Assembly: GCA_028287135.1 (NCBI GenBank)
Contig: JAQBQE010000033.1
Location: 1-64,000, forward strand
Length of the DNA: 64,000 bases
Source: Myxococcales bacterium
GTDB lineage: Bacteria > Myxococcota_A > Polyangia > Haliangiales > Haliangiaceae
Direction of reading: 5' to 3'
The notes beneath the pieces are model-generated. The model did no database searches, had not been told where the DNA came from, and saw only the letters and a program-made list of their open reading frames with translations. The position numbers and the translations under genes were made by a program. This document shows, piece by piece, positions 1-64,000 of the stretch (positions are counted from its first letter, which is position 1; the number at the start of each line of letters is the position of its first letter).

Positions 1-120
1 CCCGGTGATGCAAAAAGCAACGAGGAGTCCGGCGAGCGCGCATCCGTGACGTGCAGACAAGATCTGAGTGTAGCGGGAGTCGCGCGACGCGGAAGTCCTG
101 ATAATCTCGCCGGGCTCCGC

Positions 121-1263
121 ATGAAGCCGTTCCTGATCCCCGACGACTTTCGTGCCTTCATGAAGTCGGTGGTCGTCTATCTCGAGACGCCGAACGATGG
201 GCTGATCCTCGACGCCGAGGACGCGCTGGATGCGGAGTGCGGGTACGGCGGCCGGATCGACGGGGTCGATACCTATCGGTTCAAGTACATCACCAGCGAC
301 GGCACGAAGCGCTGGGACGTGGTGCTCAAGGAAGCGCAGATCCGCGACATCGCGGACGGCCTGCTGATCGAGGTCGATGCCGATCCGTTCGAGATCGTTC
401 GCACCTCGCGGCGGACCCCGGTCGGCGAGCCACTCCTGGTCTGGGGCGAGTACGCCGACGACGCGTTGCTCGTGCGGAGCGAGACGGATCTGCTGCTGGC
501 ACTCGATGCCTTGCACCGCGCCTCGCTCGAACGGCCGCGGTTGATGCGGCTGTGGTCGGCCGCCGACGATCAGCTGGTCGCAGCCCTGTGGGCCGACCGG
601 TGCGCGCTCTACGTCGTGGAGTCGGCGGACGGCTACGCGACGTCGACCGGAGACCTGACGTTGACCGAGTCGTTCGAGGTCAAGGATCACGAGGGCAAGA
701 ACCTCGCGGTTCCGTGGTCCGATTGCGTGTCGTGGGAGTACGCGCGCCGCGCGATGGTCCGGTTTGTCGAGCACTCGGATCTCGGCGACATCCCGGTCGA
801 GGGCCGGATCCCGAGCCTGTTGCTGATGATGGGCGACGTCGACCGCAAGGCGGCGCTCGCCGTGCGCTCGCACGTTCATCACGAGGTCGAGAAGACGAGC
901 CTGTCCCAGCTCGTGCCGATCCCGATCGAGCTCGAGCCCGCGGACGAGATCACGTCGCCGGTCGATGCCGGCGTGCCACTCGGTGCGATCGAGCTGGCCG
1001 CGTGGGCACGTCGTCTGCTCGACCTGCTGCACATGCGCGAGCTGATCGAGATGACGCCGTCACCGAACCTCGACGAGATCTGCTACCAGCTCGGTGGCCT
1101 GTTGCAGGCGCACGCCTTCGATGCCGAGCATTCGATCGAGACCGCCGAGTGGCTCGCCAACGAGATCAGCCTCGTTCGCGGGATCAAGAAGCTGTTCGCG
1201 ACCGGCGGGGATCTGCAGGTCGTGCTGCGCCGTTCGCGCGACGCCAGGGCGCACGACAACTGA
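121..1263 (+). CDS. Hypothetical cytoplasmic protein
   Basis: A 380-residue protein that I do not recognise. It has no signal peptide or membrane segment and is rich in acidic residues and Leu/Arg, as expected of a soluble cytoplasmic protein. The ATG at 121 was chosen because the reading frame upstream of it (from 46) reads as low-quality Arg/Gly-rich sequence, whereas MKPFLIPDDF onward looks like a normal folded-domain start. The C-terminal third is helical and ends in a basic tail. It stands alone on the plus strand, and its stop lies only 4 bases from the stop of the convergent lipoprotein gene. No function is assigned. Confidence 0.75.
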   Translation: MKPFLIPDDFRAFMKSVVVYLETPNDGLILDAEDALDAECGYGGRIDGVDTYRFKYITSDGTKRWDVVLKEAQIRDIADGLLIEVDADPFEIVRTSRRTPVGEPLLVWGEYADDALLVRSETDLLLALDALHRASLERPRLMRLWSAADDQLVAALWADRCALYVVESADGYATSTGDLTLTESFEVKDHEGKNLAVPWSDCVSWEYARRAMVRFVEHSDLGDIPVEGRIPSLLLMMGDVDRKAALAVRSHVHHEVEKTSLSQLVPIPIELEPADEITSPVDAGVPLGAIELAAWARRLLDLLHMRELIEMTPSPNLDEICYQLGGLLQAHAFDAEHSIETAEWLANEISLVRGIKKLFATGGDLQVVLRRSRDARAHDN

Positions 1264-1267
1264 GCGA

Positions 1268-2086
1268 TCACTCGATCGCGAAGTGGTAGTTGTCTCCGTA
1301 GTCGCTGTCGACTTCGTGGCAACCCCAGACGCTCGTCGACTCGAACCACAGCGCGATGTCGTCTCCCCGCGGAACCGTGATCTGCGGATCCGCGGCGACC
1401 AGCGTGCTGCCCTCGGCGCGGGTAACCATCAGCTGCTTCACCGCGCCACCGTCGACCTGGTAGAAGCCGGTGATGCTCCACGCGGCGCGACCGCCCGTCG
1501 AGCCGGCGCAGCGCGACAGCCGCTCCGGTGCGTAGTGGATCACGACGTGGTCGAGCGCATGGATCGCGTGGGACTGGTTCTCGCTGAAGTCGCCGTCGAA
1601 CGCGAGGACCGCGGTGTCGCCGCGCTGCTCGACATCGAACGCGTAGTTCGCGCCTTCGTTGGAGTCGTACGCGTTGCAGCCCCAGCGATTGGTGTTCGTG
1701 AACCACAGCTCGACGCTCGTCGCGGAGGACGGGATCTCGACGTCCGCCTGGAGCGCGACCACGCGACCTGCCTCGAGCCGCGTCAGGGCGAACTGCCTGG
1801 GCTCGGCGGTATCGAACTTCGCCCAGCCGGTGATGCTCCAGACCTCGCTACCGTTGGTGGAGCCGCGACACGCCGTCAGCCGATCGATATCGTAGGCGAC
1901 GCGAATCGTGTCACCGGCGATCAGCGGACCGCTCGCCGCTTCGGAGAAGTCATCGGCGAACGTGATCTTCGTGGTCGTTCCGTCGGCCTTGCCACCCGCA
2001 GCGTCGTTCGAATCCGCACCGGGCGTCTCCGCACACGCAGTGAGGGTGACCAGTGCAGTTGCCAGCAGCGTCGTCGTGCGAGTCAT
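1268..2086 (-). CDS. Lipoprotein with two DUF6209-like repeats
   Basis: A 272-residue predicted lipoprotein. The N-terminus is a short signal peptide ending in a lipobox with Cys at about residue 18, followed by an Asp/Ala/Gly linker. The mature part is an internal duplication: residues about 40-153 and 158-272 align along their length. Each carries a D-F-S-E start, an A-x-W-S-I-T-G motif in the middle and a W-G-C-x3-D-S-x2-G-x-N-Y-x-F ending. This resembles the DUF6209 family of myxobacterial secreted proteins; that assignment is from memory. Two conserved Cys per repeat suggest a disulfide in each domain. Role unknown, probably an outer-surface or periplasmic beta-sandwich. Confidence 0.8.
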   Translation of the reverse strand: MTRTTTLLATALVTLTACAETPGADSNDAAGGKADGTTTKITFADDFSEAASGPLIAGDTIRVAYDIDRLTACRGSTNGSEVWSITGWAKFDTAEPRQFALTRLEAGRVVALQADVEIPSSATSVELWFTNTNRWGCNAYDSNEGANYAFDVEQRGDTAVLAFDGDFSENQSHAIHALDHVVIHYAPERLSRCAGSTGGRAAWSITGFYQVDGGAVKQLMVTRAEGSTLVAADPQITVPRGDDIALWFESTSVWGCHEVDSDYGDNYHFAIE

Positions 2087-2270
2087 GCGGCGGCGGCGTG
2101 CAGCAAATGTTCCGGTGGGCGCCCTCGTGATCGTGCGGACCTACGCCGCTACTCGACCCGCCAGGCCATCACACTTTCCACCCCGCTCCCTGGCAGCAAC
2201 TCACAGGGTGGCGCCGGTTGCGAACATCCAGGAGCGGCAAGGCACGGCGAGTGCAACCTGCTCTGACCGT

Positions 2271-3254
2271 ATGCCGCGCGTCGCCCGCTCCGTCGTCGCT
2301 TCACCGTTGCCGATCAAGGAGCTGCAGCTCGCGACGCTGGTCGATGCCGCGCCGGAGGGGGACGACTGGCTACACGAGCAGAAGTTCGACGGCTACCGGA
2401 TCCTCGCGGATCGGCAGGGCGACGAGGTCCGCTTGCTCAGCCGGCGCTTCAAGGACTGGACCGGCGAGTTCCCGTCGATCGCGGCAGCGATCGCGAAGCT
2501 GCCGGCCAAGCGGGTGGTCCTGGACGGTGAAGTCTGCGTACTGATGCCGGACGGACGCACGAGCTTTCAGGCGCTGCAGAACTCGTTCGGAACGAAGGGC
2601 GCGAACCTCGTGTACTTCGTGTTCGATGTCCTCGCGATCGATGGCGAGGTCCTCACCTCGCTGCCGCTCGACGAGCGCAAGGCACGGCTCGAGCAGCTGC
2701 TGCCGACCAAGGCGGGGACCCTGCGCTACAGCGATCACGTGTTCGGCAGCGGTGCCGCGTTCTTCGCGCTCGCGTGCAAGCAGGGCCTCGAGGGCATCAT
2801 CTCGAAGCGTCGCGACAAGCCGTACGTCCCCGGCCGCGGCAAGATCTGGGTCAAGACGAAGTGCCTGCTGCGGCAAGAGCTCGTGATCGGTGGCTTCACG
2901 GATCCAGAAGGCAGCCGGAGCGGCATCGGCTCGCTGCTCGTTGGCTACTACGACAAGGGCAAGCTCGTGTATGCGGGCAAGGTCGGCACCGGGTTCTCGA
3001 TGAAGGTCCTGGCCGAGCTGTACAAGACGCTCGCTGCAATCGAGCAGCCCGGCTCGCCGTTCGATCCGATGCCCGCCAAGGCGTGGACCGGCTCTGGTCG
3101 CCACTGGGTCGCGCCCGAGCTGGTGGCCGAGGTCGTGTTTGCGGAGTGGACCCATGACGGGCGACTGCGGCATCCGTCGTTCCAGGGGCTGCGCAAGGAC
3201 AAGCTGCCGACCGAGGTCGTGCGCGAGCTCCCCGCGTCGCGCGACGGACGCTAG
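2271..3254 (+). CDS. ATP-dependent DNA ligase, LigD-type ligase domain
   Basis: A 327-residue ATP-dependent DNA ligase of the kind found as the ligase domain of bacterial NHEJ LigD. The adenylated lysine is K38 in Q-K-F-D-G-Y-R (motif I). Further nucleotidyltransferase motifs follow: V-L-D-G-E-V, V-Y-F-V-F-D-V-L, E-G-I-I-S-K-R and W-V-K-T-K-C. The C-terminal part (from about residue 215) is the OB-fold, with L-V-I-G-G-F and the L-R-H-P-S-F-Q-G-L-R ending typical of LigD ligase domains. No polymerase or phosphoesterase domain is fused and no Ku gene is in the window, so it is a stand-alone ligase. The ATG at 2271 is chosen because upstream sequence in the frame is low-complexity. Its stop overlaps that of the convergent gene in CTAG. 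Confidence 0.92.
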   Translation: MPRVARSVVASPLPIKELQLATLVDAAPEGDDWLHEQKFDGYRILADRQGDEVRLLSRRFKDWTGEFPSIAAAIAKLPAKRVVLDGEVCVLMPDGRTSFQALQNSFGTKGANLVYFVFDVLAIDGEVLTSLPLDERKARLEQLLPTKAGTLRYSDHVFGSGAAFFALACKQGLEGIISKRRDKPYVPGRGKIWVKTKCLLRQELVIGGFTDPEGSRSGIGSLLVGYYDKGKLVYAGKVGTGFSMKVLAELYKTLAAIEQPGSPFDPMPAKAWTGSGRHWVAPELVAEVVFAEWTHDGRLRHPSFQGLRKDKLPTEVVRELPASRDGR

Positions 3255-3892
3255 TGGAGCTGGAGCAGGTCGAGTGCGTCGTCGCGATGCTCCGCGATCG
3301 CCGCCTGGGTGTCGCGGATCAACGCATCGAGCTCGGCGGTCTCGACATCGTCCGCGAGCGAGCCGACCAGCACGAACGCCTCCTCGTGCATCGTGACTTG
3401 CATCGCCATGTAGTCCTTGTCCGGATCATCGGAGTTGGCGAGGTCGACCAGCGCCGCTTCGCTCTCCGCGCGTAACGCCGCCGAGATCCGGTTGTCCAGC
3501 GGGGTGAGCCCGAAGCTGGCGAGCAGGTCCTCGACCCTCTGCGCATGCGGCGTGTGCTCTTCGATCATCTGGTCGGCGTACTCCTGGACCGCCGGATCGA
3601 ACACCACGTCGTCGAGCGCGAGCTGCGCCTGCATGATCTCACCTTGATCGAGCGTGATCATGATGTGTCCGGCGATCGACATCGAGACCATCTCGTTCTG
3701 GGCGGCGAGGTCCTCCGATGCCATGTCGGCGAGCAGCTCGCCGCGCGCACGACCCTCGGCGATTTCGTCGGCGCCTTCGTCGATGTCGCCGTCGAGGTCG
3801 TCGCCTACCTCGTTGTCACCACATGCTGTGGTTCCGAACAGCAGCGCACCAGCGACGAGGAGCGCGAAACATTCCGATGTTTTGTTCAGCAT
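3251..3892 (-). CDS. DUF4142-family lipoprotein
   Basis: A 213-residue predicted lipoprotein. The signal peptide ends in a lipobox (G-T-T-A-C, Cys about residue 24) and is followed by a very acidic Asp/Glu linker. The remainder is all-alpha with E-E-H-T-P-H-A-Q and Met/His/Glu-rich helices, resembling DUF4142, a ferritin-like four-helix family of bacterial secreted proteins. The start M-L-N-K-T at 3892 was preferred to upstream in-frame codons because it puts the hydrophobic signal segment at the N-terminus. Tail-to-tail with the ligase gene. The function of DUF4142 proteins is not established. Confidence 0.8.
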   Translation of the reverse strand: MLNKTSECFALLVAGALLFGTTACGDNEVGDDLDGDIDEGADEIAEGRARGELLADMASEDLAAQNEMVSMSIAGHIMITLDQGEIMQAQLALDDVVFDPAVQEYADQMIEEHTPHAQRVEDLLASFGLTPLDNRISAALRAESEAALVDLANSDDPDKDYMAMQVTMHEEAFVLVGSLADDVETAELDALIRDTQAAIAEHRDDALDLLQLH

Positions 3893-4054
3893 GGGCGAGC
3901 AGCAGTGCATCGCATGTGCCTGCGCGAGCGCCGGGCGAGTGCGAACATGCAAACGGATCCGCGCGCCCACGTCTTCGTGCGCTGACCGTGTCAGCGATAG
4001 CGGGTGTCGTGCGCCGTCGACGGTAGATGGGGCGAGGCGCGGACGACGCACCGG

Positions 4055-5284
4055 TCAGGTGTCGGTGACGCCGATCAGCTGACGCGCGCACGCGAGCAGG
4101 TTGATGTCGGTCGTGCCGGCGCCAAGCTCGAGCAGCTTGGCATCGCGCGCGAGCTTCTCGAGCCCGAGCTCCTCCATGTAACCGTAGCCGCCGTGGATCT
4201 GGATCGCGGTCAGCGCAGCATCGACGGCGAGCTGTGCGCTCATCGCCTTCGAGGCGTTGATGTACGGGACGTCCTTGACGTTGTTCTGCTGCATCCACGC
4301 CAGCCGGAACACGATGTTCTCGACGGTGCGCAACTTGAGGAACAGATCCGTGATCTTGAGCTGGACCGCCTGGAACTCGCCGATCGGCCGACCGAACTGC
4401 TTGCGCTCGCGGACGTACGCGAGGCTCGCGTCGTAGCAGCGCTCGATGATGCCCCACGCCATCGACGGCACACCCGAGCGCTCGTTGCCGAGGCTGTCTT
4501 TGGTGTCGGTGCGGCCGGCTTTGCCCTTCTCCTTGCCGCCGAGCAGGTGCTCGACGCCGAGCTTGACGTCATCGAAGAACACCTCGCTGGTCGGTGAATC
4601 GCGCATGCCCATCTTCTTGAACGGAGGGCCGACGGTGACGCCGGGCATGCCCTTCTCGATGATGAACGTCGCGAGCCCGCGCTCCGCTTCCGGCTCACCG
4701 CGATCGATCTTCGCGTAGACCAGGAACACGTCGGCGCCGGGGCCGTTGGTGATGAACGTCTTGCTGCCGCTCAGCACGTATCCGTCGTCGACCGGCCTGG
4801 CCGTCGTGCGCATCGAGCCGAACGCGTCCGATCCGGCATCGGGCTCGGTCAGGCACCAGGCTCCGATCAACTGCATCGTCGAGATCGGAAGTCCCCACGT
4901 CTCGATCTGATCCGCGGTGCCCTTGGTCACGAGCGCGCCGCCGACGAGGCCGATCGACACGCCGAAGCCCATCGCGAAGCCGGGCGAGATCCGCGACAGC
5001 TCCTTGACGACGACGTGCATCATCATCGGATTGCCGCTAGCGGCGGTCATCGTCTTCTGAGCGTCCTCGGCGAGTGCGTCACCGCTGCGCAGCTTCGCGA
5101 TCCGCTTCTTGACGGCACCCCCGAGCATCGCGTCGAACCCGAACGCCTTCGCCATCTTCTTCATCAGGTCGAACGGCATCTCGGTGCCCGCCTCGAGAGC
5201 CGGGATCTTCGGCACCAGGTTCGACTGACACCACTGGCGGATCACGGTGCCGACCATCTGCGATTGCTCGTCGAGCTGGAACAT
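4055..5284 (-). CDS. Acyl-CoA dehydrogenase with isovaleryl-type catalytic Glu
   Basis: A 409-residue FAD-dependent acyl-CoA dehydrogenase, complete from the N-terminal helical domain through the beta domain (L-T-E-P-D-A-G-S-D, residues 145-153; I-T-N-G at 178-181) to the C-terminal helical domain (E-R-K-Q-F-G, 293-298; G-G-Y-G-Y at 365-369). The usual catalytic E of the Y-E-G-T motif is replaced: residues 388-391 read G-A-G-T. A Glu at 268 (N-E-R) aligns with the base used by isovaleryl-CoA and long-chain dehydrogenases. It lies 59 bp downstream of the boxR-type regulator on the same strand, so it may be co-transcribed and act on acyl-CoA intermediates of aromatic breakdown. Substrate unknown. 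Confidence 0.9.
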   Translation of the reverse strand: MFQLDEQSQMVGTVIRQWCQSNLVPKIPALEAGTEMPFDLMKKMAKAFGFDAMLGGAVKKRIAKLRSGDALAEDAQKTMTAASGNPMMMHVVVKELSRISPGFAMGFGVSIGLVGGALVTKGTADQIETWGLPISTMQLIGAWCLTEPDAGSDAFGSMRTTARPVDDGYVLSGSKTFITNGPGADVFLVYAKIDRGEPEAERGLATFIIEKGMPGVTVGPPFKKMGMRDSPTSEVFFDDVKLGVEHLLGGKEKGKAGRTDTKDSLGNERSGVPSMAWGIIERCYDASLAYVRERKQFGRPIGEFQAVQLKITDLFLKLRTVENIVFRLAWMQQNNVKDVPYINASKAMSAQLAVDAALTAIQIHGGYGYMEELGLEKLARDAKLLELGAGTTDINLLACARQLIGVTDT

Positions 5285-5343
5285 CCGGGCATCCTAGCTC
5301 GGTCCGCGCGCGAGGACGTAACGCTGTGGTTACTCGGTGACCG

Positions 5344-6075
5344 TCACACCATCGCGGCGATCGCGGCGACGACCTGCGCGAGCCGGAGCCCCGTGGTCTC
5401 GACCGTGTGCTCCGCGCGCGCGTACAGCTTCTCCCGGGCGGTGATCAGGGCACGCAGCTCGGCGAATGCGTGCGGGTTCTCTGCCATCGGCCGCTGATCA
5501 CCCTGGGCGACGACACGGTTCCAGTGATCCTCCGCGGTCGCGCGCAGCCAGATCGTCTGACAGCGCGATCGCAGCAGCGCGAAGTTGGTCGGGTCGTTGA
5601 CGATCGAGCCACCGGTCGCAAGCACCATCGGCGAGGGCACCGCGAGGATCCGGGTCAGGACCTCCCGCTCGATGCGCCGGTAGTACGCTTCGCCGTGCAG
5701 CGCGAACACCTCTCCGAGTGGCAGGCCCGCTGCTTCCTCGATCTGCTGGTCGAGCTCGACGAACGCGATCCCGATCCGCTTCGCCAGCGCCTCGCCGACC
5801 GCCGACTTGCCGGCACCGCGCACACCGAGGAGCGCGATCGGCTTGATCGAGGCCGGCGCATCCGCGGCGGCGAGCAGGACCGACGGCGTGGTGCCGAGCG
5901 CGTGCGCGACCTCGGCGAACCGACGGAGCGAGATGTTGCCGTCGCCGGTCTCGAGCTGGGCGAGGAACCGCTCGGAGACCCCGCTGTGGGTGGCGAGCTC
6001 GCGGCGCGACCAGCCGCGGCGTTCCCGGTGGGAGCGGACCGCGCTGCCGACCGTCGACAGGTAGCTGTCAGACAC
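5344..6075 (-). CDS. boxR: BoxR/BzdR-type benzoyl-CoA-responsive repressor
   Basis: A regulator combining an N-terminal XRE-type helix-turn-helix (about residues 8-65; S-R-R-E-L-A-T-H-S-G-V-S-E-R) with a C-terminal shikimate-kinase-like domain (G-V-R-G-A-G-K-S P-loop, then D-Q-Q-I-E and A-T-G-G-S). This is the architecture of BzdR/BoxR, in which the kinase fold binds benzoyl-CoA and releases repression. It is divergent from boxC-boxB, as expected for the local regulator. The GTG at 6075 (243 residues) is preferred: a TATAAT -10 ends 6 bases before it, so the mRNA would start at the GTG. A longer reading from TTG at 6111 would run through the promoter and operator. Probably autoregulated. Confidence 0.9.
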   Translation of the reverse strand: MSDSYLSTVGSAVRSHRERRGWSRRELATHSGVSERFLAQLETGDGNISLRRFAEVAHALGTTPSVLLAAADAPASIKPIALLGVRGAGKSAVGEALAKRIGIAFVELDQQIEEAAGLPLGEVFALHGEAYYRRIEREVLTRILAVPSPMVLATGGSIVNDPTNFALLRSRCQTIWLRATAEDHWNRVVAQGDQRPMAENPHAFAELRALITAREKLYARAEHTVETTGLRLAQVVAAIAAMV

Positions 6076-6111
6076 GGCTGCATTATAGTGCACGATAAAC
6101 ACGGGTGACAA
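6075..6111 (-). promoter_or_regulatory. boxR promoter, leaderless
   Basis: On the minus strand TTGTCA (6106-6111) is followed after 18 bp by a perfect TATAAT (6082-6087). Transcription starting about 7 bases further would begin at 6075, the GTG of boxR. On the plus strand the same AT-rich core reads TATAGT (6084-6089), a possible -10 for boxC, although no good plus-strand -35 was found. Confidence 0.65.
6079..6092. promoter_or_regulatory. BoxR/BzdR operator TGCA-N6-TGCA
   Basis: The sequence TGCATTATAGTGCA contains two TGCA blocks separated by exactly six bases. This is the operator spacing described for BzdR. It covers the boxR -10 element and the possible boxC -10, so binding would repress both directions until benzoyl-CoA is present. 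Confidence 0.75.
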
Positions 6112-6139
6112 GCAGTAAATTGCTTGGTACTCGATCGGT

Positions 6140-7760
<1,621 letters not shown>

Positions 7761-7762
<2 letters not shown>

Positions 7763-7766
7763 GGAG
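7761..7766 (+). promoter_or_regulatory. Ribosome binding site of boxB
   Basis: AAGGAG overlaps the boxC stop region and lies 7 bases before the boxB ATG at 7774. It fixes that start and points to translational coupling with boxC. Confidence 0.8.
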
Positions 7767-7773
7767 TTTCGCC

Positions 7774-9183
<1,410 letters not shown>

Positions 9184-9262
9184 TGCTCACCACGTGAGGT
9201 AGGCGAAGGCGAGACCAGGTCAGAACGACCCCGATCACGGTGGACCCTGTCACCGTGCGCCC

Positions 9263-9613
9263 ATGACCAAGGTCCTCGCTGTCCTCCTCCTCTCGCTCGG
9301 TGCGTGCGGTTCCAAGTCCAAGGCTGCTGAAAGCCCCGTCGGTGGTCCCGGCGAGCCGGCGATCGATCCAACGCTGCCGTCGTGGGCGCCGGCGAGCTGC
9401 ACGACCTACCAGAAGGCCGTGTTCCAGGCGATCAGCTGCGAGGCCATCGACCAGGGCAAGCGCGACGAGATCCAGACGACCTACAACACGGCGAGCACCG
9501 GCTGGAAGGCCGAGTCCGACGCCGACACCGCGCGGATCGCGGAGGTCGAGGCGACGTGCACCGCCAGCGCCGATTCGGTGAAGGTCGAGATCGAAGGCAA
9601 GTGCACGAAGTAG
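9263..9613 (+). CDS. Small lipoprotein
   Basis: A 116-residue predicted lipoprotein. The first 16 residues form a short signal peptide with lipobox L-G-A-C, followed by a Ser/Lys/Ala linker. The mature domain has Cys residues in C-T-T-Y-Q-K-A, S-C-E-A-I, A-T-C-T-A and the C-terminal G-K-C-T-K, which could form two disulfides in a small helical bundle. It sits between boxB and an acyl-CoA-oxidase-like gene with no sign of shared function. Not recognised. Confidence 0.75.
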   Translation: MTKVLAVLLLSLGACGSKSKAAESPVGGPGEPAIDPTLPSWAPASCTTYQKAVFQAISCEAIDQGKRDEIQTTYNTASTGWKAESDADTARIAEVEATCTASADSVKVEIEGKCTK

Positions 9614-9625
9614 ACTGACGGCACC

Positions 9626-11917
9626 ATGGCTACCGATCGCGTTGCCAGCCTCGATGATCCGCAGCTGCGAGCGTTCGCGCCGCTCGTCTACGTTGCGTGG
9701 AGCGACTTCGATCTCGATGCGGACGAGCGGACGCACGTCCTGTCGACGATCGCCGCGCAACCGTGGCTGACGCCGCAAGCGCGCGCCGTGATCGCGGCGT
9801 GGACCGATGCGGCGGCGCCGCCGAGCGCCGACGAGCTCGCTCGCCTGCGCTCGCTGATCGAGCGGGTCTCGACCACGTCGAGCTCGCGCGCGCGCGCGTG
9901 GCAGACCCGGATCGCCAGCGGTATAGCGCGCGATCCTGCGACCGAGGCGGTGGCTCAGGGTCTCGCGCGCGACCTCGGCATGGCGAGTCCCGACGCACCC
10001 CCGGTCGAGCCATCGCCGGCGTCCGCCGATGCGACGCTCGTCGACGCGCTCGCGGAGGCGCTCGACGGAGCTCACGTCGAGGAGCGCACGCGGGTCCGCC
10101 AGTTCCTCGCGACGCCGCGGCGCGCATATGACCTGCCGGTCCCCGAGCAGCGCGCCGAGGTCCGGAGCTGGCTCCACGAGCTCGCGGCCACCGGTCTTGG
10201 TGCACTCGCGTTTCCGGGCGTGACCTCGACCAGCGACCTCGCGGCGTTCACGGCCGTGTTCGAGGAGCTCGGCCACGGCGACCTGTCGTTGCTGGTGAAG
10301 GTCGGCGTGCAGCTCGGCCTCTACGGCGGCGCGATCTGGGCGCTCGGCTCGGAGCGCCATCGCACACGACTCGCGGCGGTCGCGGCTTGCGAGGAGCTCG
10401 GTTGCTTCGCGATGAGCGAGGCGGGCCACGGCTCCAACGTCGCCGCGCTCGAGACCGTGCTGCGCTACGACGCGGCGACGCGCGAGATCGAGGTCCACAC
10501 GCCCGGGGAATCCGCGCGCAAGGAGTGGATCGGCGGCGCCGCGCACGACGCGCGCTGGGCGGTCGTGTTCGGTCAGCTCGAGGTCGCGGGCGAGCAGCAT
10601 GGCGTGCATGCCGTGCTCGTCCCGATCCGAACGCCGGAGGGTGGACCGCTTCCCGGCGTGCGCACCGGCGATTCCGGTCACAAGCTCGGGCTCAACGGCG
10701 TCGACAACGGCCGGTTGTGGTTCGAGCACGTGCGCGTGCCGGCCGCCAACCTGCTCGATCGGTTCGCCTCGATCGACGCGGACGGTCACTACACGAGCCC
10801 GATCGCGAGCCCCGATCGCCGGTTCTTCACGATGCTCGGCACGCTGATCGGAGGCCGGATCTCCGTCGGTGCCGGTGCGGTCTCGGCAGCGCGCACCGCG
10901 ATCGCGATCGCGATCCGCTACGCGCACGCGCGCCGCCAGTTCGGTCCCGACGGCGAGCGCCGGCTGATCGACTACCCGACGCACCAGCGCCGACTGCTGC
11001 CGCACCTGGCGGAGACGGTCGTCAACCGGATCGCGTTCGCCACGCTGCGCGCGCGGCACTCCGAGGCATTCTCGCGCGTCGACCCGTCAGAGGCGATGCC
11101 CGACATGCGCGAGCTCGAGGCCGAGGCCGCGGCGCTCAAGATCCTCGGCAGCCGCCACGCGATCGCCGCGGTCCAGGAAGCCCGCGAGGCGTGCGGCGGG
11201 CAGGGCTATCTCTCGGTCAACCGGATCCCGGAGCTGCGTGCGGACGTCGATATCTTCACCACGTTCGAGGGCGACAACGTCGTGCTCGCGCAGCTCGTCG
11301 GGAAGGCGCTGCTCGGCGCGCATCGCAAGCAGTTCGCAGCGGGAGGCACGCTCGCGGTGGTGCGCGCGGTCGGCCGGCGGATCGCCACCGCGGTGATCGA
11401 GAAGAATCCGATCCAGTCGCGCCGTTCGGACTCGTCGCACCTCCGCGATCGCGGGTTCCAGCTCGCCGCCTTGCGCTATCGCGAGGATCACCTCGTCCAG
11501 ACCTGCGCGATGCGGATCAAGAAGCGGCTCGATCAGGGCGCGGACGGCGAGACCGCGATCCTCGCGGTGCAGGAGCACGTGGTCGCGATCGCGGAAGCCT
11601 TCGCCGAACGCCGGACCGCCGAGTGGTTTGCCGCGGCGGAAGGCACGTTCCCGCCCGCGGCGCGCGAGGTGCTCGCCCGGCTTGGCGACCTGTGCCTGCT
11701 GTCCCGGCTCGAGCGCCGCGCGGCGTGGTTCCTCGAGGCCGACTACTTCGAGGCCGCGAAGACCCGCGCGATCCGCAAGGAAGTCGAGCGGCTGCTCGCC
11801 GAGGTGGTTCCGCATGCCCGCGAGGTCGTCGAGGCGTTCCGGATCCCCGACGGGTGTCTCGCCGCGCCGATCGCGTTCTTCGATCCCGCGCACCCGCTCT
11901 ACGGTTCGTCGCGCTAA
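9626..11917 (+). CDS. Acyl-CoA oxidase-like enzyme with N-terminal TerB-like domain
   Basis: A 763-residue protein. Residues 1 to about 125 are a helical acidic segment (S-D-F-D-L-D-A-D-E-R) like TerB domains. The rest is an acyl-CoA dehydrogenase/oxidase: A-M-S-E-A-G-H-G-S-N for FAD contact, R-R-Q-F-G-P in the C-terminal helical domain, C-G-G-Q-G-Y and F-T-T-F-E-G-D-N. The Glu of the last motif is the catalytic base, and the F-E-G-D-N form together with the long C-terminal domain is typical of acyl-CoA oxidases. It would oxidise an acyl-CoA to the 2-enoyl-CoA, perhaps passing electrons to O2. Substrate unknown. It may share a transcript with the preceding lipoprotein gene, 12 bp upstream. 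Confidence 0.85.
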   Translation: MATDRVASLDDPQLRAFAPLVYVAWSDFDLDADERTHVLSTIAAQPWLTPQARAVIAAWTDAAAPPSADELARLRSLIERVSTTSSSRARAWQTRIASGIARDPATEAVAQGLARDLGMASPDAPPVEPSPASADATLVDALAEALDGAHVEERTRVRQFLATPRRAYDLPVPEQRAEVRSWLHELAATGLGALAFPGVTSTSDLAAFTAVFEELGHGDLSLLVKVGVQLGLYGGAIWALGSERHRTRLAAVAACEELGCFAMSEAGHGSNVAALETVLRYDAATREIEVHTPGESARKEWIGGAAHDARWAVVFGQLEVAGEQHGVHAVLVPIRTPEGGPLPGVRTGDSGHKLGLNGVDNGRLWFEHVRVPAANLLDRFASIDADGHYTSPIASPDRRFFTMLGTLIGGRISVGAGAVSAARTAIAIAIRYAHARRQFGPDGERRLIDYPTHQRRLLPHLAETVVNRIAFATLRARHSEAFSRVDPSEAMPDMRELEAEAAALKILGSRHAIAAVQEAREACGGQGYLSVNRIPELRADVDIFTTFEGDNVVLAQLVGKALLGAHRKQFAAGGTLAVVRAVGRRIATAVIEKNPIQSRRSDSSHLRDRGFQLAALRYREDHLVQTCAMRIKKRLDQGADGETAILAVQEHVVAIAEAFAERRTAEWFAAAEGTFPPAAREVLARLGDLCLLSRLERRAAWFLEADYFEAAKTRAIRKEVERLLAEVVPHAREVVEAFRIPDGCLAAPIAFFDPAHPLYGSSR

Positions 11918-12108
11918 CGGACGCCGTACTCGGCGTAGGTCGTCCCTCCAACTCGCGGCTCACGAGTGCGCGAACGACCTCATCGGCCGAAGCGATCGGG
12001 GCAGGCGCGCCGGCGACACGCCCGACGGAGCTGTCGGTGCGGCGCACACTGGATCGATCGACAGTGCGATGACTTGCGACCGGCGCGGAGGGTGCAGGAC
12101 GTCTTGTC

Positions 12109-12624
12109 ATGAGGTCCATCGCCGGTGTTCTCGCGGTCGCGCTGACGCTGAGCTGTTCCACGAAGAGCAAGGCCGAGGTCACCGAGTCGGCGATGGGTGA
12201 CCGACAGCGCCGGCTCGAGATCATGGAGGCCACGCTGCGCGTGCTCGACCAGCATCCCGACTACGTCGATGAGTTCTTCGTGCTGGCGCTACGCCATCAC
12301 CCGACGCTCGATCGCTTCCTCGCCAACACGGCAGTCGCGGTCGCCGACAAGGATCGCGCGGAGCGCGTGGCTCGTCATCTCGTCATGCACCCACCTGGGC
12401 TGCGTCGCGTGATGATCGAGACGCTCGATGCCGCGCGAAACAGGCCTGCGGCGCAGGCCGCGATCGTCGACGCGATCCAGGCGCGCGCGGAGATCGCAGC
12501 GGACTTCCTGGTCGATCACCCCGAACAGCTGGCGACGGTGTCCAAGGCGATCGTCGAACAGGCGATGGAGGACCCCGACACCAAGGACAAGATGACGGAG
12601 CTGGTCAAGGAGATCGCGGACTGA
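12109..12624 (+). CDS. Hypothetical lipoprotein, helical
   Basis: A 171-residue predicted lipoprotein with a signal peptide ending in L-T-L-S-C at about residue 16. The mature part is charged and all-helical, with repeated short motifs (H-P-D-Y-V-D-E-F-F, D-R-F-L-A-N, H-P-E-Q-L-A-T-V). Similar 'defend/perish' helical repeats occur in other deltaproteobacterial lipoproteins, but I cannot name a family. It stands alone after a 191-bp gap in which nothing clear was found. Its stop abuts that of the convergent small lipoprotein gene. Confidence 0.7.
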   Translation: MRSIAGVLAVALTLSCSTKSKAEVTESAMGDRQRRLEIMEATLRVLDQHPDYVDEFFVLALRHHPTLDRFLANTAVAVADKDRAERVARHLVMHPPGLRRVMIETLDAARNRPAAQAAIVDAIQARAEIAADFLVDHPEQLATVSKAIVEQAMEDPDTKDKMTELVKEIAD

Positions 12625-12822
12625 CTACTCGCCGCCGTCGCATGGATCCGCGGAGTCCTTCTTCATGTCGTCCGGATCGTCGGGCTTGGACTCGTCGCCG
12701 ACGTCGCTCTCGGACGCGCCGCCGGGAGCCGCGCTGTCCGCGGCCGGGGTCGCCGGGCTGGCAGGAGCCTTCTTGGAACCGCACGCAGCGGCGAACAGAG
12801 CGAGCACGAGCAAGATGCGCAT
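12625..12822 (-). CDS. Very small lipoprotein
   Basis: A 65-residue predicted lipoprotein. Signal peptide to A-A-A-C-G (Cys about residue 14), then a disordered Ala/Pro/Ser then Asp/Lys-rich tail ending D-P-C-D-G-G-E. It starts 15 bp after the S1-domain gene on the same strand and may be its operon partner. No folded domain is evident. Confidence 0.65.
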   Translation of the reverse strand: MRILLVLALFAAACGSKKAPASPATPAADSAAPGGASESDVGDESKPDDPDDMKKDSADPCDGGE

Positions 12823-12837
12823 GCTCGGACTCTAGGC

Positions 12838-14001
12838 TCACTTCTTCTTGAACAGATCGCCGAACGTGCCGAACTTCGCCGACGGCTGCGACTTCGTCGC
12901 CTCCGCCACCTCCTCGGCAGTCCCGCCCTCTGACGTCGCGAGGGACAGCGCGATCTTTCGCTCGGGAACATCGATCCGCAGGATCGTGGCCTCGACCTCC
13001 TGCGCTGGCTCGACCACCTCCTTGGGATGGTTGACCCTGCGTCCCGCGCCGAGCTCGCTGATGTGAACGAGCCCCTCGATGCCGGGCGCGATCTCGACGA
13101 ACGCACCGAACGCCATCAGGCGGGTGACCTTGCCCTTCAGGCGCTGGCCCTCCTTGAACAGCGCGACCGCGTCGCGCCATGGGTCGGTCGCCAGCGCCTT
13201 GAGCGACAGGCTGACTCGATCGATCGTGCGGCCCTTCTCGACGACCTGCTCGCTCTTGAGCACGACGACGTCGACTTCTTGACCGAGCGACAGCACGTCC
13301 TCCGGCTTCTCGACGCGGCTGTAGCCGAGCTCGGAGACGTGGAGCATGCCCTCCATGCCGCCGATGTCGACGAACGCGCCGAACGGCTTGAAGCCGACGA
13401 CCTTGCCGCGGACGACGAGGCCGGGCTCGAGCTTCTTGCGGAGCTCGGTCGCGAGCTTGGCCTTCTCTTCCTCGACCAGCGCGCGCCGCGACAGCACGAG
13501 GTTGCGCGGCTCGTACTTCGTGATCCGGAACATCAGCTTCTGGCCGACGTAGACCGTGAGATCCTCGACGAACCGCGCCTCGACCTGCGATGCCGGGCAG
13601 AACCCACGCACGCCGGCGACATCGACGGAGACGCCGCCCTTGATCACCTCGGTGATCTTGCCCTCGACCGGGATGCCGAGCTCGAACGCCTGCTGCAGCT
13701 CGGCGCTCGCCTCGGGACCGCGGCTGACGCGCATCTTCAAATTCAGGACGCCGCCGGCATCGCCGACCACGCGGGCTTCCACGGTGTCGCCGACCTTGAC
13801 GAGCAGCTTGTCGTCCTTGTCGCTGACCTGCGCGCGATCGAGGGTGCCCTCGGCCTTGCCGCCGGCATCCACGAAGATCGTGTCCTTGCCGATCGAGATG
13901 ACCTTGCCCTTGATCGTGTCACCCACCTTGGGGCGCTTCGTGCGCGGCCCCACCTCGGATTCAGCGAGCATTGCGGCGAAATCTTCGTCCTGGTCGGCCA
14001 T
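12838..14001 (-). CDS. S1-domain RNA-binding protein (ribosomal protein S1-like)
   Basis: A 387-residue cytoplasmic protein with four S1 (OB-fold) domains at about residues 24-94, 107-175, 193-272 and 287-357. The last two carry the classic F-K-P-F-G-A-F-V-D and M-A-F-G-A-F-V-E-I motifs with L-H-V-S-E-L-G and V-H-I-S-E-L. The N-terminal acidic segment matches short S1-like proteins rather than the six-domain S1 of E. coli. It probably binds mRNA single strands. In a genome where many genes lack Shine-Dalgarno sequences such a protein may matter for initiation, but that is inference. The true rpsA could be elsewhere. Confidence 0.88.
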   Translation of the reverse strand: MADQDEDFAAMLAESEVGPRTKRPKVGDTIKGKVISIGKDTIFVDAGGKAEGTLDRAQVSDKDDKLLVKVGDTVEARVVGDAGGVLNLKMRVSRGPEASAELQQAFELGIPVEGKITEVIKGGVSVDVAGVRGFCPASQVEARFVEDLTVYVGQKLMFRITKYEPRNLVLSRRALVEEEKAKLATELRKKLEPGLVVRGKVVGFKPFGAFVDIGGMEGMLHVSELGYSRVEKPEDVLSLGQEVDVVVLKSEQVVEKGRTIDRVSLSLKALATDPWRDAVALFKEGQRLKGKVTRLMAFGAFVEIAPGIEGLVHISELGAGRRVNHPKEVVEPAQEVEATILRIDVPERKIALSLATSEGGTAEEVAEATKSQPSAKFGTFGDLFKKK

Positions 14002-14043
14002 GGGGGGCGGACTTTACTCGGTCAGGTCGAGGCTGTCTTGCCC

Positions 14044-14430
14044 TCAGGGGTTCGACATCTGCTGGAACGCCGCCTGGACGGTGGCGTCGGTGGCGCAGCG
14101 CTCCGAGAGCGCCTCCATCCGCGTCTCGAGGTCCGCGTACCGGCTTTCGTGGTCCTCGATGTACCGGGTGGCCTCCGCGAGCTTCGCGCGGTCCTGATCG
14201 AGCGCGATCGCGTCCACGAAGGCCTGCCGGTGGTCACCGAACGCGCGCTGCATGGCGGTCCCGGCCTCCGCGCAGGTCTTCGCCCGCTCCCCGGCGGCGA
14301 TCACCAGCGCATGCGCGGTCCAGGCCCGATCGGTGATCTCCGCAGCCGAGGGCGGGTTGTCGCCGCGGCAGGCGAACACCAGCACGGCGCTGACCGCGAA
14401 GCCCACGCACCTGAACTGCATCCCGGGCAT
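14044..14430 (-). CDS. Small lipoprotein, helical
   Basis: A 128-residue predicted lipoprotein. The signal peptide ends in V-F-A-C (about residue 21), followed by a helical domain with Cys residues in K-T-C-A-E-A and S-E-R-C-A-T. The start M-P-G-M-Q-F at 14430 was chosen (a second Met is three codons on) because everything further upstream in the frame is a shadow of the convergent dehydrogenase gene region. Unknown function. Confidence 0.6.
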   Translation of the reverse strand: MPGMQFRCVGFAVSAVLVFACRGDNPPSAAEITDRAWTAHALVIAAGERAKTCAEAGTAMQRAFGDHRQAFVDAIALDQDRAKLAEATRYIEDHESRYADLETRMEALSERCATDATVQAAFQQMSNP

Positions 14431-14516
14431 CGCGAGAGGGTGCCACGCGAGGTCGGTGCCTCCAAGGGGCCGTGTTCCGTCGCGGGCCCGGTTGCGAAGC
14501 GGTCGCTCAGTGCGCG

Positions 14517-14570
14517 GAAATGGGGTCAGGCCACCATTTCTGTGTGCGCGGCGTGATGGGTCAGTTCGCG
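14517..14570. repeat. REP-like repeat, copy 1
   Basis: The first of two tandem copies of a roughly 50-bp sequence containing AAATGGGGTCA and a TTTCTGTGTGCGCGGCGTG tail. Copy 1 begins with an imperfect palindrome (AAATGG ... CCATTT, 14518-14539) like the ends of REP-type elements mobilised by RAYT transposases. No transposase gene is nearby. Confidence 0.55.
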
Positions 14571-14573
14571 GGG

Positions 14574-14623
14574 GAAATGGGGTCACCCTTTCTGTGTGCG
14601 CGGCGTGATGGGTCAGTTCCCGG
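14574..14623. repeat. REP-like repeat, copy 2
   Basis: The second copy, beginning 57 bp after the first, lacks a few bases in the palindromic head (CAGGCCACCA shortened to CACCC). It includes the stop codon of the dehydrogenase gene at 14613-14615. Confidence 0.55.
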
Positions 14624-15563
14624 GTGCGTGCGGGCGAGGCGGGGTGGCTCGGACCTGGGTGACCGGGATCGCTGCGGGCTTCGCAGGCGCGGGCATGATC
14701 GCATCGAGGTTCAACGTCTTCGCGTCGAGCCGCGCCATCTTCCGCATCGCCCAGTCCCACATCCGCTGCGGCATCACCGCGTTCATCCAGATCGCGACGT
14801 ACGTGCTGCGGGGCGCGACATAGCGCGCTGCCGGCCGGCGGGCCTCGACGGCACGGGCGATCGCCCTCGCGATCACGATCGGGTTGGACGCGAACCGGTC
14901 CGCCATCTTCGACATCTCCTCGTACTTCGCGATCGCTTTCGCGTACGGCGTCGCCGCGAACCGCTCGAGGCCTGACACCGCGGTCGCCTCGAAGTTCGTG
15001 CGGATCACACCGGGCTCGACCAGCGAGACGTCGATGCCGAACGCCTTGAGCTCGAAGCGCAGCGCGTCCGAGAGGGACTCGATCGCGTACTTCGTCGAGT
15101 TGTAGACGCCGAAGTAGGGAAGGGTGACGCGGCCACCGACGCTCGAGACGTTGATGATCCGGCCCGAGCGGCGCTGCTGCATCCGTGGGAGGAACGCGCG
15201 CGTCACGTTCATCAACCCGAACACGTTGGTCTCGAACTGCCGGCGCATCTCGGAGTCGTTGATCTCCGAGGTCGGGCCGAGGATGCCGAACCCCGCGTTG
15301 TTGACGAGCACGTCGAGCCCATGACCGAGCGTGAGGCGCGAGACCTCGTCGACCGCGAGCGCGATCGATTCCGCCGAGGTCACATCGAGGACGAGCGTGT
15401 CGAGCTTGAGCCCGGCGGCTTCCTGCTTCAGCCTGTCGAGCTCGGCGACCTTGCGGCCCGATGCGATGACGTGGTGGCCGAGCTTCGCGAGGTGGAGGGC
15501 CGACGTGCGGCCGATGCCTGCGGTGGCGCCGGTGATGAGGACGATCTTGGACGTGTTCGACAT
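14613..15563 (-). CDS. Short-chain dehydrogenase/reductase, TetR-controlled
   Basis: A 316-residue classical SDR. Cofactor motif T-G-A-T-A-G-I-G at residues 10-17, N-N-A-G about 89-92, catalytic Ser in N-V-S-S-V-G and Y-x3-K (Y-N-S-T-K). The C-terminal extension after residue 230 is rich in Ala/Arg/Met, as in long-chain or lipid-acting SDRs. ATG at 15563 with an AGGAG 8 bases before it. It follows the TetR gene on the same strand, and an 18-bp palindrome matching the one before tetR lies 25 bp upstream of its start. The stop codon is inside a REP-like repeat. Substrate unknown. Confidence 0.9.
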   Translation of the reverse strand: MSNTSKIVLITGATAGIGRTSALHLAKLGHHVIASGRKVAELDRLKQEAAGLKLDTLVLDVTSAESIALAVDEVSRLTLGHGLDVLVNNAGFGILGPTSEINDSEMRRQFETNVFGLMNVTRAFLPRMQQRRSGRIINVSSVGGRVTLPYFGVYNSTKYAIESLSDALRFELKAFGIDVSLVEPGVIRTNFEATAVSGLERFAATPYAKAIAKYEEMSKMADRFASNPIVIARAIARAVEARRPAARYVAPRSTYVAIWMNAVMPQRMWDWAMRKMARLDAKTLNLDAIMPAPAKPAAIPVTQVRATPPRPHAPGN

Positions 15564-15587
15564 GGTCAGGGCTCCTGGAGGCGGTTG

Positions 15588-15605
15588 GGAATGAATGTTC
15601 ATTCC
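15588..15605. promoter_or_regulatory. Operator palindrome before the SDR gene
   Basis: GGAATGAATGTTCATTCC, an 18-bp palindrome with 8-bp arms and a TG centre. It differs by one base from the palindrome upstream of tetR, so both are likely operators of that repressor. Confidence 0.8.
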
Positions 15606-15660
15606 GACGGTAGGCAAGACAAGACACGGGGGTAGCCCCGTGGAGGACCGGATCAGAGGG

Positions 15661-16272
15661 TCAGGCGCGAACAGCTTCCCAGAGGATCTGTTCGGCGAGC
15701 TTCCAGTCGGCTGTCTCCAGCGACTGATCGAATTCCACGCAGCTGCGGATCACGCCGACGAACGCGCCCATCACGATACCCATGATCAGGCGCGGCGGCC
15801 CGGCCTTGAGCTCGTGCCGTGCCTGCGCGCTGACGACGACCCCCGTGAACAGATCGAGCATCCGCTGCTCCAGCGCACGGCTCTCGGCATCGAGATAGCG
15901 CTGGTGGTGGTGGAGCTCCATGAAGATGAACGCCTTGGGATTCGCGGTCGCCCACTCGGCCATCCGCATCCACAGCAGACGGAACTGCTCGCGCGTCGGT
16001 GCAGCGACCGGAAAGTCGGCGAGGACCAGGTGTCCCCACTGCGTCTTCTGCTGGCGGTAGATCGCGTTGACCAGCGCTTCCTTCGAATCGAAGTAGCGAT
16101 AGATCGTGCCGGCACCGACGCCAGCGCGATCGGCGATCTCCGGGACCGCGGTGCCGAAGAATCCGCGCTCCACGAACAGCTCGAGCGCCGCATCGAGGAT
16201 CGCCTCGCGCTTGTCGTGGACGACCGCGCGCTTCTCTCCGGCAGGGGCCTTGGTGGTGGCGGGCGGCGACAT
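15661..16272 (-). CDS. TetR/AcrR-family transcriptional regulator
   Basis: A 203-residue TetR-type repressor. The helix-turn-helix lies at about residues 20-66, with F-x-G-T-A-V-P-E-I-A-D-R-A-G-V-G followed by T-I-Y-R-Y-F. The C-terminal ligand domain contains an E-L-H-H-H-Q segment. It precedes the SDR gene on the same strand, and matched palindromes sit before both genes, so it very likely represses itself and the SDR. The inducer is unknown; an acyl-CoA, fatty acid or lipophilic compound would fit an SDR partner, but this is a guess. Confidence 0.9.
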   Translation of the reverse strand: MSPPATTKAPAGEKRAVVHDKREAILDAALELFVERGFFGTAVPEIADRAGVGAGTIYRYFDSKEALVNAIYRQQKTQWGHLVLADFPVAAPTREQFRLLWMRMAEWATANPKAFIFMELHHHQRYLDAESRALEQRMLDLFTGVVVSAQARHELKAGPPRLIMGIVMGAFVGVIRSCVEFDQSLETADWKLAEQILWEAVRA

Positions 16273-16280
16273 CCGTGCCC

Positions 16281-16298
16281 GGAATGAATATTCATTCC
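16281..16298. promoter_or_regulatory. Operator palindrome before tetR
   Basis: GGAATGAATATTCATTCC is a perfect 18-bp palindrome 9 bp upstream of the TetR start codon and is almost identical to the site at 15588-15605. Confidence 0.85.
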
Positions 16299-16358
16299 GC
16301 GGCGGGCGCGCAAGGGGGTTGTTCGGGGATTCGCGTAAGGCCGCGAAACGGATGGCGC

Positions 16359-17009
16359 CTATGCGGCCTTCGCGAGCTGGCTGCCTCGCTTCGCGAGCAT
16401 CGCGACGTAGCGCTCGACGAAGTCCACGGGGATCGTCCCGGCGACGCTCGGCCGCTTCACAAGCTCGCGGGCCCAGGCGTCGACGCGCGGGGTGGCCGCG
16501 GTGAACGGGATCCCGAAGTGATCGCCGAGCACGATGAACCGATACAGCGCCGGTGCGATCGCGATCTGCACGAGGCCCATCGTGGTCGTCGCGATCTGAT
16601 CGCGCGCGATGCCGTCCTCGAGTCGCTCGAGCGAGGTCGCGACCTCCTTGCGCGCGGACTCGAACGCCTCACCGGTCGCCGCGATCAGCACGCGGTACTG
16701 CGCCATCAGCAGATCGTTGGCGACCTCGACCCACGCGCGCTGGATCGCACGCTCGAACGGGTTCTCGGGCAGCAGGCGAGGAGGATGCGTCTCGTCGAGG
16801 AATTCGTTGATCGCAGAGGACTCGAACAGCGGCGTGCCGTCGGCGATCAGCACCGGGACCTTGCCGCGCGGCGAGATCTTCAAGAACCAGTCAGGCTTCG
16901 CGTCGAGGTCGACGTAGCGGAGGGAGAACTCGATCCCCTTCTCGCGCAGCATGATCGCGATGCGGTGAACGAACGGGCACAGCGGGTGGCTGACGAGCTC
17001 GAGCTTCAT
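16359..17009 (-). CDS. Glutathione S-transferase-like protein
   Basis: A 216-residue protein with an N-terminal thioredoxin-like domain (residues 1 to about 80) and an all-helical C-terminal domain. The catalytic position is a Cys (S-H-P-L-C-P-F, C11), followed by G-K-V-P-V-L and E-S-S-A-I-N-E-F-L, which contact glutathione. A Cys and omega/zeta-like helix pattern suggests thiol transfer, dehydroascorbate or maleylacetoacetate-type chemistry rather than classical conjugation. ATG at 17009 replaces an overlong upstream frame. Cytoplasmic. No functional link to its neighbours. Confidence 0.85.
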   Translation of the reverse strand: MKLELVSHPLCPFVHRIAIMLREKGIEFSLRYVDLDAKPDWFLKISPRGKVPVLIADGTPLFESSAINEFLDETHPPRLLPENPFERAIQRAWVEVANDLLMAQYRVLIAATGEAFESARKEVATSLERLEDGIARDQIATTTMGLVQIAIAPALYRFIVLGDHFGIPFTAATPRVDAWARELVKRPSVAGTIPVDFVERYVAMLAKRGSQLAKAA

Positions 17010-17128
17010 GGTGATCCAACCGTGGATCTCCGGCGAGGCACGGCAAGATGTCGGCGCGGCGACACCGCGCTCGGAAGCTCTCGGAGCGGGGCGATGATCG
17101 CAACACTGTGTTGCGGGGGCAGCTCCGA

Positions 17129-18127
17129 TCAGCGTGCGAGCGAGGGCGCCGTTCCTACCCGCGCACGCGGTGCGATCCGCGGCATCGCCGACAGCGAGGC
17201 TGCACCGCGCAGGCTGGTGGGCGTCGGAGTCTTCGCGAGCGCGGTGCTCGGATCCTTCACGGCGCGCGGCTGCAACGTCGCCCACAGCGGCAGGTGATCG
17301 GAGACGTTGGCGGCGGTGGCGACGGCGAACTTCTGGGTCTGGAAGCCGCGCGTGTAGATCGCGTCGAGCCGCATCCCGAGATAGCGGAACGTCGGTCCAC
17401 TACCGGTGACCGGCGTGTCGAACCCGTGGGCGCGGACCAGCCGCTCGAGGTGGTTGTCCTGCGTCGTGGTCGGGACCGGCACGACGCCGCCGATCCAGGT
17501 GAACGGGCTCGTGTTGAAGTCACCGGCGATGATCACCGGCGTCTTCTGGCGCTTCGCATGCTGGAGCACGGGGAGCATCTGCAGGCGGCGCTCGTCGGCG
17601 GTCAGCCGGTTGGTCAGGTGGACGGCATACACGGTGACCGGCGCGCCATCGACGAGCACCGTCGCGACCAGCGCGATCCGCCGCCCGCTGTTGATCCGGA
17701 CATCGATATCCGGAAGCTCGAGCACGAGGCCCGACATGATCGGCGAGCGCGACAGGATCGCGACGCCATCGGTCCCGCCACCCTGGACGTGACCCGGTGC
17801 GTACAGCGTGTAGTAGCCGAGGTCCTTGCCGAGCTCGCACGCGGCGCTGCACCGCTCGTTGCCCTTCTCGACGCGATGGACCTCTTGCAGGAGGATCAGA
17901 TCGGCTTCGCGCAGTGTCGGATCGCTGCGGATGCCGCGGACCACGACATCGCCGGGCTCGCGGTGGACGTTGAACGTCACGACCCGGAGCTGATGCGGCA
18001 GCTCGGGTGCGAGCGCGGCCGCCGGGAACGTGGTCTCGATGCTCTTGTCGGAGGGACTGCCCCGGCGCAGGCATCCGGTAGCGAGCGACAGACCGATGGC
18101 GAGCACGACGGCGGTGTGGCGGCGCAT
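17129..18127 (-). CDS. Secreted endonuclease/exonuclease/phosphatase lipoprotein
   Basis: A 332-residue predicted lipoprotein (signal peptide to A-T-G-C, about residue 19) with the endonuclease/exonuclease/phosphatase (DNase I-like) fold. Metal and catalytic motifs visible are T-F-N-V-H-R, L-L-Q-E-V-H, A-V-H-L-T-N, A-G-D-F-N-T and S-D-H-L-P-L. It could be a periplasmic or surface nuclease or phosphodiesterase for nutrient nucleic acids or lipids. The fold is certain; the substrate is not. A Pro/Ala-rich C-terminal tail of about 40 residues follows the domain. Confidence 0.88.
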   Translation of the reverse strand: MRRHTAVVLAIGLSLATGCLRRGSPSDKSIETTFPAAALAPELPHQLRVVTFNVHREPGDVVVRGIRSDPTLREADLILLQEVHRVEKGNERCSAACELGKDLGYYTLYAPGHVQGGGTDGVAILSRSPIMSGLVLELPDIDVRINSGRRIALVATVLVDGAPVTVYAVHLTNRLTADERRLQMLPVLQHAKRQKTPVIIAGDFNTSPFTWIGGVVPVPTTTQDNHLERLVRAHGFDTPVTGSGPTFRYLGMRLDAIYTRGFQTQKFAVATAANVSDHLPLWATLQPRAVKDPSTALAKTPTPTSLRGAASLSAMPRIAPRARVGTAPSLAR

Positions 18128-18274
18128 GAGCTGATAGAGCTAGCAGGCGCGTCCGAGGTTGGTTCAATGAATCGTAATGCCGAACGTTTCCATCCGAGAT
18201 TTGCGCACGAAGATTCCTGGGCGTCAGGGATTCACCACCGACACGTCGGTGTCTTCTCCGTCGACGAACGCACG

Positions 18275-19009
18275 CTATCGACGGCGCGCAGGTTTGCGCT
18301 TCGCCGGCTTTGCCGTCGCGGGCTTCGCACGCACCGGCTTGCTCAGGCCCTGACGTAGCTCCTCGCGCTCGCGCGTCGCGGTCATCGCCCAGCTACAGAT
18401 CGCGCAGCTCTCGCGGACGTGCCCGCGTGCGGTGCAGGTCGCTCGCCCGAAGTAGATGATCTGCAGGTGCAGCATGTGCCAGCGGTCCTGCGGGAACACC
18501 GCCTTGAGATCGCGCTCGACCTCCTCGACGGTCCGGGCCTTCGACAGCTGCCAGCGACCGGCGAGCCGATGGATATGCGTGTCGACCGGAAATGCCGGCT
18601 GATGAAACGCCTGCACCATGACGACGCTCGCGGTCTTGTGACCCACGCCAGGCAGCCGCTCGAGCGCCTCGATGTCCGCGGGCACCTCGCCGCCGTGCTC
18701 GTCGACGAGGATCCGCGCCATCGCCGCGAGGTTCTTGGCCTTGCCGGGGGCGAGGCCACACGTGCGAATGAACGGCAGGATCTGCGCGGGCGTCATGGCC
18801 GCCATCGCACGGGCATCCGGCGCGCGCTCGAACAGCGCGGGCGTCACCACATTCACGCGCGCGTCGGTGCACTGCGCCGACAGGATCACCGCGACCAGGA
18901 GCTGGAACGGATCTGCGTGATCGAGCGGGATCGCAGGTGCGGGATGGTGCTCGTCGAGGATCGCGCGGATCCGATCGGCGCGGCGCTGGCGTTCAGGGGT
19001 CGAAGTCAC
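18275..19009 (-). CDS. nth: Endonuclease III (DNA glycosylase/AP lyase)
   Basis: A 244-residue HhH-GPD glycosylase that removes oxidised pyrimidines and nicks the abasic site. The helix-hairpin-helix L-P-G-V-G-H-K-T-A carries the nucleophile K125, and D143 in V-D-T-H-I-H-R is the general acid. The [4Fe-4S] loop is unusual: only C192, C202 and C205 are present (C-x9-C-x2-C), and the fourth Cys of the standard C-x6-C-x2-C-x5-C is missing. The C-terminus adds a Lys/Arg/Pro-rich DNA-binding tail. Its ATG overlaps the stop of the upstream HTTM gene (ATGA), so the three genes are one operon. Confidence 0.92.
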   Translation of the reverse strand: MTSTPERQRRADRIRAILDEHHPAPAIPLDHADPFQLLVAVILSAQCTDARVNVVTPALFERAPDARAMAAMTPAQILPFIRTCGLAPGKAKNLAAMARILVDEHGGEVPADIEALERLPGVGHKTASVVMVQAFHQPAFPVDTHIHRLAGRWQLSKARTVEEVERDLKAVFPQDRWHMLHLQIIYFGRATCTARGHVRESCAICSWAMTATREREELRQGLSKPVRAKPATAKPAKRKPARRR

Positions 19010-20652
19010 GGCTTGTCGGGCTTGTCGGCGTCGTCGTCGCGGGCAGGTGGTCGGGCAGGGTCGACGGGTGCCGCAGGTGCGGACCTGGTCCCGCTCAGCG
19101 TGTCTAGCAGATCACGCGCGGCCTGGTTCGTCGGCTCCGAGTACACGGCCTCCTGCGCCTTCTGGATCGCCTCGGCCTTGCGGCCTTTTCCGACCAGCCA
19201 CTGGGCTTCCGCGAGCCACGCACGAGCAGCGAGCGGCTCGAGGCGCTGGGCCTCGTGGAGCGCTTCGAGGCCCGCGACCTCCTCGCCGCGAGCGAGCAGC
19301 AGGCGGCCGAGCTGGAAGTACCCGGCCGGCTCGTCGGGCGCGATCTGGATCAGGCGACGGTACGCGACCTCCGCGGACACGGGATCCCCGAGCCGGCGCG
19401 CGTTGCCACCCCAGAACCGGAAGTAATCGACCGCGGTGGTCGTCGAGCGATCGACGACCAGCCACACACCGATCGCGAGCAGGTGTGCGAGCCCGGCGGC
19501 CGCCACCGATCGGCGGAGCGTCGAGCCAGGCGCCGCGACGAGGTGCGCAGCCGCGAGCAGCACGATCGGAATCGCGCACAGCACCGCGGCGAGCACGAAC
19601 GCATGATCGAACCGACAGAACCGCGCGAGCGCCACGCTGATCGCGAGCGCGAACCCGGTGACGATCGTCTGCGCGACGGGACGCTCGAGCCGGATCCTGC
19701 GCAGCGCGCCGCGGATCACGCGAAGGGGCAGCGACTCCGCGATCCAGACCACCAGGCGATCGGGGACCAGGAACACGTAGAACGCGAGCATCAGGTACGC
19801 GAACAACCCGATGTCGAGCCCGCTCGCGAGGATGCCGATGTGAAACGCGATGCCGACGGGCAGCGCGACGATCCACGCGGGCCGCACCCACACGGTCACG
19901 GCGAGGATGAGCTCGGTGAGCAGCGCGAACCGCGCGGCCGCCTTGAACCCGACGCTGCCCTCGATCGCCGAGCGCAGCGAGCCGGTGATCTGCCCGGTGA
20001 TCGTGCGGCCATCGAGCCACGCCGGCGACATCTTCGAGATCGCGGCCCACAGGTAGAGGATGCCGAGCTGGACGAGGAGCAGCCGCACCGCCCACGCGCG
20101 GATCGGCGTCCCGGGCACCGTCTCCGGCTTGCGCTCCCACGGCACGAAGCACGCGATCACCAGCACGAGCGCGACGAGGTAGTGGTGCTGATACGAATCG
20201 AGCTGACTGCCGAAGTACAGCCACGCATAGATCGCGGCGGCCGCCGGGATCACGAACCGCGTCGCAACGCCGAGCGCCGCGTAGACGAACAGGTACGCAC
20301 ACAGCAGCTGTCCGATCTCGAAGCCGACCCGTCCCGGACCGATGGTGTCGAGGCCGGGCAACTGGCCGACGTTGAACCCGCCGGCGCCGTAGCGCGGTGC
20401 GTGGCTGATCTGCAGCAGCGCATCGAGCGCGAGCAGGGCGAAGATCACGAGGCGCGCGAACGACAGCTTCGCCCACGACACCTCGAACCCGAACCAGAAC
20501 GCCGGCTCGCGCACGAGCTCGGTCGGCGCGTGCGCCCTGGACTTGTTCGCGTGCGCCTTCGCGAGCTCGCTGCGCGGAGGTGAGCCATCGGCGCGCTCGG
20601 AAGCCGGCGCAGGCGCCGCCTTCTTCTTCGGTCGATGGCCCTTCTTCGCCAT
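19006..20652 (-). CDS. HTTM-domain membrane protein with C-terminal TPR
   Basis: A 548-residue membrane protein. After a basic Lys/Ala/Pro N-terminus come roughly ten hydrophobic segments (about residues 50-400) containing L-D-S-Y-Q-H-H-Y, characteristic of HTTM domains, which are related to vitamin K-dependent gamma-carboxylase. Residues about 430-520 are TPR-like helices (A-E-V-A-Y-R-R-L-I-Q-I-A-P-D-E-P-A). The tail is Asp/Lys/Pro-rich. Start at 20652, two bases after the stop of the small upstream gene; its own stop overlaps nth. HTTM proteins usually pair with a small partner like the one upstream. The reaction in bacteria is unknown. Confidence 0.85.
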   Translation of the reverse strand: MAKKGHRPKKKAAPAPASERADGSPPRSELAKAHANKSRAHAPTELVREPAFWFGFEVSWAKLSFARLVIFALLALDALLQISHAPRYGAGGFNVGQLPGLDTIGPGRVGFEIGQLLCAYLFVYAALGVATRFVIPAAAAIYAWLYFGSQLDSYQHHYLVALVLVIACFVPWERKPETVPGTPIRAWAVRLLLVQLGILYLWAAISKMSPAWLDGRTITGQITGSLRSAIEGSVGFKAAARFALLTELILAVTVWVRPAWIVALPVGIAFHIGILASGLDIGLFAYLMLAFYVFLVPDRLVVWIAESLPLRVIRGALRRIRLERPVAQTIVTGFALAISVALARFCRFDHAFVLAAVLCAIPIVLLAAAHLVAAPGSTLRRSVAAAGLAHLLAIGVWLVVDRSTTTAVDYFRFWGGNARRLGDPVSAEVAYRRLIQIAPDEPAGYFQLGRLLLARGEEVAGLEALHEAQRLEPLAARAWLAEAQWLVGKGRKAEAIQKAQEAVYSEPTNQAARDLLDTLSGTRSAPAAPVDPARPPARDDDADKPDKP

Positions 20653-20654
20653 GA

Positions 20655-21044
20655 CTAGAGGAGGGGCACGGTGCACATGTCATAGCCGCCGTAGCTGCGC
20701 GGCTCGCGATCGAGGTACGTGCAATCGATCGACACGCGGACCTCGGACTTCGGATACTTCGCGCACAGCCGCGCGCCCATCGCCTCGATCACCGTGAACC
20801 GGCCGCGCCCAGCGACCTCGACCCATGCCTCGTGGAACTCGGCCCCGAGGTTGGTGGGCTTGCCGTCGATCACGAACGTCGGCTGACAGCGGGTCATCCG
20901 CATCGGCGAGAACATCCGCCACGCGAATCGCTCGTCGTGCGGATCCTTGCGGGCGAGGTAGTAGTGCAGCGGCAGCAGCAGCTGGACGAGCACGAACACC
21001 GCGATGAACCGGCCGGCCCACGTCGAGAGCAGCGCCTTCAGCAC
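20655..21044 (-). CDS. Small membrane-anchored partner of the HTTM protein
   Basis: A 129-residue protein with one N-terminal transmembrane helix (about residues 10-30) ending L-P-L-H-Y-Y, then a soluble domain with R-K-D-P-H-D-E-R-F-A-W-R-M-F-S-P-M-R. This motif recurs in small proteins encoded beside HTTM/gamma-carboxylase-like genes and in the C-terminal part of larger family members. Two Cys pairs may form disulfides outside the membrane. First gene of a tight three-gene operon with the HTTM protein and nth. Confidence 0.75.
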   Translation of the reverse strand: MLKALLSTWAGRFIAVFVLVQLLLPLHYYLARKDPHDERFAWRMFSPMRMTRCQPTFVIDGKPTNLGAEFHEAWVEVAGRGRFTVIEAMGARLCAKYPKSEVRVSIDCTYLDREPRSYGGYDMCTVPLL

Positions 21045-21125
21045 GGTCCGAGCCTACGCGATCGAGAGCCGTTCGTGCCATCCCGGGACGGGTGTCGAGC
21101 TTGCCGGTCGTTGTACCGTGAGGAG

Positions 21126-22109
21126 GTGCGCATCCTGATCCTGTTGTTCGCCACCGCGTGCGGCCAGCCCGCGTCGCCGCCACCGCCGCCATCGCCCGCC
21201 ACGACGACGCCGCCGATCGCGATCAGGACCCCCGCGCCGCCCGACGCGCCCGCGCCGCCCGACGCCCCCGCGCGCGTTGCCCAGACGTGCGTCACCGCCG
21301 GGCCCGGGTTCAACGAGGCACGCATGGTCGACGGTGCCGTGATCGCTTGCTACGCCACGCCGCTATCGGGTGACACGTACGTCGACGACTGCTGGCGCTT
21401 CGATCTCACCACTCGCGCGTGGCAGTTCGAGAGCAGCAAGGACCATGTGGAGATCGCGCCACCGCGCGAGCAGGTGACTGCGACCGCGACCCGCGCCGAC
21501 GTGTGCAAGCCCGACGGCTCCGACTGCAAGGCCGTCCCGCTCCAAGGCGTGGTGGGAACCCCGGCCGACACGGTCACGGGCGCCACGAACGCCGACCGCT
21601 CGATCGTCGCCGTGTGGGCGCAGGGTCCGATCCACGTGTTCGACGCAACGGGCACGCGCCTCACCACGATCAAACCGTGGGTGACGAGCATGAATGCCCC
21701 GGAGCCGGCGTTCTTCCGGGGAGCGCACGTGCTCGACTCGGTTCTCGCGGTTCGCATCGCCGACTCGCCGATCACCGTGGCGATCCGGCTCTTCGACGCA
21801 CGCACCGGCACGAAGATCGCCGACGTCTTCCGGGGTGGCCCCATGGACGACGACGTCGCGCCCATCGAGCTCGGCGGCACCGACTACGCATTTGTGACGG
21901 CCGAGCCGCGGAGCATCCTCGTCGTCGATGTCGCGACCGGCAAGCAGCGCGCGCGCTATCCGCTCGGCGACAAGACGCTGGGCAAGGCGCTCATCGCCCG
22001 CGTGGACGGCGGGCTGGCCGGCGTTGTCGCGAGGACCGGATTCGTCGTCGAAGGCGGCAAACTGTCGACCGTCATCGTGCCGACATGCCCGCAACCCGAC
22101 GAGGAGTAA
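21126..22109 (+). CDS. Proline-rich lipoprotein, probable beta-propeller
   Basis: A predicted lipoprotein of about 327 residues: a very short signal (R-I-L-I-L-L-F-A-T-A-C), a Pro/Ala/Asp linker with P-P-D-A-P repeats, then a beta-rich domain with blade-like motifs (G-P-I-H-V-F-D-A-T-G-T-R-L-T-T-I, I-A-I-R-L-F-D-A-R-T-G-T-K, I-L-V-V-D-V-A-T-G-K). This looks like a small WD40/PQQ-type propeller. The GTG at 21126 is immediately preceded by AGGAG with no spacing, so either a leaderless start or the TTG at 21111 could be used. Role unknown. Confidence 0.7.
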   Translation: MRILILLFATACGQPASPPPPPSPATTTPPIAIRTPAPPDAPAPPDAPARVAQTCVTAGPGFNEARMVDGAVIACYATPLSGDTYVDDCWRFDLTTRAWQFESSKDHVEIAPPREQVTATATRADVCKPDGSDCKAVPLQGVVGTPADTVTGATNADRSIVAVWAQGPIHVFDATGTRLTTIKPWVTSMNAPEPAFFRGAHVLDSVLAVRIADSPITVAIRLFDARTGTKIADVFRGGPMDDDVAPIELGGTDYAFVTAEPRSILVVDVATGKQRARYPLGDKTLGKALIARVDGGLAGVVARTGFVVEGGKLSTVIVPTCPQPDEE

Positions 22110-22236
22110 GTCGCAATTCCGGATCGGGATGGTCCTTTCTCCACGCCCGCGCCGCGTCGAGCTTCTGCTGCTGTGCTCGCGCGAATCGGCACGCGAGTGC
22201 ATTGCTTCGCAGGGGCCATCCCAATAGGGTCCGCCG

Positions 22237-22764
22237 ATGATTCGAACCTTCATCGTGGCGACGGCATTCGTCGCTAGCCTCGGCGCGTGCAGCAAGAAGA
22301 GCGAGCAGGCGGCAAAGCTACCGGCGCTCCAGCCCGTCAAGCTAGGAAAACTGAGCCTCACCATGGATGTTCCAGGTGCGGCGACGGTCACCGACGAGAA
22401 CGTCGGCGAGAACCCTGGAGTGCGCGTGTTCGGCGAGGACTTCGGCGCGATCTTCGTGGTCGCCCTGCCGCAAGCGATCACGGTCGAGGAGGCCAAGACC
22501 GCCGTGGCAAAGGAGATCGGGATCGGACAAGGAAAGCCGGGCCCCGTGGCCCCAACGAATCCAACGTCCGAGACGCTCTCCGACGGATTCGCGTTGACCT
22601 ACAAGTACACGCTGTACAAAGCCGGCGGGGGGGAGGCGGTTGGCGAGAACACGGGCATCGCGGTGTACCGGACGATCGGAGGGAAGGTCGTCCGTTGCCA
22701 TGGCATCCCAGCCGACGACGCGTTGCAGCCGACGTTCCTCACCAGCTGCAAGTCGCTTCGCTAG
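22237..22764 (+). CDS. Hypothetical lipoprotein
   Basis: A 175-residue predicted lipoprotein with signal peptide to S-L-G-A-C (about residue 18). The mature domain is alpha/beta with an F-G-E-D-F-G-A-I-F-V-V-A core and a C-terminal Cys pair (V-R-C-H-G-I-P and T-S-C-K-S). Similar short lipoproteins that may sense or bind small ligands are common in this group, but I recognise no family. Stands alone. Confidence 0.72.
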   Translation: MIRTFIVATAFVASLGACSKKSEQAAKLPALQPVKLGKLSLTMDVPGAATVTDENVGENPGVRVFGEDFGAIFVVALPQAITVEEAKTAVAKEIGIGQGKPGPVAPTNPTSETLSDGFALTYKYTLYKAGGGEAVGENTGIAVYRTIGGKVVRCHGIPADDALQPTFLTSCKSLR

Positions 22765-22973
22765 GCGCATCCAGGCGAGGCCGCCGCGGCGAGTGGACCG
22801 CGACGAGTACCAGCCCGATGGGTGCGTCGTGACCGAGCCCGCGATCCTCGTTCGGGTCGCCTTGCGAGCGCGGAATCCTGCAAGCCACCCCGCGATCGCA
22901 TCAAGCAGCCGAGCGCGGGGCTTCGTCGCGAATCGCCGCGAATACGGTCACCTACCTCCGCGTTGCACGGCGA

Positions 22974-23600
22974 ATGTTTCGAATCGGCAGCGCCGCTCTC
23001 CTCCTCACCGCTTGCTACACGTCGACCGAGCGGCCGCAGCCACCGGTCTCGCCCCCCGTTGCGTCCGTCGCGTCAGTGCCGGTCTATGCACGCGTCTTCG
23101 AACGCGGCGCGCACTGGAGATTCCAGGGCAAGAGCGTCGTCACCGGCGGCGGTGATGACGGGACGGAGACCCGCCGCAACCCCGGCCAGGTGGACTGCGA
23201 GGTGTCGCGTGCCGGCGTCATCTCGTGCCGAGGGGCTGACGACCTCGATGTTCGCCTGCGTGCGACGGCGAACGGTCTGGACACGATTGGTGACGACGGC
23301 TCGTTCGTACGTCTGCTCGGCACCCCACCCACGCCGCACCGTACCCGCCGTGCGCTTCCCGATGACGAGGGCGCGGAGGTCGAGGAAGTGGCCCGCACCC
23401 AGGCGTGCGGCGAGTCGTGGTGCTTCGGCCTTACGAGGAAGCGGACCGAGCACCAGCACGGCAGCACTCCGTTCAACGCGAGCGGCTGGCAGTTTTGCGT
23501 TCGCGACGGGAACGTCGTAGGCGGCGAGATCGTGACGAGCGGAAAGGACCACTGGCATCTGTATTCGACAACCACGCGCTTCGGCCAGGTGTGCGACTAG
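22974..23600 (+). CDS. Hypothetical lipoprotein
   Basis: A 208-residue predicted lipoprotein with signal peptide to L-L-T-A-C (about residue 14) and a Pro/Val linker. The mature part is beta-rich, with four Cys (V-D-C-E, I-S-C-R, Q-A-C-G-E-S-W-C), one near the C-terminus (F-C-V-R) and a terminal C-D. Base composition looks slightly lower in GC than flanking core genes. Unknown role. The 209-bp gap before it holds nothing clear. Confidence 0.7.
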   Translation: MFRIGSAALLLTACYTSTERPQPPVSPPVASVASVPVYARVFERGAHWRFQGKSVVTGGGDDGTETRRNPGQVDCEVSRAGVISCRGADDLDVRLRATANGLDTIGDDGSFVRLLGTPPTPHRTRRALPDDEGAEVEEVARTQACGESWCFGLTRKRTEHQHGSTPFNASGWQFCVRDGNVVGGEIVTSGKDHWHLYSTTTRFGQVCD

Positions 23601-23687
23601 CCGGGATGCGCCACCGCACGGTCGCCATGCTCACGGCCATCTCGCGGAGGTGCTGGTGATCAGCGTCGCGTCCCAGTCATAGGTGCG

Positions 23688-24038
23688 CTATTCGCTGGTG
23701 CTTGCATCGTCCTCATCGTCGAGGAGGTCGGCGAGTGCGTCGAGCCGGCGCTCCCACTGGGCCTGTCGATCGGCGAGCCACTGCGTCGCGAGCGTGAGTC
23801 CCTTGGGCTCGATCCGGCACGTGCGTACGCGGCCCACCTTGCGCGAGTGAATCAGCCCGCACGCTTCGAGCACTTGCAGGTGCTGGACGACGCCGGCCAG
23901 CGTCATGCCGAGCGGCTTGACCAGCTGCGACGCCCGGATCGGATTCTTGCTCATCCGCTCGAGGATCGCGCGTCGCGTGGGGTCTCCCAGCGCGTCGAAC
24001 ACGCGGTCGACCTGCGTTCGGGTGCGGGCCACGATCAA
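23688..24038 (-). CDS. ArsR-family winged-helix regulator
   Basis: A 116-residue ArsR-type repressor: R-V-F-D-A-L-G-D-P-T-R-R-A-I-L-E-R at residues 11-28, then recognition helix region around L-G-M-T-L-A-G-V-V-Q-H-L-Q-V-L. It lacks the Cys metal-binding motif, matching the class that pairs with AHSA1/SRPBCC proteins. Its ATG overlaps the stop of the upstream AHSA1 gene (ATGA). Such regulators usually control the pair; the repeated CTTTAGTA elements upstream may be its operator. Confidence 0.88.
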   Translation of the reverse strand: MIVARTRTQVDRVFDALGDPTRRAILERMSKNPIRASQLVKPLGMTLAGVVQHLQVLEACGLIHSRKVGRVRTCRIEPKGLTLATQWLADRQAQWERRLDALADLLDDEDDASTSE

Positions 24039-24547
24039 CCGGGGTTCCCGGGCCGCTCGACCTCGGTCGCGAGTGCGTCGAGCAGGGCACGCGTGCCGTG
24101 CTCACGTGCGGCAGCGCTCTCGGCCTTGTTGTCGAAGTACGCACCCTGCTCGGTGAAGATCAGCGTGGTTCCGGCGCCATCCGGCACGAGCTCGATCGTG
24201 GTGTGCGACGACGAGAACCGGGCGTCGCCGGACGCCATCGTGTAGGCGAAGACGATCCGACGGTCAGGAACGATGTCGAGATAGAACGTGTCGTTCGTCA
24301 TCAGCGCACCGTTCGCGCGAAACCGCCAGCGCTCCGCCCCCTCGACACGAAACTCGAGGGTATGGCTATCGATCACGAACGTCTCCCCGTGGGAGTCGCG
24401 AGTGGCGTGGTGTCGTTCGGATTCGCCGCCCATCCACCGGCGCTTCCTGGCCGGATCGGCAAACGCGGCGAACACGCGCGCGGGCGGCTGTGCGTAGCGC
24501 CGTTCGATCACGAAGGTGTGGTGAAGAACCGAAGGAGAGGGAGCCAT
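24035..24547 (-). CDS. AHSA1/SRPBCC-domain protein
   Basis: A 170-residue protein of the AHSA1 branch of the SRPBCC (START-like) fold: I-E-R-R-Y-A-Q-P-P-A-R-V-F-A-A-F at the N-terminus, a central D-I-V-P-D-R-R-I-V-F-A-Y, then T-T-L-I-F-T-E-Q-G-A-Y and a C-terminal helix. It forms a hydrophobic ligand cavity; the ligand is unknown. First gene of a two-gene operon with the ArsR regulator. GAAAGG lies 4 bases before the ATG at 24547. Confidence 0.88.
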   Translation of the reverse strand: MAPSPSVLHHTFVIERRYAQPPARVFAAFADPARKRRWMGGESERHHATRDSHGETFVIDSHTLEFRVEGAERWRFRANGALMTNDTFYLDIVPDRRIVFAYTMASGDARFSSSHTTIELVPDGAGTTLIFTEQGAYFDNKAESAAAREHGTRALLDALATEVERPGNPG

Positions 24548-24577
24548 GGGACCTTTCGATCGTTGGTTAAGTGACTC

Positions 24578-24623
24578 CTTTAGTATTGCGGGTGGAGCGC
24601 ATAGTCAAGCGTTTGCTTTAGTA
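24578..24623 (-). promoter_or_regulatory. Promoter and repeated operator of the AHSA1-ArsR operon
   Basis: On the minus strand TTGACT (24603-24608) and TACTAA (24580-24585) are 17 bp apart. Direct repeats CTTTAGTA (plus strand) occur at 24578-24585, overlapping the -10, and at 24616-24623, just upstream of the -35. They are candidate ArsR-protein binding sites. Confidence 0.5.
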
Positions 24624-24700
24624 ACGAATAGCGGGCCGCTGGGTGGGCACGATCCGTCGACGAGCAGTGCACCGTCGCTGAGCCGCTTGCCGCACTCACG

Positions 24701-24713
24701 CGACGAGTTGGCG
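24701..24713 (+). promoter_or_regulatory. Activator site A3 (distal) of methyltransferase 1
   Basis: CGACGAGTTGGCG, one mismatch from CGACA-N3-TG(T/G)CG. Its centre is 43 bp upstream of site A2. Confidence 0.45.
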
Positions 24714-24743
24714 CGACCAGCGACATGAGCTCACGATGCGTCC

Positions 24744-24756
24744 CGCCCATCTGGCG
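24744..24756 (+). promoter_or_regulatory. Activator site A2 of methyltransferase 1
   Basis: CGCCCATCTGGCG, a degenerate copy of the 13-bp element. Its centre is exactly 42 bp upstream of site A1, the same spacing as in the two sister promoters. Confidence 0.6.
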
Positions 24757-24785
24757 AGCTCGCCGCTTCCATCGCCAGTACGGTA

Positions 24786-24798
24786 CGACATCGTGTCG
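24786..24798 (+). promoter_or_regulatory. Activator site A1 of methyltransferase 1
   Basis: CGACATCGTGTCG is a perfect 5+5 palindrome. Its centre is 82 bp upstream of the C of the -12 element, about -94 from the predicted start of transcription, which is normal for a sigma-54 enhancer. Confidence 0.7.
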
Positions 24799-24858
24799 CC
24801 CCACCATCGCGGGGGAGGGCGCTTCGTCCTTCACGCCGCACTCCACCCGTTCCGAGCC

Positions 24859-24875
24859 TTGGCTCGCTGTATGCA
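24859..24875 (+). promoter_or_regulatory. Sigma-54-type promoter of methyltransferase 1
   Basis: TTGGCTCGCTGTATGCA agrees with the -24/-12 consensus TTGGCACG-N4-TTGCW at 11 of 13 defined positions and has the obligatory GG-N10-GC spacing. Transcription would start near 24886. Confidence 0.75.
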
Positions 24876-24898
24876 TTTTATGCATTTGAGGTCGAATG

Positions 24899-24972
24899 AT
24901 GTGCGAAGCAATGCCCCGACGGAGGGCGCGCGAATGACGGACGTCGTTCGCGCGGCAGTGCACGCATGCTGA
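24899..24972 (+). other. Two overlapping leader mini-ORFs before methyltransferase 1
   Basis: Two 12-codon frames lie between the predicted transcription start and the gene: 24899-24937 and 24934-24972. The first overlaps the second in ATGA, and the second's TGA overlaps the methyltransferase start in ATGCTGA. This could couple translation. An 8-bp inverted repeat (CGCGCGAA at 24927-24934, TTCGCGCG at 24947-24954) lies within. Coding is not proven. Confidence 0.3.
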
Positions 24973-25619
24973 GTCCGGCACGTGTCCTTGCGGCCTTGCG
25001 ATGGCGGACCGCCGTGCCAGATCGCGTGTTCGATCGCCTCTATCCGAAACATGTGCGGCGACTGTCCTCGGTTCACTGGACTCCAGTATCGGTTGCGCTT
25101 CGCGCCGCAGAATGGCTAGCCCCCACGGCGGGCGCACGCGTACTCGACGTCGGCTCCGGGCCCGGAAAGCTCTGCTGCATCGGTGCCGCCGCTCGGGGTG
25201 GGACGTGGCACGGTGTCGAGCGCGATCCCGCACTCGTGGAGGCCGCGAACGCGGCAGCGAAGCTCCTCGACCTCGAGAGATCGACGACGTTCAGTGCCGG
25301 CGAGATGGAGGTGGTCGACTGGCACTCGTTCGACAGCCTCTACTTTTACAATCCGTTCGCGGCAATCCTGTTCGGTGAAGCGCCGTTCGCAAAGGCGGTC
25401 CGCTGGTCCATGCTGACCGATCAGATCGCCCGCACCGAAGCGCATCTCGCGGATCTCTCGGTCGGCACGCGCGTGGTGACGTATGAGGGCTTCGGTGGGG
25501 ACATGCCCGATGGCTACCTGCTCACCCACGCGGAGATGATCGACGACAGGCGGCTCGCTCTGTGGGTCAAGCAACGATCGACACGTGGTGTGCGACCGAA
25601 ACCCACCGATCCATTTTGA
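24966..25619 (+). CDS. SAM-dependent methyltransferase, paralogue 1 of 3
   Basis: A 217-residue class I methyltransferase. After V-H-W-T-P-V-S-V (residues 36-43) comes the SAM-binding motif V-L-D-V-G-S-G-P-G-K at 59-68, an acidic ribose contact in V-E-R-D (84-87) and Y-F-Y-N-P-F (126-131) in the position of the catalytic (D/N)PP(Y/F) motif. C-terminal strand motif T-R-V-V-T-Y-E-G-F-G-G. The same features recur in the genes at 25757 and 27783. The target is unknown; an N-P-F motif would fit N-methylation of protein or nucleic acid, but this is inference. ATG at 24966 is the only start after an in-frame stop at 24897. Under a sigma-54-type promoter with an 80-base leader. Confidence 0.88.
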   Translation: MLSPARVLAALRWRTAVPDRVFDRLYPKHVRRLSSVHWTPVSVALRAAEWLAPTAGARVLDVGSGPGKLCCIGAAARGGTWHGVERDPALVEAANAAAKLLDLERSTTFSAGEMEVVDWHSFDSLYFYNPFAAILFGEAPFAKAVRWSMLTDQIARTEAHLADLSVGTRVVTYEGFGGDMPDGYLLTHAEMIDDRRLALWVKQRSTRGVRPKPTDPF

Positions 25620-25756
25620 ACGGCAGCTCCTCGCGGCTCCAGACGACGCCGGGTGAGCTCCGCGCGCTGCTGAGATCATGCTCGCCATGCAGCGTCCGCG
25701 GGGCCGGCGCGTGGCACGAAGCCGAACCTCCAGGACCGTACCGATACGGTTGCTGT

Positions 25757-26389
25757 TCATGAGGCTTGATCCAGGTCGGGCTCGTCGTCGTTCTTGATCC
25801 ACAGCTCCAGGCGGTCGGTGCCGGCCGGATGAGTTTCGACGAGGTCGTAGCCGTGCGGGGCCGGGGCCCCGAACGTGTGATAGGTCACCACGCGCGTGCC
25901 CGCCCGAGCACGAGCGAGCCGTTCGCGCGTACCCGTCACGTAGCGGAGGAACGTGGAGGGCATCAGCTCGATCTGCGCGTCCAGGGCGAATGCCTTCCCG
26001 GACAACTGTTCGGCGAACGGGTTGTAGAAGTAGAAGGCGTCGTACTCGGACCAATCGAGCTCCAACGCATCGCCGTCCAGGAACGTCACGTTCGCAACCG
26101 ACATGCGGGCGGCGAGCCGCTTCGCCACCCGCACGAGATGCGGCCGCAGCTCGATACCGACGAACGTGCATGCTGGAACCTCGGACGCGGCGACGACACA
26201 GAACTTCCCTGGTCCCGCTCCGACGTCGAGCACGCGCATCCCGGGAATGGGCGCGAGCAGCCGCGCAGCGTGTCGCGCGACCGAAACAGGCGTGAAGTGG
26301 ACCGCCGACTGGACCTGCATCTTGCGCGGCAGGTGATCGTCGAAGACGTCGTCTTCATCGGGTGTATCGAGGGACAACTGCGAGCTCAT
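25757..26389 (-). CDS. SAM-dependent methyltransferase, paralogue 2 of 3
   Basis: A 210-residue class I methyltransferase paralogous to the genes at 24966 and 27783. H-F-T-P-V-S-V at residues 31-37, V-L-D-V-G-A-G-P-G-K at 53-62, G-I-E-L about 78-81, and F-Y-F-Y-N-P-F at 119-125. The C-terminal strand is T-R-V-V-T-Y-H-T-F-G. A longer frame opens with GTG at 26431, but the predicted sigma-54 transcript begins near 26391, so the ATG at 26389 is the likely start and the mRNA is nearly leaderless. The gene is transcribed away from the activator gene and shares with it the intergenic region that holds the activator sites. Confidence 0.88.
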   Translation of the reverse strand: MSSQLSLDTPDEDDVFDDHLPRKMQVQSAVHFTPVSVARHAARLLAPIPGMRVLDVGAGPGKFCVVAASEVPACTFVGIELRPHLVRVAKRLAARMSVANVTFLDGDALELDWSEYDAFYFYNPFAEQLSGKAFALDAQIELMPSTFLRYVTGTRERLARARAGTRVVTYHTFGAPAPHGYDLVETHPAGTDRLELWIKNDDEPDLDQAS

Positions 26390-26401
26390 CGACTCCGCCG
26401 T

Positions 26402-26418
26402 TGCACGACGCGGACCAG
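26402..26418 (-). promoter_or_regulatory. Sigma-54-type promoter of methyltransferase 2
   Basis: On the minus strand CTGGTCCGCGTCGTGCA matches 9 of 13 consensus positions with exact GG-N10-GC spacing. The predicted start (26391) is two bases before the ATG. It is the weakest of the three promoters; the upstream site at an identical distance to that of promoter 1 supports it. Confidence 0.6.
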
Positions 26419-26478
26419 CGTCGATGGCCACGGGTTCCCTGCGGTTATCGGGACCCTCCCACCGGATAGAGGGGGACG

Positions 26479-26491
26479 CGACAGCGTGTCG
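26479..26491 (-). promoter_or_regulatory. Activator site B1 of methyltransferase 2
   Basis: CGACAGCGTGTCG (plus strand) is a perfect 5+5 palindrome whose centre is 82 bp from the C of the -12 element of promoter 2, exactly as for site A1. It may also serve the divergent activator gene. Confidence 0.7.
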
Positions 26492-26520
26492 TGATCGTGG
26501 CCAAGCGATCGGTTGCCGCC

Positions 26521-26533
26521 CGACACGCTGGCG
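26521..26533 (-). promoter_or_regulatory. Activator site B2 of methyltransferase 2
   Basis: CGACACGCTGGCG (plus strand), one mismatch from a perfect palindrome, centred 42 bp beyond site B1 (four helical turns). With B1 it forms a 10-bp inverted repeat, CAGCGTGTCG ... CGACACGCTG. Confidence 0.65.
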
Positions 26534-26579
26534 TAGCGTGGACGCGCCAGAGCAGGCGGGAGGGGTAGACTGCGACCCG

Positions 26580-27542
26580 ATGCCGAAGCGTCAGCGAACT
26601 CCCATCGTGGTGCTCGAACCGGTGATGACATCACCGGTGATGCGATCGTTCGATCGCTTCCTGCGCGCCATTGCGGTGAAGGAGGTGACGGTCACGTTCA
26701 CCGGAGAAACGGGATCCGGCAAAGAGGTCATGGCCCGGCGTCTCCACGAGATGTCACCGCGTCGTGGCGGGCCGTTCGTACCGATCAATTGCGCCGCGAT
26801 TCCGGAAGCGCTCTTCGAGAGCGAGCTCTTCGGTCACGAGCGCGGTGCGTACACCAGTGCGAACGAGCGTTCGAGCGGGAAGATCGAGGTTGCAGACGGC
26901 GGCACGTTGTTTCTGGACGAGATCGCCGAGATGCCGCTGTCGCTGCAAGCGAAGATGCTCCGGTTCCTCGAGACCCGTCGCTACATGCGCGTCGGAGGGA
27001 CCAAGAAGATTCAGGCAGATGTCCGATTGGTCCTCGCAACCTTGCGTCCCCTGGAACAGGAAGTTCGAGCGGGCCGATTCCGCCCGGATCTGTTCTACCG
27101 GATCCAGGGCATCGTCTTGGAGGTCCCCCCGCTGCGTGAACGTCGTCGCGACATCCCCCAGCTCCTCGATGGCTTCATCGCGCAACTCTCCGCGACCCAC
27201 GACGTCGAGCCTCCGGTGTTCGCGCGGTCAGCGCGTTCCGCGCTCGTTGCCTACGGCTGGCCAGGTAACGTGCGTGAGCTACGAAACGCTGTCGAGCTGC
27301 TTTGTATCTTGCGCGAGGGCAAGGCCGTCCGGGTGCTGGACCTGCCTCCGAGCATCCGGCAAGGACGCGCGGACTCCACGGTCGAGGGCGACAGCATCGT
27401 CGTTCCGACCAACCGGCCGCTCGATGAGATCGTGGATCTGGTGATCGATGCCGCGATCAGTGCCGAGCACGGAAATCTTACCCGCGCGGCCCAGCGTCTC
27501 AAGGTCAGCGTAAGGACACTTCAACGTCGGGCCCGAGGGTAG
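26580..27542 (+). CDS. Sigma-54 enhancer-binding activator without sensor domain
   Basis: A 320-residue AAA+ activator of sigma-54 RNA polymerase. Walker A G-E-T-G-S-G-K-E at 42-49, Walker B L-F-L-D-E at 110-114, R-fingers R166/R168 (F-R-P-D-L-F-Y-R), sensor II W-P-G-N-V-R-E-L, and a C-terminal Fis-type helix-turn-helix at about 290-318 (N-L-T-R-A-A-Q-R-L-K-V-S-V-R-T-L-Q-R-R). The sigma-54 contact loop reads G-A-Y-T-S-A (89-94) instead of G-A-F-T-G-A. There is no receiver, GAF or FHA domain, so like PspF it must be controlled by a partner protein, by expression or by a ligand of the core. It lies among the three methyltransferase genes and is their probable activator. Confidence 0.9.
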   Translation: MPKRQRTPIVVLEPVMTSPVMRSFDRFLRAIAVKEVTVTFTGETGSGKEVMARRLHEMSPRRGGPFVPINCAAIPEALFESELFGHERGAYTSANERSSGKIEVADGGTLFLDEIAEMPLSLQAKMLRFLETRRYMRVGGTKKIQADVRLVLATLRPLEQEVRAGRFRPDLFYRIQGIVLEVPPLRERRRDIPQLLDGFIAQLSATHDVEPPVFARSARSALVAYGWPGNVRELRNAVELLCILREGKAVRVLDLPPSIRQGRADSTVEGDSIVVPTNRPLDEIVDLVIDAAISAEHGNLTRAAQRLKVSVRTLQRRARG

Positions 27543-27585
27543 GTCGCGCGACGGCCCACGTGCGCTCGGCGGCGTTGGTCATGAG

Positions 27586-27598
27586 CGACAGGTCACCG
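27586..27598 (+). promoter_or_regulatory. Activator half-site C3 of methyltransferase 3
   Basis: CGACAGGTCACCG has the conserved left half CGACA exactly 42 bp upstream of site C2; the right half is not conserved. Confidence 0.35.
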
Positions 27599-27627
27599 CC
27601 GCGGAGGTGGTCGCGGCGCGCCACTGA

Positions 27628-27640
27628 CGACAACCTGGCG
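27628..27640 (+). promoter_or_regulatory. Activator site C2 of methyltransferase 3
   Basis: CGACAACCTGGCG, matching B2 in both halves, centred exactly 42 bp upstream of site C1. Confidence 0.6.
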
Positions 27641-27669
27641 TCCCGAGGGCGCTCCACACTCCCCCGCTC

Positions 27670-27682
27670 CGACATCGTGACG
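27670..27682 (+). promoter_or_regulatory. Activator site C1 of methyltransferase 3
   Basis: CGACATCGTGACG, one mismatch from site A1. Its centre is 92 bp from the C of the -12 element, one helical turn further than in the two sister promoters. Confidence 0.65.
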
Positions 27683-27752
27683 CATTGCTTGCCCATGGCT
27701 GGCCCATCGACGTCCGTGGTCGAGCGGCGCCCGTGATCCGGCCACGTTGCAT

Positions 27753-27769
27753 CTGGCGCGGTCAATGCA
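27753..27769 (+). promoter_or_regulatory. Sigma-54-type promoter of methyltransferase 3
   Basis: CTGGCGCGGTCAATGCA matches 10 of 13 consensus positions with GG-N10-GC spacing and shares TGGCxCG-N4-ATGCAT with promoter 1. Predicted start near 27780, three bases before the ATG at 27783. Confidence 0.72.
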
Positions 27770-27782
27770 TCACGACCCATCC

Positions 27783-28436
27783 ATGCACGCTGCGATCACC
27801 GCGCGGCTTCGACACCAGACGGTGATGAAGGACGCAACCTTCGATCAGGTGTTCCCGCCGTCCCAGCGCTTACGCAGCTGCATCCACTGGACGCCAGTGG
27901 ATGTCGCGGTGCGCGCTGCCGTGTTGCTCGCGCCACTGCCTGGCCGAAAAGTGCTTGACGTCGGAGCGGGGGTCGGCAAGTTGTGTCTGGTCGGCGCCGC
28001 GACGACGAGCTCCACCTGGTTTGGCATCGAGCGCGACGCGGAGATGGTCCGGTCGGCGAGCGCCGCCGCGAGTGCGATGCATGTCGAGCAGCGGACGCGC
28101 TTCTTCCTCGGGGATGTCACAAGCGTCGACTGGTCCGCGTTCGACGCGTTCTACCTGTTCAATCCGTTCTCGGAGATGCGGTTCGAGGGGCTGCTGTCCG
28201 CTACTCCCGAGGAAGCGCAGGCGCGCCGCGTGCGACACACCGCAACCGTCGAGTTCGTTCAGCAACAGCTCTTATCGGCAGCAGCGGGCACGCGCGTCGT
28301 GACCTATCACGGCTTCGGAGGCGAGATGCCGGCCGGGTTCGATCTCGCGCATCGAGAACCAGCGCGGGGCGACGAGCTGTGCCTGTGGATTCGTCGTCGT
28401 TCACGTCGCCAGCCAGCTGGCCATGCGGTCCGATGA
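27783..28436 (+). CDS. SAM-dependent methyltransferase, paralogue 3 of 3
   Basis: A 217-residue class I methyltransferase, the third paralogue. H-W-T-P-V-D-V at residues 35-41, V-L-D-V-G-A-G-V-G-K at 57-66, G-I-E-R-D at 81-85, F-Y-L-F-N-P-F at 123-129, and T-R-V-V-T-Y-H-G-F-G-G near the C-terminus. The N-terminal 30 residues align with paralogue 1. The ATG at 27783 is chosen over in-frame codons from 27747 because those lie upstream of the predicted sigma-54 transcription start. A later ATG at 27825 is possible but would lose the conserved N-terminus. Target unknown. Confidence 0.86.
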   Translation: MHAAITARLRHQTVMKDATFDQVFPPSQRLRSCIHWTPVDVAVRAAVLLAPLPGRKVLDVGAGVGKLCLVGAATTSSTWFGIERDAEMVRSASAAASAMHVEQRTRFFLGDVTSVDWSAFDAFYLFNPFSEMRFEGLLSATPEEAQARRVRHTATVEFVQQQLLSAAAGTRVVTYHGFGGEMPAGFDLAHREPARGDELCLWIRRRSRRQPAGHAVR

Positions 28437-28527
28437 CGGTCGTGATCATCGGAACCTCCGAGATGCGAGGGTGGCCGAGCGCGCCGAGTCAGTACGGCGT
28501 CGCGGCACGGATCGCGTAGACGAGTCG

Positions 28528-31500
28528 CTAGAGTGGCAGCGCGGCTTGCGACGCGATCTGCACGGGCCGCGGCGGCGGATGATACGTGAGGTCCTCGTCG
28601 ACACGGGCGCCCGGCGGTAGCGGTGCGCGGAGCACGAGGTGACTCGCTTCGACCGAGGCGACGGCCTGGCCATCGAGGAACAGCACGGCGTTGCCGACGA
28701 TCGCCGGGACGCGCGGTCCCGGGGACAGGATGCCGACGAGGTTCAGTGGATCGGTCGCCGCGATCCGGGAGACCTCGTGCGCAGGTGCGGGATTGCGCGC
28801 GGCGCGTAGCTCGTCGAGTGCCTCGGGCAGCGCGAACTGCTCGCCGACAAACCCGGTCACGAACCGACCACCGCGGATCTCGCCGCGCGCCTCGAGCCGG
28901 CGCAGCGCGACCAGCAGATCGCGCCACGGTGGCAGGCTCGACTCGCGCGCGAGCAGGTCACGGAACACCACGCCGTAGCGGTGCAGCAGCTGGCGCGCGG
29001 AGGCCTCGGCATCGACGACGCACGTCGACGTTGCGGGCAGCAGCGACCACCGGCCGGCCGCGGTCGGCAGCGAACGCAGCGCGTGATTCGGCCGGCGGTT
29101 GTCACGCGTGCGTGCGCGCTTGATCGCTTCCTGCCACTTGCGCACCGGCGGCAGATCGTTCGCCGCGACCGCGCGATCGAACAGACTCTTGACCTCACCG
29201 CGCTTGCGGTCGACGAGCACGCGCAGGCTCGCGAACCCATCCGCGGTCGCAACGCCTGCACCGACGAGCTCCCACAGCGCATCTTCGACATCACCGGGCT
29301 CGACATCGACCGCGCTGACGAGATCGCCGAGGAACGACGCGCCCTGGGTCGCTAGGATCTCGCGCACACGCTCCGCGAGCGGGCCGAGCACCGGCGCTTC
29401 GGTCTGCGTCACCGCGGCGGCGCCACGCAGCCAGCTCGCATCCCGCCGCAGCATCAGCGCGAGCGGCGCCGAGCGTGACGGCGCGGTGCGCCGGACCGGC
29501 GCCGACGCAGGTTCGGGCACGACGCGCAGGTCGAGCGGCGTCCGCGGCTGCAGCACCGACCGCGGCATGCGTGGATCGGTCGCTCGCTCGGGCGCTGGCT
29601 CGGGCTCGGGTTCGAAGACGCCCTGGCGGCGCATCACCGTCGAGGTGGTCACGAGCTGGACGATGATCTGCTCGCCGAACCCCGGCGTGCGCGTGCCGGT
29701 CAGCGCTGCCGCAGCGGCGGCCGCGATCTGCTCGCGCGTGGCACCGGTGCGACTCGCAGCGTCGGCCGCGGCCTCGGCGAGGTTGTACGGATCCGCCGGA
29801 TCGTGCTGCTTCGTCTTCACGCGCTTTGGACCGGCGCGCACCGGCTCGGGCTCGGGCTCGGGTTCGACGGCGGCGTTCGCGCGCGGGCTGAGCCGGCACC
29901 ACACGACGTGACCGGCGAGGCACAGCTGATCGAGCCAGCTCTGATCGTAGCCGTGGAGCCGGGCAGGGAGGACCTCGCGCTCCCACGCACCGGCTGCGGT
30001 CTCGAACCCCTGGAGCTGCTCGACGATCCGCGCTAGGCCATCGGCTCCGATCAGCTGCGAGTGCCGCGACACCCGCTGCCACCGCAGCAGGAATCGCATC
30101 AGTGCCGCGGCGCTCACCGGCTCGATCTCCTTGCGCAGCCGCGCGAGCGTCAGCCGATGGATCCGCGCGAGCACGCGGCGATTGCACCACTCGAGCTCGA
30201 GCAGCGCCGAGGTGTCATCCGCGGCTGCGAGCGCATCACGCACCGTGGTCACGCCGCTGCGCACGCCACGCGCGGTCGATGCTGCCGTGAACGAACCGCG
30301 GAGGATCGCGCCGTCTCCCTCGAGGGCGAGCAGCGCCGCGAGGATGTCCGCGCTCGGGACGCCGAGCTCGTCTGACAGCTGGAGCGCCGTCACCGGACCA
30401 CGGTGATCGAGGTGCGCACCGACCGTGCGGTTGATCGCGGTCTCGCGATCGATGCTCTTCGACCACGACGGGGTGGCGATCGCGGGCAGGCACTCGACGA
30501 CCTCGGGGAGCCCGCGAGGCCGGAAGCTCGGCGTCGGCACCGGGCACCCGCCGCCCTCGATCTGCGCGAGCGTCACCGGCTCTGCAACGCCGAGGATCGC
30601 GCGCACCGCACCGAGCCGCTCGGTCGCGACCCACGCGGCGTACGTGCGCTCTCCGATCTCCCAGCGCATGCGGACCGCGCGCCCGGTCGAGGTCAGCGCC
30701 TGGAACCAGTCGTTGGCACCCGGTGCGAGGTTCTTGCCCCTCGGCTCGGGCACCAGCCAGAGGCCGAGCAGCGCATCGTGCAGCTCGTCGATGTCGCGGA
30801 CCGTCGGCGTGACCTCCTCGGTCGCCGCCGAGATCGCGGCCTCGTCGAGCGCGCCGACATCATCGATGCCCGAGCTCGACACGGTCTGCTGCGGGAGGCC
30901 GCGCCGGAGCTGGACGGCGCGCGTGCGGCGCTCCTCGAGCGGGGCGTCGTCGAGGAACGCGTACGGGTTCGCGTTGATCAGCTCGTGCGACAGCGGGCTC
31001 GGCTCGACGGTGTCGCGCGCGATCACCTGGATCTCGCCGCTCTCGAGACCCTCGATCATCCTGCGCAGGCCGTCGATGTCCATCGCCTCGACCAGGCAGT
31101 CGCGGATCGTCTCGAACACGAGCGGGTGATCCGGAATCTCGCGCGGGCCGGTGATGTTCTCGCCACACGCGACTGCGTGCGGGAACACGACGCTCAGCGC
31201 ATCGGCGGCGCGCATCTTCACGAGGTGCGGTGGGACCTTCTTGCCGCCGCGACGGCGCAGCACGGTCAGCGACCGGGTCACGTTCCACCGCCAGCGGATC
31301 TCGAACATCGGCCGGTCGAGCAGCGCCTGGATCAAGGTCTCCTCGGCGCCGTGCGACGTGACGTAGCCGAACACGCTGTCGAGCGGGAAGCTGTGCGGCT
31401 GCCCGAGCGAGATCACGATGCCGTCATCGGTCGCCGCGGCCTGGAGCTCGAAGTCGAACGTCACGCAGAACTTCTTGCGCAGCGCGAGCCCCCACGCGCG

Positions 31501-33507
31501 ATTGATCCGGCCGCCGAGCGGCGAATGGATCACGAGCTGCATCCCGCCGCCCTCGTCGAAGAACCGCTCCGCGATCAGGAGATTTCCGCGCGGTAGCGCA
31601 CCGAGCGCCGTGCGTGCGGCACCGAGGTACGCGACGAGCTGCTGCGCCGCCGTCATCGACATCCCGGTCTCGGACGCGAGCCAGGTCGCGATCGCGTGGG
31701 CCTCGAGTCCCTCCCCGAGCCTGCGATCGATCTCGCCGCGCAGCGAGCTGACCTCGTCCGAGAGCTCGCGCGTGCGGGCGGGCGCCTCGCCGAACCAGAA
31801 CGGGATGGTCGGTGGCTGGCCCTTCGCGTCCTCGACGAAGACCTTGCCGTTCTCGATCCGGCGGATCTTCCACGCGGTGTTGCCGAGCTGGAAGATGTCC
31901 CCGGCCGAGCTGTCGATCGCGAAGTCCTCATCGACCTCGCCGACCTTGGTCTCCTCCGGCCACTGGACGACCGCGTAGTTGTTGTTGTCGGGGATCGCGC
32001 CGCCGCACATGATCGCCGCGAGCCGCGCTCCGCGCCGACCCCGCAGCTTGCCGGCGACTCGATCGCGATGGAGGTGGGCACCGACCCGGCCACGCCGCGC
32101 CGACACGCCCTCGGACAGCATGTCGATGATCTGCTCGAGCTTCTCGTCGCTGAGGTCGGCGTACTGCGCGGCGCCGCGCACCAGCGTGGCGAGCTCGTCC
32201 TCGCCGATCTCCTCGCCCGAGCAGATCGCGACGATCTGCTGCGCGAGGATGTCGAGCGGCGCATCACGCAGCGTGATCTGATCGAGGTTGCCGCGCCGGA
32301 TTCCCCGCACGAGCGCCCCGCACTCGACGAGCTGGTCGCGGGTCAGCGCGAACATCCGGCCCTTCGGCGTGCCGCCGAGGTGGTGGCCCGAGCGACCGAC
32401 GCGCTGGATCAGCGTGGACATCGAACGCGGCGAGCCGAGCTGGACGACGAGATCGACCGCACCGACATCGATGCCGAGCTCGAGCGAGGCGGTCGCGACC
32501 GCGCACTTGACCTGGCCGAGCTTGAGCTTCTGCTCGGCCGCGAGCCGCATCACGCGCGACATCGAGCCGTGGTGCGCGACGACGTGCTCCTCGCCGAGCC
32601 GTTGCTCGAGCGCGGCCGCGGCGCGTTCGACCAGTCGCCGGGTGTTGACGAACACGATCGTCGAGCGGTGCTGGGTGACGAGCTCCGCGATCCGATCGTA
32701 GACCCGGCCGAACTGTTCGTTCGACGCTACCGCGCCGAGCTCGTCATCGGTGATCTCGATCGCCAGATCGATCTCGCGGCGGTGGCCGGCATCGGCGATG
32801 AACGGCATCGGCCGCCGGGTGCCGACCAGGAGCCGCCCGATCCGCTCGATCGGTTTCTGCGTCGCCGACAGCCCGACGCGGACCGGCACGCGACCACAGA
32901 CCTGCATCACGAGCCGGTCGAGGCGCTCGAGGGAGAGCGCGAGATGCGCGCCACGCTTGTCACCCGCGATCGCGTGGATCTCGTCGACGATCACCGTCTT
33001 CAGCTGACCGAGGGCGGCGCGACCCTTCTCGGTGGTCAGCAGGATGTACAGCGACTCGGGGGTGGTGACGAGGATGTGCGGCGGCCGCTTCGCCATCTTC
33101 GCGCGCTCGCCAACCGGCGTGTCACCGGTCCGCACGCCGACCCGGATCTCGGGAAACGTCACGCCGCGCGCGGCGGCGTACGCCGTCAGCTCGGCGAGCG
33201 GCGCTTCGAGGTTGCGATGGACGTCGTTCGACAGCGCCTTGAGCGGCGACAGGTAGAGGATCGAGGTCCCCGAGGTGTTGAAACTGGATGAGGCGACCGG
33301 ATCTTCGAGACCCTGGCGGACCAGCGCGTCCATGCACGACAGGAACGCCGCGAGCGTCTTGCCGGAGCCGGTCGGCGCCGCGATCAGGACGTCTTCGCCC
33401 GCGCCGATCCGCGGCCAGCCCGCGATCTGCGGTTCGGTCGGTGCACCGAACCGTTCGCGGAACCACCCGGCGACCAGCGGATGGAATGCGTCGAGGACGT
33501 CACGCAC
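28528..33507 (-). CDS. lhr: Lhr-family long superfamily 2 helicase
   Basis: A very large (1659-residue) Lhr-type 3'-5' helicase. Q-like motif at the N-terminus, Walker A A-P-T-G-S-G-K-T, D-E-I-H-A-I for motif II, S-A-T-Q for motif III, S-L-E-L-G-I-D-V-G and Q-R-V-G-R-S-G-H for motifs V and VI. These are followed by the winged-helix and Lhr-specific beta-barrel region, then about 700 residues of extra C-terminal domain with a charged Glu/Pro insert near residue 1195. Lhr helicases unwind RNA:DNA hybrids in DNA repair. Start uncertain: GTG at 33507 used; TTG at 33525 is possible. Monocistronic. Confidence 0.92.
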   Translation of the reverse strand: MRDVLDAFHPLVAGWFRERFGAPTEPQIAGWPRIGAGEDVLIAAPTGSGKTLAAFLSCMDALVRQGLEDPVASSSFNTSGTSILYLSPLKALSNDVHRNLEAPLAELTAYAAARGVTFPEIRVGVRTGDTPVGERAKMAKRPPHILVTTPESLYILLTTEKGRAALGQLKTVIVDEIHAIAGDKRGAHLALSLERLDRLVMQVCGRVPVRVGLSATQKPIERIGRLLVGTRRPMPFIADAGHRREIDLAIEITDDELGAVASNEQFGRVYDRIAELVTQHRSTIVFVNTRRLVERAAAALEQRLGEEHVVAHHGSMSRVMRLAAEQKLKLGQVKCAVATASLELGIDVGAVDLVVQLGSPRSMSTLIQRVGRSGHHLGGTPKGRMFALTRDQLVECGALVRGIRRGNLDQITLRDAPLDILAQQIVAICSGEEIGEDELATLVRGAAQYADLSDEKLEQIIDMLSEGVSARRGRVGAHLHRDRVAGKLRGRRGARLAAIMCGGAIPDNNNYAVVQWPEETKVGEVDEDFAIDSSAGDIFQLGNTAWKIRRIENGKVFVEDAKGQPPTIPFWFGEAPARTRELSDEVSSLRGEIDRRLGEGLEAHAIATWLASETGMSMTAAQQLVAYLGAARTALGALPRGNLLIAERFFDEGGGMQLVIHSPLGGRINRAWGLALRKKFCVTFDFELQAAATDDGIVISLGQPHSFPLDSVFGYVTSHGAEETLIQALLDRPMFEIRWRWNVTRSLTVLRRRGGKKVPPHLVKMRAADALSVVFPHAVACGENITGPREIPDHPLVFETIRDCLVEAMDIDGLRRMIEGLESGEIQVIARDTVEPSPLSHELINANPYAFLDDAPLEERRTRAVQLRRGLPQQTVSSSGIDDVGALDEAAISAATEEVTPTVRDIDELHDALLGLWLVPEPRGKNLAPGANDWFQALTSTGRAVRMRWEIGERTYAAWVATERLGAVRAILGVAEPVTLAQIEGGGCPVPTPSFRPRGLPEVVECLPAIATPSWSKSIDRETAINRTVGAHLDHRGPVTALQLSDELGVPSADILAALLALEGDGAILRGSFTAASTARGVRSGVTTVRDALAAADDTSALLELEWCNRRVLARIHRLTLARLRKEIEPVSAAALMRFLLRWQRVSRHSQLIGADGLARIVEQLQGFETAAGAWEREVLPARLHGYDQSWLDQLCLAGHVVWCRLSPRANAAVEPEPEPEPVRAGPKRVKTKQHDPADPYNLAEAAADAASRTGATREQIAAAAAAALTGTRTPGFGEQIIVQLVTTSTVMRRQGVFEPEPEPAPERATDPRMPRSVLQPRTPLDLRVVPEPASAPVRRTAPSRSAPLALMLRRDASWLRGAAAVTQTEAPVLGPLAERVREILATQGASFLGDLVSAVDVEPGDVEDALWELVGAGVATADGFASLRVLVDRKRGEVKSLFDRAVAANDLPPVRKWQEAIKRARTRDNRRPNHALRSLPTAAGRWSLLPATSTCVVDAEASARQLLHRYGVVFRDLLARESSLPPWRDLLVALRRLEARGEIRGGRFVTGFVGEQFALPEALDELRAARNPAPAHEVSRIAATDPLNLVGILSPGPRVPAIVGNAVLFLDGQAVASVEASHLVLRAPLPPGARVDEDLTYHPPPRPVQIASQAALPL

Positions 33508-33570
33508 GGTGGAACACACTAGCAAAGCCGTCGGACAACAGCAGCGTCACAGCGACGGGGATCGCGCGCG

Positions 33571-34392
33571 CTACGGGCAGACGTCGAAGCAGTCGGCGCC
33601 GCCTGCCGCCGTGCATAGCTCGGCAGGGCTCCACGCGCGGGCGAACACCTGAAGGTTGTCCAGCCCGCCGAGGAACGGCTCCGAGAAGCTCGGAGCTGTG
33701 ACCGTGCCGCCGAGGTCGGCTCCGATCGCGGTTCCGAGGATTCCGCTCGCCGACACCGCGCCGGTGCGGGCCTTGCAACCAGCCACGTGGCCATCGATCG
33801 TCAGCTTGATCGTCGCTCCGTCATAGGTGCATCCCACCGCGTACCAGCTGCGCGGAGCGATCGGGGCGACCGAGTCGACCTTGTCCCCGCCGATGGTGCA
33901 GCGGACCTTCCCGTTGTCCTCGTAGGTGATCGCGTACTGGAGGTCGTTGTCGATCATCGTGTAGGCGTGATCCTCGAGCGGGACCGCCTCGGGGCGCATC
34001 CACAGCGATAGGGTCAGGTTGGGGGCGATGTCGAGATCGGAGGTCTCACCGATCCGGAGCCGCGACAGCGCGGACATCTGCACCGCCGTCTCACTCTCGC
34101 GCGTCACGATCGTCAGCGCGTCGGCGGTCATCGGGTGATGTGCGCGGCCCGAGCCATCGCTCGCGAACGTCGCCACATCCTCGAAGTCGATGCACAGCCG
34201 GAGCGTGGGATCGAACGACGCGCACTTGCGTGCAATGGCCGGGTCGTCGGCCGGCTCGACCACGTCGTCGTCCGGAAGCTCGGACTCGACCGGCGCCTCG
34301 AAGCCGCAGCCGCCGGCGACCACCGCGACGATCCAGATCCGGGGTGAGACCACGACCACGGCTGGAGCAAGACGTGTACCGCCGCCCACCAT
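33571..34392 (-). CDS. LamG-domain lipoprotein
   Basis: A predicted lipoprotein of about 273 residues with a LamG/concanavalin-like jelly-roll. After a hydrophobic signal (R-I-W-I-V-A-V-V-A-G-G-C) and an acidic linker, residues about 70-273 hold L-C-I-D-F-E-D-V-A, L-S-L-W-M-R-P-E-A, W-Y-A-V-G-C-T-Y-D-G-A-T-I-K-L-T-I-D-G and G-G-L-D-N-L-Q-V-F-A-R-A-W-S. The last is the usual end of LamG domains. The exact start is uncertain (ATG at 34392, or a GTG closer to the hydrophobic segment). Probably a surface carbohydrate- or protein-binding module. Confidence 0.82.
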   Translation of the reverse strand: MVGGGTRLAPAVVVVSPRIWIVAVVAGGCGFEAPVESELPDDDVVEPADDPAIARKCASFDPTLRLCIDFEDVATFASDGSGRAHHPMTADALTIVTRESETAVQMSALSRLRIGETSDLDIAPNLTLSLWMRPEAVPLEDHAYTMIDNDLQYAITYEDNGKVRCTIGGDKVDSVAPIAPRSWYAVGCTYDGATIKLTIDGHVAGCKARTGAVSASGILGTAIGADLGGTVTAPSFSEPFLGGLDNLQVFARAWSPAELCTAAGGADCFDVCP

Positions 34393-34452
34393 GAGCCAAC
34401 TACCGGAAAGGTCCGGTGGCGCAACGCGTCGGATCGAGACGGCCCCCACCCG

Positions 34453-35091
34453 CTATGGGGGATCAGCGTCTTCGACGGGCGGAATCCACTCCTTGGTGTA
34501 GTGGTAGCGAATCTGATCCTCGGGGTAGCGCCACGCGCGCTGACTGCAGGCGTCGCGCACGGCGAGCCAGCTCTCCCAGTGCGTCGCGTCGCGGGCCGCC
34601 TCGAACGCCGCGCCGCAGCTCTGCGTGCAGCGGTACGGCGGGGCGATCGGGAGGTGGACGGGCGCCCCACCGTCCACGAGGATCACCGCGCGCAGCGCGA
34701 ACCACGGTCCGTAGATCGGATGGATCACGAGCTGCGACGGCACGAGGACGCCGAACCCGGTCGCCGCAGCGAGCCGCTGGAACGGACGGTACCTGCCGTC
34801 GTACGCGCGATGTGCGTACTCGACCCGAGCGCCGGGGAAGGCCGCATCGACCGCGCGCTCGGTATATCGATCGAGCGGATCGGGCTCGGCGGCGAGCGCG
34901 GGATCCTTCATCGCCGCGACGAAGTGCGGCCACAGCGCGCGGGTGTTGCCGATCAGGAGCGCGAGGCGATGGCCCCCGGCGAGGTGATCCCAGCCCGGCT
35001 CGCGCGCGGCCGCGATCGGATCGAAGGTGTGAACGAGGTCGAAGCCCGCATCAGCGAGCTGGGCGATCGCGTGGTTCACGCCTCCGACCAT
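34453..35091 (-). CDS. CblC/MMACHC-like cobalamin-processing protein
   Basis: A 212-residue protein resembling MMACHC (CblC), the flavin-dependent enzyme that removes the upper ligand of cobalamins. Matching landmarks are F-D-L-V-H-T-F near the N-terminus, L-A-L-L-I-G-N-T-R-A-L-W, D-P-L-D-R-Y-T, H-P-I-Y-G-P-W-F-A-L-R and W-R-Y-P-E-D-Q-I-R-Y-H-Y-T at the C-terminus. These correspond in order to conserved segments of MMACHC. The assignment is by remembered motif order, without an alignment. It is divergent from an alpha/beta hydrolase gene with only 15 bp between starts, so both mRNAs are probably leaderless. Confidence 0.65.
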   Translation of the reverse strand: MVGGVNHAIAQLADAGFDLVHTFDPIAAAREPGWDHLAGGHRLALLIGNTRALWPHFVAAMKDPALAAEPDPLDRYTERAVDAAFPGARVEYAHRAYDGRYRPFQRLAAATGFGVLVPSQLVIHPIYGPWFALRAVILVDGGAPVHLPIAPPYRCTQSCGAAFEAARDATHWESWLAVRDACSQRAWRYPEDQIRYHYTKEWIPPVEDADPP

Positions 35092-35106
35092 GGCACACTC
35101 GCCACC

Positions 35107-35916
35107 GTGCCGGCGCGTCTTCATCACGAGCGGATCGCCCACAGCGATCGAGTCCCCGACCGGTGGCTGCTGCTGACCCACGGCATCTACGGTGCCGGCA
35201 GTAACTGGCGCACCATCGCGCGCAAGCTGACCGATCGCCGACCCGAGTGGGGCGTGATCCTCCTCGATTTGCGCCAGCACGGACGCTCCGAAGGCGGCGC
35301 ATCGCCGCACACGCTCGCCGCATGCGCCGACGACGTGCGCGCGCTGGTCGACGAGCTCGGCGGGGTGACCGCGCTCGCGGGGCACAGCTTCGGCGGCAAG
35401 GTCATGCTCGCCACCCGCCCGCTCGTTCACGTCGAGCAGACCTGGATGCTCGATGCGAGCCCGAGCCTCCGGCCGTCCTACATGAGCGATCGCGGCAACA
35501 GCGTGCTCGACGTGCTCGAGATGATGGAGCGCTTGCCGCCGACGTGGGCGAAGCGCGATGACTTCGTCGCCGCGGTGGTCGCAGAAGGTCACGACCTCGG
35601 ACTCGCGCAGTGGCTCGCGATGAACATCGTCCCCGATCCGGCTGGCACGCTGACGATGCGGCTCGATCTCCCTGCCGTGCGCGCGATGATCACGGACTAC
35701 GCCGCGACCGATCTGTGGGACTCGCTGCTCGATCCGGCCCCGGGGCGCGTCGAGATCGTGATCGCGGAGCGTGCCTCCGTGTTCACCCCCGAGGACCGTG
35801 CGCGCCTTGCGCAGGTCCCGCCGCATGTCCACGTGCACACCATCGACGCGGGTCACTGGCTCCACATCCAGGCTCCGCAACCGGTGGTCGAGCTGTTCGC
35901 GACCGAGCTGCCCTGA
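35107..35916 (+). CDS. Alpha/beta hydrolase
   Basis: A 269-residue alpha/beta hydrolase: oxyanion region T-H-G-I-Y-G-A-G-S-N-W, nucleophile Ser in G-H-S-F-G-G, catalytic His in A-G-H-W-L-H-I. Order and length match esterase/lipase or YbfF-like thioesterases (L-L-D-L-R-Q-H-G-R-S). GTG at 35107 follows the 15-bp gap from the divergent CblC-like gene; no Shine-Dalgarno. Substrate unknown; cytoplasmic. Confidence 0.87.
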   Translation: MPARLHHERIAHSDRVPDRWLLLTHGIYGAGSNWRTIARKLTDRRPEWGVILLDLRQHGRSEGGASPHTLAACADDVRALVDELGGVTALAGHSFGGKVMLATRPLVHVEQTWMLDASPSLRPSYMSDRGNSVLDVLEMMERLPPTWAKRDDFVAAVVAEGHDLGLAQWLAMNIVPDPAGTLTMRLDLPAVRAMITDYAATDLWDSLLDPAPGRVEIVIAERASVFTPEDRARLAQVPPHVHVHTIDAGHWLHIQAPQPVVELFATELP

Positions 35917-36055
35917 ACCGGCCGTGGTCTTGCACCGTCCGGCCCGCAGTGCGCCATGGGTCGGAAACCGGGGGGCGATCGCCGTGATCGCCGTCAACGT
36001 CGTTGGCATGGTGACAACCGTCCTCGCGCAACGCGGCAGGACTCCGGGTGTCCGG

Positions 36056-37045
36056 ATGTGCGTGGCGGCGCGCGCACTCGCGGTTCTTGTCGCGCTCCTG
36101 TCCGGGGTGCAGGTCGGGTCCGCCGAGCCGTTCGGCTGGCGTGCACCGGCCGGCTGTCCGACGGAGACGGACATCCGGACACGGATCGAGCGCCGGCTCG
36201 GGACATCGGTCGACAGCGGTGCGATCCACGGGATCGAGATCACGATCTCGCGCGAGGCCGGCGGATTCGTCGCCGAGATCGATGCGCGCGCGCTCACCGT
36301 CGCGAATGACATCCGGACCCTGCGTAGCACCCGGTGCGATGCCCTCGCCGACGCGATCGCCGTGATCATCGCCCGGCTGGCGACCGAGGCCCGCCGCGAG
36401 CCCACCCGCGGACGGACGGATGGCTCGGACACGCTGATGGCGGACCTCGTCGCGGCGGACATCTCCGACCCGGAGGTCGCGGCGAGTGCGGTCCGCCGGC
36501 GCGCGATCGGCGTCCGGGCCCCGCTCGGCAGCGGCCCGCGCTGGGGAGGTGGCGGCCACGTCCTCGGGCTGAGCGGGGTGGGAGCGTTGCCGCGGCTCAA
36601 CCTCGGCGGCGAGCTCGCGGGCTATGTCCGGCGCAACGACACGTTCGTCGAGCTGGCGATCGGCCGGTGGGTGCCGCAGACCGTCGCGCTCGATCCCGGG
36701 GCTCCCGCGGGGGTCGAGGTCAGCCTCGATGTCGTCTCGCTGCGCGCCGGGTGGGGACCTCACGAGCTCCCGCTGCGCGCGTGGCTGCTCGGCGAGCTCG
36801 GGCTGATCCACGGCACCGGCGTCGCGGTGGACGACGCGCGGACGGCTTCGGCCCGGTGGACGGCGCTCGGCGGCGGGTTCGGCGTGGCCTGGCCGATGTC
36901 CCCGATCGCCCGGCTGGTCGGCACCGTCGAGCTGGCGATCCCGCTCGAGCGGACCCGGTTCATGCTGCGCGACGGCGCCGATCTCTACCAGCCGGCCGTC
37001 GCGGCCGCTCGGTGCTCGCTGGGAATCGAAGTCGGCTGGAAATGA
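36056..37045 (+). CDS. Secreted protein encoded with an ECF sigma factor
   Basis: A predicted exported protein of about 329 residues: signal peptide cleaved after G-S-A, then an N-terminal domain with an A-G-C-P and a T-R-C pair (probable disulfide) and a C-terminal beta-rich region (G-V-G-A-L-P-R-L-N-L-G-G-E-L-A-G-Y, F-V-E-L-A-I-G-R-W-V-P) that looks like an outer-membrane barrel. ATG at 36056 gives the best signal peptide; an upstream ATG at 36008 is possible. Its stop overlaps the start of the sigma factor gene in ATGA. First gene of a five-gene operon. Confidence 0.78.
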   Translation: MCVAARALAVLVALLSGVQVGSAEPFGWRAPAGCPTETDIRTRIERRLGTSVDSGAIHGIEITISREAGGFVAEIDARALTVANDIRTLRSTRCDALADAIAVIIARLATEARREPTRGRTDGSDTLMADLVAADISDPEVAASAVRRRAIGVRAPLGSGPRWGGGGHVLGLSGVGALPRLNLGGELAGYVRRNDTFVELAIGRWVPQTVALDPGAPAGVEVSLDVVSLRAGWGPHELPLRAWLLGELGLIHGTGVAVDDARTASARWTALGGGFGVAWPMSPIARLVGTVELAIPLERTRFMLRDGADLYQPAVAAARCSLGIEVGWK

Positions 37046-37623
37046 GTCGTGACGGATTCGCGGGGGTGGCGACACCAACGGTCCAGATGCCCGCGGTCGC
37101 TCACGCCCTCGAGGCCTCCCCGGAGGTCGACGTGCCGTCGTTCGACGCCGTCTACACCCAGCACGTCGCCTTCGTGTGGCGGGTGCTGCGGACGTTCGGG
37201 GTTGCCGAGGCGCAGCTCGAGGATGCGGTTCAGGACGTGTTCGTCGTCGTCCATCGTCGGCTCCGCGAGTGGGAGGGCAGGGCCGCGATGACCACGTGGC
37301 TGTTCGCGATCGCCCGGCGCGTCGCGAGCGCGCACCGCCGCCGCAAGAATGGCGATCGCACCGAGACGATGACGAGTGAGCCCGCCGGCGGTGCCGACAC
37401 GTTCGCCGAGATGTCGCGCGCACAGGCGGCGGCCACCGTGATGTCGATCCTCGAGCGCATGGACGAGGACAAGCGGATCGTGTTCGCACTCGTCGAGCTC
37501 GAACAGCTCTCCGTTCCCGAGGTCGCGCGGATGCTCGAGCTCAACCTCAACACCACGTACTCGCGGCTGCGCCTCGCGCGCGCAGCGTTCGAGCTTGCCG
37601 TGAAAGCACAGGTGCCGCGATGA
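37042..37623 (+). CDS. ECF-type RNA polymerase sigma factor
   Basis: A 193-residue extracytoplasmic-function sigma factor. Region 2 runs from F-D-A-V-Y-T-Q-H-V-A-F-V-W-R to the A-M-T-T-W-L-F-A-I-A-R-R segment with A-V-Q-D-V-F between; region 4 is L-S-V-P-E-V-A-R-M-L-E-L-N-L-N-T-T-Y-S-R-L. It overlaps both neighbours by 4 bases (ATGA), so it is translationally coupled to the exported protein before it and the membrane protein after it. Confidence 0.92.
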   Translation: MSRDGFAGVATPTVQMPAVAHALEASPEVDVPSFDAVYTQHVAFVWRVLRTFGVAEAQLEDAVQDVFVVVHRRLREWEGRAAMTTWLFAIARRVASAHRRRKNGDRTETMTSEPAGGADTFAEMSRAQAAATVMSILERMDEDKRIVFALVELEQLSVPEVARMLELNLNTTYSRLRLARAAFELAVKAQVPR

Positions 37624-38249
37624 CCGGCGACGGCCTCAGCCCCACCGCACGTGCCCTCCTCGATGCTGCGCGCGACGGGCTCGCGCCCGATCCCGCCGCC
37701 GTGCGCCGCGTGCGCGGCAAGGTCGCGAGCTCGGTCGCCGCCGGTTCGATCGCACTCAAGCTCGGCATCTTCGCGCTGGTCGCGACGTTCGCTGCGGGTG
37801 GTGCGGTGATCGCAAACCGCCAGGGCGCGATCGACGCTCCGCGGATCGAGATGCCGACCGTGCAGGGTGAGCCGGTTGCTGCCGCCGTGCGTCCCGCACG
37901 CTCGCCGGCGCCGATCATCGAGATGGCGCCGGAGCGCATCGTACGCGCCCGCGTCGACCATGCTCCGCGGCCGGAGGCGCGTACGGCGGATCTGGCGCGC
38001 GAGGTCGAGCTGATCGATCTCGCGATGGCGGCGCTCCGGCGTGGTGACACCGCCGCTGCTCTCGTCTCGATCCGCACCCATGCCGCGGAGACCCGTGGCG
38101 CCGGCCAGCTCGCGGAAGACGCCGCGGCGATCGAGATCGAGGCGCTGTGCCGCAACCACGATCCGGCCGTCGTCGCGAAGCTCGATGCGTTCGACGCGCA
38201 GTTCCCGCGCTCCGCTCAGCGATCACGGCTGTCCGTCACCTGCCCCTGA
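37620..38249 (+). CDS. Single-pass membrane protein, possible anti-sigma partner
   Basis: A 209-residue protein with a short N-terminal cytoplasmic region, one transmembrane helix at about residues 43-65 and a periplasmic C-terminal helical domain with one Cys pair. It starts in the ATGA overlap with the ECF sigma gene. Position and topology fit an anti-sigma factor or its sensing partner, although no zinc-binding anti-sigma motif (H-x3-C-x2-C) is visible. Role inferred from context only. Confidence 0.7.
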   Translation: MTGDGLSPTARALLDAARDGLAPDPAAVRRVRGKVASSVAAGSIALKLGIFALVATFAAGGAVIANRQGAIDAPRIEMPTVQGEPVAAAVRPARSPAPIIEMAPERIVRARVDHAPRPEARTADLAREVELIDLAMAALRRGDTAAALVSIRTHAAETRGAGQLAEDAAAIEIEALCRNHDPAVVAKLDAFDAQFPRSAQRSRLSVTCP

Positions 38250-38258
38250 GGAGATCCC

Positions 38259-39605
38259 ATGCGTGCTCTGTGTGTCCTTCCGCTCGCGCTCGCCGCGTGC
38301 AGCGAACCGACGGTCGTCGTCGGCGGCCTGCAAGAAGTGGCGACGCTCAAGGCGATCCCGAATCGCAACCTCGACATCCTGTTCGTGATCGATGACTCGC
38401 CGTCGATGACGGACAAGCAGGTCGCGCTCGCCGCTGCGTTTCCGCGGATGATCGATGTGCTCGGTCAGGTCGACGGTGGCCTGCCGAACCTCCACATCGG
38501 CGTCATCACCTCGGACATGGGCACCAGTGCCTCGGGATCCGCGACGCCCGGTCCCGCGATCGGAGCCGCTGGGAACGGCGGCTGCGCCGGCGTCGGCGAC
38601 GGTGGCGCCCTCCAGATGTCGACCGGGATGACGGCGGCGTTTCTGTCCGACATCGAGCGCAACGGCACGCGCGAGCGCAACTACACCGGCGAGCTCCGGG
38701 ACACGTTCGGCACGCTCGCCAGGGTCGGTGACCTGGGCTGCGGGTTCGAGCAGCACCTGGCCGCGATGAGCCATGCGCTGGTGCATCCTTCCAACGCGGG
38801 CTTCCTCCGCCCCGAGGCCAACCTCGCCGTGGTGATCCTCGCCGACGAGGACGACTGCTCGGCGAGCGACATCGCGCTGTTCGGGCCCGAGAGTGCCCAG
38901 CTCGGACCGCTGCAGTCGTTTCGCTGCTTCCGCCACGGCGTGACCTGCGATCCCGACGCGACCTCGATCGGCACGAAGACCGGGTGCGCGCCGCGCTCCG
39001 ACTCACCGTTCGTCGATGATGTGACTGCTCACGTCGATGCGCTGCTCGCGACCAAGGACGACCCGCGCATGCTGATGGTCGCGGGCATCGTCGGCAATCC
39101 CGAGCCCGTGGCGGTCGAGCTGAGCGCGCCGCCCGGCGGCGGCACACCGCAGCCGACGCTCGCGAGCTCGTGCGTGTTCCAGACGCCGTCGGGCACGAGC
39201 GCCGCGGCGCCTGCGGTCCGGCTCGCCGCGTTCCTCGACGCGTTCCCGGGCCGGTCGACGCTGACCTCGGTGTGCGGCGGCGATCTCGATAACCCGCTCG
39301 GTCTGATCGGCAGCACCGCGAAGCAGCTGGTCGGCGATCCCTGCCTCGACACCTCGTTGCTCGCCGATGCGTCCCCGGATCCGGGGATCCAGCCGTCGTG
39401 CGAGGTCGTCGATATTCGTGATGCGTCGCCCGACGCGCCGAACGTTCTGCCGCTGTGCTCGTCGGGGAGCCCGGATTGCTACCAGCTCGTCGCGGATCAG
39501 GCCGCGTGTCCCGCGTCGGATGATCACCTGCGCGTGAAGATCCAGCGTCAGGCGTCCGTCACCGACGATACGTGGACGCACGTCCGCTGCCAGCGCGCGC
39601 CGTGA
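38259..39605 (+). CDS. VWA-like lipoprotein with intact MIDAS
   Basis: A 448-residue lipoprotein (signal to A-L-A-A-C, Cys14). A von Willebrand A-like domain starts L-D-I-L-F-V-I-D-D-S-P-S-M, with the metal-ion-dependent adhesion site D45-x-S47-x-S49 complete. Further Cys-rich segments (C-G-F-E-Q, E-D-D-C-S-A, C-F-R-H-G-V-T-C-D, L-C-S-S-G-S-P-D-C) suggest several disulfides. Fourth gene of the ECF operon and 47% or so similar by eye to the next gene. Such proteins are abundant on myxobacterial surfaces; partner unknown. Confidence 0.85.
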   Translation: MRALCVLPLALAACSEPTVVVGGLQEVATLKAIPNRNLDILFVIDDSPSMTDKQVALAAAFPRMIDVLGQVDGGLPNLHIGVITSDMGTSASGSATPGPAIGAAGNGGCAGVGDGGALQMSTGMTAAFLSDIERNGTRERNYTGELRDTFGTLARVGDLGCGFEQHLAAMSHALVHPSNAGFLRPEANLAVVILADEDDCSASDIALFGPESAQLGPLQSFRCFRHGVTCDPDATSIGTKTGCAPRSDSPFVDDVTAHVDALLATKDDPRMLMVAGIVGNPEPVAVELSAPPGGGTPQPTLASSCVFQTPSGTSAAAPAVRLAAFLDAFPGRSTLTSVCGGDLDNPLGLIGSTAKQLVGDPCLDTSLLADASPDPGIQPSCEVVDIRDASPDAPNVLPLCSSGSPDCYQLVADQAACPASDDHLRVKIQRQASVTDDTWTHVRCQRAP

Positions 39606-39617
39606 GAAGCTAGCCAC

Positions 39618-40961
39618 ATGTTGCGAGTTGCCGCGCTGCTCGCGCTCGCCGCGTGCGGTGACAACCTCGAGGTGTTCGGCGAGCCGGCGTCGATCGACAT
39701 CACCTTTCCGTCGGTCGCGAATCGCAAGCTCGACCTGCTGCTGCAGATCGATGATTCAGCCGCTGGAGGCGCGGAGGTGCAGAACGCGCTGGCGCAGTCA
39801 CTACCCGCGTTGCTCGAGGCGCTGAGCAGCGTGACGGGGTCGTTGCCGGATCTTCATGTCGGCATCATCACCTCGGACCTCGGCACGCTGGGTTCTGGCG
39901 ATCCCGCGCCCGGCCCATCGATCGGTCAGATCGGGAACGGTGGTTGCGTCGGGAGCGGCAAGGACGGACAGCTGCACACGAATGGTGCGCCCGTCACCGA
40001 TGCGTTCCTCGTCGACGAAGATGATCGCGCGAACGGGCGCCGTACGAACTACCAGGGCACGCTGCTCGCCACGTTGACGACCATGATTCGCGGCGCGGGT
40101 GGGGGAGGTTGCGGCTTCGAGCAACCACTTCATGCAACGCGACGCGCGCTCGGACATCCGGCGAATCAGGGCTTCGTGCGAAGCGATGCGCATCTCGCGA
40201 TCGTGATCCTGTCCGACGAAGATGATTGTTCCTTCTCGAATCCGGCGCTGGTCTCGAGCGATCCGAGCGTCCTCGGGCCGTTGCAGTCGTTCCGCTGTAC
40301 CAAGGAAGGCGTTACCTGCGACCAGCCCCTCGATGAGGTCGGCGTCAAGACTGGCTGCCGCCCGCGCGATGATTCCGCGTACGTCGAGGGCATCGAGCTC
40401 ACGCGGACGTTCCTCAGCCAGCTCCGGCCGGATCCTTCGAGCCTGACGGTGGCCGCGATCGTGGGAGATCCGACGCCCTTCGAAGTCGACCTGCACTCGC
40501 CTCCTGGAGGTGGGACGGCCTTTGCTGCGCTCGCAGCCACGTGCACACCTCCGATGGCGCCCACGTCCGTCCACCCAGGCGTGCGTACTGCAGCGCTCGT
40601 GAGATCGTTCGACGGTCGCGGCGCGGTGACCTCCGTCTGCTCCGATGACCTTGCTCCGCAACTACGAGAGATCGGTCGCTTGCTGAAGCATCCACTCGGG
40701 GTGATCTGCCTGGACAGCTCGCACCTCGCAGACAGCTCGACCGAGGTCGGTGTGCAGCCCGCGTGCAAGGTGGCCGAGATCGTGGACGGCGTGGAGACCG
40801 CGATCCGCGCGTGCCCGCTCGAGGAGGATTGCTTCGAGGTCGTCGCCGATGCAGCGGCGTGCCCCGAGACGACGGATCACCTGCGGCTCGTCGTGCGGCG
40901 GAGCTCGATGCCCGCGGGCGGTGCGTACGTTCGGGCCCGCTGTGCCACCGCGGGCCTCTGA
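39618..40961 (+). CDS. VWA-like lipoprotein with degenerate MIDAS
   Basis: A 447-residue paralogue of the preceding gene, 12 bp downstream. Lipobox L-A-A-C at Cys13, then L-D-L-L-L-Q-I-D-D-S-A-A-G: the last MIDAS Ser is replaced (S49 to A49 in equivalent numbering), so metal-dependent binding is probably lost or altered. The Cys pattern of the first copy is kept (C-G-F-E-Q, E-D-D-C-S-F, C-T-K-E-G-V-T-C-D). Last gene of the ECF operon. Confidence 0.85.
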   Translation: MLRVAALLALAACGDNLEVFGEPASIDITFPSVANRKLDLLLQIDDSAAGGAEVQNALAQSLPALLEALSSVTGSLPDLHVGIITSDLGTLGSGDPAPGPSIGQIGNGGCVGSGKDGQLHTNGAPVTDAFLVDEDDRANGRRTNYQGTLLATLTTMIRGAGGGGCGFEQPLHATRRALGHPANQGFVRSDAHLAIVILSDEDDCSFSNPALVSSDPSVLGPLQSFRCTKEGVTCDQPLDEVGVKTGCRPRDDSAYVEGIELTRTFLSQLRPDPSSLTVAAIVGDPTPFEVDLHSPPGGGTAFAALAATCTPPMAPTSVHPGVRTAALVRSFDGRGAVTSVCSDDLAPQLREIGRLLKHPLGVICLDSSHLADSSTEVGVQPACKVAEIVDGVETAIRACPLEEDCFEVVADAAACPETTDHLRLVVRRSSMPAGGAYVRARCATAGL

Positions 40962-41040
40962 ACGAGCCTGAGAGGCTGCTCGCGCGGCCCATCGAACGTA
41001 GAGCGCGAGCGGAGGAGGGTCCGGACGAGGCGGGTGGCTG

Positions 41041-41148
41041 ACGTGGGTTTCGCGTCTGCGCCCACGTGGGTTTCGCGGTTGCGCCCCACGTGGGTTTCGC
41101 TCCAGCTCCCACCCGGCGTCCGCGATTCGTACCCACGTGGGTTTCCTG
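41041..41148. repeat. Tandem repeat ACGTGGGTTTC, period about 23.5 bp
   Basis: ACGTGGGTTTC begins at 41041, 41064, 41088 and 41135. The gap of 47 between the last two equals two periods, and a degenerate unit (ACCCGGC) sits at 41111 where the missing copy should be. Most copies are preceded by C-C-C-(A/C)C, giving the palindrome CCCACGTGGG. It lies between two convergent genes and ends 40 bp before the acetyltransferase stop. Confidence 0.75.
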
Positions 41149-41187
41149 CCGCGAGCAGGTGGAGCGCGCTGTGTGCTCGAACGCCGG

Positions 41188-41886
41188 CTAGCCCGACGAG
41201 CTGTCGTCGGAGTCGCTGTTCATCTCGCTGCGCGACGCGGGGAGCGAGCGCGGCGGCAGGAGCTCCGGCTCGCTCACGACCTCGGCGGCCATGAAGATCG
41301 CGGCATCGAGCTTCTTGAACGTCCGCTTCTTGTACCAGTTGAGCGCGCGCTCGTTGTTCTCGGCGACCTCGAGCACGAGGTGGTTGAGACCGTGGACGCG
41401 CGCGAGGTGATGCAGCTGCTCGAGGACGAACGAGCCGACGCCGCGCCCGTGCATGTCGGGATGGACCGCGAGCTCGTCGACGAACAGCGGACGCATGTCA
41501 CGCTTCTCGAAGTAGCGCGGGTTGATCCAGTTGTCGGAGCCGGTGACCTCGTAGCTGCACTCGGCGTACGCGACGATCGCGCCATCGACCTCGAACAGGA
41601 GCTGCTCGATGCCCTCCTCCTCGTAGATCTCCTCGAACCGGTGCTTCGAGCGCGGACGCTGGTACTCCACGGTCTCCGCGTTGACGTCGCGGAAGCTGAC
41701 CTTCAGGAAGTCCCAGACCCGGTTGATGTCGCGGCGGTTCATGTGCCGCACCTCCATCAACGGGCCTGCCTTCTCCTTGTCCGCCTTCTTCTTGCGCGCG
41801 CTCGTCTTGGGCGCGGATTTTGGACGCGGGACTTTGGCCGGCGGGGTCAGCGCGCCGGTCTTGCGTGGATTGCGCTTGCGCGCCAT
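41188..41886 (-). CDS. GNAT-family N-acetyltransferase
   Basis: A 232-residue protein: a strongly basic Lys/Pro/Ala N-terminal extension (residues 1 to about 40), then a GNAT domain with the acetyl-CoA loop V-H-P-D-M-H-G-R-G-V-G-S-F (R-G-x-G-x form) and a C-terminal A-L-N-W-Y-K-K-R-T-F strand-helix. The tail is Ser/Asp-rich. The basic extension suggests nucleic-acid or ribosome contact. Substrate unknown. Follows peptide deformylase on the same strand, 58 bp later. Confidence 0.87.
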   Translation of the reverse strand: MARKRNPRKTGALTPPAKVPRPKSAPKTSARKKKADKEKAGPLMEVRHMNRRDINRVWDFLKVSFRDVNAETVEYQRPRSKHRFEEIYEEEGIEQLLFEVDGAIVAYAECSYEVTGSDNWINPRYFEKRDMRPLFVDELAVHPDMHGRGVGSFVLEQLHHLARVHGLNHLVLEVAENNERALNWYKKRTFKKLDAAIFMAAEVVSEPELLPPRSLPASRSEMNSDSDDSSSG

Positions 41887-41944
41887 AGGCTCTGCAAGGA
41901 GACACGGGCCCGCGCCCGGGAGCAAGGTACCGAAGGCGCGAAAA

Positions 41945-42517
41945 CTACGAGCCGACGCGGGCGACCAGCGCCTGGGCCTTCTCGACGAAGGCGGCCTTGT
42001 GATGGCGATCGAATTCTGCCCAGGTCGAGAACGTGGCCGGATCGGCACGGTCGACGAAGATCATGCCCAGGAGGTGGTCGACCTCGTGCTGGTAGGTCCC
42101 CGCCTTGAGCCCGTGGACGACCTCGTCGATGGGGTTCCCGTGGCGGTCCCAGGCCTGGCAGCGCAGGTGGACGAACCGCTTCACGTTGCCCCGGAGGTTG
42201 GGCACCGAGAGGCAGCCCTCGTTGTTCTCGAACTGCTCGTCCCCGACCGGGGTCAGGACGGGGTTCACGAGGATCGTCAGCGGGATCGGGGGCTTGTACG
42301 GATAGCGCGGGTTGTTACGCACCTCGATCGCGCAGATCCGGACCGGCTCGTAGACCTGGATCGCGGCGAGCCCGGCGCCATCGGCGTCGCGCATGGTCTC
42401 GACCAGGTCATCGATGAACGCCTGCATCGCGGGGGTGGCGAGCTCGTCGCGACCTACGTCACGTGCGAGCTGGCGCAGGACGGGGTGTCCGATCTGGGCA
42501 ATCTTGCGGAGGGCCAT
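41945..42517 (-). CDS. def: Peptide deformylase
   Basis: A 190-residue deformylase removing the N-formyl group from new proteins. All three signature motifs are present: G-A-G-L-A-A-I-Q at 47-54, E-G-C-L-S at 100-104 (C102 ligates the metal) and H-E-V-D-H at 144-148 (two His ligands and the catalytic Glu). Length is slightly above the E. coli enzyme because of a helical C-terminal tail. Cytoplasmic, essential. Likely co-transcribed with the acetyltransferase gene. Confidence 0.96.
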   Translation of the reverse strand: MALRKIAQIGHPVLRQLARDVGRDELATPAMQAFIDDLVETMRDADGAGLAAIQVYEPVRICAIEVRNNPRYPYKPPIPLTILVNPVLTPVGDEQFENNEGCLSVPNLRGNVKRFVHLRCQAWDRHGNPIDEVVHGLKAGTYQHEVDHLLGMIFVDRADPATFSTWAEFDRHHKAAFVEKAQALVARVGS

Positions 42518-42643
42518 CGTAAGGCGACTCTAGCAGGCAGCGAACGGGGCGTTACATCGCTCGTGGGTCACTGCCAGGACGCCTTTGGTTCCCCTGCCGG
42601 GAACTTTGTGTATTGTCCGCGCCATCAACCTGAGGGGTACCCG

Positions 42644-43105
42644 ATGCTTTCTGTTCGCCAGTTCGTGATGTCCATGTTGTTCGGTTCTGCGCTCGCCGCC
42701 TGCGGCGGCGATGACGGTGGCGGTACCGGAATGGTCGATGCTGCTCCGATGATCGACGCTGCGCCGATGATCGACGCGCCGCCGATGACGAACAACGCGC
42801 TCGGCCAGCTCTGCCCGACCATGATGGGCGGCGGCGGCACGGCATGCCCCACGGGCAACACGTGCGTCGCGTTGATGGGCATCGGGACCAACACGACCAC
42901 CGGGTACTGCTCGCCGATGTGCACGAACGCGACGCAGTGTACCACCGGGTACACCGGACCTGCCGGTGGCCAGCCTCAGTGCGCTCTGGGGCCTCCCATG
43001 GGGCAGCCAGTGGCGTGCGCCATCGTGTGCCAGATGGACACCCATTGCCCGACCGGCATGACCTGCACCACGGCAGGTATGGCCAAGGTCTGCGTTCCGA
43101 CCTGA
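42644..43105 (+). CDS. Cys-rich lipoprotein with Asp-Ala-Pro repeats
   Basis: A 153-residue predicted lipoprotein: signal to L-A-A-C (Cys about 20), then three repeats of D-A-(A/P)-P-M, then a Cys-rich domain with about ten Cys (L-C-P-T, A-C-P-T-G-N-T-C, G-Y-C-S-P-M-C, Q-C-T-T, C-A-L, A-C-A-I-V-C, H-C-P-T-G-M-T-C). This pattern of many Cys with Thr/Gly/Met is typical of small disulfide-rich surface proteins of myxobacteria. ATG at 42644. Confidence 0.8.
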   Translation: MLSVRQFVMSMLFGSALAACGGDDGGGTGMVDAAPMIDAAPMIDAPPMTNNALGQLCPTMMGGGGTACPTGNTCVALMGIGTNTTTGYCSPMCTNATQCTTGYTGPAGGQPQCALGPPMGQPVACAIVCQMDTHCPTGMTCTTAGMAKVCVPT

Positions 43106-43112
43106 TTCGGCT

Positions 43113-44198
43113 CTAGACGTCCGCGCCGATCGCGTCCTCGATCGAGGACAGCCCGGCGGCGCGGACCTTCGCAGCGAGCTCTCGTTGCACGCGGCGCGGC
43201 CACAGCGGACCGCCGTAGATGAACCCGGTGTACGCCTGCACGAGGCGCGCACCGGCGCGGATCCGGAGCCAGGCATCCTCGCCGGTCTCGATCCCGCCGA
43301 CGGCGATCAGCGTGACCTTGGTGCCGACGCGCGCGCGCAGCCGGCGGAGCACCGCGAGCGAACGCTCCTTGAGCGGAGCGCCCGACAGGCCACCCGCACC
43401 GAGCGCAGTGACCGCGTCGGCCGGTGTCTGGAGGCCGGTGCGCGCGATCGTGGTGTTGGTCGCGATGATGCCGTCGAGGCCGAGCTCGAGGGCGAGATCG
43501 GCGACCGCGTCGATGTCGTCGTCGGCGAGGTCAGGTGCGATCTTCACGAACAGGGGCACCCTGCGCAGTGGAGAGGCGAGGTCGCAGGCTGCGCGCACCG
43601 CCGAGAGCAGCGGACGCAGCTTGTCGACCGCCTGCAGGTCGCGCAGGCCCGGCGTGTTCGGCGAGCTGACGTTGACGACGAGGTAGTCGGCGAGCGGGGC
43701 CAGGCGCTCGGCACTCGCGGTGAAGTCGGCGAGGGCGTCGGCCTCGGCGACGCGCTTGGTCTTGCCGATGTTGACGCCGACGGTTCCGGGCGATCGATGC
43801 GCGAGGCGGCGCGCTGCCGCGGTCGCGCCATCGTTGTTGAAGCCCATGCGATTGATCAGCGCGCGGTCGGTCGGCAGCCGGAACATCCGCGGGGTCGGGT
43901 TGCCGGGCTGGGCCTCGGCGGTGACCGTCCCGATCTCGACGAAGCCAAACCCGAGCGCGAGCAGCGCGGCTGGCCCCTTGGCATCCTTGTCGAACCCGGC
44001 GGCCAGGCCAAGGGGACCGGGGAGCTCACGGCCGAACGCGGTCACGCGGAGCACGGGGTCGCGAGGTGCGAGAAACCGGCGCACGAGCGAGCCGAGGCCG
44101 GGGATCGCGATCAGCAGGCGGAGGAGGGCGAACGAGACCTTGTGCGTGCCCTCCGCGGGGAGCCGCTGCAGCACGAGCCAGTAGAAGAAGCGGTACAT
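43113..44198 (-). CDS. pyrD: Dihydroorotate dehydrogenase, quinone-type
   Basis: A 361-residue class 2 dihydroorotate dehydrogenase (fourth step of pyrimidine synthesis; passes electrons to quinone). N-terminal membrane-association helices, then [30 protein letters not shown] (the catalytic Ser region) and V-G-G-I-E-T-G at the FMN phosphate site, ending [10 protein letters not shown]. Start at 44198 (M-Y-R-F-F-Y-W) is the normal N-terminus of this class. Peripheral inner-membrane protein. Confidence 0.95.
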
Positions 44199-44244
44199 CG
44201 CGCGAGCGCATACTAGCTGCGCGGAGCGTGGTATCGGTTGCGCC

Positions 44245-45198
44245 GTGCCCGACTTCGCGTTCGCGAGCTGCCTGCCGGGGATCGAATCCGCGGTCAAGCT
44301 CGACGTCGCGAGCCGGCGACCCGAGCTCAAGTTCGCCTACTCGCGCCCGGGCCTGCTCACGTTCAAGTCGCCGCGTGCGCTGCTCCCCGAGGATCCGCCG
44401 GGCTCGGTGTTCGCCCGGGTGTGGGGCCGTTCGGTCGGCGCCGCCAGCGATCCGGCCGCCGCCGCGATCCAGCTCGGGCACGTCGGTGCGACGCGGGTGC
44501 ACGTGTTCGCACGTGATCCGGATGCCGCGATCGATCTGACCCCGTGGCTGAGCCTTGGGCCCGGTGGGCCCGCCCTCGACGGCGAGGTCGTCGCCGACGT
44601 GATCGTGTCGCCCGAGGGCCCGGCGTGGCTCGGCGTCCATCGCCACGAGCCGTGGCGTTCGCCGCATCCGGGCGGCGGCTTTCCCGTCGACGTCCCCGAG
44701 GATGCGCCGTCGCGTGCGTACGCGAAGATCGAGGAGGCGATCGCGTGGGCGCGGTTGCCGGTCGCCGAAGGTCAGCGGGCGCTCGAGATCGGTGCGGCGC
44801 CGGGTGGTGCCGTGCTCGCGCTCGCGCGGCGTGGCGTGGCGGTGTGGGGCGTCGATACCGGCGAGCTGGCGCCCAACGTGCTCGCACTCCCGAACGTCAC
44901 GCACATCGCGAAGAAGGTCGGAGCGCTGCGCTGGGAGGAGATGCCCGGCAAGATCGACTGGCTGCTCCTCGATGTGAACCTCGCGCCGCAGGTCGCCCTC
45001 CACGAGGTCGCGCGCCTGATGCCGCGCCTGCGCGATTCGCTGCGCGGCGCGGTGTTCACGTTGAAGATGAATGACTGGGCGTTCGTCGCCGAGCTGCCCA
45101 GGCTCGTCGAGCGGATCCGCGAGATGGGCTTCCGTGACGTGCGGCTGCGGCATCTGCCGTCGAACCGGCGCGAAGTCTGCGCCGTCGCGCTGATGTGA
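44245..45198 (+). CDS. RlmM/FtsJ-like rRNA 2'-O-methyltransferase
   Basis: A 317-residue protein with an N-terminal THUMP-like region and a C-terminal FtsJ-fold methyltransferase. SAM motif [10 protein letters not shown], then L-L-L-D-V-N-L-A-P and F-T-L-K-M-N-D, which supply the Asp and Lys of the K-D-K-E tetrad of 2'-O-methyltransferases. This is the arrangement of RlmM, which modifies C2498 of 23S rRNA. GTG at 44245. The exact rRNA position is inferred from the family. Confidence 0.75.
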
Positions 45199-45202
45199 TC
45201 CG

Positions 45203-48200
45203 CTAGCGCGCGAACGACAGGATCGCGCTCGGCCGGTGCGGCCGGCGGTCGCGCTCGGCGTACGCACGCTCGAACTCCTCGAGCGCGTAGCGCACGCCCA
45301 TCGGCGGCGGCGGATCGATCTGGATGAACGCGTTGTCGCGGATCCGCAGCGCGCGCAACCGCGCGAGCGTTGCCTCTGGATGCGTGGTGCCCTCGGTGCG
45401 CGCGAGGATCGCGACCGCTGCCTCGAGCGCGCGGGGCGAGACCGGCATGCCGCTCTCGTCGTCCTTGCGGAACTCGCAGGCGGCGAGGGCGACGCGGGCG
45501 ATGCCCCACGACGGGCTCGACGTGGCCGGGGCGAGCTCGTCGAACTTGCCGGCCTCGAGATCGTTGCACGCCCGACGCTCCATCGAGGTCTCGAGGCTCG
45601 GATGCACGGGTGGATCCTGCTGCGCGACGATCCGGTCCATCGTCTCGCTCAGCTCCGCTGCGAGGTCGCCGGTGGGACCGAGCTCGGCGGCGGCCTTCGC
45701 ATACTGGTGGGCGTCGACGTGGCGGCCCTGACCAGCGAGCGAGCGCGCCATCGCATGCAGACCCGCGAGTCGAACATCGCGCGCACCACCCGCGACGATC
45801 AGCTGATGGGCGAGCTTCTCGCACTCGACGAACTCGCCGATCCGGTAGAGGCTCGTCGCGACCGCGACCAGGAGCGCTGGATCCTTCGCGCCAAGAGCGA
45901 GCGCGCGACGGCCTGCTTCGACGGTGATCCCATCGTTGTCGGCACGGCTCGCCGTGGTCGCGAGCGTGGTCCAGTCCTCGGCCGTCCGGAACCCCCGCGA
46001 CGCGTAGCGCAGCAGGGAAACGGCATCGACATCGCGCCCTGCCTCGAGTAGTACGCGACCGATCAGACGCGGCGCATCGGTGCGCTCGTGGGCCGACAGG
46101 ATCCGGATCGCCTGCAGGCCACGACCGGTGCGACCGAGCGCGACCGCGAGACTCTGCGCGCGCTTGGCATTCCCGGGCTCGACGGCGGCGGCCCACGTCA
46201 GGTGACGGACGGCGACATCGAGGCGATCCGCCGACGCCGCGGCCAGGCCCGCATCGAACGCGGCGTCGCCCGCGAACGGCGTGCTGATGCCGGCGGCCTT
46301 CCACGACGGCTCGAGCGCGGCATGCGCGGCGGGTCGGTCCTTCGCGGTGGACGCCGTGATCGCGTGACATGCCGCCTCGAAGCCTTCGACCGGACGGGCG
46401 GTCGCGAACAGGCCCTGCGCGACGCGCAACCACGGGGCGGCGACGGCGGTCGGATTGGCGAGCGCGGCGAGCCAGTGGACGTCGAGCTGGGCCTCGGGAG
46501 GTGCGGCGATGCCGGCGGCCTCGGACCACGCGAGCGCGACGCTGCCGCCCTCGGTCGCGCGCTCGCAGCGAGCGAACAGCATCGCGGCCGGTTCGTACTG
46601 CGAGGGATCGGCGGCGAGATCGTGGGCGAGCCGGAGCTCCCAGCCGATCCGCTCGTCGCCGCGCAGCATGCGCTGGATGACCGGCATCCCGCTGATCATG
46701 CCGTCGAGGTACGCGCCGTGCTCCGCCTCGAGATCGAGGCAGCGCTCGATGCGGAGCAGCCAGGTGTCGAGCAGCCACTCCGGTGCGTTGCCGAGGGAGT
46801 CGAGGATGCGGAGCAGCGACTGGATCGCGCCGCCCTCGATCTGGTAGCGCGACCGCCGCACGAGGTGCAGCGACTCGGTGGCGATGTGGCGATACGCGCC
46901 CGCGATCGGCGACGGCGGTCCGGACGCAGCGACGAAGTAGTTCGCGAGCGACACGCCGAGCGCGAGCACGGCGCCCGCCGCGTGGGCATCGCGATCGCGC
47001 GCGGGCGGCACGAGCACCGTCCACCACTCCTGCGCGAGCGCATCCGCGGCACGCAGCGTGTCCTCCTTGGGCCACGACAGCCGGCCGAGGATCGCCGACG
47101 ACGTTTCCTGTGCCGCCGGCAGCGCGCCGAGCAGCTCGGTGATCCAGATCGGATCGAGCGTCAGCTTGGTCCGCTCGCCGAGTGCGCGCCGGACGACGGG
47201 GGTGTCGAGGCCCGGGACGAAGTCCGCGAGGTCGCGGGCTGCGAGCTGTGCGAGGCGGGTTGCTCCGCGGTCGAGCCGGCGCTCGATCGCCTTCTCCCAT
47301 TCGAGGGCAGGGCGGGTGGCCGCGAGCCGGAGCAGGCGATTGATCTCGGCCTCGAGCCGACTCTGCGAGCGGCGGAGCTGGACGATCTGGATCTGGTCGA
47401 GCGCGAGCTCGATGTCGCCGTTGAGGATCAGCGCCTTCGCAGCGGAAAGCCGCGCCTTGCCGTCGCCGAGCACGCCGTGTCCGTCGAGGCCGGCGCACTG
47501 CCAGTACGCGATCTCCGCCTGCTCGAACCGACCGGTCGCGACCAGGGCCTCGATCAGCATGCCCGCGTCGTCGTCGTCGGTGATCCGACCGCGCGTGAGC
47601 CCGGTGATCACGCGGCCCGGATCGCCGCGATGATGACCTTCCCACGCGAAGGCTCGCGCGAGCAGGCCGGCGTCGGTCTTCCAGTGAGCGATCCGCTTCT
47701 GTGCCCACGCGAAGGCTTCCTGGGTCGCTGGCTCGGCAGGCAGCCGCGACACCGCGTCATCGGCGAGCTCGATCGCCTCGGCGATCCTGCCGATGTCGAG
47801 GTGCGCGAACGCGATCAACAGTGCGGCGTGATGCGGCGCCTGCCAGTCCGCGCTCGACAGCGTTCCCGCCGACGACCGATCCAGGATCTCGCGGCAGCGA
47901 TACTGCGCCTCGGCGAACGCCTGACCGGGACGACCGACCTGGCGAAGGCGGCGCACGCAATCGAGGTGGGCCGCACCGAACTGGGGCGCGGCGACCGTCG
48001 CGCGATCCGCCCAGCGATAGCTCTCCTCGCGGCGCGCGTGCTCGGCGAGCTGGAGCGAGTAGTTGTGGCAGGCGTACGGGTTCGCGGGCATCAGGCTCGC
48101 CGCGATCCCCTGGTGGCGCACGCCCATGTTCTCGAGCGGTCGCTCGGCGGCGAACGGCTCTCCCCAGATCGAGAGATGCGGTTTGGCGTACATCGGCGCT

Positions 48201-48946
48201 TCCGCGACGAGCGGCAGGATCGCGCGGCGATCGATCTCGCCGCTCAGCAGACCGGTGACGTAGCGATTGCGGCGCGCGATCGGGTGCGATGGTTCGAGCT
48301 GGAGGATCGCACCATCGAGGCTTCGCGCATCCTCGCGCGCGAGCTCGGCGAGCACCCGGAGAACCGGGATCGCGATCGGCGAGGACGGCTGGGTCAGGCC
48401 GGCCGGAAGCTGGGCGAGCGGCGTGCCCTGCTGGAGCTGACGGTCCGCCTTCGCGAGGCGCTCGCCGGCGGATCGCAGATCGTCGACGGTGAACTCGGGG
48501 AACGCGTGGATGAGCGGCAACCGCCGCGACGACAGCCAGCCCGCGAGGCATTGCCCGAGCTGCTGCGACAGCGACAGCTCGCCGCTCGACGCCCACTCCT
48601 CGATCGAGCCGAACGGCTTGCGCGCGCTGAGCAGCGGCACCCCGGGGCGATCTGGATCGAGCGAGATCTCGAACCACAGCACCTCGTGCCGGCGTGAGAC
48701 GCGGAAGAACCAGTCGATGCTGTCCTCGGCCTGCGGATGCCCCGCGTCGAGCAGGCGACCGGTCTCGTCGACCAGCCGCTCGTCATCATGATCGCCGAGC
48801 GTCACGATGCGATGGCGGACCACGTGATCGTAGACGAGCAACGACAGCAGTCGCGCGACGTACGGCTTCGCTCCGTCGACCTCGGCGGGCACGTGGAGCG
48901 TGCTTGCGAGAAACGTCGCGCGATGCGGATACGGCAGCGGCCCCAT
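45203..48946 (-). CDS. Very large TPR-rich cytoplasmic protein
   Basis: A 1247-residue protein without signal peptide or membrane segment. After a Phe/Tyr-rich N-terminal domain (to about residue 140) it consists of helical repeats, many of TPR form, for example around W-A-D-R-A-T-V-A-A-P-Q-F-G-A-A and W-A-A-A-V-E-P-G-N-A-K-R. Large TPR scaffolds of this kind assemble protein complexes; the partners are unknown. It begins 49 bp after the secreted TPR lipoprotein gene and may be its operon partner. Confidence 0.78.
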   Translation of the reverse strand: MGPLPYPHRATFLASTLHVPAEVDGAKPYVARLLSLLVYDHVVRHRIVTLGDHDDERLVDETGRLLDAGHPQAEDSIDWFFRVSRRHEVLWFEISLDPDRPGVPLLSARKPFGSIEEWASSGELSLSQQLGQCLAGWLSSRRLPLIHAFPEFTVDDLRSAGERLAKADRQLQQGTPLAQLPAGLTQPSSPIAIPVLRVLAELAREDARSLDGAILQLEPSHPIARRNRYVTGLLSGEIDRRAILPLVAEAPMYAKPHLSIWGEPFAAERPLENMGVRHQGIAASLMPANPYACHNYSLQLAEHARREESYRWADRATVAAPQFGAAHLDCVRRLRQVGRPGQAFAEAQYRCREILDRSSAGTLSSADWQAPHHAALLIAFAHLDIGRIAEAIELADDAVSRLPAEPATQEAFAWAQKRIAHWKTDAGLLARAFAWEGHHRGDPGRVITGLTRGRITDDDDAGMLIEALVATGRFEQAEIAYWQCAGLDGHGVLGDGKARLSAAKALILNGDIELALDQIQIVQLRRSQSRLEAEINRLLRLAATRPALEWEKAIERRLDRGATRLAQLAARDLADFVPGLDTPVVRRALGERTKLTLDPIWITELLGALPAAQETSSAILGRLSWPKEDTLRAADALAQEWWTVLVPPARDRDAHAAGAVLALGVSLANYFVAASGPPSPIAGAYRHIATESLHLVRRSRYQIEGGAIQSLLRILDSLGNAPEWLLDTWLLRIERCLDLEAEHGAYLDGMISGMPVIQRMLRGDERIGWELRLAHDLAADPSQYEPAAMLFARCERATEGGSVALAWSEAAGIAAPPEAQLDVHWLAALANPTAVAAPWLRVAQGLFATARPVEGFEAACHAITASTAKDRPAAHAALEPSWKAAGISTPFAGDAAFDAGLAAASADRLDVAVRHLTWAAAVEPGNAKRAQSLAVALGRTGRGLQAIRILSAHERTDAPRLIGRVLLEAGRDVDAVSLLRYASRGFRTAEDWTTLATTASRADNDGITVEAGRRALALGAKDPALLVAVATSLYRIGEFVECEKLAHQLIVAGGARDVRLAGLHAMARSLAGQGRHVDAHQYAKAAAELGPTGDLAAELSETMDRIVAQQDPPVHPSLETSMERRACNDLEAGKFDELAPATSSPSWGIARVALAACEFRKDDESGMPVSPRALEAAVAILARTEGTTHPEATLARLRALRIRDNAFIQIDPPPPMGVRYALEEFERAYAERDRRPHRPSAILSFAR

Positions 48947-48995
48947 GACCCGCGGCGAGGATACGGCAGAAGCGCGGCCGGTCGCGCGGATCGGC

Positions 48996-50213
48996 CTACC
49001 GAATGCCGAGCGTCGTGGCGACCCGCGCTGCGTCGGTGGTCCGGCCGCATGCGGTCAGCGCCCGCCATGCGAGGAACTGATGGGCGCGTGTGCTCGCGAG
49101 CAGCGGATCGACGAGCGAACACGCCTCGCTGGGGGTGCCGGCGAGCTGCGCCTCGACGAGCAAGGCACGTGCGTCGAGGGTCGGCCGGTTGGCGAAGTTA
49201 TCGGTCGCGAGCGCGATTGCCTTCGCGACCCTGGCCCCCACTCCGGAGGGTTCCGCGCCGCTCGCCGTGGCGCCGGCGAGATAGAACCGCGCCGCGTGAT
49301 CGGCAAACGCCGCGCGGTGCGCGGTCGTGTAGCGGTCCCACAGCGCAGCCGCAGCATCGGGTGTGCCCGCGATCGCGAGCAGCTCAGGATGCGGGCCGTC
49401 GGCGAGCGCCTCGGTGGCGACGGCTCGCGGATCCCCGCCGGTGGCGCGGATCGCATGCGCGAGCTGGACCGAGGCCTCGACGTAGCCAGGCATCCGCGCG
49501 TGCGCCTCGGCGAACAGCTCGCGTGCCGCCGCGGGTGCACCGTTGCGCGTGTGCAGCTGCCCCCACTGGACGAGCAGCCACGACACCAGCACGGGCGATG
49601 GATCGCGGAGCGCTGCGGCCGCGCGCGGGATCAAGGCGATCGCCTCGGTGAGCTCCCCGCGGTCTGCGAGGTTGGCGGCGAGCGCGGTGATCGTCACCGC
49701 ACTGGCCTCGACGGTCGCCGCACGCTCACGATAGGCGACCGCACGCTCGGGCTGACCGCTCGCCTCGTCGAGCGTCGCCGCGAGCGACTCCCACTCGGAT
49801 CGATCACGCGTCAGCGGGACCAGGCTCGCGAGCGCGGCGCGCGCCTCGGCAAACCGGTGGAGCTGGATCAGCACGGCGATCCGCGAGCGCCAGGCAGCGG
49901 GCTCGCTCGGCGCACGCTCGGCCCACGCCTTCGACTGCTGATCGACGTCGGTGAAATCGTCGAGCCGGCCGCGGATCGCCGCACGCCTGGCGAGCCCGGT
50001 GATCAGCGGCGCCGGATCGCCGGCCGGCAGCGCGATACGCGCGCGTTCGATCTCGAGATCGAGGGCGCGCAGCTCCTGCGCACTGTCGGGACTCCTCGGC
50101 AGCGCCGGTACCATCGAGGGAGCGACCGCGATCGCGGCGTCCTCGCGGGGAGCGCGACGGTGATCACCGCGGCACCCGGAAAGGAGCGCGGCGGCGACCA
50201 CGAGGTACTTCAT
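48996..50213 (-). CDS. TPR-repeat lipoprotein
   Basis: A 405-residue predicted lipoprotein (signal to L-L-S-G-C, about residue 14) made of helical TPR-like repeats (R-F-A-E-A-R-A-A-L-A-S-L-V-P, R-G-E-L-T-E-A-I-A-L-I-P-R, A-A-R-E-L-F-A-E-A-H). Its ATG overlaps the stop of the DUF4331 second-half gene by one base (TGATG), so it is translationally coupled to it. Probably acts with it outside the inner membrane. Confidence 0.82.
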   Translation of the reverse strand: MKYLVVAAALLSGCRGDHRRAPREDAAIAVAPSMVPALPRSPDSAQELRALDLEIERARIALPAGDPAPLITGLARRAAIRGRLDDFTDVDQQSKAWAERAPSEPAAWRSRIAVLIQLHRFAEARAALASLVPLTRDRSEWESLAATLDEASGQPERAVAYRERAATVEASAVTITALAANLADRGELTEAIALIPRAAAALRDPSPVLVSWLLVQWGQLHTRNGAPAAARELFAEAHARMPGYVEASVQLAHAIRATGGDPRAVATEALADGPHPELLAIAGTPDAAAALWDRYTTAHRAAFADHAARFYLAGATASGAEPSGVGARVAKAIALATDNFANRPTLDARALLVEAQLAGTPSEACSLVDPLLASTRAHQFLAWRALTACGRTTDAARVATTLGIR

Positions 50214-50932
50214 CAGTGCGGAGCGCCGAGGAACGGAAACGTGGTCATCACGTCGGCGTGGGCGCTGACGCCATCCCCGATCCGCGGCGTCAGACTGGCC
50301 GTGAACCCCATCGCGCCGGCGAACAGCAGCGAGAAGCTGGTATCGATCACGTCGTTCGTCAGCGTCCGTCCACCGCAGCTCATGGTGGGCGCACCGACCG
50401 CCGCGTTGAGCTCGACCGCGAGGTAGCGATCGCACTGCGTGCGCGACGAATCGATGTAGAGCTGATCGTCAGCGAGAATTCCTGCGAGCGGGTAGTAGGC
50501 CGCTGACATCATGGTCGACGAGTAGCCCACCGCATTGCCGCAGCCATTCGGTGAGATATCGGGGTGCCCGGTGTCGAGGGCATCGAGCGCGCCGATGTAC
50601 GCGGCAAACTCGGTCTGCACGCGTGGGATCGGGAACGCCGTCGAGTCGAGCGGCGTCGTCAGCCAGTCGGCCGGCTCGATCGCATGATTGTAGGCGTCGC
50701 GCTTCGCGCGCTTCTTCATCACGTCGGTCTCGAGCAGCGAGTTGAGGACGGTGTTGATCGCCGGGCGACCCATCCGATCGATCGGCGCACCGAGCTCGGG
50801 CGCGGCCGGAAAGCCCTGGGCGTCGAGCTCGGGGCCGTCGGAGAACGAGGCATCGCCGGTCACCTGGCCGTCGTCGCCACCGCATCCGATCGTGGCGAGC
50901 ACGAGGATCAGGCCGAGGGACGTCGTCCTCAT
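50213..50932 (-). CDS. DUF4331-like lipoprotein, C-terminal half
   Basis: A 239-residue predicted lipoprotein (signal to A-T-I-G-C, about residue 17). The mature part has G-R-P-A-I-N-T-V-L near its N-terminus and D-V-I-D-T-S-F-S-L-L at the end, both found in the second half of DUF4331 proteins, which are normally single chains of about 500 residues. Starts in an ATGA overlap with the N-terminal-half gene. Middle gene of a coupled trio with the first half and the TPR lipoprotein. Confidence 0.75.
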   Translation of the reverse strand: MRTTSLGLILVLATIGCGGDDGQVTGDASFSDGPELDAQGFPAAPELGAPIDRMGRPAINTVLNSLLETDVMKKRAKRDAYNHAIEPADWLTTPLDSTAFPIPRVQTEFAAYIGALDALDTGHPDISPNGCGNAVGYSSTMMSAAYYPLAGILADDQLYIDSSRTQCDRYLAVELNAAVGAPTMSCGGRTLTNDVIDTSFSLLFAGAMGFTASLTPRIGDGVSAHADVMTTFPFLGAPH

Positions 50933-51711
50933 GGCACCATGTGGGTCGAGCCCCACACTCCGAGAAACACGTTGCCGGGCGCGTTGAGCAGGGACTTGTC
51001 GACCTGGACCACGAGCGCCATCACGTTGAGGTTCGCGAAGCAGTCGGCCTGGTTCGCAGGGCACGGCGCGGTCGCGGTGGTCTGGGCCGTCGACAGCATC
51101 GTGCGTACCGTCCCCGCTTCCATGCTCGTGATCGTGGAGGGACAGTTGGCCTGATTGAACACGAGCGGGTTCGTCGCACGCGTCCGCAGTCGACCGACCT
51201 CGGCGACCGCTGCGCGGAATCCCTGGAGGTTGAAGAAGAAGGGATCGGAGCGCCGCCCGGCGAACAGGCGGACCTTGCCGGAGCTGCTGGTCGTCCCGGC
51301 GGTGTTGCTCGGGTCGCCCTCGACGTAGTCCTTGACCCCACCGACGCCGGAGACCCAGCACTGGGCCCGGGTCGCCGACGCGAACGTGCAGATCACCTTG
51401 GTCGTCACCCCGTTGGCCGGCCGGGCGACCACGTCCTCGGGGAGACCCGTCTTGCTGGTCACGTGAAACACGTACTGAACACCTGGACCGAAATCGCGCC
51501 CGCCGGGGTCTGCGGGGGACACCGTCATCACCAGGTTGACCTTGCTGCCGTCGGTGGACATCCAGGCGTAGACATCGTTGATGTCGCCCATCGCCAGGGT
51601 GGTCTGGCCGAGCGTATCGGAGTCGAGATGGTCGGCGGCGTAGCCCCGACCCGCGAACAGGAGCGCACAGCCCACGGCGGCCGCACCCCCGAGGAAGGCG
51701 AGTTTCTTCAA
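50929..51711 (-). CDS. DUF4331-like exported protein, N-terminal half
   Basis: A 260-residue exported protein: signal peptide cleaved near A-Y-A-A-D-H, then A-D-H-L-D-S-D at the mature N-terminus and G-D-I-N-D-V-Y-A-W-M shortly after, both DUF4331 hallmarks. It ends where a normal DUF4331 protein would continue, and the second half is encoded next as a separate lipoprotein. Starts with TTG at 51711; AGGGGG (minus strand, 51717-51722) lies 5 bases before it and supports that codon. The function of DUF4331 is unknown. Confidence 0.82.
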   Translation of the reverse strand: MKKLAFLGGAAAVGCALLFAGRGYAADHLDSDTLGQTTLAMGDINDVYAWMSTDGSKVNLVMTVSPADPGGRDFGPGVQYVFHVTSKTGLPEDVVARPANGVTTKVICTFASATRAQCWVSGVGGVKDYVEGDPSNTAGTTSSSGKVRLFAGRRSDPFFFNLQGFRAAVAEVGRLRTRATNPLVFNQANCPSTITSMEAGTVRTMLSTAQTTATAPCPANQADCFANLNVMALVVQVDKSLLNAPGNVFLGVWGSTHMVP

Positions 51712-51827
51712 GGTGTCCCCCTAAGCGGACAAACTCTAGCCCCGTTCGATCAGAGCGAGAAGTTCCGTGCATCTAACTTGTGACGTGGCTCCCAGAACCT
51801 GTGTGATAGTCTCGGTTCTGAGTGTGG

Positions 51828-51845
51828 GGTGTCACGTTCGACACC
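51828..51845 (+). promoter_or_regulatory. Stem-loop in the leader of the RRM gene
   Basis: GGTGTC-ACGTTC-GACACC: a perfect 6-bp stem and 6-base loop about 58 bases before the GTG start of the RNA-binding protein gene. RRM genes often control their own mRNA, so this is a possible autoregulatory site. Confidence 0.4.
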
Positions 51846-51902
51846 TGTCACTCGACGAAGCACTTCCAAAGCAGTTAGCAGAAATCGGTTAGGAGACCGT
51901 CC

Positions 51903-52532
51903 GTGGGAACGAAGCTCTACGTGGGCAACCTGAACTACAACACCAACGAGGCCACACTTCGCGAGGCCTTCGGGGCCGACGGCCGAGAGGTGACCAGCGT
52001 GTCCATCATCATGGACCGCGAGACCGGACGATCCCGTGGATTCGCGTTCGTCGAGATGGCAACGGACGAGGGCGCCAAAGCGGCCCTCGCTGCCCTCGAC
52101 GGCCAGGAAGTCGACGGACGTATGCTGCGCATCAACGAGGCTCGCGAGCGTGAAGCGCGCGGCGCCGGCGGTGGTGGCGGCAGCTACGGTAGTCGTCCTC
52201 CCGGTCCTGGCGGCGGCGGTTATGGTCGTCCTCCCGGCGCGGGTGGCGGCTATGGCGGCGGTCCCGGCGGTCCCGGCGGTCCACCGAGCGGAGGAGGTGG
52301 CTATGCTCCTCGTCCGGCCGGTCCCGGCGGTTACCGTCCACCTGGCGCGGGGGGCTTTCCCCGTCCCGGTGGATTCGGCGGTCCGCCGAGCGGCGGCTTC
52401 GGCGGTCCGGCACCGACGGGTGATCGTGCGCGGCGCGGCAAAGAGAAAGAGAAAGAGCGCGACAAGCCTGTCGATGACAAGCCCAAGCGCGGCGGTCGCA
52501 AGCGGGCGATCGACGACGGCGACGATTGGTAG
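51903..52532 (+). CDS. Glycine-rich RNA-recognition-motif protein
   Basis: A 209-residue RNA-binding protein: one RRM (residues 1 to about 82; RNP2 L-Y-V-G-N-L at 5-10 and RNP1 R-G-F-A-F-V-E-M at 45-52), a Gly/Pro/Tyr-rich low-complexity segment (about 88-170) and a Lys/Arg/Glu/Asp tail. Domain order matches cold-inducible glycine-rich RNA-binding proteins of cyanobacteria, plants and deltaproteobacteria. The low-complexity part could drive condensation; this is inference. GTG start at 51903 with GGAGA upstream. Confidence 0.9.
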   Translation: MGTKLYVGNLNYNTNEATLREAFGADGREVTSVSIIMDRETGRSRGFAFVEMATDEGAKAALAALDGQEVDGRMLRINEAREREARGAGGGGGSYGSRPPGPGGGGYGRPPGAGGGYGGGPGGPGGPPSGGGGYAPRPAGPGGYRPPGAGGFPRPGGFGGPPSGGFGGPAPTGDRARRGKEKEKERDKPVDDKPKRGGRKRAIDDGDDW

Positions 52533-53440
52533 CCGTTCCCGACTGGCCCGACTGGGTCGCGGCGCAGCTGCCGGCGGGCTACCGCCGGGCGATGCACGCG
52601 ACCGGCACCGAGCACATGCACGTGCTCGAGTGGGGACCTGCGGACGGTCCGGCCGTGCTGCTGATGCACGGCAATCCGACGTGGAGCTTTCTGTGGCGCA
52701 AGGTCGTCGCGGCGATCCGCGCGCGGCGCGGTGGTGACCAGCTCCGGCTGATCGTCCCCGATCTGATCGGACTCGGGTTCTCGAGCAAGCCCGAGCACGA
52801 CGCTCACACGCTCGCGAACCACGCGCGGTGGCTCGGCGACGTCCTCGATCGGATCGCGCCGGGACCGATCGTGATCGCGGCGCAGGACTGGGGCGGACCG
52901 ATCAGCCTGGTCGCGATGGCGAGTCGCACCGATCGGCTGCGCGGGATCGTCCTCGGTAACACCGGCGTCAGTCCGCCGGCGCCGACGTTCAAGCCGACGC
53001 TGTTCCATCGGCTCTCGCAGCTTCCCGTCGCGAGCACCGTGCTGTTCCGCTGGCTCGGGTTTCCGCTCGGCGTGCTGCACACGTCGCAAGGCGATCGCTC
53101 GACGATCCGCGGCGAGGTCGCGAAGGCGTATCGCTGGCCGCTGCGCCGGCGAGCCGATCGCGCGGCGCCGCTCGCACTCGCACGCATGGTCCCCGATCGG
53201 ATCACCGGTCATCCGTCGATCCCGCAGCTCCAGATCGCCAACGATCTGTTCGCGTCCGCGAAGGTGCCGATCTCGATCGTGTGGGGCACCCGCGATCCGA
53301 TCCTCGGGCGCGTGATCAACCACCTCGAGCGACTGCGTCCCGATGCGAAGATCGTACGGACCGAGGCGGGGCACTTCCTCCAGGAAGAAGTCCCCGAGCC
53401 CCTCGCGGACGCGATCCTCGACGTCGCCGGCCGAGCCTGA
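52526..53440 (+). CDS. Haloalkane dehalogenase-like alpha/beta hydrolase
   Basis: A 304-residue alpha/beta hydrolase with the haloalkane dehalogenase signature: H-G-N-P-T-W-S (N50 for halide binding), nucleophile D121 in Q-D-W-G-G followed by the halide-binding W122, acid D257 (W-G-T-R-D-P) and base H283 (A-G-H-F-L). It would hydrolyse a carbon-halogen bond to an alcohol, but close relatives act on other substrates. Starts with TTG at 52526, overlapping the end of the RRM gene; an ATG at 52592 would remove conserved N-terminal sequence. Confidence 0.87.
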   Translation: MVAVPDWPDWVAAQLPAGYRRAMHATGTEHMHVLEWGPADGPAVLLMHGNPTWSFLWRKVVAAIRARRGGDQLRLIVPDLIGLGFSSKPEHDAHTLANHARWLGDVLDRIAPGPIVIAAQDWGGPISLVAMASRTDRLRGIVLGNTGVSPPAPTFKPTLFHRLSQLPVASTVLFRWLGFPLGVLHTSQGDRSTIRGEVAKAYRWPLRRRADRAAPLALARMVPDRITGHPSIPQLQIANDLFASAKVPISIVWGTRDPILGRVINHLERLRPDAKIVRTEAGHFLQEEVPEPLADAILDVAGRA

Positions 53441-53443
53441 ACC

Positions 53444-54286
53444 ATGGCGGCGAAGGAGAAGTTCACTGCCGACGCCGAGGATGCGGGGCTTCGCCTCGAT
53501 CAGGTCCTCGCGAAACGGCTGCCCGGGCTGTCGCGGCGCAAGGCGCGTGCGGTGATCGATCTCGGTGGCGTGTTCGTCGACCGCACGCGCGTGAAGATCG
53601 CGGGCCGGCTCGTCCACAAGGGACAGGTTATCGAGGTGACGATCGGCGGCGCGCTGACCGCGGTCGAACCGCCACCGCCACCGGGGATCGTGTTCGTCGA
53701 CGAGCACCTGATCATCGCCGACAAACCCGCGGGGCTCGTCACCGCACCGACGCCCGAGAGTGATCGCGGTGATCTGCTCGACCAGCTGTCGATCCAGTTC
53801 GGCGAGGTCTACCTCGTTCACCGGATCGATCTCCCGACCAGCGGGCTGCTCGTGTTCGCGCGCACCCGCGATGCGAACAAGAAGCTCGGCGACGCGTTCA
53901 AGGTCCACGACATCGAGCGCGAGTACCGCGCGGTCGCGATCGGCGAGGTCACCGAGAAGTCGATCGATCGTCCGGTCGATGGGAAGCGCGCGGTCACGCA
54001 CATCCGGGTGGTCGAGGCACTCGCCGGCGCAAGCCTGGTCTCGGCGCGGCTCGAGACCGGGCGCACCCATCAGATTCGCCTGCACCTCGCGGGTGAGGGC
54101 ACGCCGATCGCGGGCGACACCCAGCATGGTGGCGAGCGCAGCCGGACGTTCGTGCCGCGCGCGCCGCGGCTCGCGCTGCACGCCGCCGTGCTCGGCTTCG
54201 TCCATCCCGCGACCGGCGAGCGCGTGCGGTTCGAGTCGCCGATGCCCGCGGATCTTGCGGCCTGGATCGCGCGGTTGCGGACCTAG
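53444..54286 (+). CDS. RluA-family pseudouridine synthase with S4 domain
   Basis: A 280-residue pseudouridine synthase: an S4 RNA-binding domain (residues about 14-70), then the RluA core with catalytic D129 in V-H-R-I-D-L-P-T-S-G and a later E-T-G-R-T-H-Q-I-R-L-H-L. Converts uridine to pseudouridine in rRNA or tRNA (RluC/RluD-like or TruC; the exact target is not readable). Starts 3 bases after the preceding stop. Cytoplasmic. Confidence 0.93.
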   Translation: MAAKEKFTADAEDAGLRLDQVLAKRLPGLSRRKARAVIDLGGVFVDRTRVKIAGRLVHKGQVIEVTIGGALTAVEPPPPPGIVFVDEHLIIADKPAGLVTAPTPESDRGDLLDQLSIQFGEVYLVHRIDLPTSGLLVFARTRDANKKLGDAFKVHDIEREYRAVAIGEVTEKSIDRPVDGKRAVTHIRVVEALAGASLVSARLETGRTHQIRLHLAGEGTPIAGDTQHGGERSRTFVPRAPRLALHAAVLGFVHPATGERVRFESPMPADLAAWIARLRT

Positions 54287-54589
54287 CTAGACGTCGTCGT
54301 CGACGTGGACCGCCGAAAACGTCCACGCCTTGACGACCGCAGCGCGGCCCGCGAGCTCGTCGAACACTCCCGTCATCGCCGGGAGCTGCGCGAGCGCATT
54401 CCACGCCTCGATCGAAGCCGCGGTGATCACGATCGAGAGGTCCCAGCGCGCAGCGCTGTCATCGGCCGGTAATCCGACAACGACATCCGCACCGGCGGAG
54501 ATCAGCTGCGCGCGCAACATCTCGGCGAGCTCGCCGCGCGTTCCGACCTCGTCGTCGAGGAGCTTGACGAAGCAGAAGCGCTGGATCAC
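54287..54589 (-). CDS. Dabb-like stress-responsive barrel protein
   Basis: A 100-residue protein resembling the Dabb (dimeric alpha/beta-barrel) stress-responsive family: V-I-Q-R-F-C-F-V-K-L at the N-terminus, D-L-S-I-V-I-T-A-A-S in the core and V-V-K-A-W-T-F-S at the C-terminus. GTG at 54589 is the only sensible start. Divergent from the SecD-like lipoprotein gene 27 bp away. Ligand or reaction unknown. Confidence 0.65.
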   Translation of the reverse strand: MIQRFCFVKLLDDEVGTRGELAEMLRAQLISAGADVVVGLPADDSAARWDLSIVITAASIEAWNALAQLPAMTGVFDELAGRAAVVKAWTFSAVHVDDDV

Positions 54590-54616
54590 GACGCGAGCGT
54601 ACCGTATGAAGGCGTC

Positions 54617-55969
54617 GTGAACAGAGTCCTGGGGTGGGTGTGCGGAGTGGTTCTCCTGGTCGCCTGCGGCAGCAGCTCGAGGCAGCCGCCCGTCAAGCTC
54701 GACGAGCAGAAGGCCCGCGTGCGCACGGTCTACAGCATCGATCTCGACGCGCTGCTGGACGACAAGGCGGCGGCGCTGAAGGTCGACCTCGAGCAGATGT
54801 TCGCGGATCGGAAGATCGCGGCTGTCGTCACGACGTCGGCGACGAAGCCCGGCGGCGTGATCGTGGCTCCGGCGACCGCGTCGTCCGTGAGCGCGATCGC
54901 CGACATCGTTGGTGCCGAGTACGCGGATACGGTGGCGTCGGTTCCGTGTGATGCCTCGGGTCCGGTCGGGCTCTGCTTCGCGCTCTCGGCGGGCCATGCC
55001 TCCGCGGTCAGGAAGGCGGCCCTGGGCCAGGCGATCTCCGTGATCCAGGCGCGACTCGCCGCTCGCGGTGTAGCGGGCGCGACCGTCGCTGCGTCGGACG
55101 AGCAGATCGTCATCGAGCTGCCGGGCATGGCCCCCGACGAGATGTCGGAGGTCAAGGGGCTGATCGCGCGCACCGGAACGCTCCAGTTCAAGGTCGTCGA
55201 CGATGGTGCGCCGTTCATGCTGAAGCTGTTCCGGCAGGTCGGTGCCGACGGCAAGGCAGGCGACCCCACGGACCCCGCCGCGATCGACAACGGAGTCCGG
55301 GCCGACATCGATCAGTGGCACCCCGAGGACCACAGCGCCGCGATTCACACCGACTACTACCTGCGCGCCGCCGACCGGACGCAGTCGTTGCCGCTCGAGG
55401 TGGCCCGCAAGCTCAGGTGCGGAAGGCTCGACGCGACCGCGCCCTCCGTGCTGTGCGAGCTCCCGGGGAGGCACGCCATCCAGCTCTACCTCGACCAGCT
55501 CGCGACGGCGGACCCGAGCTTCCGCGTGCCTTCCGATCGACAGATCGGCTACGAGCTCCTCGATCTCGATGCGCGCGGCGAGCGGTGGTGGCGCACGTAT
55601 TACCTCGAGCGCCTGCCCGCGCTGACCGGTGCCGAGATCAGCGATGCGTCGGCGGCGGTCGATCCGAGCACGAAGCGGGAGATCGTCCTGCTCACGTTCG
55701 ACCGCGACGGCACGCGCAGGTTCGCGGAGCTGACGGCGCGGATCGTCGGGAAGAAGCTCGCCACGGTGCTCGACCAGCGGATCATGAGCGCACCGATCGT
55801 CCTCGGCGAGATCCGTGGCGGCCGGGCGTCGATCACGATGTCGGGAGAGATCGCGGCGAACCGCGCGCAGGATGCCGCAGAGCTCGCGACGGTGCTGAAG
55901 GCCGGCGCACTCCCCGCGCCGATCGTCGAGGAATCCGTCGAGGAACTGCCGGCGGCCAGCGCTCGCTAG
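54617..55969 (+). CDS. Free-standing SecD-head-like lipoprotein
   Basis: A 450-residue predicted lipoprotein (signal to L-L-V-A-C, about residue 17). The mature sequence resembles the large periplasmic head of SecD: V-Y-S-I-D-L-D near the start, G-T-L-Q-F-K-V-V-D-D-G-A-P-F in the middle, L-L-T-F-D-R-D-G-T-R-R-F-A-E-L-T and D-Q-R-I-M-S-A-P-I-V-L at the C-terminal part. No transmembrane helices for the SecD pore follow. It may bind exported proteins on the outer face of the membrane without the Sec channel part. GTG start at 54617. Confidence 0.72.
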   Translation: MNRVLGWVCGVVLLVACGSSSRQPPVKLDEQKARVRTVYSIDLDALLDDKAAALKVDLEQMFADRKIAAVVTTSATKPGGVIVAPATASSVSAIADIVGAEYADTVASVPCDASGPVGLCFALSAGHASAVRKAALGQAISVIQARLAARGVAGATVAASDEQIVIELPGMAPDEMSEVKGLIARTGTLQFKVVDDGAPFMLKLFRQVGADGKAGDPTDPAAIDNGVRADIDQWHPEDHSAAIHTDYYLRAADRTQSLPLEVARKLRCGRLDATAPSVLCELPGRHAIQLYLDQLATADPSFRVPSDRQIGYELLDLDARGERWWRTYYLERLPALTGAEISDASAAVDPSTKREIVLLTFDRDGTRRFAELTARIVGKKLATVLDQRIMSAPIVLGEIRGGRASITMSGEIAANRAQDAAELATVLKAGALPAPIVEESVEELPAASAR

Positions 55970-56015
55970 AAACCTGTAGCTCGTAGGCGTAGGCGTAGAC
56001 GGCGTGCGCAAGCTT

Positions 56016-56043
56016 GTCAGCGGCGCTGCGTCAGCGGCGCTGC
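56016..56043. repeat. Tandem 14-mer, two copies
   Basis: GTCAGCGGCGCTGC occurs twice head to tail in the gap after the SecD-like gene. Each copy contains the small palindrome AGCGGCGCT; function unknown. Confidence 0.6.
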
Positions 56044-56116
56044 ATCCGGCCCACACACAAGTGCTGACCGGCGCCTCTCGATGGAGCAGCTTGGCGCTCG
56101 CCTACGCCTCTCCAGG

Positions 56117-56950
56117 TCACGGCGCCAGGCTCGACAGCAGGTAGGTCGGCACGATCGTGGACCGGCCATCCCATCGGGACACCCCGGCGAGCAGTGCGCA
56201 CTCGATGCCTGCGGCGAGCGCAGCCGCGATGTCGGTCTCGAGCTGATCGCCGATCATCACGACGCGATCGCGGCCGAGGCGGCGCTTGCCCTCGAGCAGC
56301 AGGTGCCGTGACGGCTTGCCGAGCCGGTCGAACACGAGGTTCGCGGTCGGGAACCGGCGTGCGAGCGCGGCCTCGATCAGCAGCGCCATCGCGCCGGCGG
56401 TGAACCCGAGCTCGCCACCGCCCTTGGGATAGACGAGGTCGGGATTCGGCAGCACGAGCGCCGGGCGGCGACCCGCTTCGATCGCCCGAACGATCGCGGA
56501 CAGGGTCAGCTCGATGCCCTCGAGGAACGGGGTGCCGGCGTCATCGCAGATCGCGACGGCATCGATCTGCATCCCCGGCGCGAGCGCGATCGGGATGCCG
56601 CCACCTTCGGTGACGTACGCGTACGAGTCCGGGGTGCCGAGCACGACGGTGCGGGCACCGGCGAGCCCGCGCTCGCGGAAGTAGCCGGGGAGGAGACTTC
56701 CGGAAGTGACGATCCGCGACGCGGGGATCTCGAGGCCAAAGCTCGCGAACCTGCCCACGTAGGTGGCCGGGGTCCGTGAGGCGTCGTTGGTGACGACCGC
56801 GTACGGCACCTCCTTGCGGTTGAGCTCGCCGATCAGCTCCTTGGCGCCGGGCAGGGCGCCGACCGCGTCGACGAGGACTCCGTAGGCGTCGAGCAGCACA
56901 CCGTCGTGGGATGCGAGCAGCTCGGGGATCGTGGTCGGTCGTGGGTCCAC
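56117..56950 (-). CDS. HAD-IIA family phosphatase
   Basis: A 277-residue HAD hydrolase of subfamily IIA (PGP/NagD/UmpH type, cap C2a): motif I L-L-D-A-Y-G-V-L (the Asp before Ala is the nucleophile), motif III Lys in L-G-K-P-S, motif [12 protein letters not shown]. The middle part is the alpha/beta cap with V-L-G-T-P-D-S-Y. Dephosphorylates a small metabolite such as a nucleotide or a glycolate derivative. GTG at 56950, 33 bp from the start of the divergent thyA. Confidence 0.88.
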
Positions 56951-56983
56951 GCCGGGATCATACGGCGGTGCTATACGAAGGCG

Positions 56984-57775
56984 ATGCGGCCGTACCTGGA
57001 TCTCCTTCGCAATGTGCTCGAGCACGGCGAGCGCCGGACCGATCGCACCGGAACCGGCACGATCTCGCTGTTCGGCGCCCAGACCCGGTACGATCTCCGC
57101 GAGGGCTTCCCGCTGGTCACCACCAAGAAGGTGCTGTTCCCGGCGGTCGTGCGCGAGCTGCTGTGGTTCCTCCGCGGATCGACCAACATCAACGACGACC
57201 TCAAGCAGCACACGCCGATCTGGGACGCGTGGGCCGACGAGGCCGGCGAGCTCGGGCCGATCTACGGCTATCAGTGGCGTCATTGGGGCGCGTCCGAGGG
57301 CGGTACGGGGATCGATCAGATCAGCGAGGCGATCGCGACGATCAAGACCAACCCGATGTCACGGCGGATCATCGTCAGCGCGTGGAATGTCGCGGACATA
57401 CCGAAGATGAAGCTGCCGCCGTGCCACGCGTTGTTCCAGTTCTACGTCCACGAGAGCTTTCTCGACTGCCAGCTCTATCAGCGCAGCGCGGATCTCGCGC
57501 TCGGCGTGCCGTTCAACATCGCGAGCTATGCGCTGCTGATGTCGATGATCGCGCAGGAGTGCGGGCTGACGCCGCGGCACTTCGTGCACACGCTCGGCGA
57601 TGCGCACATCTATCTCAATCACGTCGAGGGCGTGAAGACGCAGCTGACGCGGACGCCGCATGCGCTGCCGAGGCTCGTGCTCGCCCACAAGCCGGCGCTC
57701 GAGATGACGTTCGAGGACATCGCGCTCGAGGGCTACACCCACGACGCGTTCATCAAGTTCCCGGTCGCGGTCTGA
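56984..57775 (+). CDS. thyA: Thymidylate synthase
   Basis: A 263-residue ThyA converting dUMP and methylene-tetrahydrofolate to dTMP and dihydrofolate. Catalytic C147 in L-P-P-C-H, with R-I-I-V-S-A-W-N before it, Q-L-Y-Q-R-S-A-D for nucleotide binding and [10 protein letters not shown] near the end. Length matches E. coli ThyA (264). Convergent with folA, which recycles its product; the two stops are adjacent. Confidence 0.97.
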
Positions 57776-58300
57776 TCAGCGCGCGAGGCGCTCGATGCGG
57801 TAGCGAACGTGGTTGTCCTCGTCGCGCAGCGCGCCGTCCCACGGCGTTGGCTTGAAGCCCATCGCATCGAGGTCCGGGATCACGGTGTCACAGCCAAACC
57901 GGCCCTCGACGCGGGTCAGGTAGACATGGCGGAGCTGCGGGTGGACGAGCGCCTCGCGAAAGATCTGCGAACCGCCGACCACGAACGTGGCCGCGATGCC
58001 GGGCGTCCCGCTCGCCACGGCGAGGGCATCATCGAGCGATCGGGCTGCGCCGACACCCTCGGGAGCAATCAGGGTGCTCCGCGAGATCACGATGTTGAGC
58101 CGGCGCGGCAGCGGGCGCGCGGCGACCTCGGCGCTCTCCCACGTGCGGCGACCCATGATGATCGCGTTGCGGGTGCCCTCGGGAGACTCGCTGGTCAGCC
58201 GTTTGAAATGGGCGAGGTCGCCCTTCAGCTTCGGCCACGGCAGTGCGCTGGCCTTGCCGATACCCCAGTCGAGATCCGCAGCAACGACGATGTCGAACAC
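57776..58300 (-). CDS. folA: Dihydrofolate reductase
   Basis: A 174-residue dihydrofolate reductase: V-V-A-A-D-L-D-W-G-I-G-K at the N-terminus, L-P-W-P-K-L-K-G-D-L-A-H-F-K with the active-site acid on this loop, M-G-R-R-T-W-E-S, then V-V-G-G-S-Q-I for NADPH binding. Reduces the dihydrofolate made by ThyA. Tail-to-tail with thyA. Confidence 0.95.
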   Translation of the reverse strand: MFDIVVAADLDWGIGKASALPWPKLKGDLAHFKRLTSESPEGTRNAIIMGRRTWESAEVAARPLPRRLNIVISRSTLIAPEGVGAARSLDDALAVASGTPGIAATFVVGGSQIFREALVHPQLRHVYLTRVEGRFGCDTVIPDLDAMGFKPTPWDGALRDEDNHVRYRIERLAR

Positions 58301-58337
58301 GCGCGGAAGCTACCATCAGATCGTGTAGGTTCGCCGC

Positions 58338-58607
58338 GTGGCGACTGTGGTGTTCACGCCGAATCTGCGGCGGCATGTCGAGTGTGCGACGGAGACGGTA
58401 GAGGGCTCGACGGTACGCGCCGTGCTCGACGTCGTGTTCGCGCAGAACCCACGGCTGCGCGGCTACGTGCTGGACGACCAGGATGGGCTGCGGCGTCACA
58501 TGTCCGTGTTCGTCGATGGTGAGCAAATCACGGATCGCGAGCACCTGTCGGATCCCGTTCGCCCGGCGAGCGAGGTCTACGTCATGCAAGCACTCTCTGG
58601 AGGCTGA
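58338..58607 (+). CDS. MoaD/ThiS-like ubiquitin-fold protein
   Basis: An 89-residue protein with the beta-grasp (ubiquitin) fold of MoaD/ThiS: V-V-F-T-P-N-L at the start, S-V-F-V-D-G-E, and a C-terminal S-G-G. The terminal Gly-Gly is needed for thiocarboxylate or isopeptide chemistry. No MoaE, ThiF or thiazole gene is nearby; the next gene is a BNR-type propeller, a pairing seen in other bacteria whose function is not established. GTG start at 58338. Confidence 0.85.
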   Translation: MATVVFTPNLRRHVECATETVEGSTVRAVLDVVFAQNPRLRGYVLDDQDGLRRHMSVFVDGEQITDREHLSDPVRPASEVYVMQALSGG

Positions 58608-58610
58608 ATC

Positions 58611-59705
58611 GTGCACACGCTGCTGATCTCGACGCGCAAGGGTCTGTTCGAGGCTGAGGCAACGGGTGGCTCGTATGGCGTCACCCGCGGTCACTTCATC
58701 GGTGACAACGTGACGATCGCGATGGCCGACCCGCGCGGCGGCTGGTACGCGGCGCTGGATCACGGTCACTTCGGCGTCAAGCTCCACCGCTCCGACGACA
58801 AGGGCGCGACGTGGACCGAGATCGCGACGCCGGCCTATCCCAAGCAGCCCGAGGGCGTGGTCGAGAAGAACTTCTGGGGCAAGGAGCGCACGTGGGCGAC
58901 CGCGCTGATCTGGTCGCTCGCCCCCGCGCTCGACAAGGACGGTGCGCTGTGGTGCGGCACGATCCCGGGCGGCTTGTTCCGCTCCGAGGATCGCGGCGCG
59001 ACCTGGGCCATCGTCGAGAGCTTGTGGTTCCACGAGCAGCGCCCGAAGTGGGGCGGCGGCGGCAAGGACGACGCGGGGATTCACTCGATCTGCGTCGATC
59101 CGCGCGATCCGAGGACGGTCGTCGTCGGCGTCAGCATCGGCGGCGTGTGGCGAACCCGCGATGCCGGTGCGACGTGGACCAACACCGCGCATGGGATGCG
59201 CGCGGAGTACGTGCCGCCCGAGCTGACCCGCGATGGCATCGCGCAGGACGTTCACTGCCTGGTGCAGTGCGCGTCGGACCCGACGGCGTGGTGGGTGCAG
59301 CACCACAACGGCATCTTCCGGTCGACCGATGACATGGCGACGTGGACCGAGGTCGAGAACGCCAGGCCGTCGGTGTTCGGATTCCCGGTCGTCGTCGATC
59401 CCAGTGATCCGAACACCGCGTGGTTCGCTCCGGCGATCAAGGACGAGAAGCGGATCCCGGTCGACGGCAAGCTCGTGATCTCGCGGACCCGCGATGGGGG
59501 CCAGTCGTTCGAGTCGCTGTCGAAGGGGCTGCCGGACGCGTTCGCCTATGACCTCGTCTATCGCCATGGACTGGCGCTCGCACCCGACGGCGTCCTCGCG
59601 TTCGGCTCGACCACGGGCAACGTGTTCGCGAGCCCCGATCGCGGCGAGAGCTGGAACGTCGTCTCGAACTACCTGCCGCCGGTCCACGCCGTGACGTTCG
59701 CGTGA
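58611..59705 (+). CDS. BNR-type beta-propeller (sialidase-like) protein
   Basis: A 364-residue protein with BNR/Asp-box repeats (S-D-D-K-G-A-T-W, S-E-D-R-G-A-T-W, T-R-D-A-G-A-T-W, T-R-D-G-G-Q-S-F, S-P-D-R-G-E-S-W) forming a six-bladed propeller. There is no signal peptide, so it is cytoplasmic, and the catalytic residues of true sialidases are not evident. GTG at 58611 with GGAGG 9 bases upstream. Coupled in an operon between the MoaD/ThiS-like gene (3-bp gap) and an SDR gene (overlap). Confidence 0.85.
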   Translation: MHTLLISTRKGLFEAEATGGSYGVTRGHFIGDNVTIAMADPRGGWYAALDHGHFGVKLHRSDDKGATWTEIATPAYPKQPEGVVEKNFWGKERTWATALIWSLAPALDKDGALWCGTIPGGLFRSEDRGATWAIVESLWFHEQRPKWGGGGKDDAGIHSICVDPRDPRTVVVGVSIGGVWRTRDAGATWTNTAHGMRAEYVPPELTRDGIAQDVHCLVQCASDPTAWWVQHHNGIFRSTDDMATWTEVENARPSVFGFPVVVDPSDPNTAWFAPAIKDEKRIPVDGKLVISRTRDGGQSFESLSKGLPDAFAYDLVYRHGLALAPDGVLAFGSTTGNVFASPDRGESWNVVSNYLPPVHAVTFA

Positions 59706-60496
59706 GCGCGACGCCGGGCACCGTCGCGGTCGTCACCGGCGCAGGCCGGGGGCTCGGGCGCAAGATCGCCGAGCGGCTCGCGCGCAAGGGCCACCACGTG
59801 ATCGCGACCGACATCGACGAGGGCGCGGCTCATGTCACGGCCGCGGTGGTGGATGGCACCGGCGTGAAGCACGACGTCCGCGACCCCGACAGCCACCGGG
59901 CGGTCGCACGGCTCGCGGCCGAGCGCGGCCCGATCGCGGTGTGGGTCAACAACGCGGGCGTGCTCGCCGTCGGTGACGCGTGGGCGATGGACGACGCGAG
60001 CGTGCGCCGCCAGGTCGAGGTCAATCTCCTCGGGGTGATCTGGGGCTGCAACGCCGCGATCGGTGGGATGACCGAGGGCACGATCATCAACATCGCATCG
60101 ATGTCGGCGATCAGCCCGACGCCGGGTCTCGCGGTCTACGGCGCCACCAAGCACGGGGTGCTCGGCTTCTCACTGTCGCTCGCGAGCGAGCTTCGACAGG
60201 CAAAGCGGCCGATCACGGTGAGCGCGCTCCTGCCCGCAGCGATCCGCGGTGAGATGACCGATGCCGTCGCGCACGATGCGTCGGCGAGCCTGCTGTTCTC
60301 GAACGGGCCGCTGCTCTCGCTCGACGAGGTCTCCGAGGCCGCGGTCGAGCTGGTCGCGCGACCGAAGCTCGTGCGCACGCTGCCGTCGTATCGCGCGGCG
60401 GTGATCCACCTGCTGCGCCCGTTCCCGGCGATCGGGCTGCCGCTGATCGAGCAGATCGCCAGGCTCGGCCGCAAGCGCCGTCCTGCGGGCTCCTAG
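59702..60496 (+). CDS. Short-chain dehydrogenase/reductase
   Basis: A 264-residue classical SDR: T-G-A-G-R-G-L-G (residues 12-19), N-N-A-G-V near 83-87, catalytic Ser in N-I-A-S-M-S and Y-G-A-T-K. GTG at 59702 overlaps the stop of the propeller gene (GTGA). Ends the three-gene operon. Substrate unknown. Confidence 0.92.
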   Translation: MSATPGTVAVVTGAGRGLGRKIAERLARKGHHVIATDIDEGAAHVTAAVVDGTGVKHDVRDPDSHRAVARLAAERGPIAVWVNNAGVLAVGDAWAMDDASVRRQVEVNLLGVIWGCNAAIGGMTEGTIINIASMSAISPTPGLAVYGATKHGVLGFSLSLASELRQAKRPITVSALLPAAIRGEMTDAVAHDASASLLFSNGPLLSLDEVSEAAVELVARPKLVRTLPSYRAAVIHLLRPFPAIGLPLIEQIARLGRKRRPAGS

Positions 60497-60517
60497 CCGC
60501 AATGCCACTCGGTTAAG

Positions 60518-60569
60518 GTCGTTCGTGCACGTGCACGTCCACGTGCCACGTGCTCGTTCACGTCCACGA
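60518..60569 (+). repeat. Left inverted repeat of the S23-type element
   Basis: A 52-bp sequence dominated by CGTGCACGTGCACGT and CACGTGCTCGT motifs; the reverse complement of the repeat at 60943-60993 with about four mismatches and one indel. Confidence 0.8.
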
Positions 60570-60906
60570 TCATCGGCAGAGCTTGTTCAGCATTCCGACC
60601 ACGCGGACCAAGAGCTGCTTGCCCGCCGACAGGTCCGACTCAGGCACAGCGCCGACCAGCCGGACGACGTCGATGATTGCGCCGCAATCCATCGCTTCGC
60701 CCCGTGCGATCGCGTACCGGTTGCTTCGATCGGCTTCGCTCGTTTTCCCGACAGCTTCCGCGCTGTTCAACCGCACCGCCATCGCGGCTCGCCGCCACTG
60801 ATCGACCAGCGCCGAGTACCCACGCGGCAGGTTTGGGATGGACCTCAACACGAACGCCAGGTGTTCGATCCACATTGATAGACGCAAGCTTCTCGTAGTC
60901 GAGCAT
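60570..60906 (-). pseudogene. Four-helix-bundle (S23/IVP) protein, frameshifted
   Basis: The remains of a four-helix-bundle protein of the kind encoded by 23S rRNA intervening sequences. M-L-D-Y-E-K-L opens at 60906, and the body I-E-H-L-A-F-V-L-R-S-I-P-N-L-P-R-G-Y-S-A-L lies in another frame. In between, V-Y-Q-C is found in a third register, so two single-base deletions (near 60885 and near 60870) explain the break. Later helices still show A-E-A-V-G-K-T-S-E-A-D and Y-A-I-A-R-G-E-A-M. Between inverted repeats; not functional as one protein. Confidence 0.8.
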
Positions 60907-60942
60907 GCCGGACGTATCGGCCGTGCTTCAGCCCGGTTGCTA

Positions 60943-60993
60943 CCGTGGACGTGGACGAGCACGTGACACGTGCACGTGCACGTGCACGACGAC
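60943..60993 (-). repeat. Right inverted repeat of the S23-type element
   Basis: A 51-bp sequence that is the inverted copy of 60518-60569, beginning CCGTGGACGTGG and containing the CGTGCACGTGCACGTGCACG run. Confidence 0.8.
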
Positions 60994-61028
60994 GGAACCC
61001 GCTAACTGACCAGCATTGGCCCTAGCGG

Positions 61029-62171
61029 CTACGAGATCTGGAGCTTCGGCTTGGTCGGCGGCGGTAGCGTCGTCGACACATCGGTCTCGACCAGACCGAC
61101 CCGACCGGTGACCTCGCCGCGCGGATCCGAGAACGTCGCGAGCTCGCGACTGACCTCCGCGACCAGATCCGCCTTCTCTCGATACGGCATGAACGCGCTC
61201 TTGAACCCCGCGATGATGATCTCCTTGATCGTCTGCAGCGACCACCCGTAGTGGCGGTGGCAGAGGTGGAGCTCCTTGGTCACCGTGGTGTCCGACATCA
61301 GCCGGTTGTCCGTGTTGATCGTGACGCGGAGCCCGTAGTCGACGAAGAAGTCGACCGGGTGGGTCTCCCAGCTCGCCGCTGCGCGGGTCTGTAGATTCGA
61401 CGACGGGCAGACCTCGAGCGGGATCCGGTGATCGTTGACGTAGTTCAACAGGTCACCGCTCTCGACGAGCCGCGTTCCGTGACCGATGCGATGCGCGCCG
61501 CACTTGTGGATCGCCTGGTGGACCGAGTCCGGCCCGAACGACTCACCCGCGTGGGCGGTGCAGTTGATGTTGTTGTCGACGACGAGCTGGAACGCGTGCT
61601 TGTGCAGCTTCGCCGGGTTGTTGACCTCGGAGCCCGCGAGGTCGAACCCGACGACACCGCGGTTCTTGAACGCGATGCACAGCTCGGCGATCCGCAGGCT
61701 CGACTCCGGTCCAAGCGAACGGATCGCGCACAGGATCACGCCGTAGCGGATCCCGAATTCGCGCTTCGCCATCCGAAGCCCTCGCAGCACCGCCTCGACC
61801 ACCTGCGCTGGCCGCAGGCCTTCCCGGATGTGCAGTAGTGGCGAGTAGCGGACCTCGATGTAGCGAACGTTCTCGCGCCACGCATCTTCTGCGAGCTCGT
61901 ACGCACTCCGCTCGAGGGAGTCCTCGGTCTGCATGACGCTGAGCGTGATGTCGAAGGCGCGCAGGTAGTCGTCGAGAGATGCGACGTGATCACCCGCGGC
62001 GAGCATACTGTGGAGCTCGCCGCGATCGAAGGTCGGCAGCTTGACGCCCTGCTTCTTCCCGAGATCGAGCACCGTGTCGAGGCGGAGCGACCCGTCGAGG
62101 TGACAGTGCAGATCCGTCTTGGGCAGCCGTTGCAGCAGCTCCGCGGGAATCTCTCCGGGTGTCGTCGGCAT
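61029..62171 (-). CDS. add: Adenosine deaminase
   Basis: A 380-residue zinc adenosine/adenine deaminase: H22-x-H24 in L-H-C-H-L-D-G-S-L, H-A-G-E-S-F, G-H-G-T-R-L, E-V-C-P-S-S-N and N-T-D-N, giving the zinc ligands and the catalytic Glu of the amidohydrolase fold. Converts adenosine to inosine (or adenine to hypoxanthine; subtype not separable here). ATG at 62171 follows a frame upstream that is shadow. Cytoplasmic purine salvage. Confidence 0.95.
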   Translation of the reverse strand: MPTTPGEIPAELLQRLPKTDLHCHLDGSLRLDTVLDLGKKQGVKLPTFDRGELHSMLAAGDHVASLDDYLRAFDITLSVMQTEDSLERSAYELAEDAWRENVRYIEVRYSPLLHIREGLRPAQVVEAVLRGLRMAKREFGIRYGVILCAIRSLGPESSLRIAELCIAFKNRGVVGFDLAGSEVNNPAKLHKHAFQLVVDNNINCTAHAGESFGPDSVHQAIHKCGAHRIGHGTRLVESGDLLNYVNDHRIPLEVCPSSNLQTRAAASWETHPVDFFVDYGLRVTINTDNRLMSDTTVTKELHLCHRHYGWSLQTIKEIIIAGFKSAFMPYREKADLVAEVSRELATFSDPRGEVTGRVGLVETDVSTTLPPPTKPKLQIS

Positions 62172-62225
62172 CGTCTCGGCACTATCCCGCCGAGGGCACG
62201 CCCGCTGCAACAACGTTTCCGCACC

Positions 62226-62705
62226 ATGCGGATTCCAGCCCTTTGCACGTGTCTGGTCGCCGGTCTGGTCTCCGTCGTGTCGGCGGCGCCCGACGACGAG
62301 GAGACGACGGAGCGCGTCAGCTACAAGGACAAGGACGGAGCCAGCAGCAACGAGGGACCGCCGCGATCGGACGGCGAATGGGTCGAGGTCGCGGATCCGA
62401 CGCCGGCGAACCACGGACGCGAATACATCACCCTCGGCGCGGACGCCGGCACGTTCACGCGACTACGCGTCGATGCGAGTCAGGGGCGCCCGATCGTCAA
62501 GGCGATCCGGATCGACTTCACGACCGGCAGGAGCCGGGTGGTCAACCTGCAGATCGTGCTCGACAAGAAGCGGCGACCGAGCGCGTACGTCGACCTCAAG
62601 GGTGCGAGAGAGATCCAGCAGATCGTCGTGATCACCGACCGGGACTCCAAGGGTCTCTACACGGTCAACGCCGAGGTCGGCCACGGCGGCGTCGCGAGCC
62701 GGTAG
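62226..62705 (+). CDS. Small secreted protein
   Basis: A 159-residue exported protein: signal peptide cleaved after V-S-A, then an acidic Asp/Glu linker and a C-terminal beta-sandwich-like domain (F-T-R-L-R-V-D-A-S-Q-G, V-V-N-L-Q-I-V-L-D-K-K, I-Q-Q-I-V-V-I-T-D-R). Similar small domains occur as DUF2541-like proteins in myxobacteria, but I cannot assign it firmly. Divergent from adenosine deaminase with 54 bp between starts. Confidence 0.7.
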   Translation: MRIPALCTCLVAGLVSVVSAAPDDEETTERVSYKDKDGASSNEGPPRSDGEWVEVADPTPANHGREYITLGADAGTFTRLRVDASQGRPIVKAIRIDFTTGRSRVVNLQIVLDKKRRPSAYVDLKGAREIQQIVVITDRDSKGLYTVNAEVGHGGVASR

Positions 62706-62727
62706 CGCGAGAACTGATACTCACTCT

Positions 62728-62876
<149 letters not shown>

Positions 62877-62904
62877 CGTGCGCGGCATCGCCGCTAGCCC
62901 ACTA

Positions 62905-64000
62905 TCACGGCGCAAGCTCGAGCGATCCGAGCTGGTAGTCCTCGATCACCCTGTCGCGCCGGCTCGGGATATCGAGATCCTCGCCGTAGAACCAGGTGCT
63001 GGCCGGGATGCCGTAGCGTGGCACCACCACGGCGGCGCCCGGCGCAGCCGACTCGATCAGCGTCATCCGTGCCCGGCTGATCGGTCCAGCGACGCGATAC
63101 GCGTTCACGCAGCGGAACGCGACGTAGGCGAGCACGACGCCACCGAGTACGGCGCACACCTTCTTCGCGCCCGACGTCGCGAGCTGCGCGAGCGTCCAGC
63201 CGGCGAGCGCGATCGCGATCAGCGCGATCGAGTGAACGTACAGCCGATGCCCGACCTTGGGCGATCCGAGCAAGGCGAGCGTCGCCAGCACACCCGCCGC
63301 GGCGAACCCGACCAACGCGATCTTCTGGGACGGCGTCATCGCCGCGGGGCTGACCGAGCGCCTGGCGAGCACGCCGAGCAGGACCCACGGTACCGACCAC
63401 GCGAGGTACAGCGGCAACACCGCCACGATCACGACGTTCTCCACCACCCCACGCTCGGCGATCCGTCCGAGCAGACCCGCGTGCCTGGCAAGTCCTGCGT
63501 AGCGGGCGTCATGACCCGGCGCGAGGAGTAGCAGCACGTATCCAGCGAGCATCCCGAGCACGCCCGCGATCATCCAGGCGCGTACCCGATCGCCGCGGCG
63601 CAGCGACCACACGACGACGAGCACGCCGGCACCCACGAACGACGGACCGGTGTGCTCGTTGCACATCCCGGCCGCGATGCCGAGCACGAGCATCAGCGGT
63701 ACGGCCCACCACGCGGTGCGCGACCGTGGCGCATCGAGCGCGAACCGAAACGGTACGAGCCAGATCACGTTCAGCAGCAGGCCGAACACGTAGTTTCCGA
63801 TGAACGGCCGGTAGAACAGCATCGAGCCGAGCTGCGGTGTGCACAGCGCGAAGATCGCCGTCACCGTGACGAACGCGAGCGCATCGTCCGCGCGCCGGAC
63901 CGACGGCCAGCGTCCGAGGGCGAGCGTCGTCATCGTGAAGAACAGCGCGAGCTCGAGAACGGGCGTGAGGATCAGGTGGTACGGACCGGGCGCGTAGAGC
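62905..64000 (-). CDS. DUF6056-like polytopic membrane protein, 5' end outside the window
   Basis: At least 365 residues, the reading frame staying open through the window edge, so the N-terminus is missing. About ten transmembrane segments are visible with F-Y-R-P-F-I-G-N-Y-V-F-G-L-L-L-N in an early one and N-E-H-T-G-P-S further on. This matches the DUF6056 group of glycosyltransferase-like (GT-C-type) membrane proteins; that family name is from memory. The C-terminal domain (from about residue 300 of the visible part) is soluble. Probably transfers a sugar from a lipid carrier. Confidence 0.7.
   Translation of the reverse strand, partial: LYAPGPYHLILTPVLELALFFTMTTLALGRWPSVRRADDALAFVTVTAIFALCTPQLGSMLFYRPFIGNYVFGLLLNVIWLVPFRFALDAPRSRTAWWAVPLMLVLGIAAGMCNEHTGPSFVGAGVLVVVWSLRRGDRVRAWMIAGVLGMLAGYVLLLLAPGHDARYAGLARHAGLLGRIAERGVVENVVIVAVLPLYLAWSVPWVLLGVLARRSVSPAAMTPSQKIALVGFAAAGVLATLALLGSPKVGHRLYVHSIALIAIALAGWTLAQLATSGAKKVCAVLGGVVLAYVAFRCVNAYRVAGPISRARMTLIESAAPGAAVVVPRYGIPASTWFYGEDLDIPSRRDRVIEDYQLGSLELAP

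Follow-up and report, generated by a model that had tools for sequence, protein, structure and literature searches.

The closest described counterpart of the locus reported here is the PspF system, which, as outlined in PMC3709507, consists of a sensor-less activator that shares its UAS with a divergent target, has two UAS there, and is subject to negative autoregulation through this shared enhancer. Activators of this kind, without a sensor, are grouped as EBP type Ic in the classification given in PMC3162934. The locus that we analyzed lies in a window of 64,000 nucleotides (the whole stretch of DNA that was studied), and its activator is similar to PspF in several respects. The protein combines an AAA+ domain with a Fis HTH and has no sensor domain, its gene is divergent from an adjoining target with the UAS in between, two UAS are found at some of the targets, and no -24/-12 promoter of its own was found within 300 bp. 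The predicted targets differ, however, in that they are methyltransferases rather than psp genes. No PspA gene adjoins the activator, and the better of the two PspA-family matches in the assembly, at C16:155567, lies ≈130 kb away from it. The activator reaches 242.1 bits against the NCBIfam model TIGR02974, for which the cut-off is 443.55 bits, and an assignment as PspF was rejected on this missed cut-off and on the absence of psp genes among the targets. An earlier note on this DNA held that no such layout had been described, which is too strong a statement given PspF and the type Ic activators as presented in these two papers. The regulatory layout is already known from PspF, and the novelty is in the enzyme content; among titles and abstract openings, we found no paper that names this combination of activator and methyltransferases. 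The features of the locus are as follows, with positions counted from the first letter of the window.

24744-24756, no strand: possible degenerate second UAS of M1, CGCCCATCTGGCG, 7/10, recognized by eye
24786-24798, no strand: UAS of M1, CGACATCGTGTCG, 10/10, centred 82 bp upstream of the -12 C
24859-24875, + strand: predicted -24/-12 promoter of M1, TTGGCTCGCTGTATGCA, score 11/13
24966-25619, + strand: M1, class I SAM-dependent methyltransferase, from Pfam match, alignment, and motifs
25757-26389, - strand: M2, class I SAM-dependent methyltransferase, start codon ATG 26389, close to +3 of the predicted mRNA
26402-26418, - strand: predicted -24/-12 promoter of M2, CTGGTCCGCGTCGTGCA, score 10/13
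26479-26491, no strand: UAS1 of M2, CGACAGCGTGTCG on the + strand, 10/10, 82 bp upstream of the -12 C and 95 bp upstream of the activator start
26521-26533, no strand: UAS2 of M2, 9/10, 42 bp upstream of UAS1 and 53 bp before the activator start
26580-27542, + strand: sensor-less sigma-54 activator, ATG at 26580, AAA+ with GAYTSA loop and Fis-type HTH
27628-27640, no strand: UAS2 of M3, 9/10, 134 bp upstream of the -12 C
27670-27682, no strand: UAS1 of M3, CGACATCGTGACG, 9/10, 92 bp upstream of the -12 C
27753-27769, + strand: predicted -24/-12 promoter of M3, CTGGCGCGGTCAATGCA, score 11/13
27765, + strand: alternative ATG start codon of M3
27783-28436, + strand: M3, class I SAM-dependent methyltransferase, start codon ATG 27783, close to +4 of the predicted mRNA

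The activator is 320 residues long, with its AAA+ domain starting at residue 17. Pfam assigns it a Sigma54_activat domain (PF00158, 211 bits against a cut-off of 20.2), an AAA lid, and HTH_8, the Fis-type DNA-binding domain (24.5 bits against a cut-off of 22), and finds no sensor domain, as the earlier note had described. Neither a sensor nor a receiver was found by Pfam in the ortholog frames of the five loci scanned (L131, L195, L194, L060, and L048). By its predicted domains, the protein fits EBP type Ic, the class without a signal-recognition domain. One feature sets the activator apart from its orthologs: its loop reads GAYTSA, whereas the other 12 of the 13 orthologs compared use GAFTGA or GAYTGA. 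This unique loop could mean that the protein has lost its sigma-54 function and now represses or activates sigma-70 transcription in the manner of TyrR, leaving the -24/-12 sites as relics, and PMC3162934 cites TyrR, DhaR, and HupR as homologs that are not functional. The same paper, however, counts F3Y among the functional variants and G5S among the putative ones, and the Thr at position 4 of the loop is retained here. An rpoN gene for sigma-54 is also present in the assembly, and the three -24/-12 boxes are regularly spaced from the UAS. We consider such a loss of function improbable.

We instead favor, as a moderately probable reading, that the locus is one sigma-54 regulon in which the activator would bind the UAS and drive M1, M2, and M3 together, the three enzymes being likely N-methyltransferases. 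The earlier note had proposed that the activator and the three divergent methyltransferases around it form a sigma-54 regulon, and we find both a UAS and a -24/-12 element at each gene. The GG-N10-GC sites lie exactly where that note placed them, although the scores that it gave (11, 9, and 10) become 11, 10, and 11 of 13 on recounting. These scores carry less weight than had been assumed, as they are by themselves near chance and prove nothing: 25 sites scoring at least 10 occur on both strands of the 64-kb window, against ≈17.8 expected from a Markov model. The evidence is the UAS, a CGACA-N3-TGTCG palindrome centred 82, 82, and 92 bp before the -12 base of M1, M2, and M3, respectively. The possible second site at M1, which is weak on its own, has its centre 42 bp farther upstream than that of the main one, the same spacing as in the UAS pairs of M2, M3, and a methyltransferase gene in G003, where the M2 geometry (82+124) is seen again.

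The near-chance promoter scores also bear on a simpler explanation, that this is an ordinary cluster of paralogs plus an activator, in which the promoter and UAS matches arose by chance. With at most one mismatch, the UAS word occurs 12 times in the window against 6.35 expected, a count reached in 1 of 100 shuffles. Composite sites, defined as a promoter scoring at least 10 with a UAS of at least 9/10 at a distance of 70-140 bp, number three in the window against ≈0.2 expected, and all three are the methyltransferase promoters. Across the whole 4.84-Mb assembly, a stricter composite pattern, drawn up after the sites were known, matches the M1, M2, and M3 promoters and nothing else, with no match in the reversed control. 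A looser pattern (exact UAS and YGG-N9-TGC) gives three matches in the assembly, two of them here, against two in the reversed control; it matches in 44 of 56 genomes and is therefore unspecific, and was rejected as a marker of the regulon.

The palindrome also emerges from activator loci other than the one in the window. When the window and L060, where it had first been noticed, were left out, it ranked first of 1024 five-base arms at its arm spacing in 11 other activator loci, with 11 sites in 60 kb distributed over 7 of the 11, against 0.42 expected at the source genome's own rate. At other arm spacings, the GC-rich arm GCGCG likewise reaches 7 loci (12 sites) but has a higher background frequency. 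Four of the 11 loci (L048, L110, L131, and L194) have no exact UAS, and two of these carry a 9/10 variant. Among methyltransferase genes of activator-bearing genomes, 8 of 26 have a UAS plus promoter, compared with 0 of 83 elsewhere (33 high-GC and 50 low-GC; Fisher P = 0.0007 for the high-GC set), where elsewhere denotes loci for which no activator ortholog was found, within the locus itself in the case of the named survey records. The other 18 of the 26 have no composite site, and some of them lie inside operons. This count omits 12 loci that are mostly repeats (L112-L117, L119, L125, L138, L146, L147, and L166), and L195 (G279) stands outside it.

The UAS-to-promoter distances are themselves regular. 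The 12 primary distances fall at 82-84 and 91-93 bp, with one at 105 bp, and show helical phasing at 10.5 bp (R = 0.77, P = 0.0004). This test covers primary distances, omitting the secondary ones (124, 134, and 124 bp), pairs with a promoter score of 8 (L045, 110 bp; L047, 115 and 139 bp; L109, 83 and 129 bp), and longer distances found later (L131, 137-138 bp; L195, 157 bp; L037, 159 bp; L194, 170 bp). The P values are optimistic because the pattern was designed after the sites had been seen and the test loci are related. Taken with the specificity of the stricter pattern, the top rank of the palindrome in the 11 other loci, the phasing, and the contrast of 8 of 26 with 0 of 83 make a chance origin of these sites highly improbable.

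In the proposed regulon, the activator would bind the palindromes upstream of M1, M2, and M3, occupying at M2 and M3 two sites that are 42 bp, or four helical turns, apart. A hexamer would form at the UAS and, by DNA looping across 82-92 bp, contact the sigma-54 RNA polymerase at the -24/-12 element, and the activator would open the promoter by hydrolyzing ATP. As the promoters would be opened by a common activator, the three methyltransferases would be expressed together, and their matching switches suggest that the sensor-less neighbor turns on all three, making their induction as a block likely. Because it has no sensor domain, the activator is probably always competent, and control could be exerted by its own amount, by an inhibitor protein, or by both. 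The two UAS just upstream of its start could serve to repress the activator gene, as in pspF. No -24/-12 promoter scoring at least 9 was found within 300 bp of the activator in 12 of 13 ortholog loci, several ortholog starts being placed by alignment and not at a start codon, and L194 has one weak candidate.

Conservation of the cluster, on which the earlier note had made its proposal depend, is seen in relatives. Orthologs of the activator occur in 9 of 55 relatives with 60-87% identity; with the source included, they score 382-691 bits in 10 of 56 genomes, and the next best match has 272 bits. Of the 13 ortholog loci, 10 have a methyltransferase next to the activator and three have none within the fetched stretch. 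In these counts, L112, L115, L116, L117, and L138 are taken as repeats of G003, G001, G020, G010, and G018 and are counted once, and in very GC-rich loci genes were assigned by domain searches on open frames. At L121, which has three methyltransferases and a more distant activator, no repeated UAS was seen.

The earlier description of the regulon as self-contained does not extend to relatives, in which similar UAS/promoter pairs also lie upstream of an ACT-domain malic enzyme gene and of a Hyf-type operon for a complex-I-like machine. For the source assembly, neither HyfB (at E 1e-30) nor a close ACT-malic homolog (at E 1e-60) was found; an empty HyfB search carries no weight by itself, and because this assembly is 59.5% complete, targets may be missing, and the description holds just for the assembly as it stands. 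A HyfB-type gene is present in 7 of the 13 ortholog loci. This arrangement, a sigma-54 activator adjoining a Hyf-type membrane complex whose promoter carries a -24/-12 element and a UAS, recalls FhlA and the formate hydrogenlyase and Hyf systems. The activator here differs from FhlA in having no sensor domain in Pfam and in scoring 212.2 bits against the NF011958 cut-off of 830 bits (NCBIfam), and an assignment as FhlA was rejected on both counts. The large subunits in relatives also differ, as 8 of 9 have no N-terminal NiFe cysteine pair, and of the 8 that are covered at the C terminus, 7 have no C-terminal pair; that of G015 has both. The Hyf-type operon, mostly NiFe-less, was accordingly rejected as a group 4 [NiFe] hydrogenase. 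A further difference is that methyltransferases belong to the predicted regulon here. The activator family appears to drive the Hyf-type operon and the ACT-domain malic enzyme in relatives, which would place the regulon in a programme of energy conversion and C3-C4 metabolism, plausibly active at low oxygen.

The three methyltransferases have the shared motifs quoted in the earlier note, and all pass curated Pfam cut-offs, M1 and M2 for Methyltransf_31 and M3 for Methyltransf_25. Identity to M1 is 39% for M2 and 43% for M3. Motif I (GxGxG) and the Rossmann fold are in place, with D59, G61, G63, G65, and K66 invariant in 72 sequences. Each of the three clusters with methyltransferases of other activator clusters, and members of their groups are found outside activator loci as well; from these sequences, M1, M2, and M3 are old, separately kept paralogs with intact catalytic motifs. 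A survey with 337 confirmed matches, of which 78 loci were kept, finds the family in records titled Myxococcales, Bdellovibrio, Leptospiraceae, Acidobacteria, and many Bacteroidetes.

What these enzymes methylate bears on a variant of the favored reading, in which the regulon is the same and the substrate of the methyltransferases, instead of being a protein, is a small molecule that yields, for instance, an O- or N-methylated metabolite. A PDB sequence search for a characterized substrate returned general methyltransferases only, phosphoethanolamine N-methyltransferases among them. The structure model (pLDDT 92) has class I methyltransferases as its Foldseek matches, all of which suggest similarity at the fold level only. 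SafC, a small-molecule O-methyltransferase, ranks fifth; its TMq value and those of Rv0187 and 3tfw are 0.58-0.60, equal to or above those of the protein methyltransferases. Recurrent neighbors of the family are metabolic genes. Against a small-molecule substrate, no biosynthetic gene cluster was seen around the examined genes, and the top Foldseek matches also include aKMT, DOT1L, and PrmA, which methylate proteins. An NPF motif follows strand 4, invariant in 28 sequences and, in 72, with the N invariant and the F nearly so, and we take it to resemble the NPPY motif of amino-group methyltransferases. The small-molecule variant is thus possible but on balance doubtful, and M1, M2, and M3 are most likely N-methyltransferases with different targets, for which our best guess is membrane proteins of energy conversion or transport.

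The fold-level likeness to aKMT and DOT1L comes with low identity, as the 5bxy, aKMT, and DOT1L chains have TMq values of ≈0.50-0.57 at 13-21% identity. The TP..V..R stretch before the SAM motif aligns with 5bxy. Membership in DOT1 was rejected, since M2 reaches 13.5 bits against a PF08123 cut-off of 23 bits and M1 and M3 are not listed. ATPSc-KMT and ANT-KMT, which resemble aKMT, methylate ATP synthase c and the ADP/ATP carrier, according to PMC9006661. A more ambitious proposal, which we consider unlikely, is a dedicated "methylation regulon" in which a constitutively competent, sensor-less activator would switch on, as a block, several protein N-methyltransferases of ancient divergence, made partly from nearly leaderless mRNAs. 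Each enzyme would serve its own subunit or transporter in a co-regulated NiFe-less, complex-I-like machine and the C4-dicarboxylate/bicarbonate supply of that machine. If true, the arrangement would parallel, in bacteria, the methyltransferases of mitochondria by which ATP synthase, the ADP/ATP carrier, and complex I are tuned.

A methyltransferase family that had been without a name thus gains a regulatory context. With the UAS now explicit, target prediction, footprinting, and reporter tests become direct, and genomes of Kofleriaceae and Polyangiaceae can be scanned for the regulon by this site. Possible partners of the enzymes are the Hyf-type complex, malic enzyme, SulP transporter, PckA, and an Fnr/Crp-type regulator. 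Recurrent neighbors of the methyltransferase genes are malic enzyme, PckA, GcvH, and SulP, and in five separate records from four phyla a SulP-family transporter is encoded 26-51 bp from a methyltransferase gene and in the same orientation.

In the window, an ordered set of four genes between 24.7 and 28.4 kb comprises three methyltransferase (MTase) genes, M1, M2 and M3, and a sigma-54 activator. Domain searches assign all three MTases to the class I SAM-dependent family, and pairwise comparison gives M2 39% and M3 43% identity to M1; each carries both motif I and an NPF motif. The activator, at 320 residues, consists of an AAA+ Sigma54_activat domain starting at residue 17, an AAA lid and a Fis-type HTH. 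A domain search of this protein found no sensor domain, a trait that it shares with PspF. The flanks (ArsR-type and AHSA1-type genes, an Lhr-type helicase) are unremarkable. A large open frame at 34456-36600 (-) has a weak MMACHC-like match under the cut-off. The assembly, G000 (4.84 Mb, 71 contigs, 59.5% complete), has one rpoN match.

Genes and predicted activator sites (UAS) of the cluster, in window positions
24786-24798, UAS of M1, CGACA-N3-TGTCG, centre 82 bp before the -12 C
24966-25619 (+), M1
25757-26389 (-), M2
26479-26491, UAS of M2, CGACA-N3-TGTCG, centre 82 bp before the -12 C
26521-26533, second UAS of M2, one mismatch, 42 bp beyond the first copy
26580-27542 (+), activator
27628-27640, second UAS of M3, one mismatch, 42 bp beyond the first copy
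27670-27682, UAS of M3, one mismatch, centre 92 bp before the -12 C
27783-28436 (+), M3

The decisive addition to the case for a regulon is these predicted enhancer sites. The earlier note had relied on -24/-12 promoters upstream of each MTase; their scores by themselves are close to chance, and it is the pairing with a UAS that supports a regulon. The motif was first spotted by eye in two places, the window and one fetched locus (L060), and the palindrome test was then applied to the 11 other activator loci, where the UAS word ranks first among 1024 palindromes with its arm spacing (11 sites in 7 of the 11 loci, 60 kb). From its density in G000 (34 sites in 4.84 Mb), 0.42 sites would be expected there; the reversed control word has 15 sites in G000. 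At spacings 4 and 5, GCGCG also occurs in 7 loci (12 sites), with background-set counts of 54 and 36 versus 11 for the UAS word. The pattern CGACANNNTGNCG-N54-84-YTGG-N9-TGCW has three matches in the assembly, namely the M1, M2 and M3 promoters, and its reversed control has none; moving the free base to the opposite arm recovers M1, M2 and one other match, again with no control match. An earlier pattern (exact UAS, looser promoter) also found M1, M2 and one other, but gave 2 control matches and matched 44 of the 56 genomes, which leaves the stricter pattern as the only specific one. Among the MTase genes examined, the UAS and promoter occur together at 8 of 26 from activator-bearing genomes versus 0 of 83 from elsewhere. 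The fourth MTase of G000, away from the cluster (L044:7525-8085, equivalent to C18:168488-169093), lacks the pair by the same test. Of the 12 primary UAS-promoter distances, one is 105 bp and the others fall at 82-84 or 91-93 bp; the set shows 10.5-bp phasing (R 0.77, simulated P 0.0004). The sequences behind these tests share kinship, and the tests are partly post hoc. We consider it highly probable that M1, M2, M3 and the activator form a sigma-54 regulon, a strong claim for work on sequence only; its novelty is a new combination of known parts.

As judged by homology, the cluster is real and conserved. Conservation in relatives, which the earlier note had proposed as a check, was confirmed, with activator orthologs at 13 loci, 10 of which have one or more MTases within the stretch fetched. 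Orthologs were found in 10 of 56 genomes searched, G000 included (382-691 bits; next best protein, 272 bits); a sample of 235 genomes from the phylum gave 4 beyond E 1e-90 (G000 and G019, both already found, G150 and G279), and a Polyangiaceae record, L131, holds another (392 bits). The activator loci carry three MTases in the window, G001, G003 and L131, two in G018 and G010, and one in G015, G019, G020 and G279; none was found in the fetched stretches of G014 (contig edge), G022 and G150. A HyfB-type gene lies in the fetched stretch at 7 of the 13 (G003, G015, G018, G019, G020, G022 and G150). In G014, a UAS/promoter pair is directed off the contig edge, its -24/-12 box is the same as that of the G003 Hyf promoter, and another contig begins with a Hyf operon that includes an MTase. 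Genes for malic enzyme with an ACT domain adjoin MTases in G001, G003 and G014, the G001 gene having a pair at 92 bp (promoter 9/13). Longer spacings occur in L131, where CGTCAAATTGTCG (9/10) and CGTCAAGTTGTCA (8/10) lie 138 and 137 bp from near-identical promoters, in G279 (exact UAS 157 bp from the promoter at its MTase), in G019 (13/13 promoter and exact UAS at 159 bp, ahead of a Hyf operon) and in G150 (9/10 UAS at 170 bp).

The N-terminal NiFe cysteine motif is lost in 8 of 9 Hyf-type large subunits (L047, L046, L056, L060, L110, L120, L194 and L037), being replaced by, for example, ETIAGDT..AH, and is kept in G015 (L111); several relatives have a UAS and -24/-12 pair ahead of an operon with the replaced motif. 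Separately, in L121 (Deltaproteobacteria SJ496) three MTases surround an activator of more distant kinship (241 bits), in which no receiver domain was found; no recognisable shared UAS was seen at that locus.

A tree of 51 MTases (support as paired values) puts M1, M2 and M3 into three distinct groups: the partner of M1 is a G001 MTase (99/82), that of M2 is a G003 MTase (100/97), and M3 joins G001 and G003 MTases in a 7-member group (100/95) that also holds the C18 copy of G000. Each group includes MTases from outside activator loci, such as two G006 copies. A fourth group (five rows, 100/99) contains MTases of activator genomes only and has no member in the window. By this tree, the three are old copies, kept separately, which argues for different targets. 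The three MTases of L131 (Polyangiaceae bacterium Bin8.16), which lie around one activator, form one lineage-specific group (100/99); by the same tree they arose by triplication within that lineage, separately from the old paralogs of the window.

Any claim on what the MTases modify is weak. A search of the family for characterised targets, as the earlier note had suggested, yielded fold matches and singled out no one substrate class. With a confident M3 model (pLDDT 92), Foldseek ranked first by E-value 5bxy ('RNA methyltransferase'), then aKMT, DOT1L, SafC (a small-molecule enzyme) and Trm11, and PrmA slightly lower; among the best 50 matches TMq was mostly 0.50-0.60, the top values belonging to small-molecule-type enzymes. 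We rank proteins as the probable targets and small molecules as a less likely class. The gene context favours energy metabolism and transport, with the Hyf-type complex, ACT-malic enzyme and SulP and, close to the G014 activator, a cation ATPase and a PEP synthase/PPDK-type enzyme. In five records, which we take from their titles to represent four phyla, an MTase has a SulP-family gene on its own strand at a distance of 26-51 bp:

L057:5662-8088, same record as L114, titled Kofleriaceae
L131:2618-5256, Polyangiaceae
L124:4746-6154, Bacteriovorax
L159:6390-9139, Spirochaetes
L184:10022-12201, Saprospiraceae

SulP genes occur anywhere in the fetched stretch at 14 of 110 MTase loci; the four tested, those of L051, L057, L159 and L184, match SulP models, DauA being the best for the first three and reaching the cut-off in L051 only. 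Recurring neighbour clusters at 52 low-GC loci, mostly Bacteroidetes, are a GcvH/GDCCVxC mixture (18 loci; the GDCCVxC match of the cluster representative is just under the cut-off), Crp/Fnr-type regulators (17) and PckA (11). Further neighbour clusters in L142-L181, mostly Bacteroidetes MTase loci, presumably resemble GcvT and DUF983. The aKMT-like mitochondrial enzymes ATPSc-KMT and ANT-KMT methylate membrane energy proteins, according to an excerpt of PMC9006661, and would offer precedent, not evidence, for the window MTases.

By homology, the activator would bind the UAS, form a hexamer there and open the sigma-54 promoter. In its loop it has GAYTSA, the other 12 orthologs having GAFTGA or GAYTGA; in an excerpt of PMC3162934, the F3Y variant is present in a validated activator and G5S is putatively functional. 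At 6 of 13 loci the 150 bp before the activator start contain a UAS of at least 9/10; at 12 of 13, no -24/-12 site scoring at least 9 was found within 300 bp of that start, some starts being our estimates. Escherichia coli PspF uses the pspA enhancer to repress its own sigma-70 promoter, with two UAS at pspA and one at pspG (PMC3709507, in part); by analogy, we infer that the window activator may repress itself through a shared UAS. For several targets the start codon lies within a few bases of the predicted transcript end (M2 ATG at +3, M3 at +4, a G001 MTase at +5, G018 HyfB at +6, a G003 MTase with GTG and G003 HyfB at +7), so near-leaderless mRNAs are possible, given these predicted starts. 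Others start farther away (G015 MTase at +35, G001 malic enzyme at +61, M1 at +81). A small open frame read by eye at 24880-24969 runs from the M1 promoter and overlaps the M1 start (ATGCTGA), an arrangement compatible with translational coupling.
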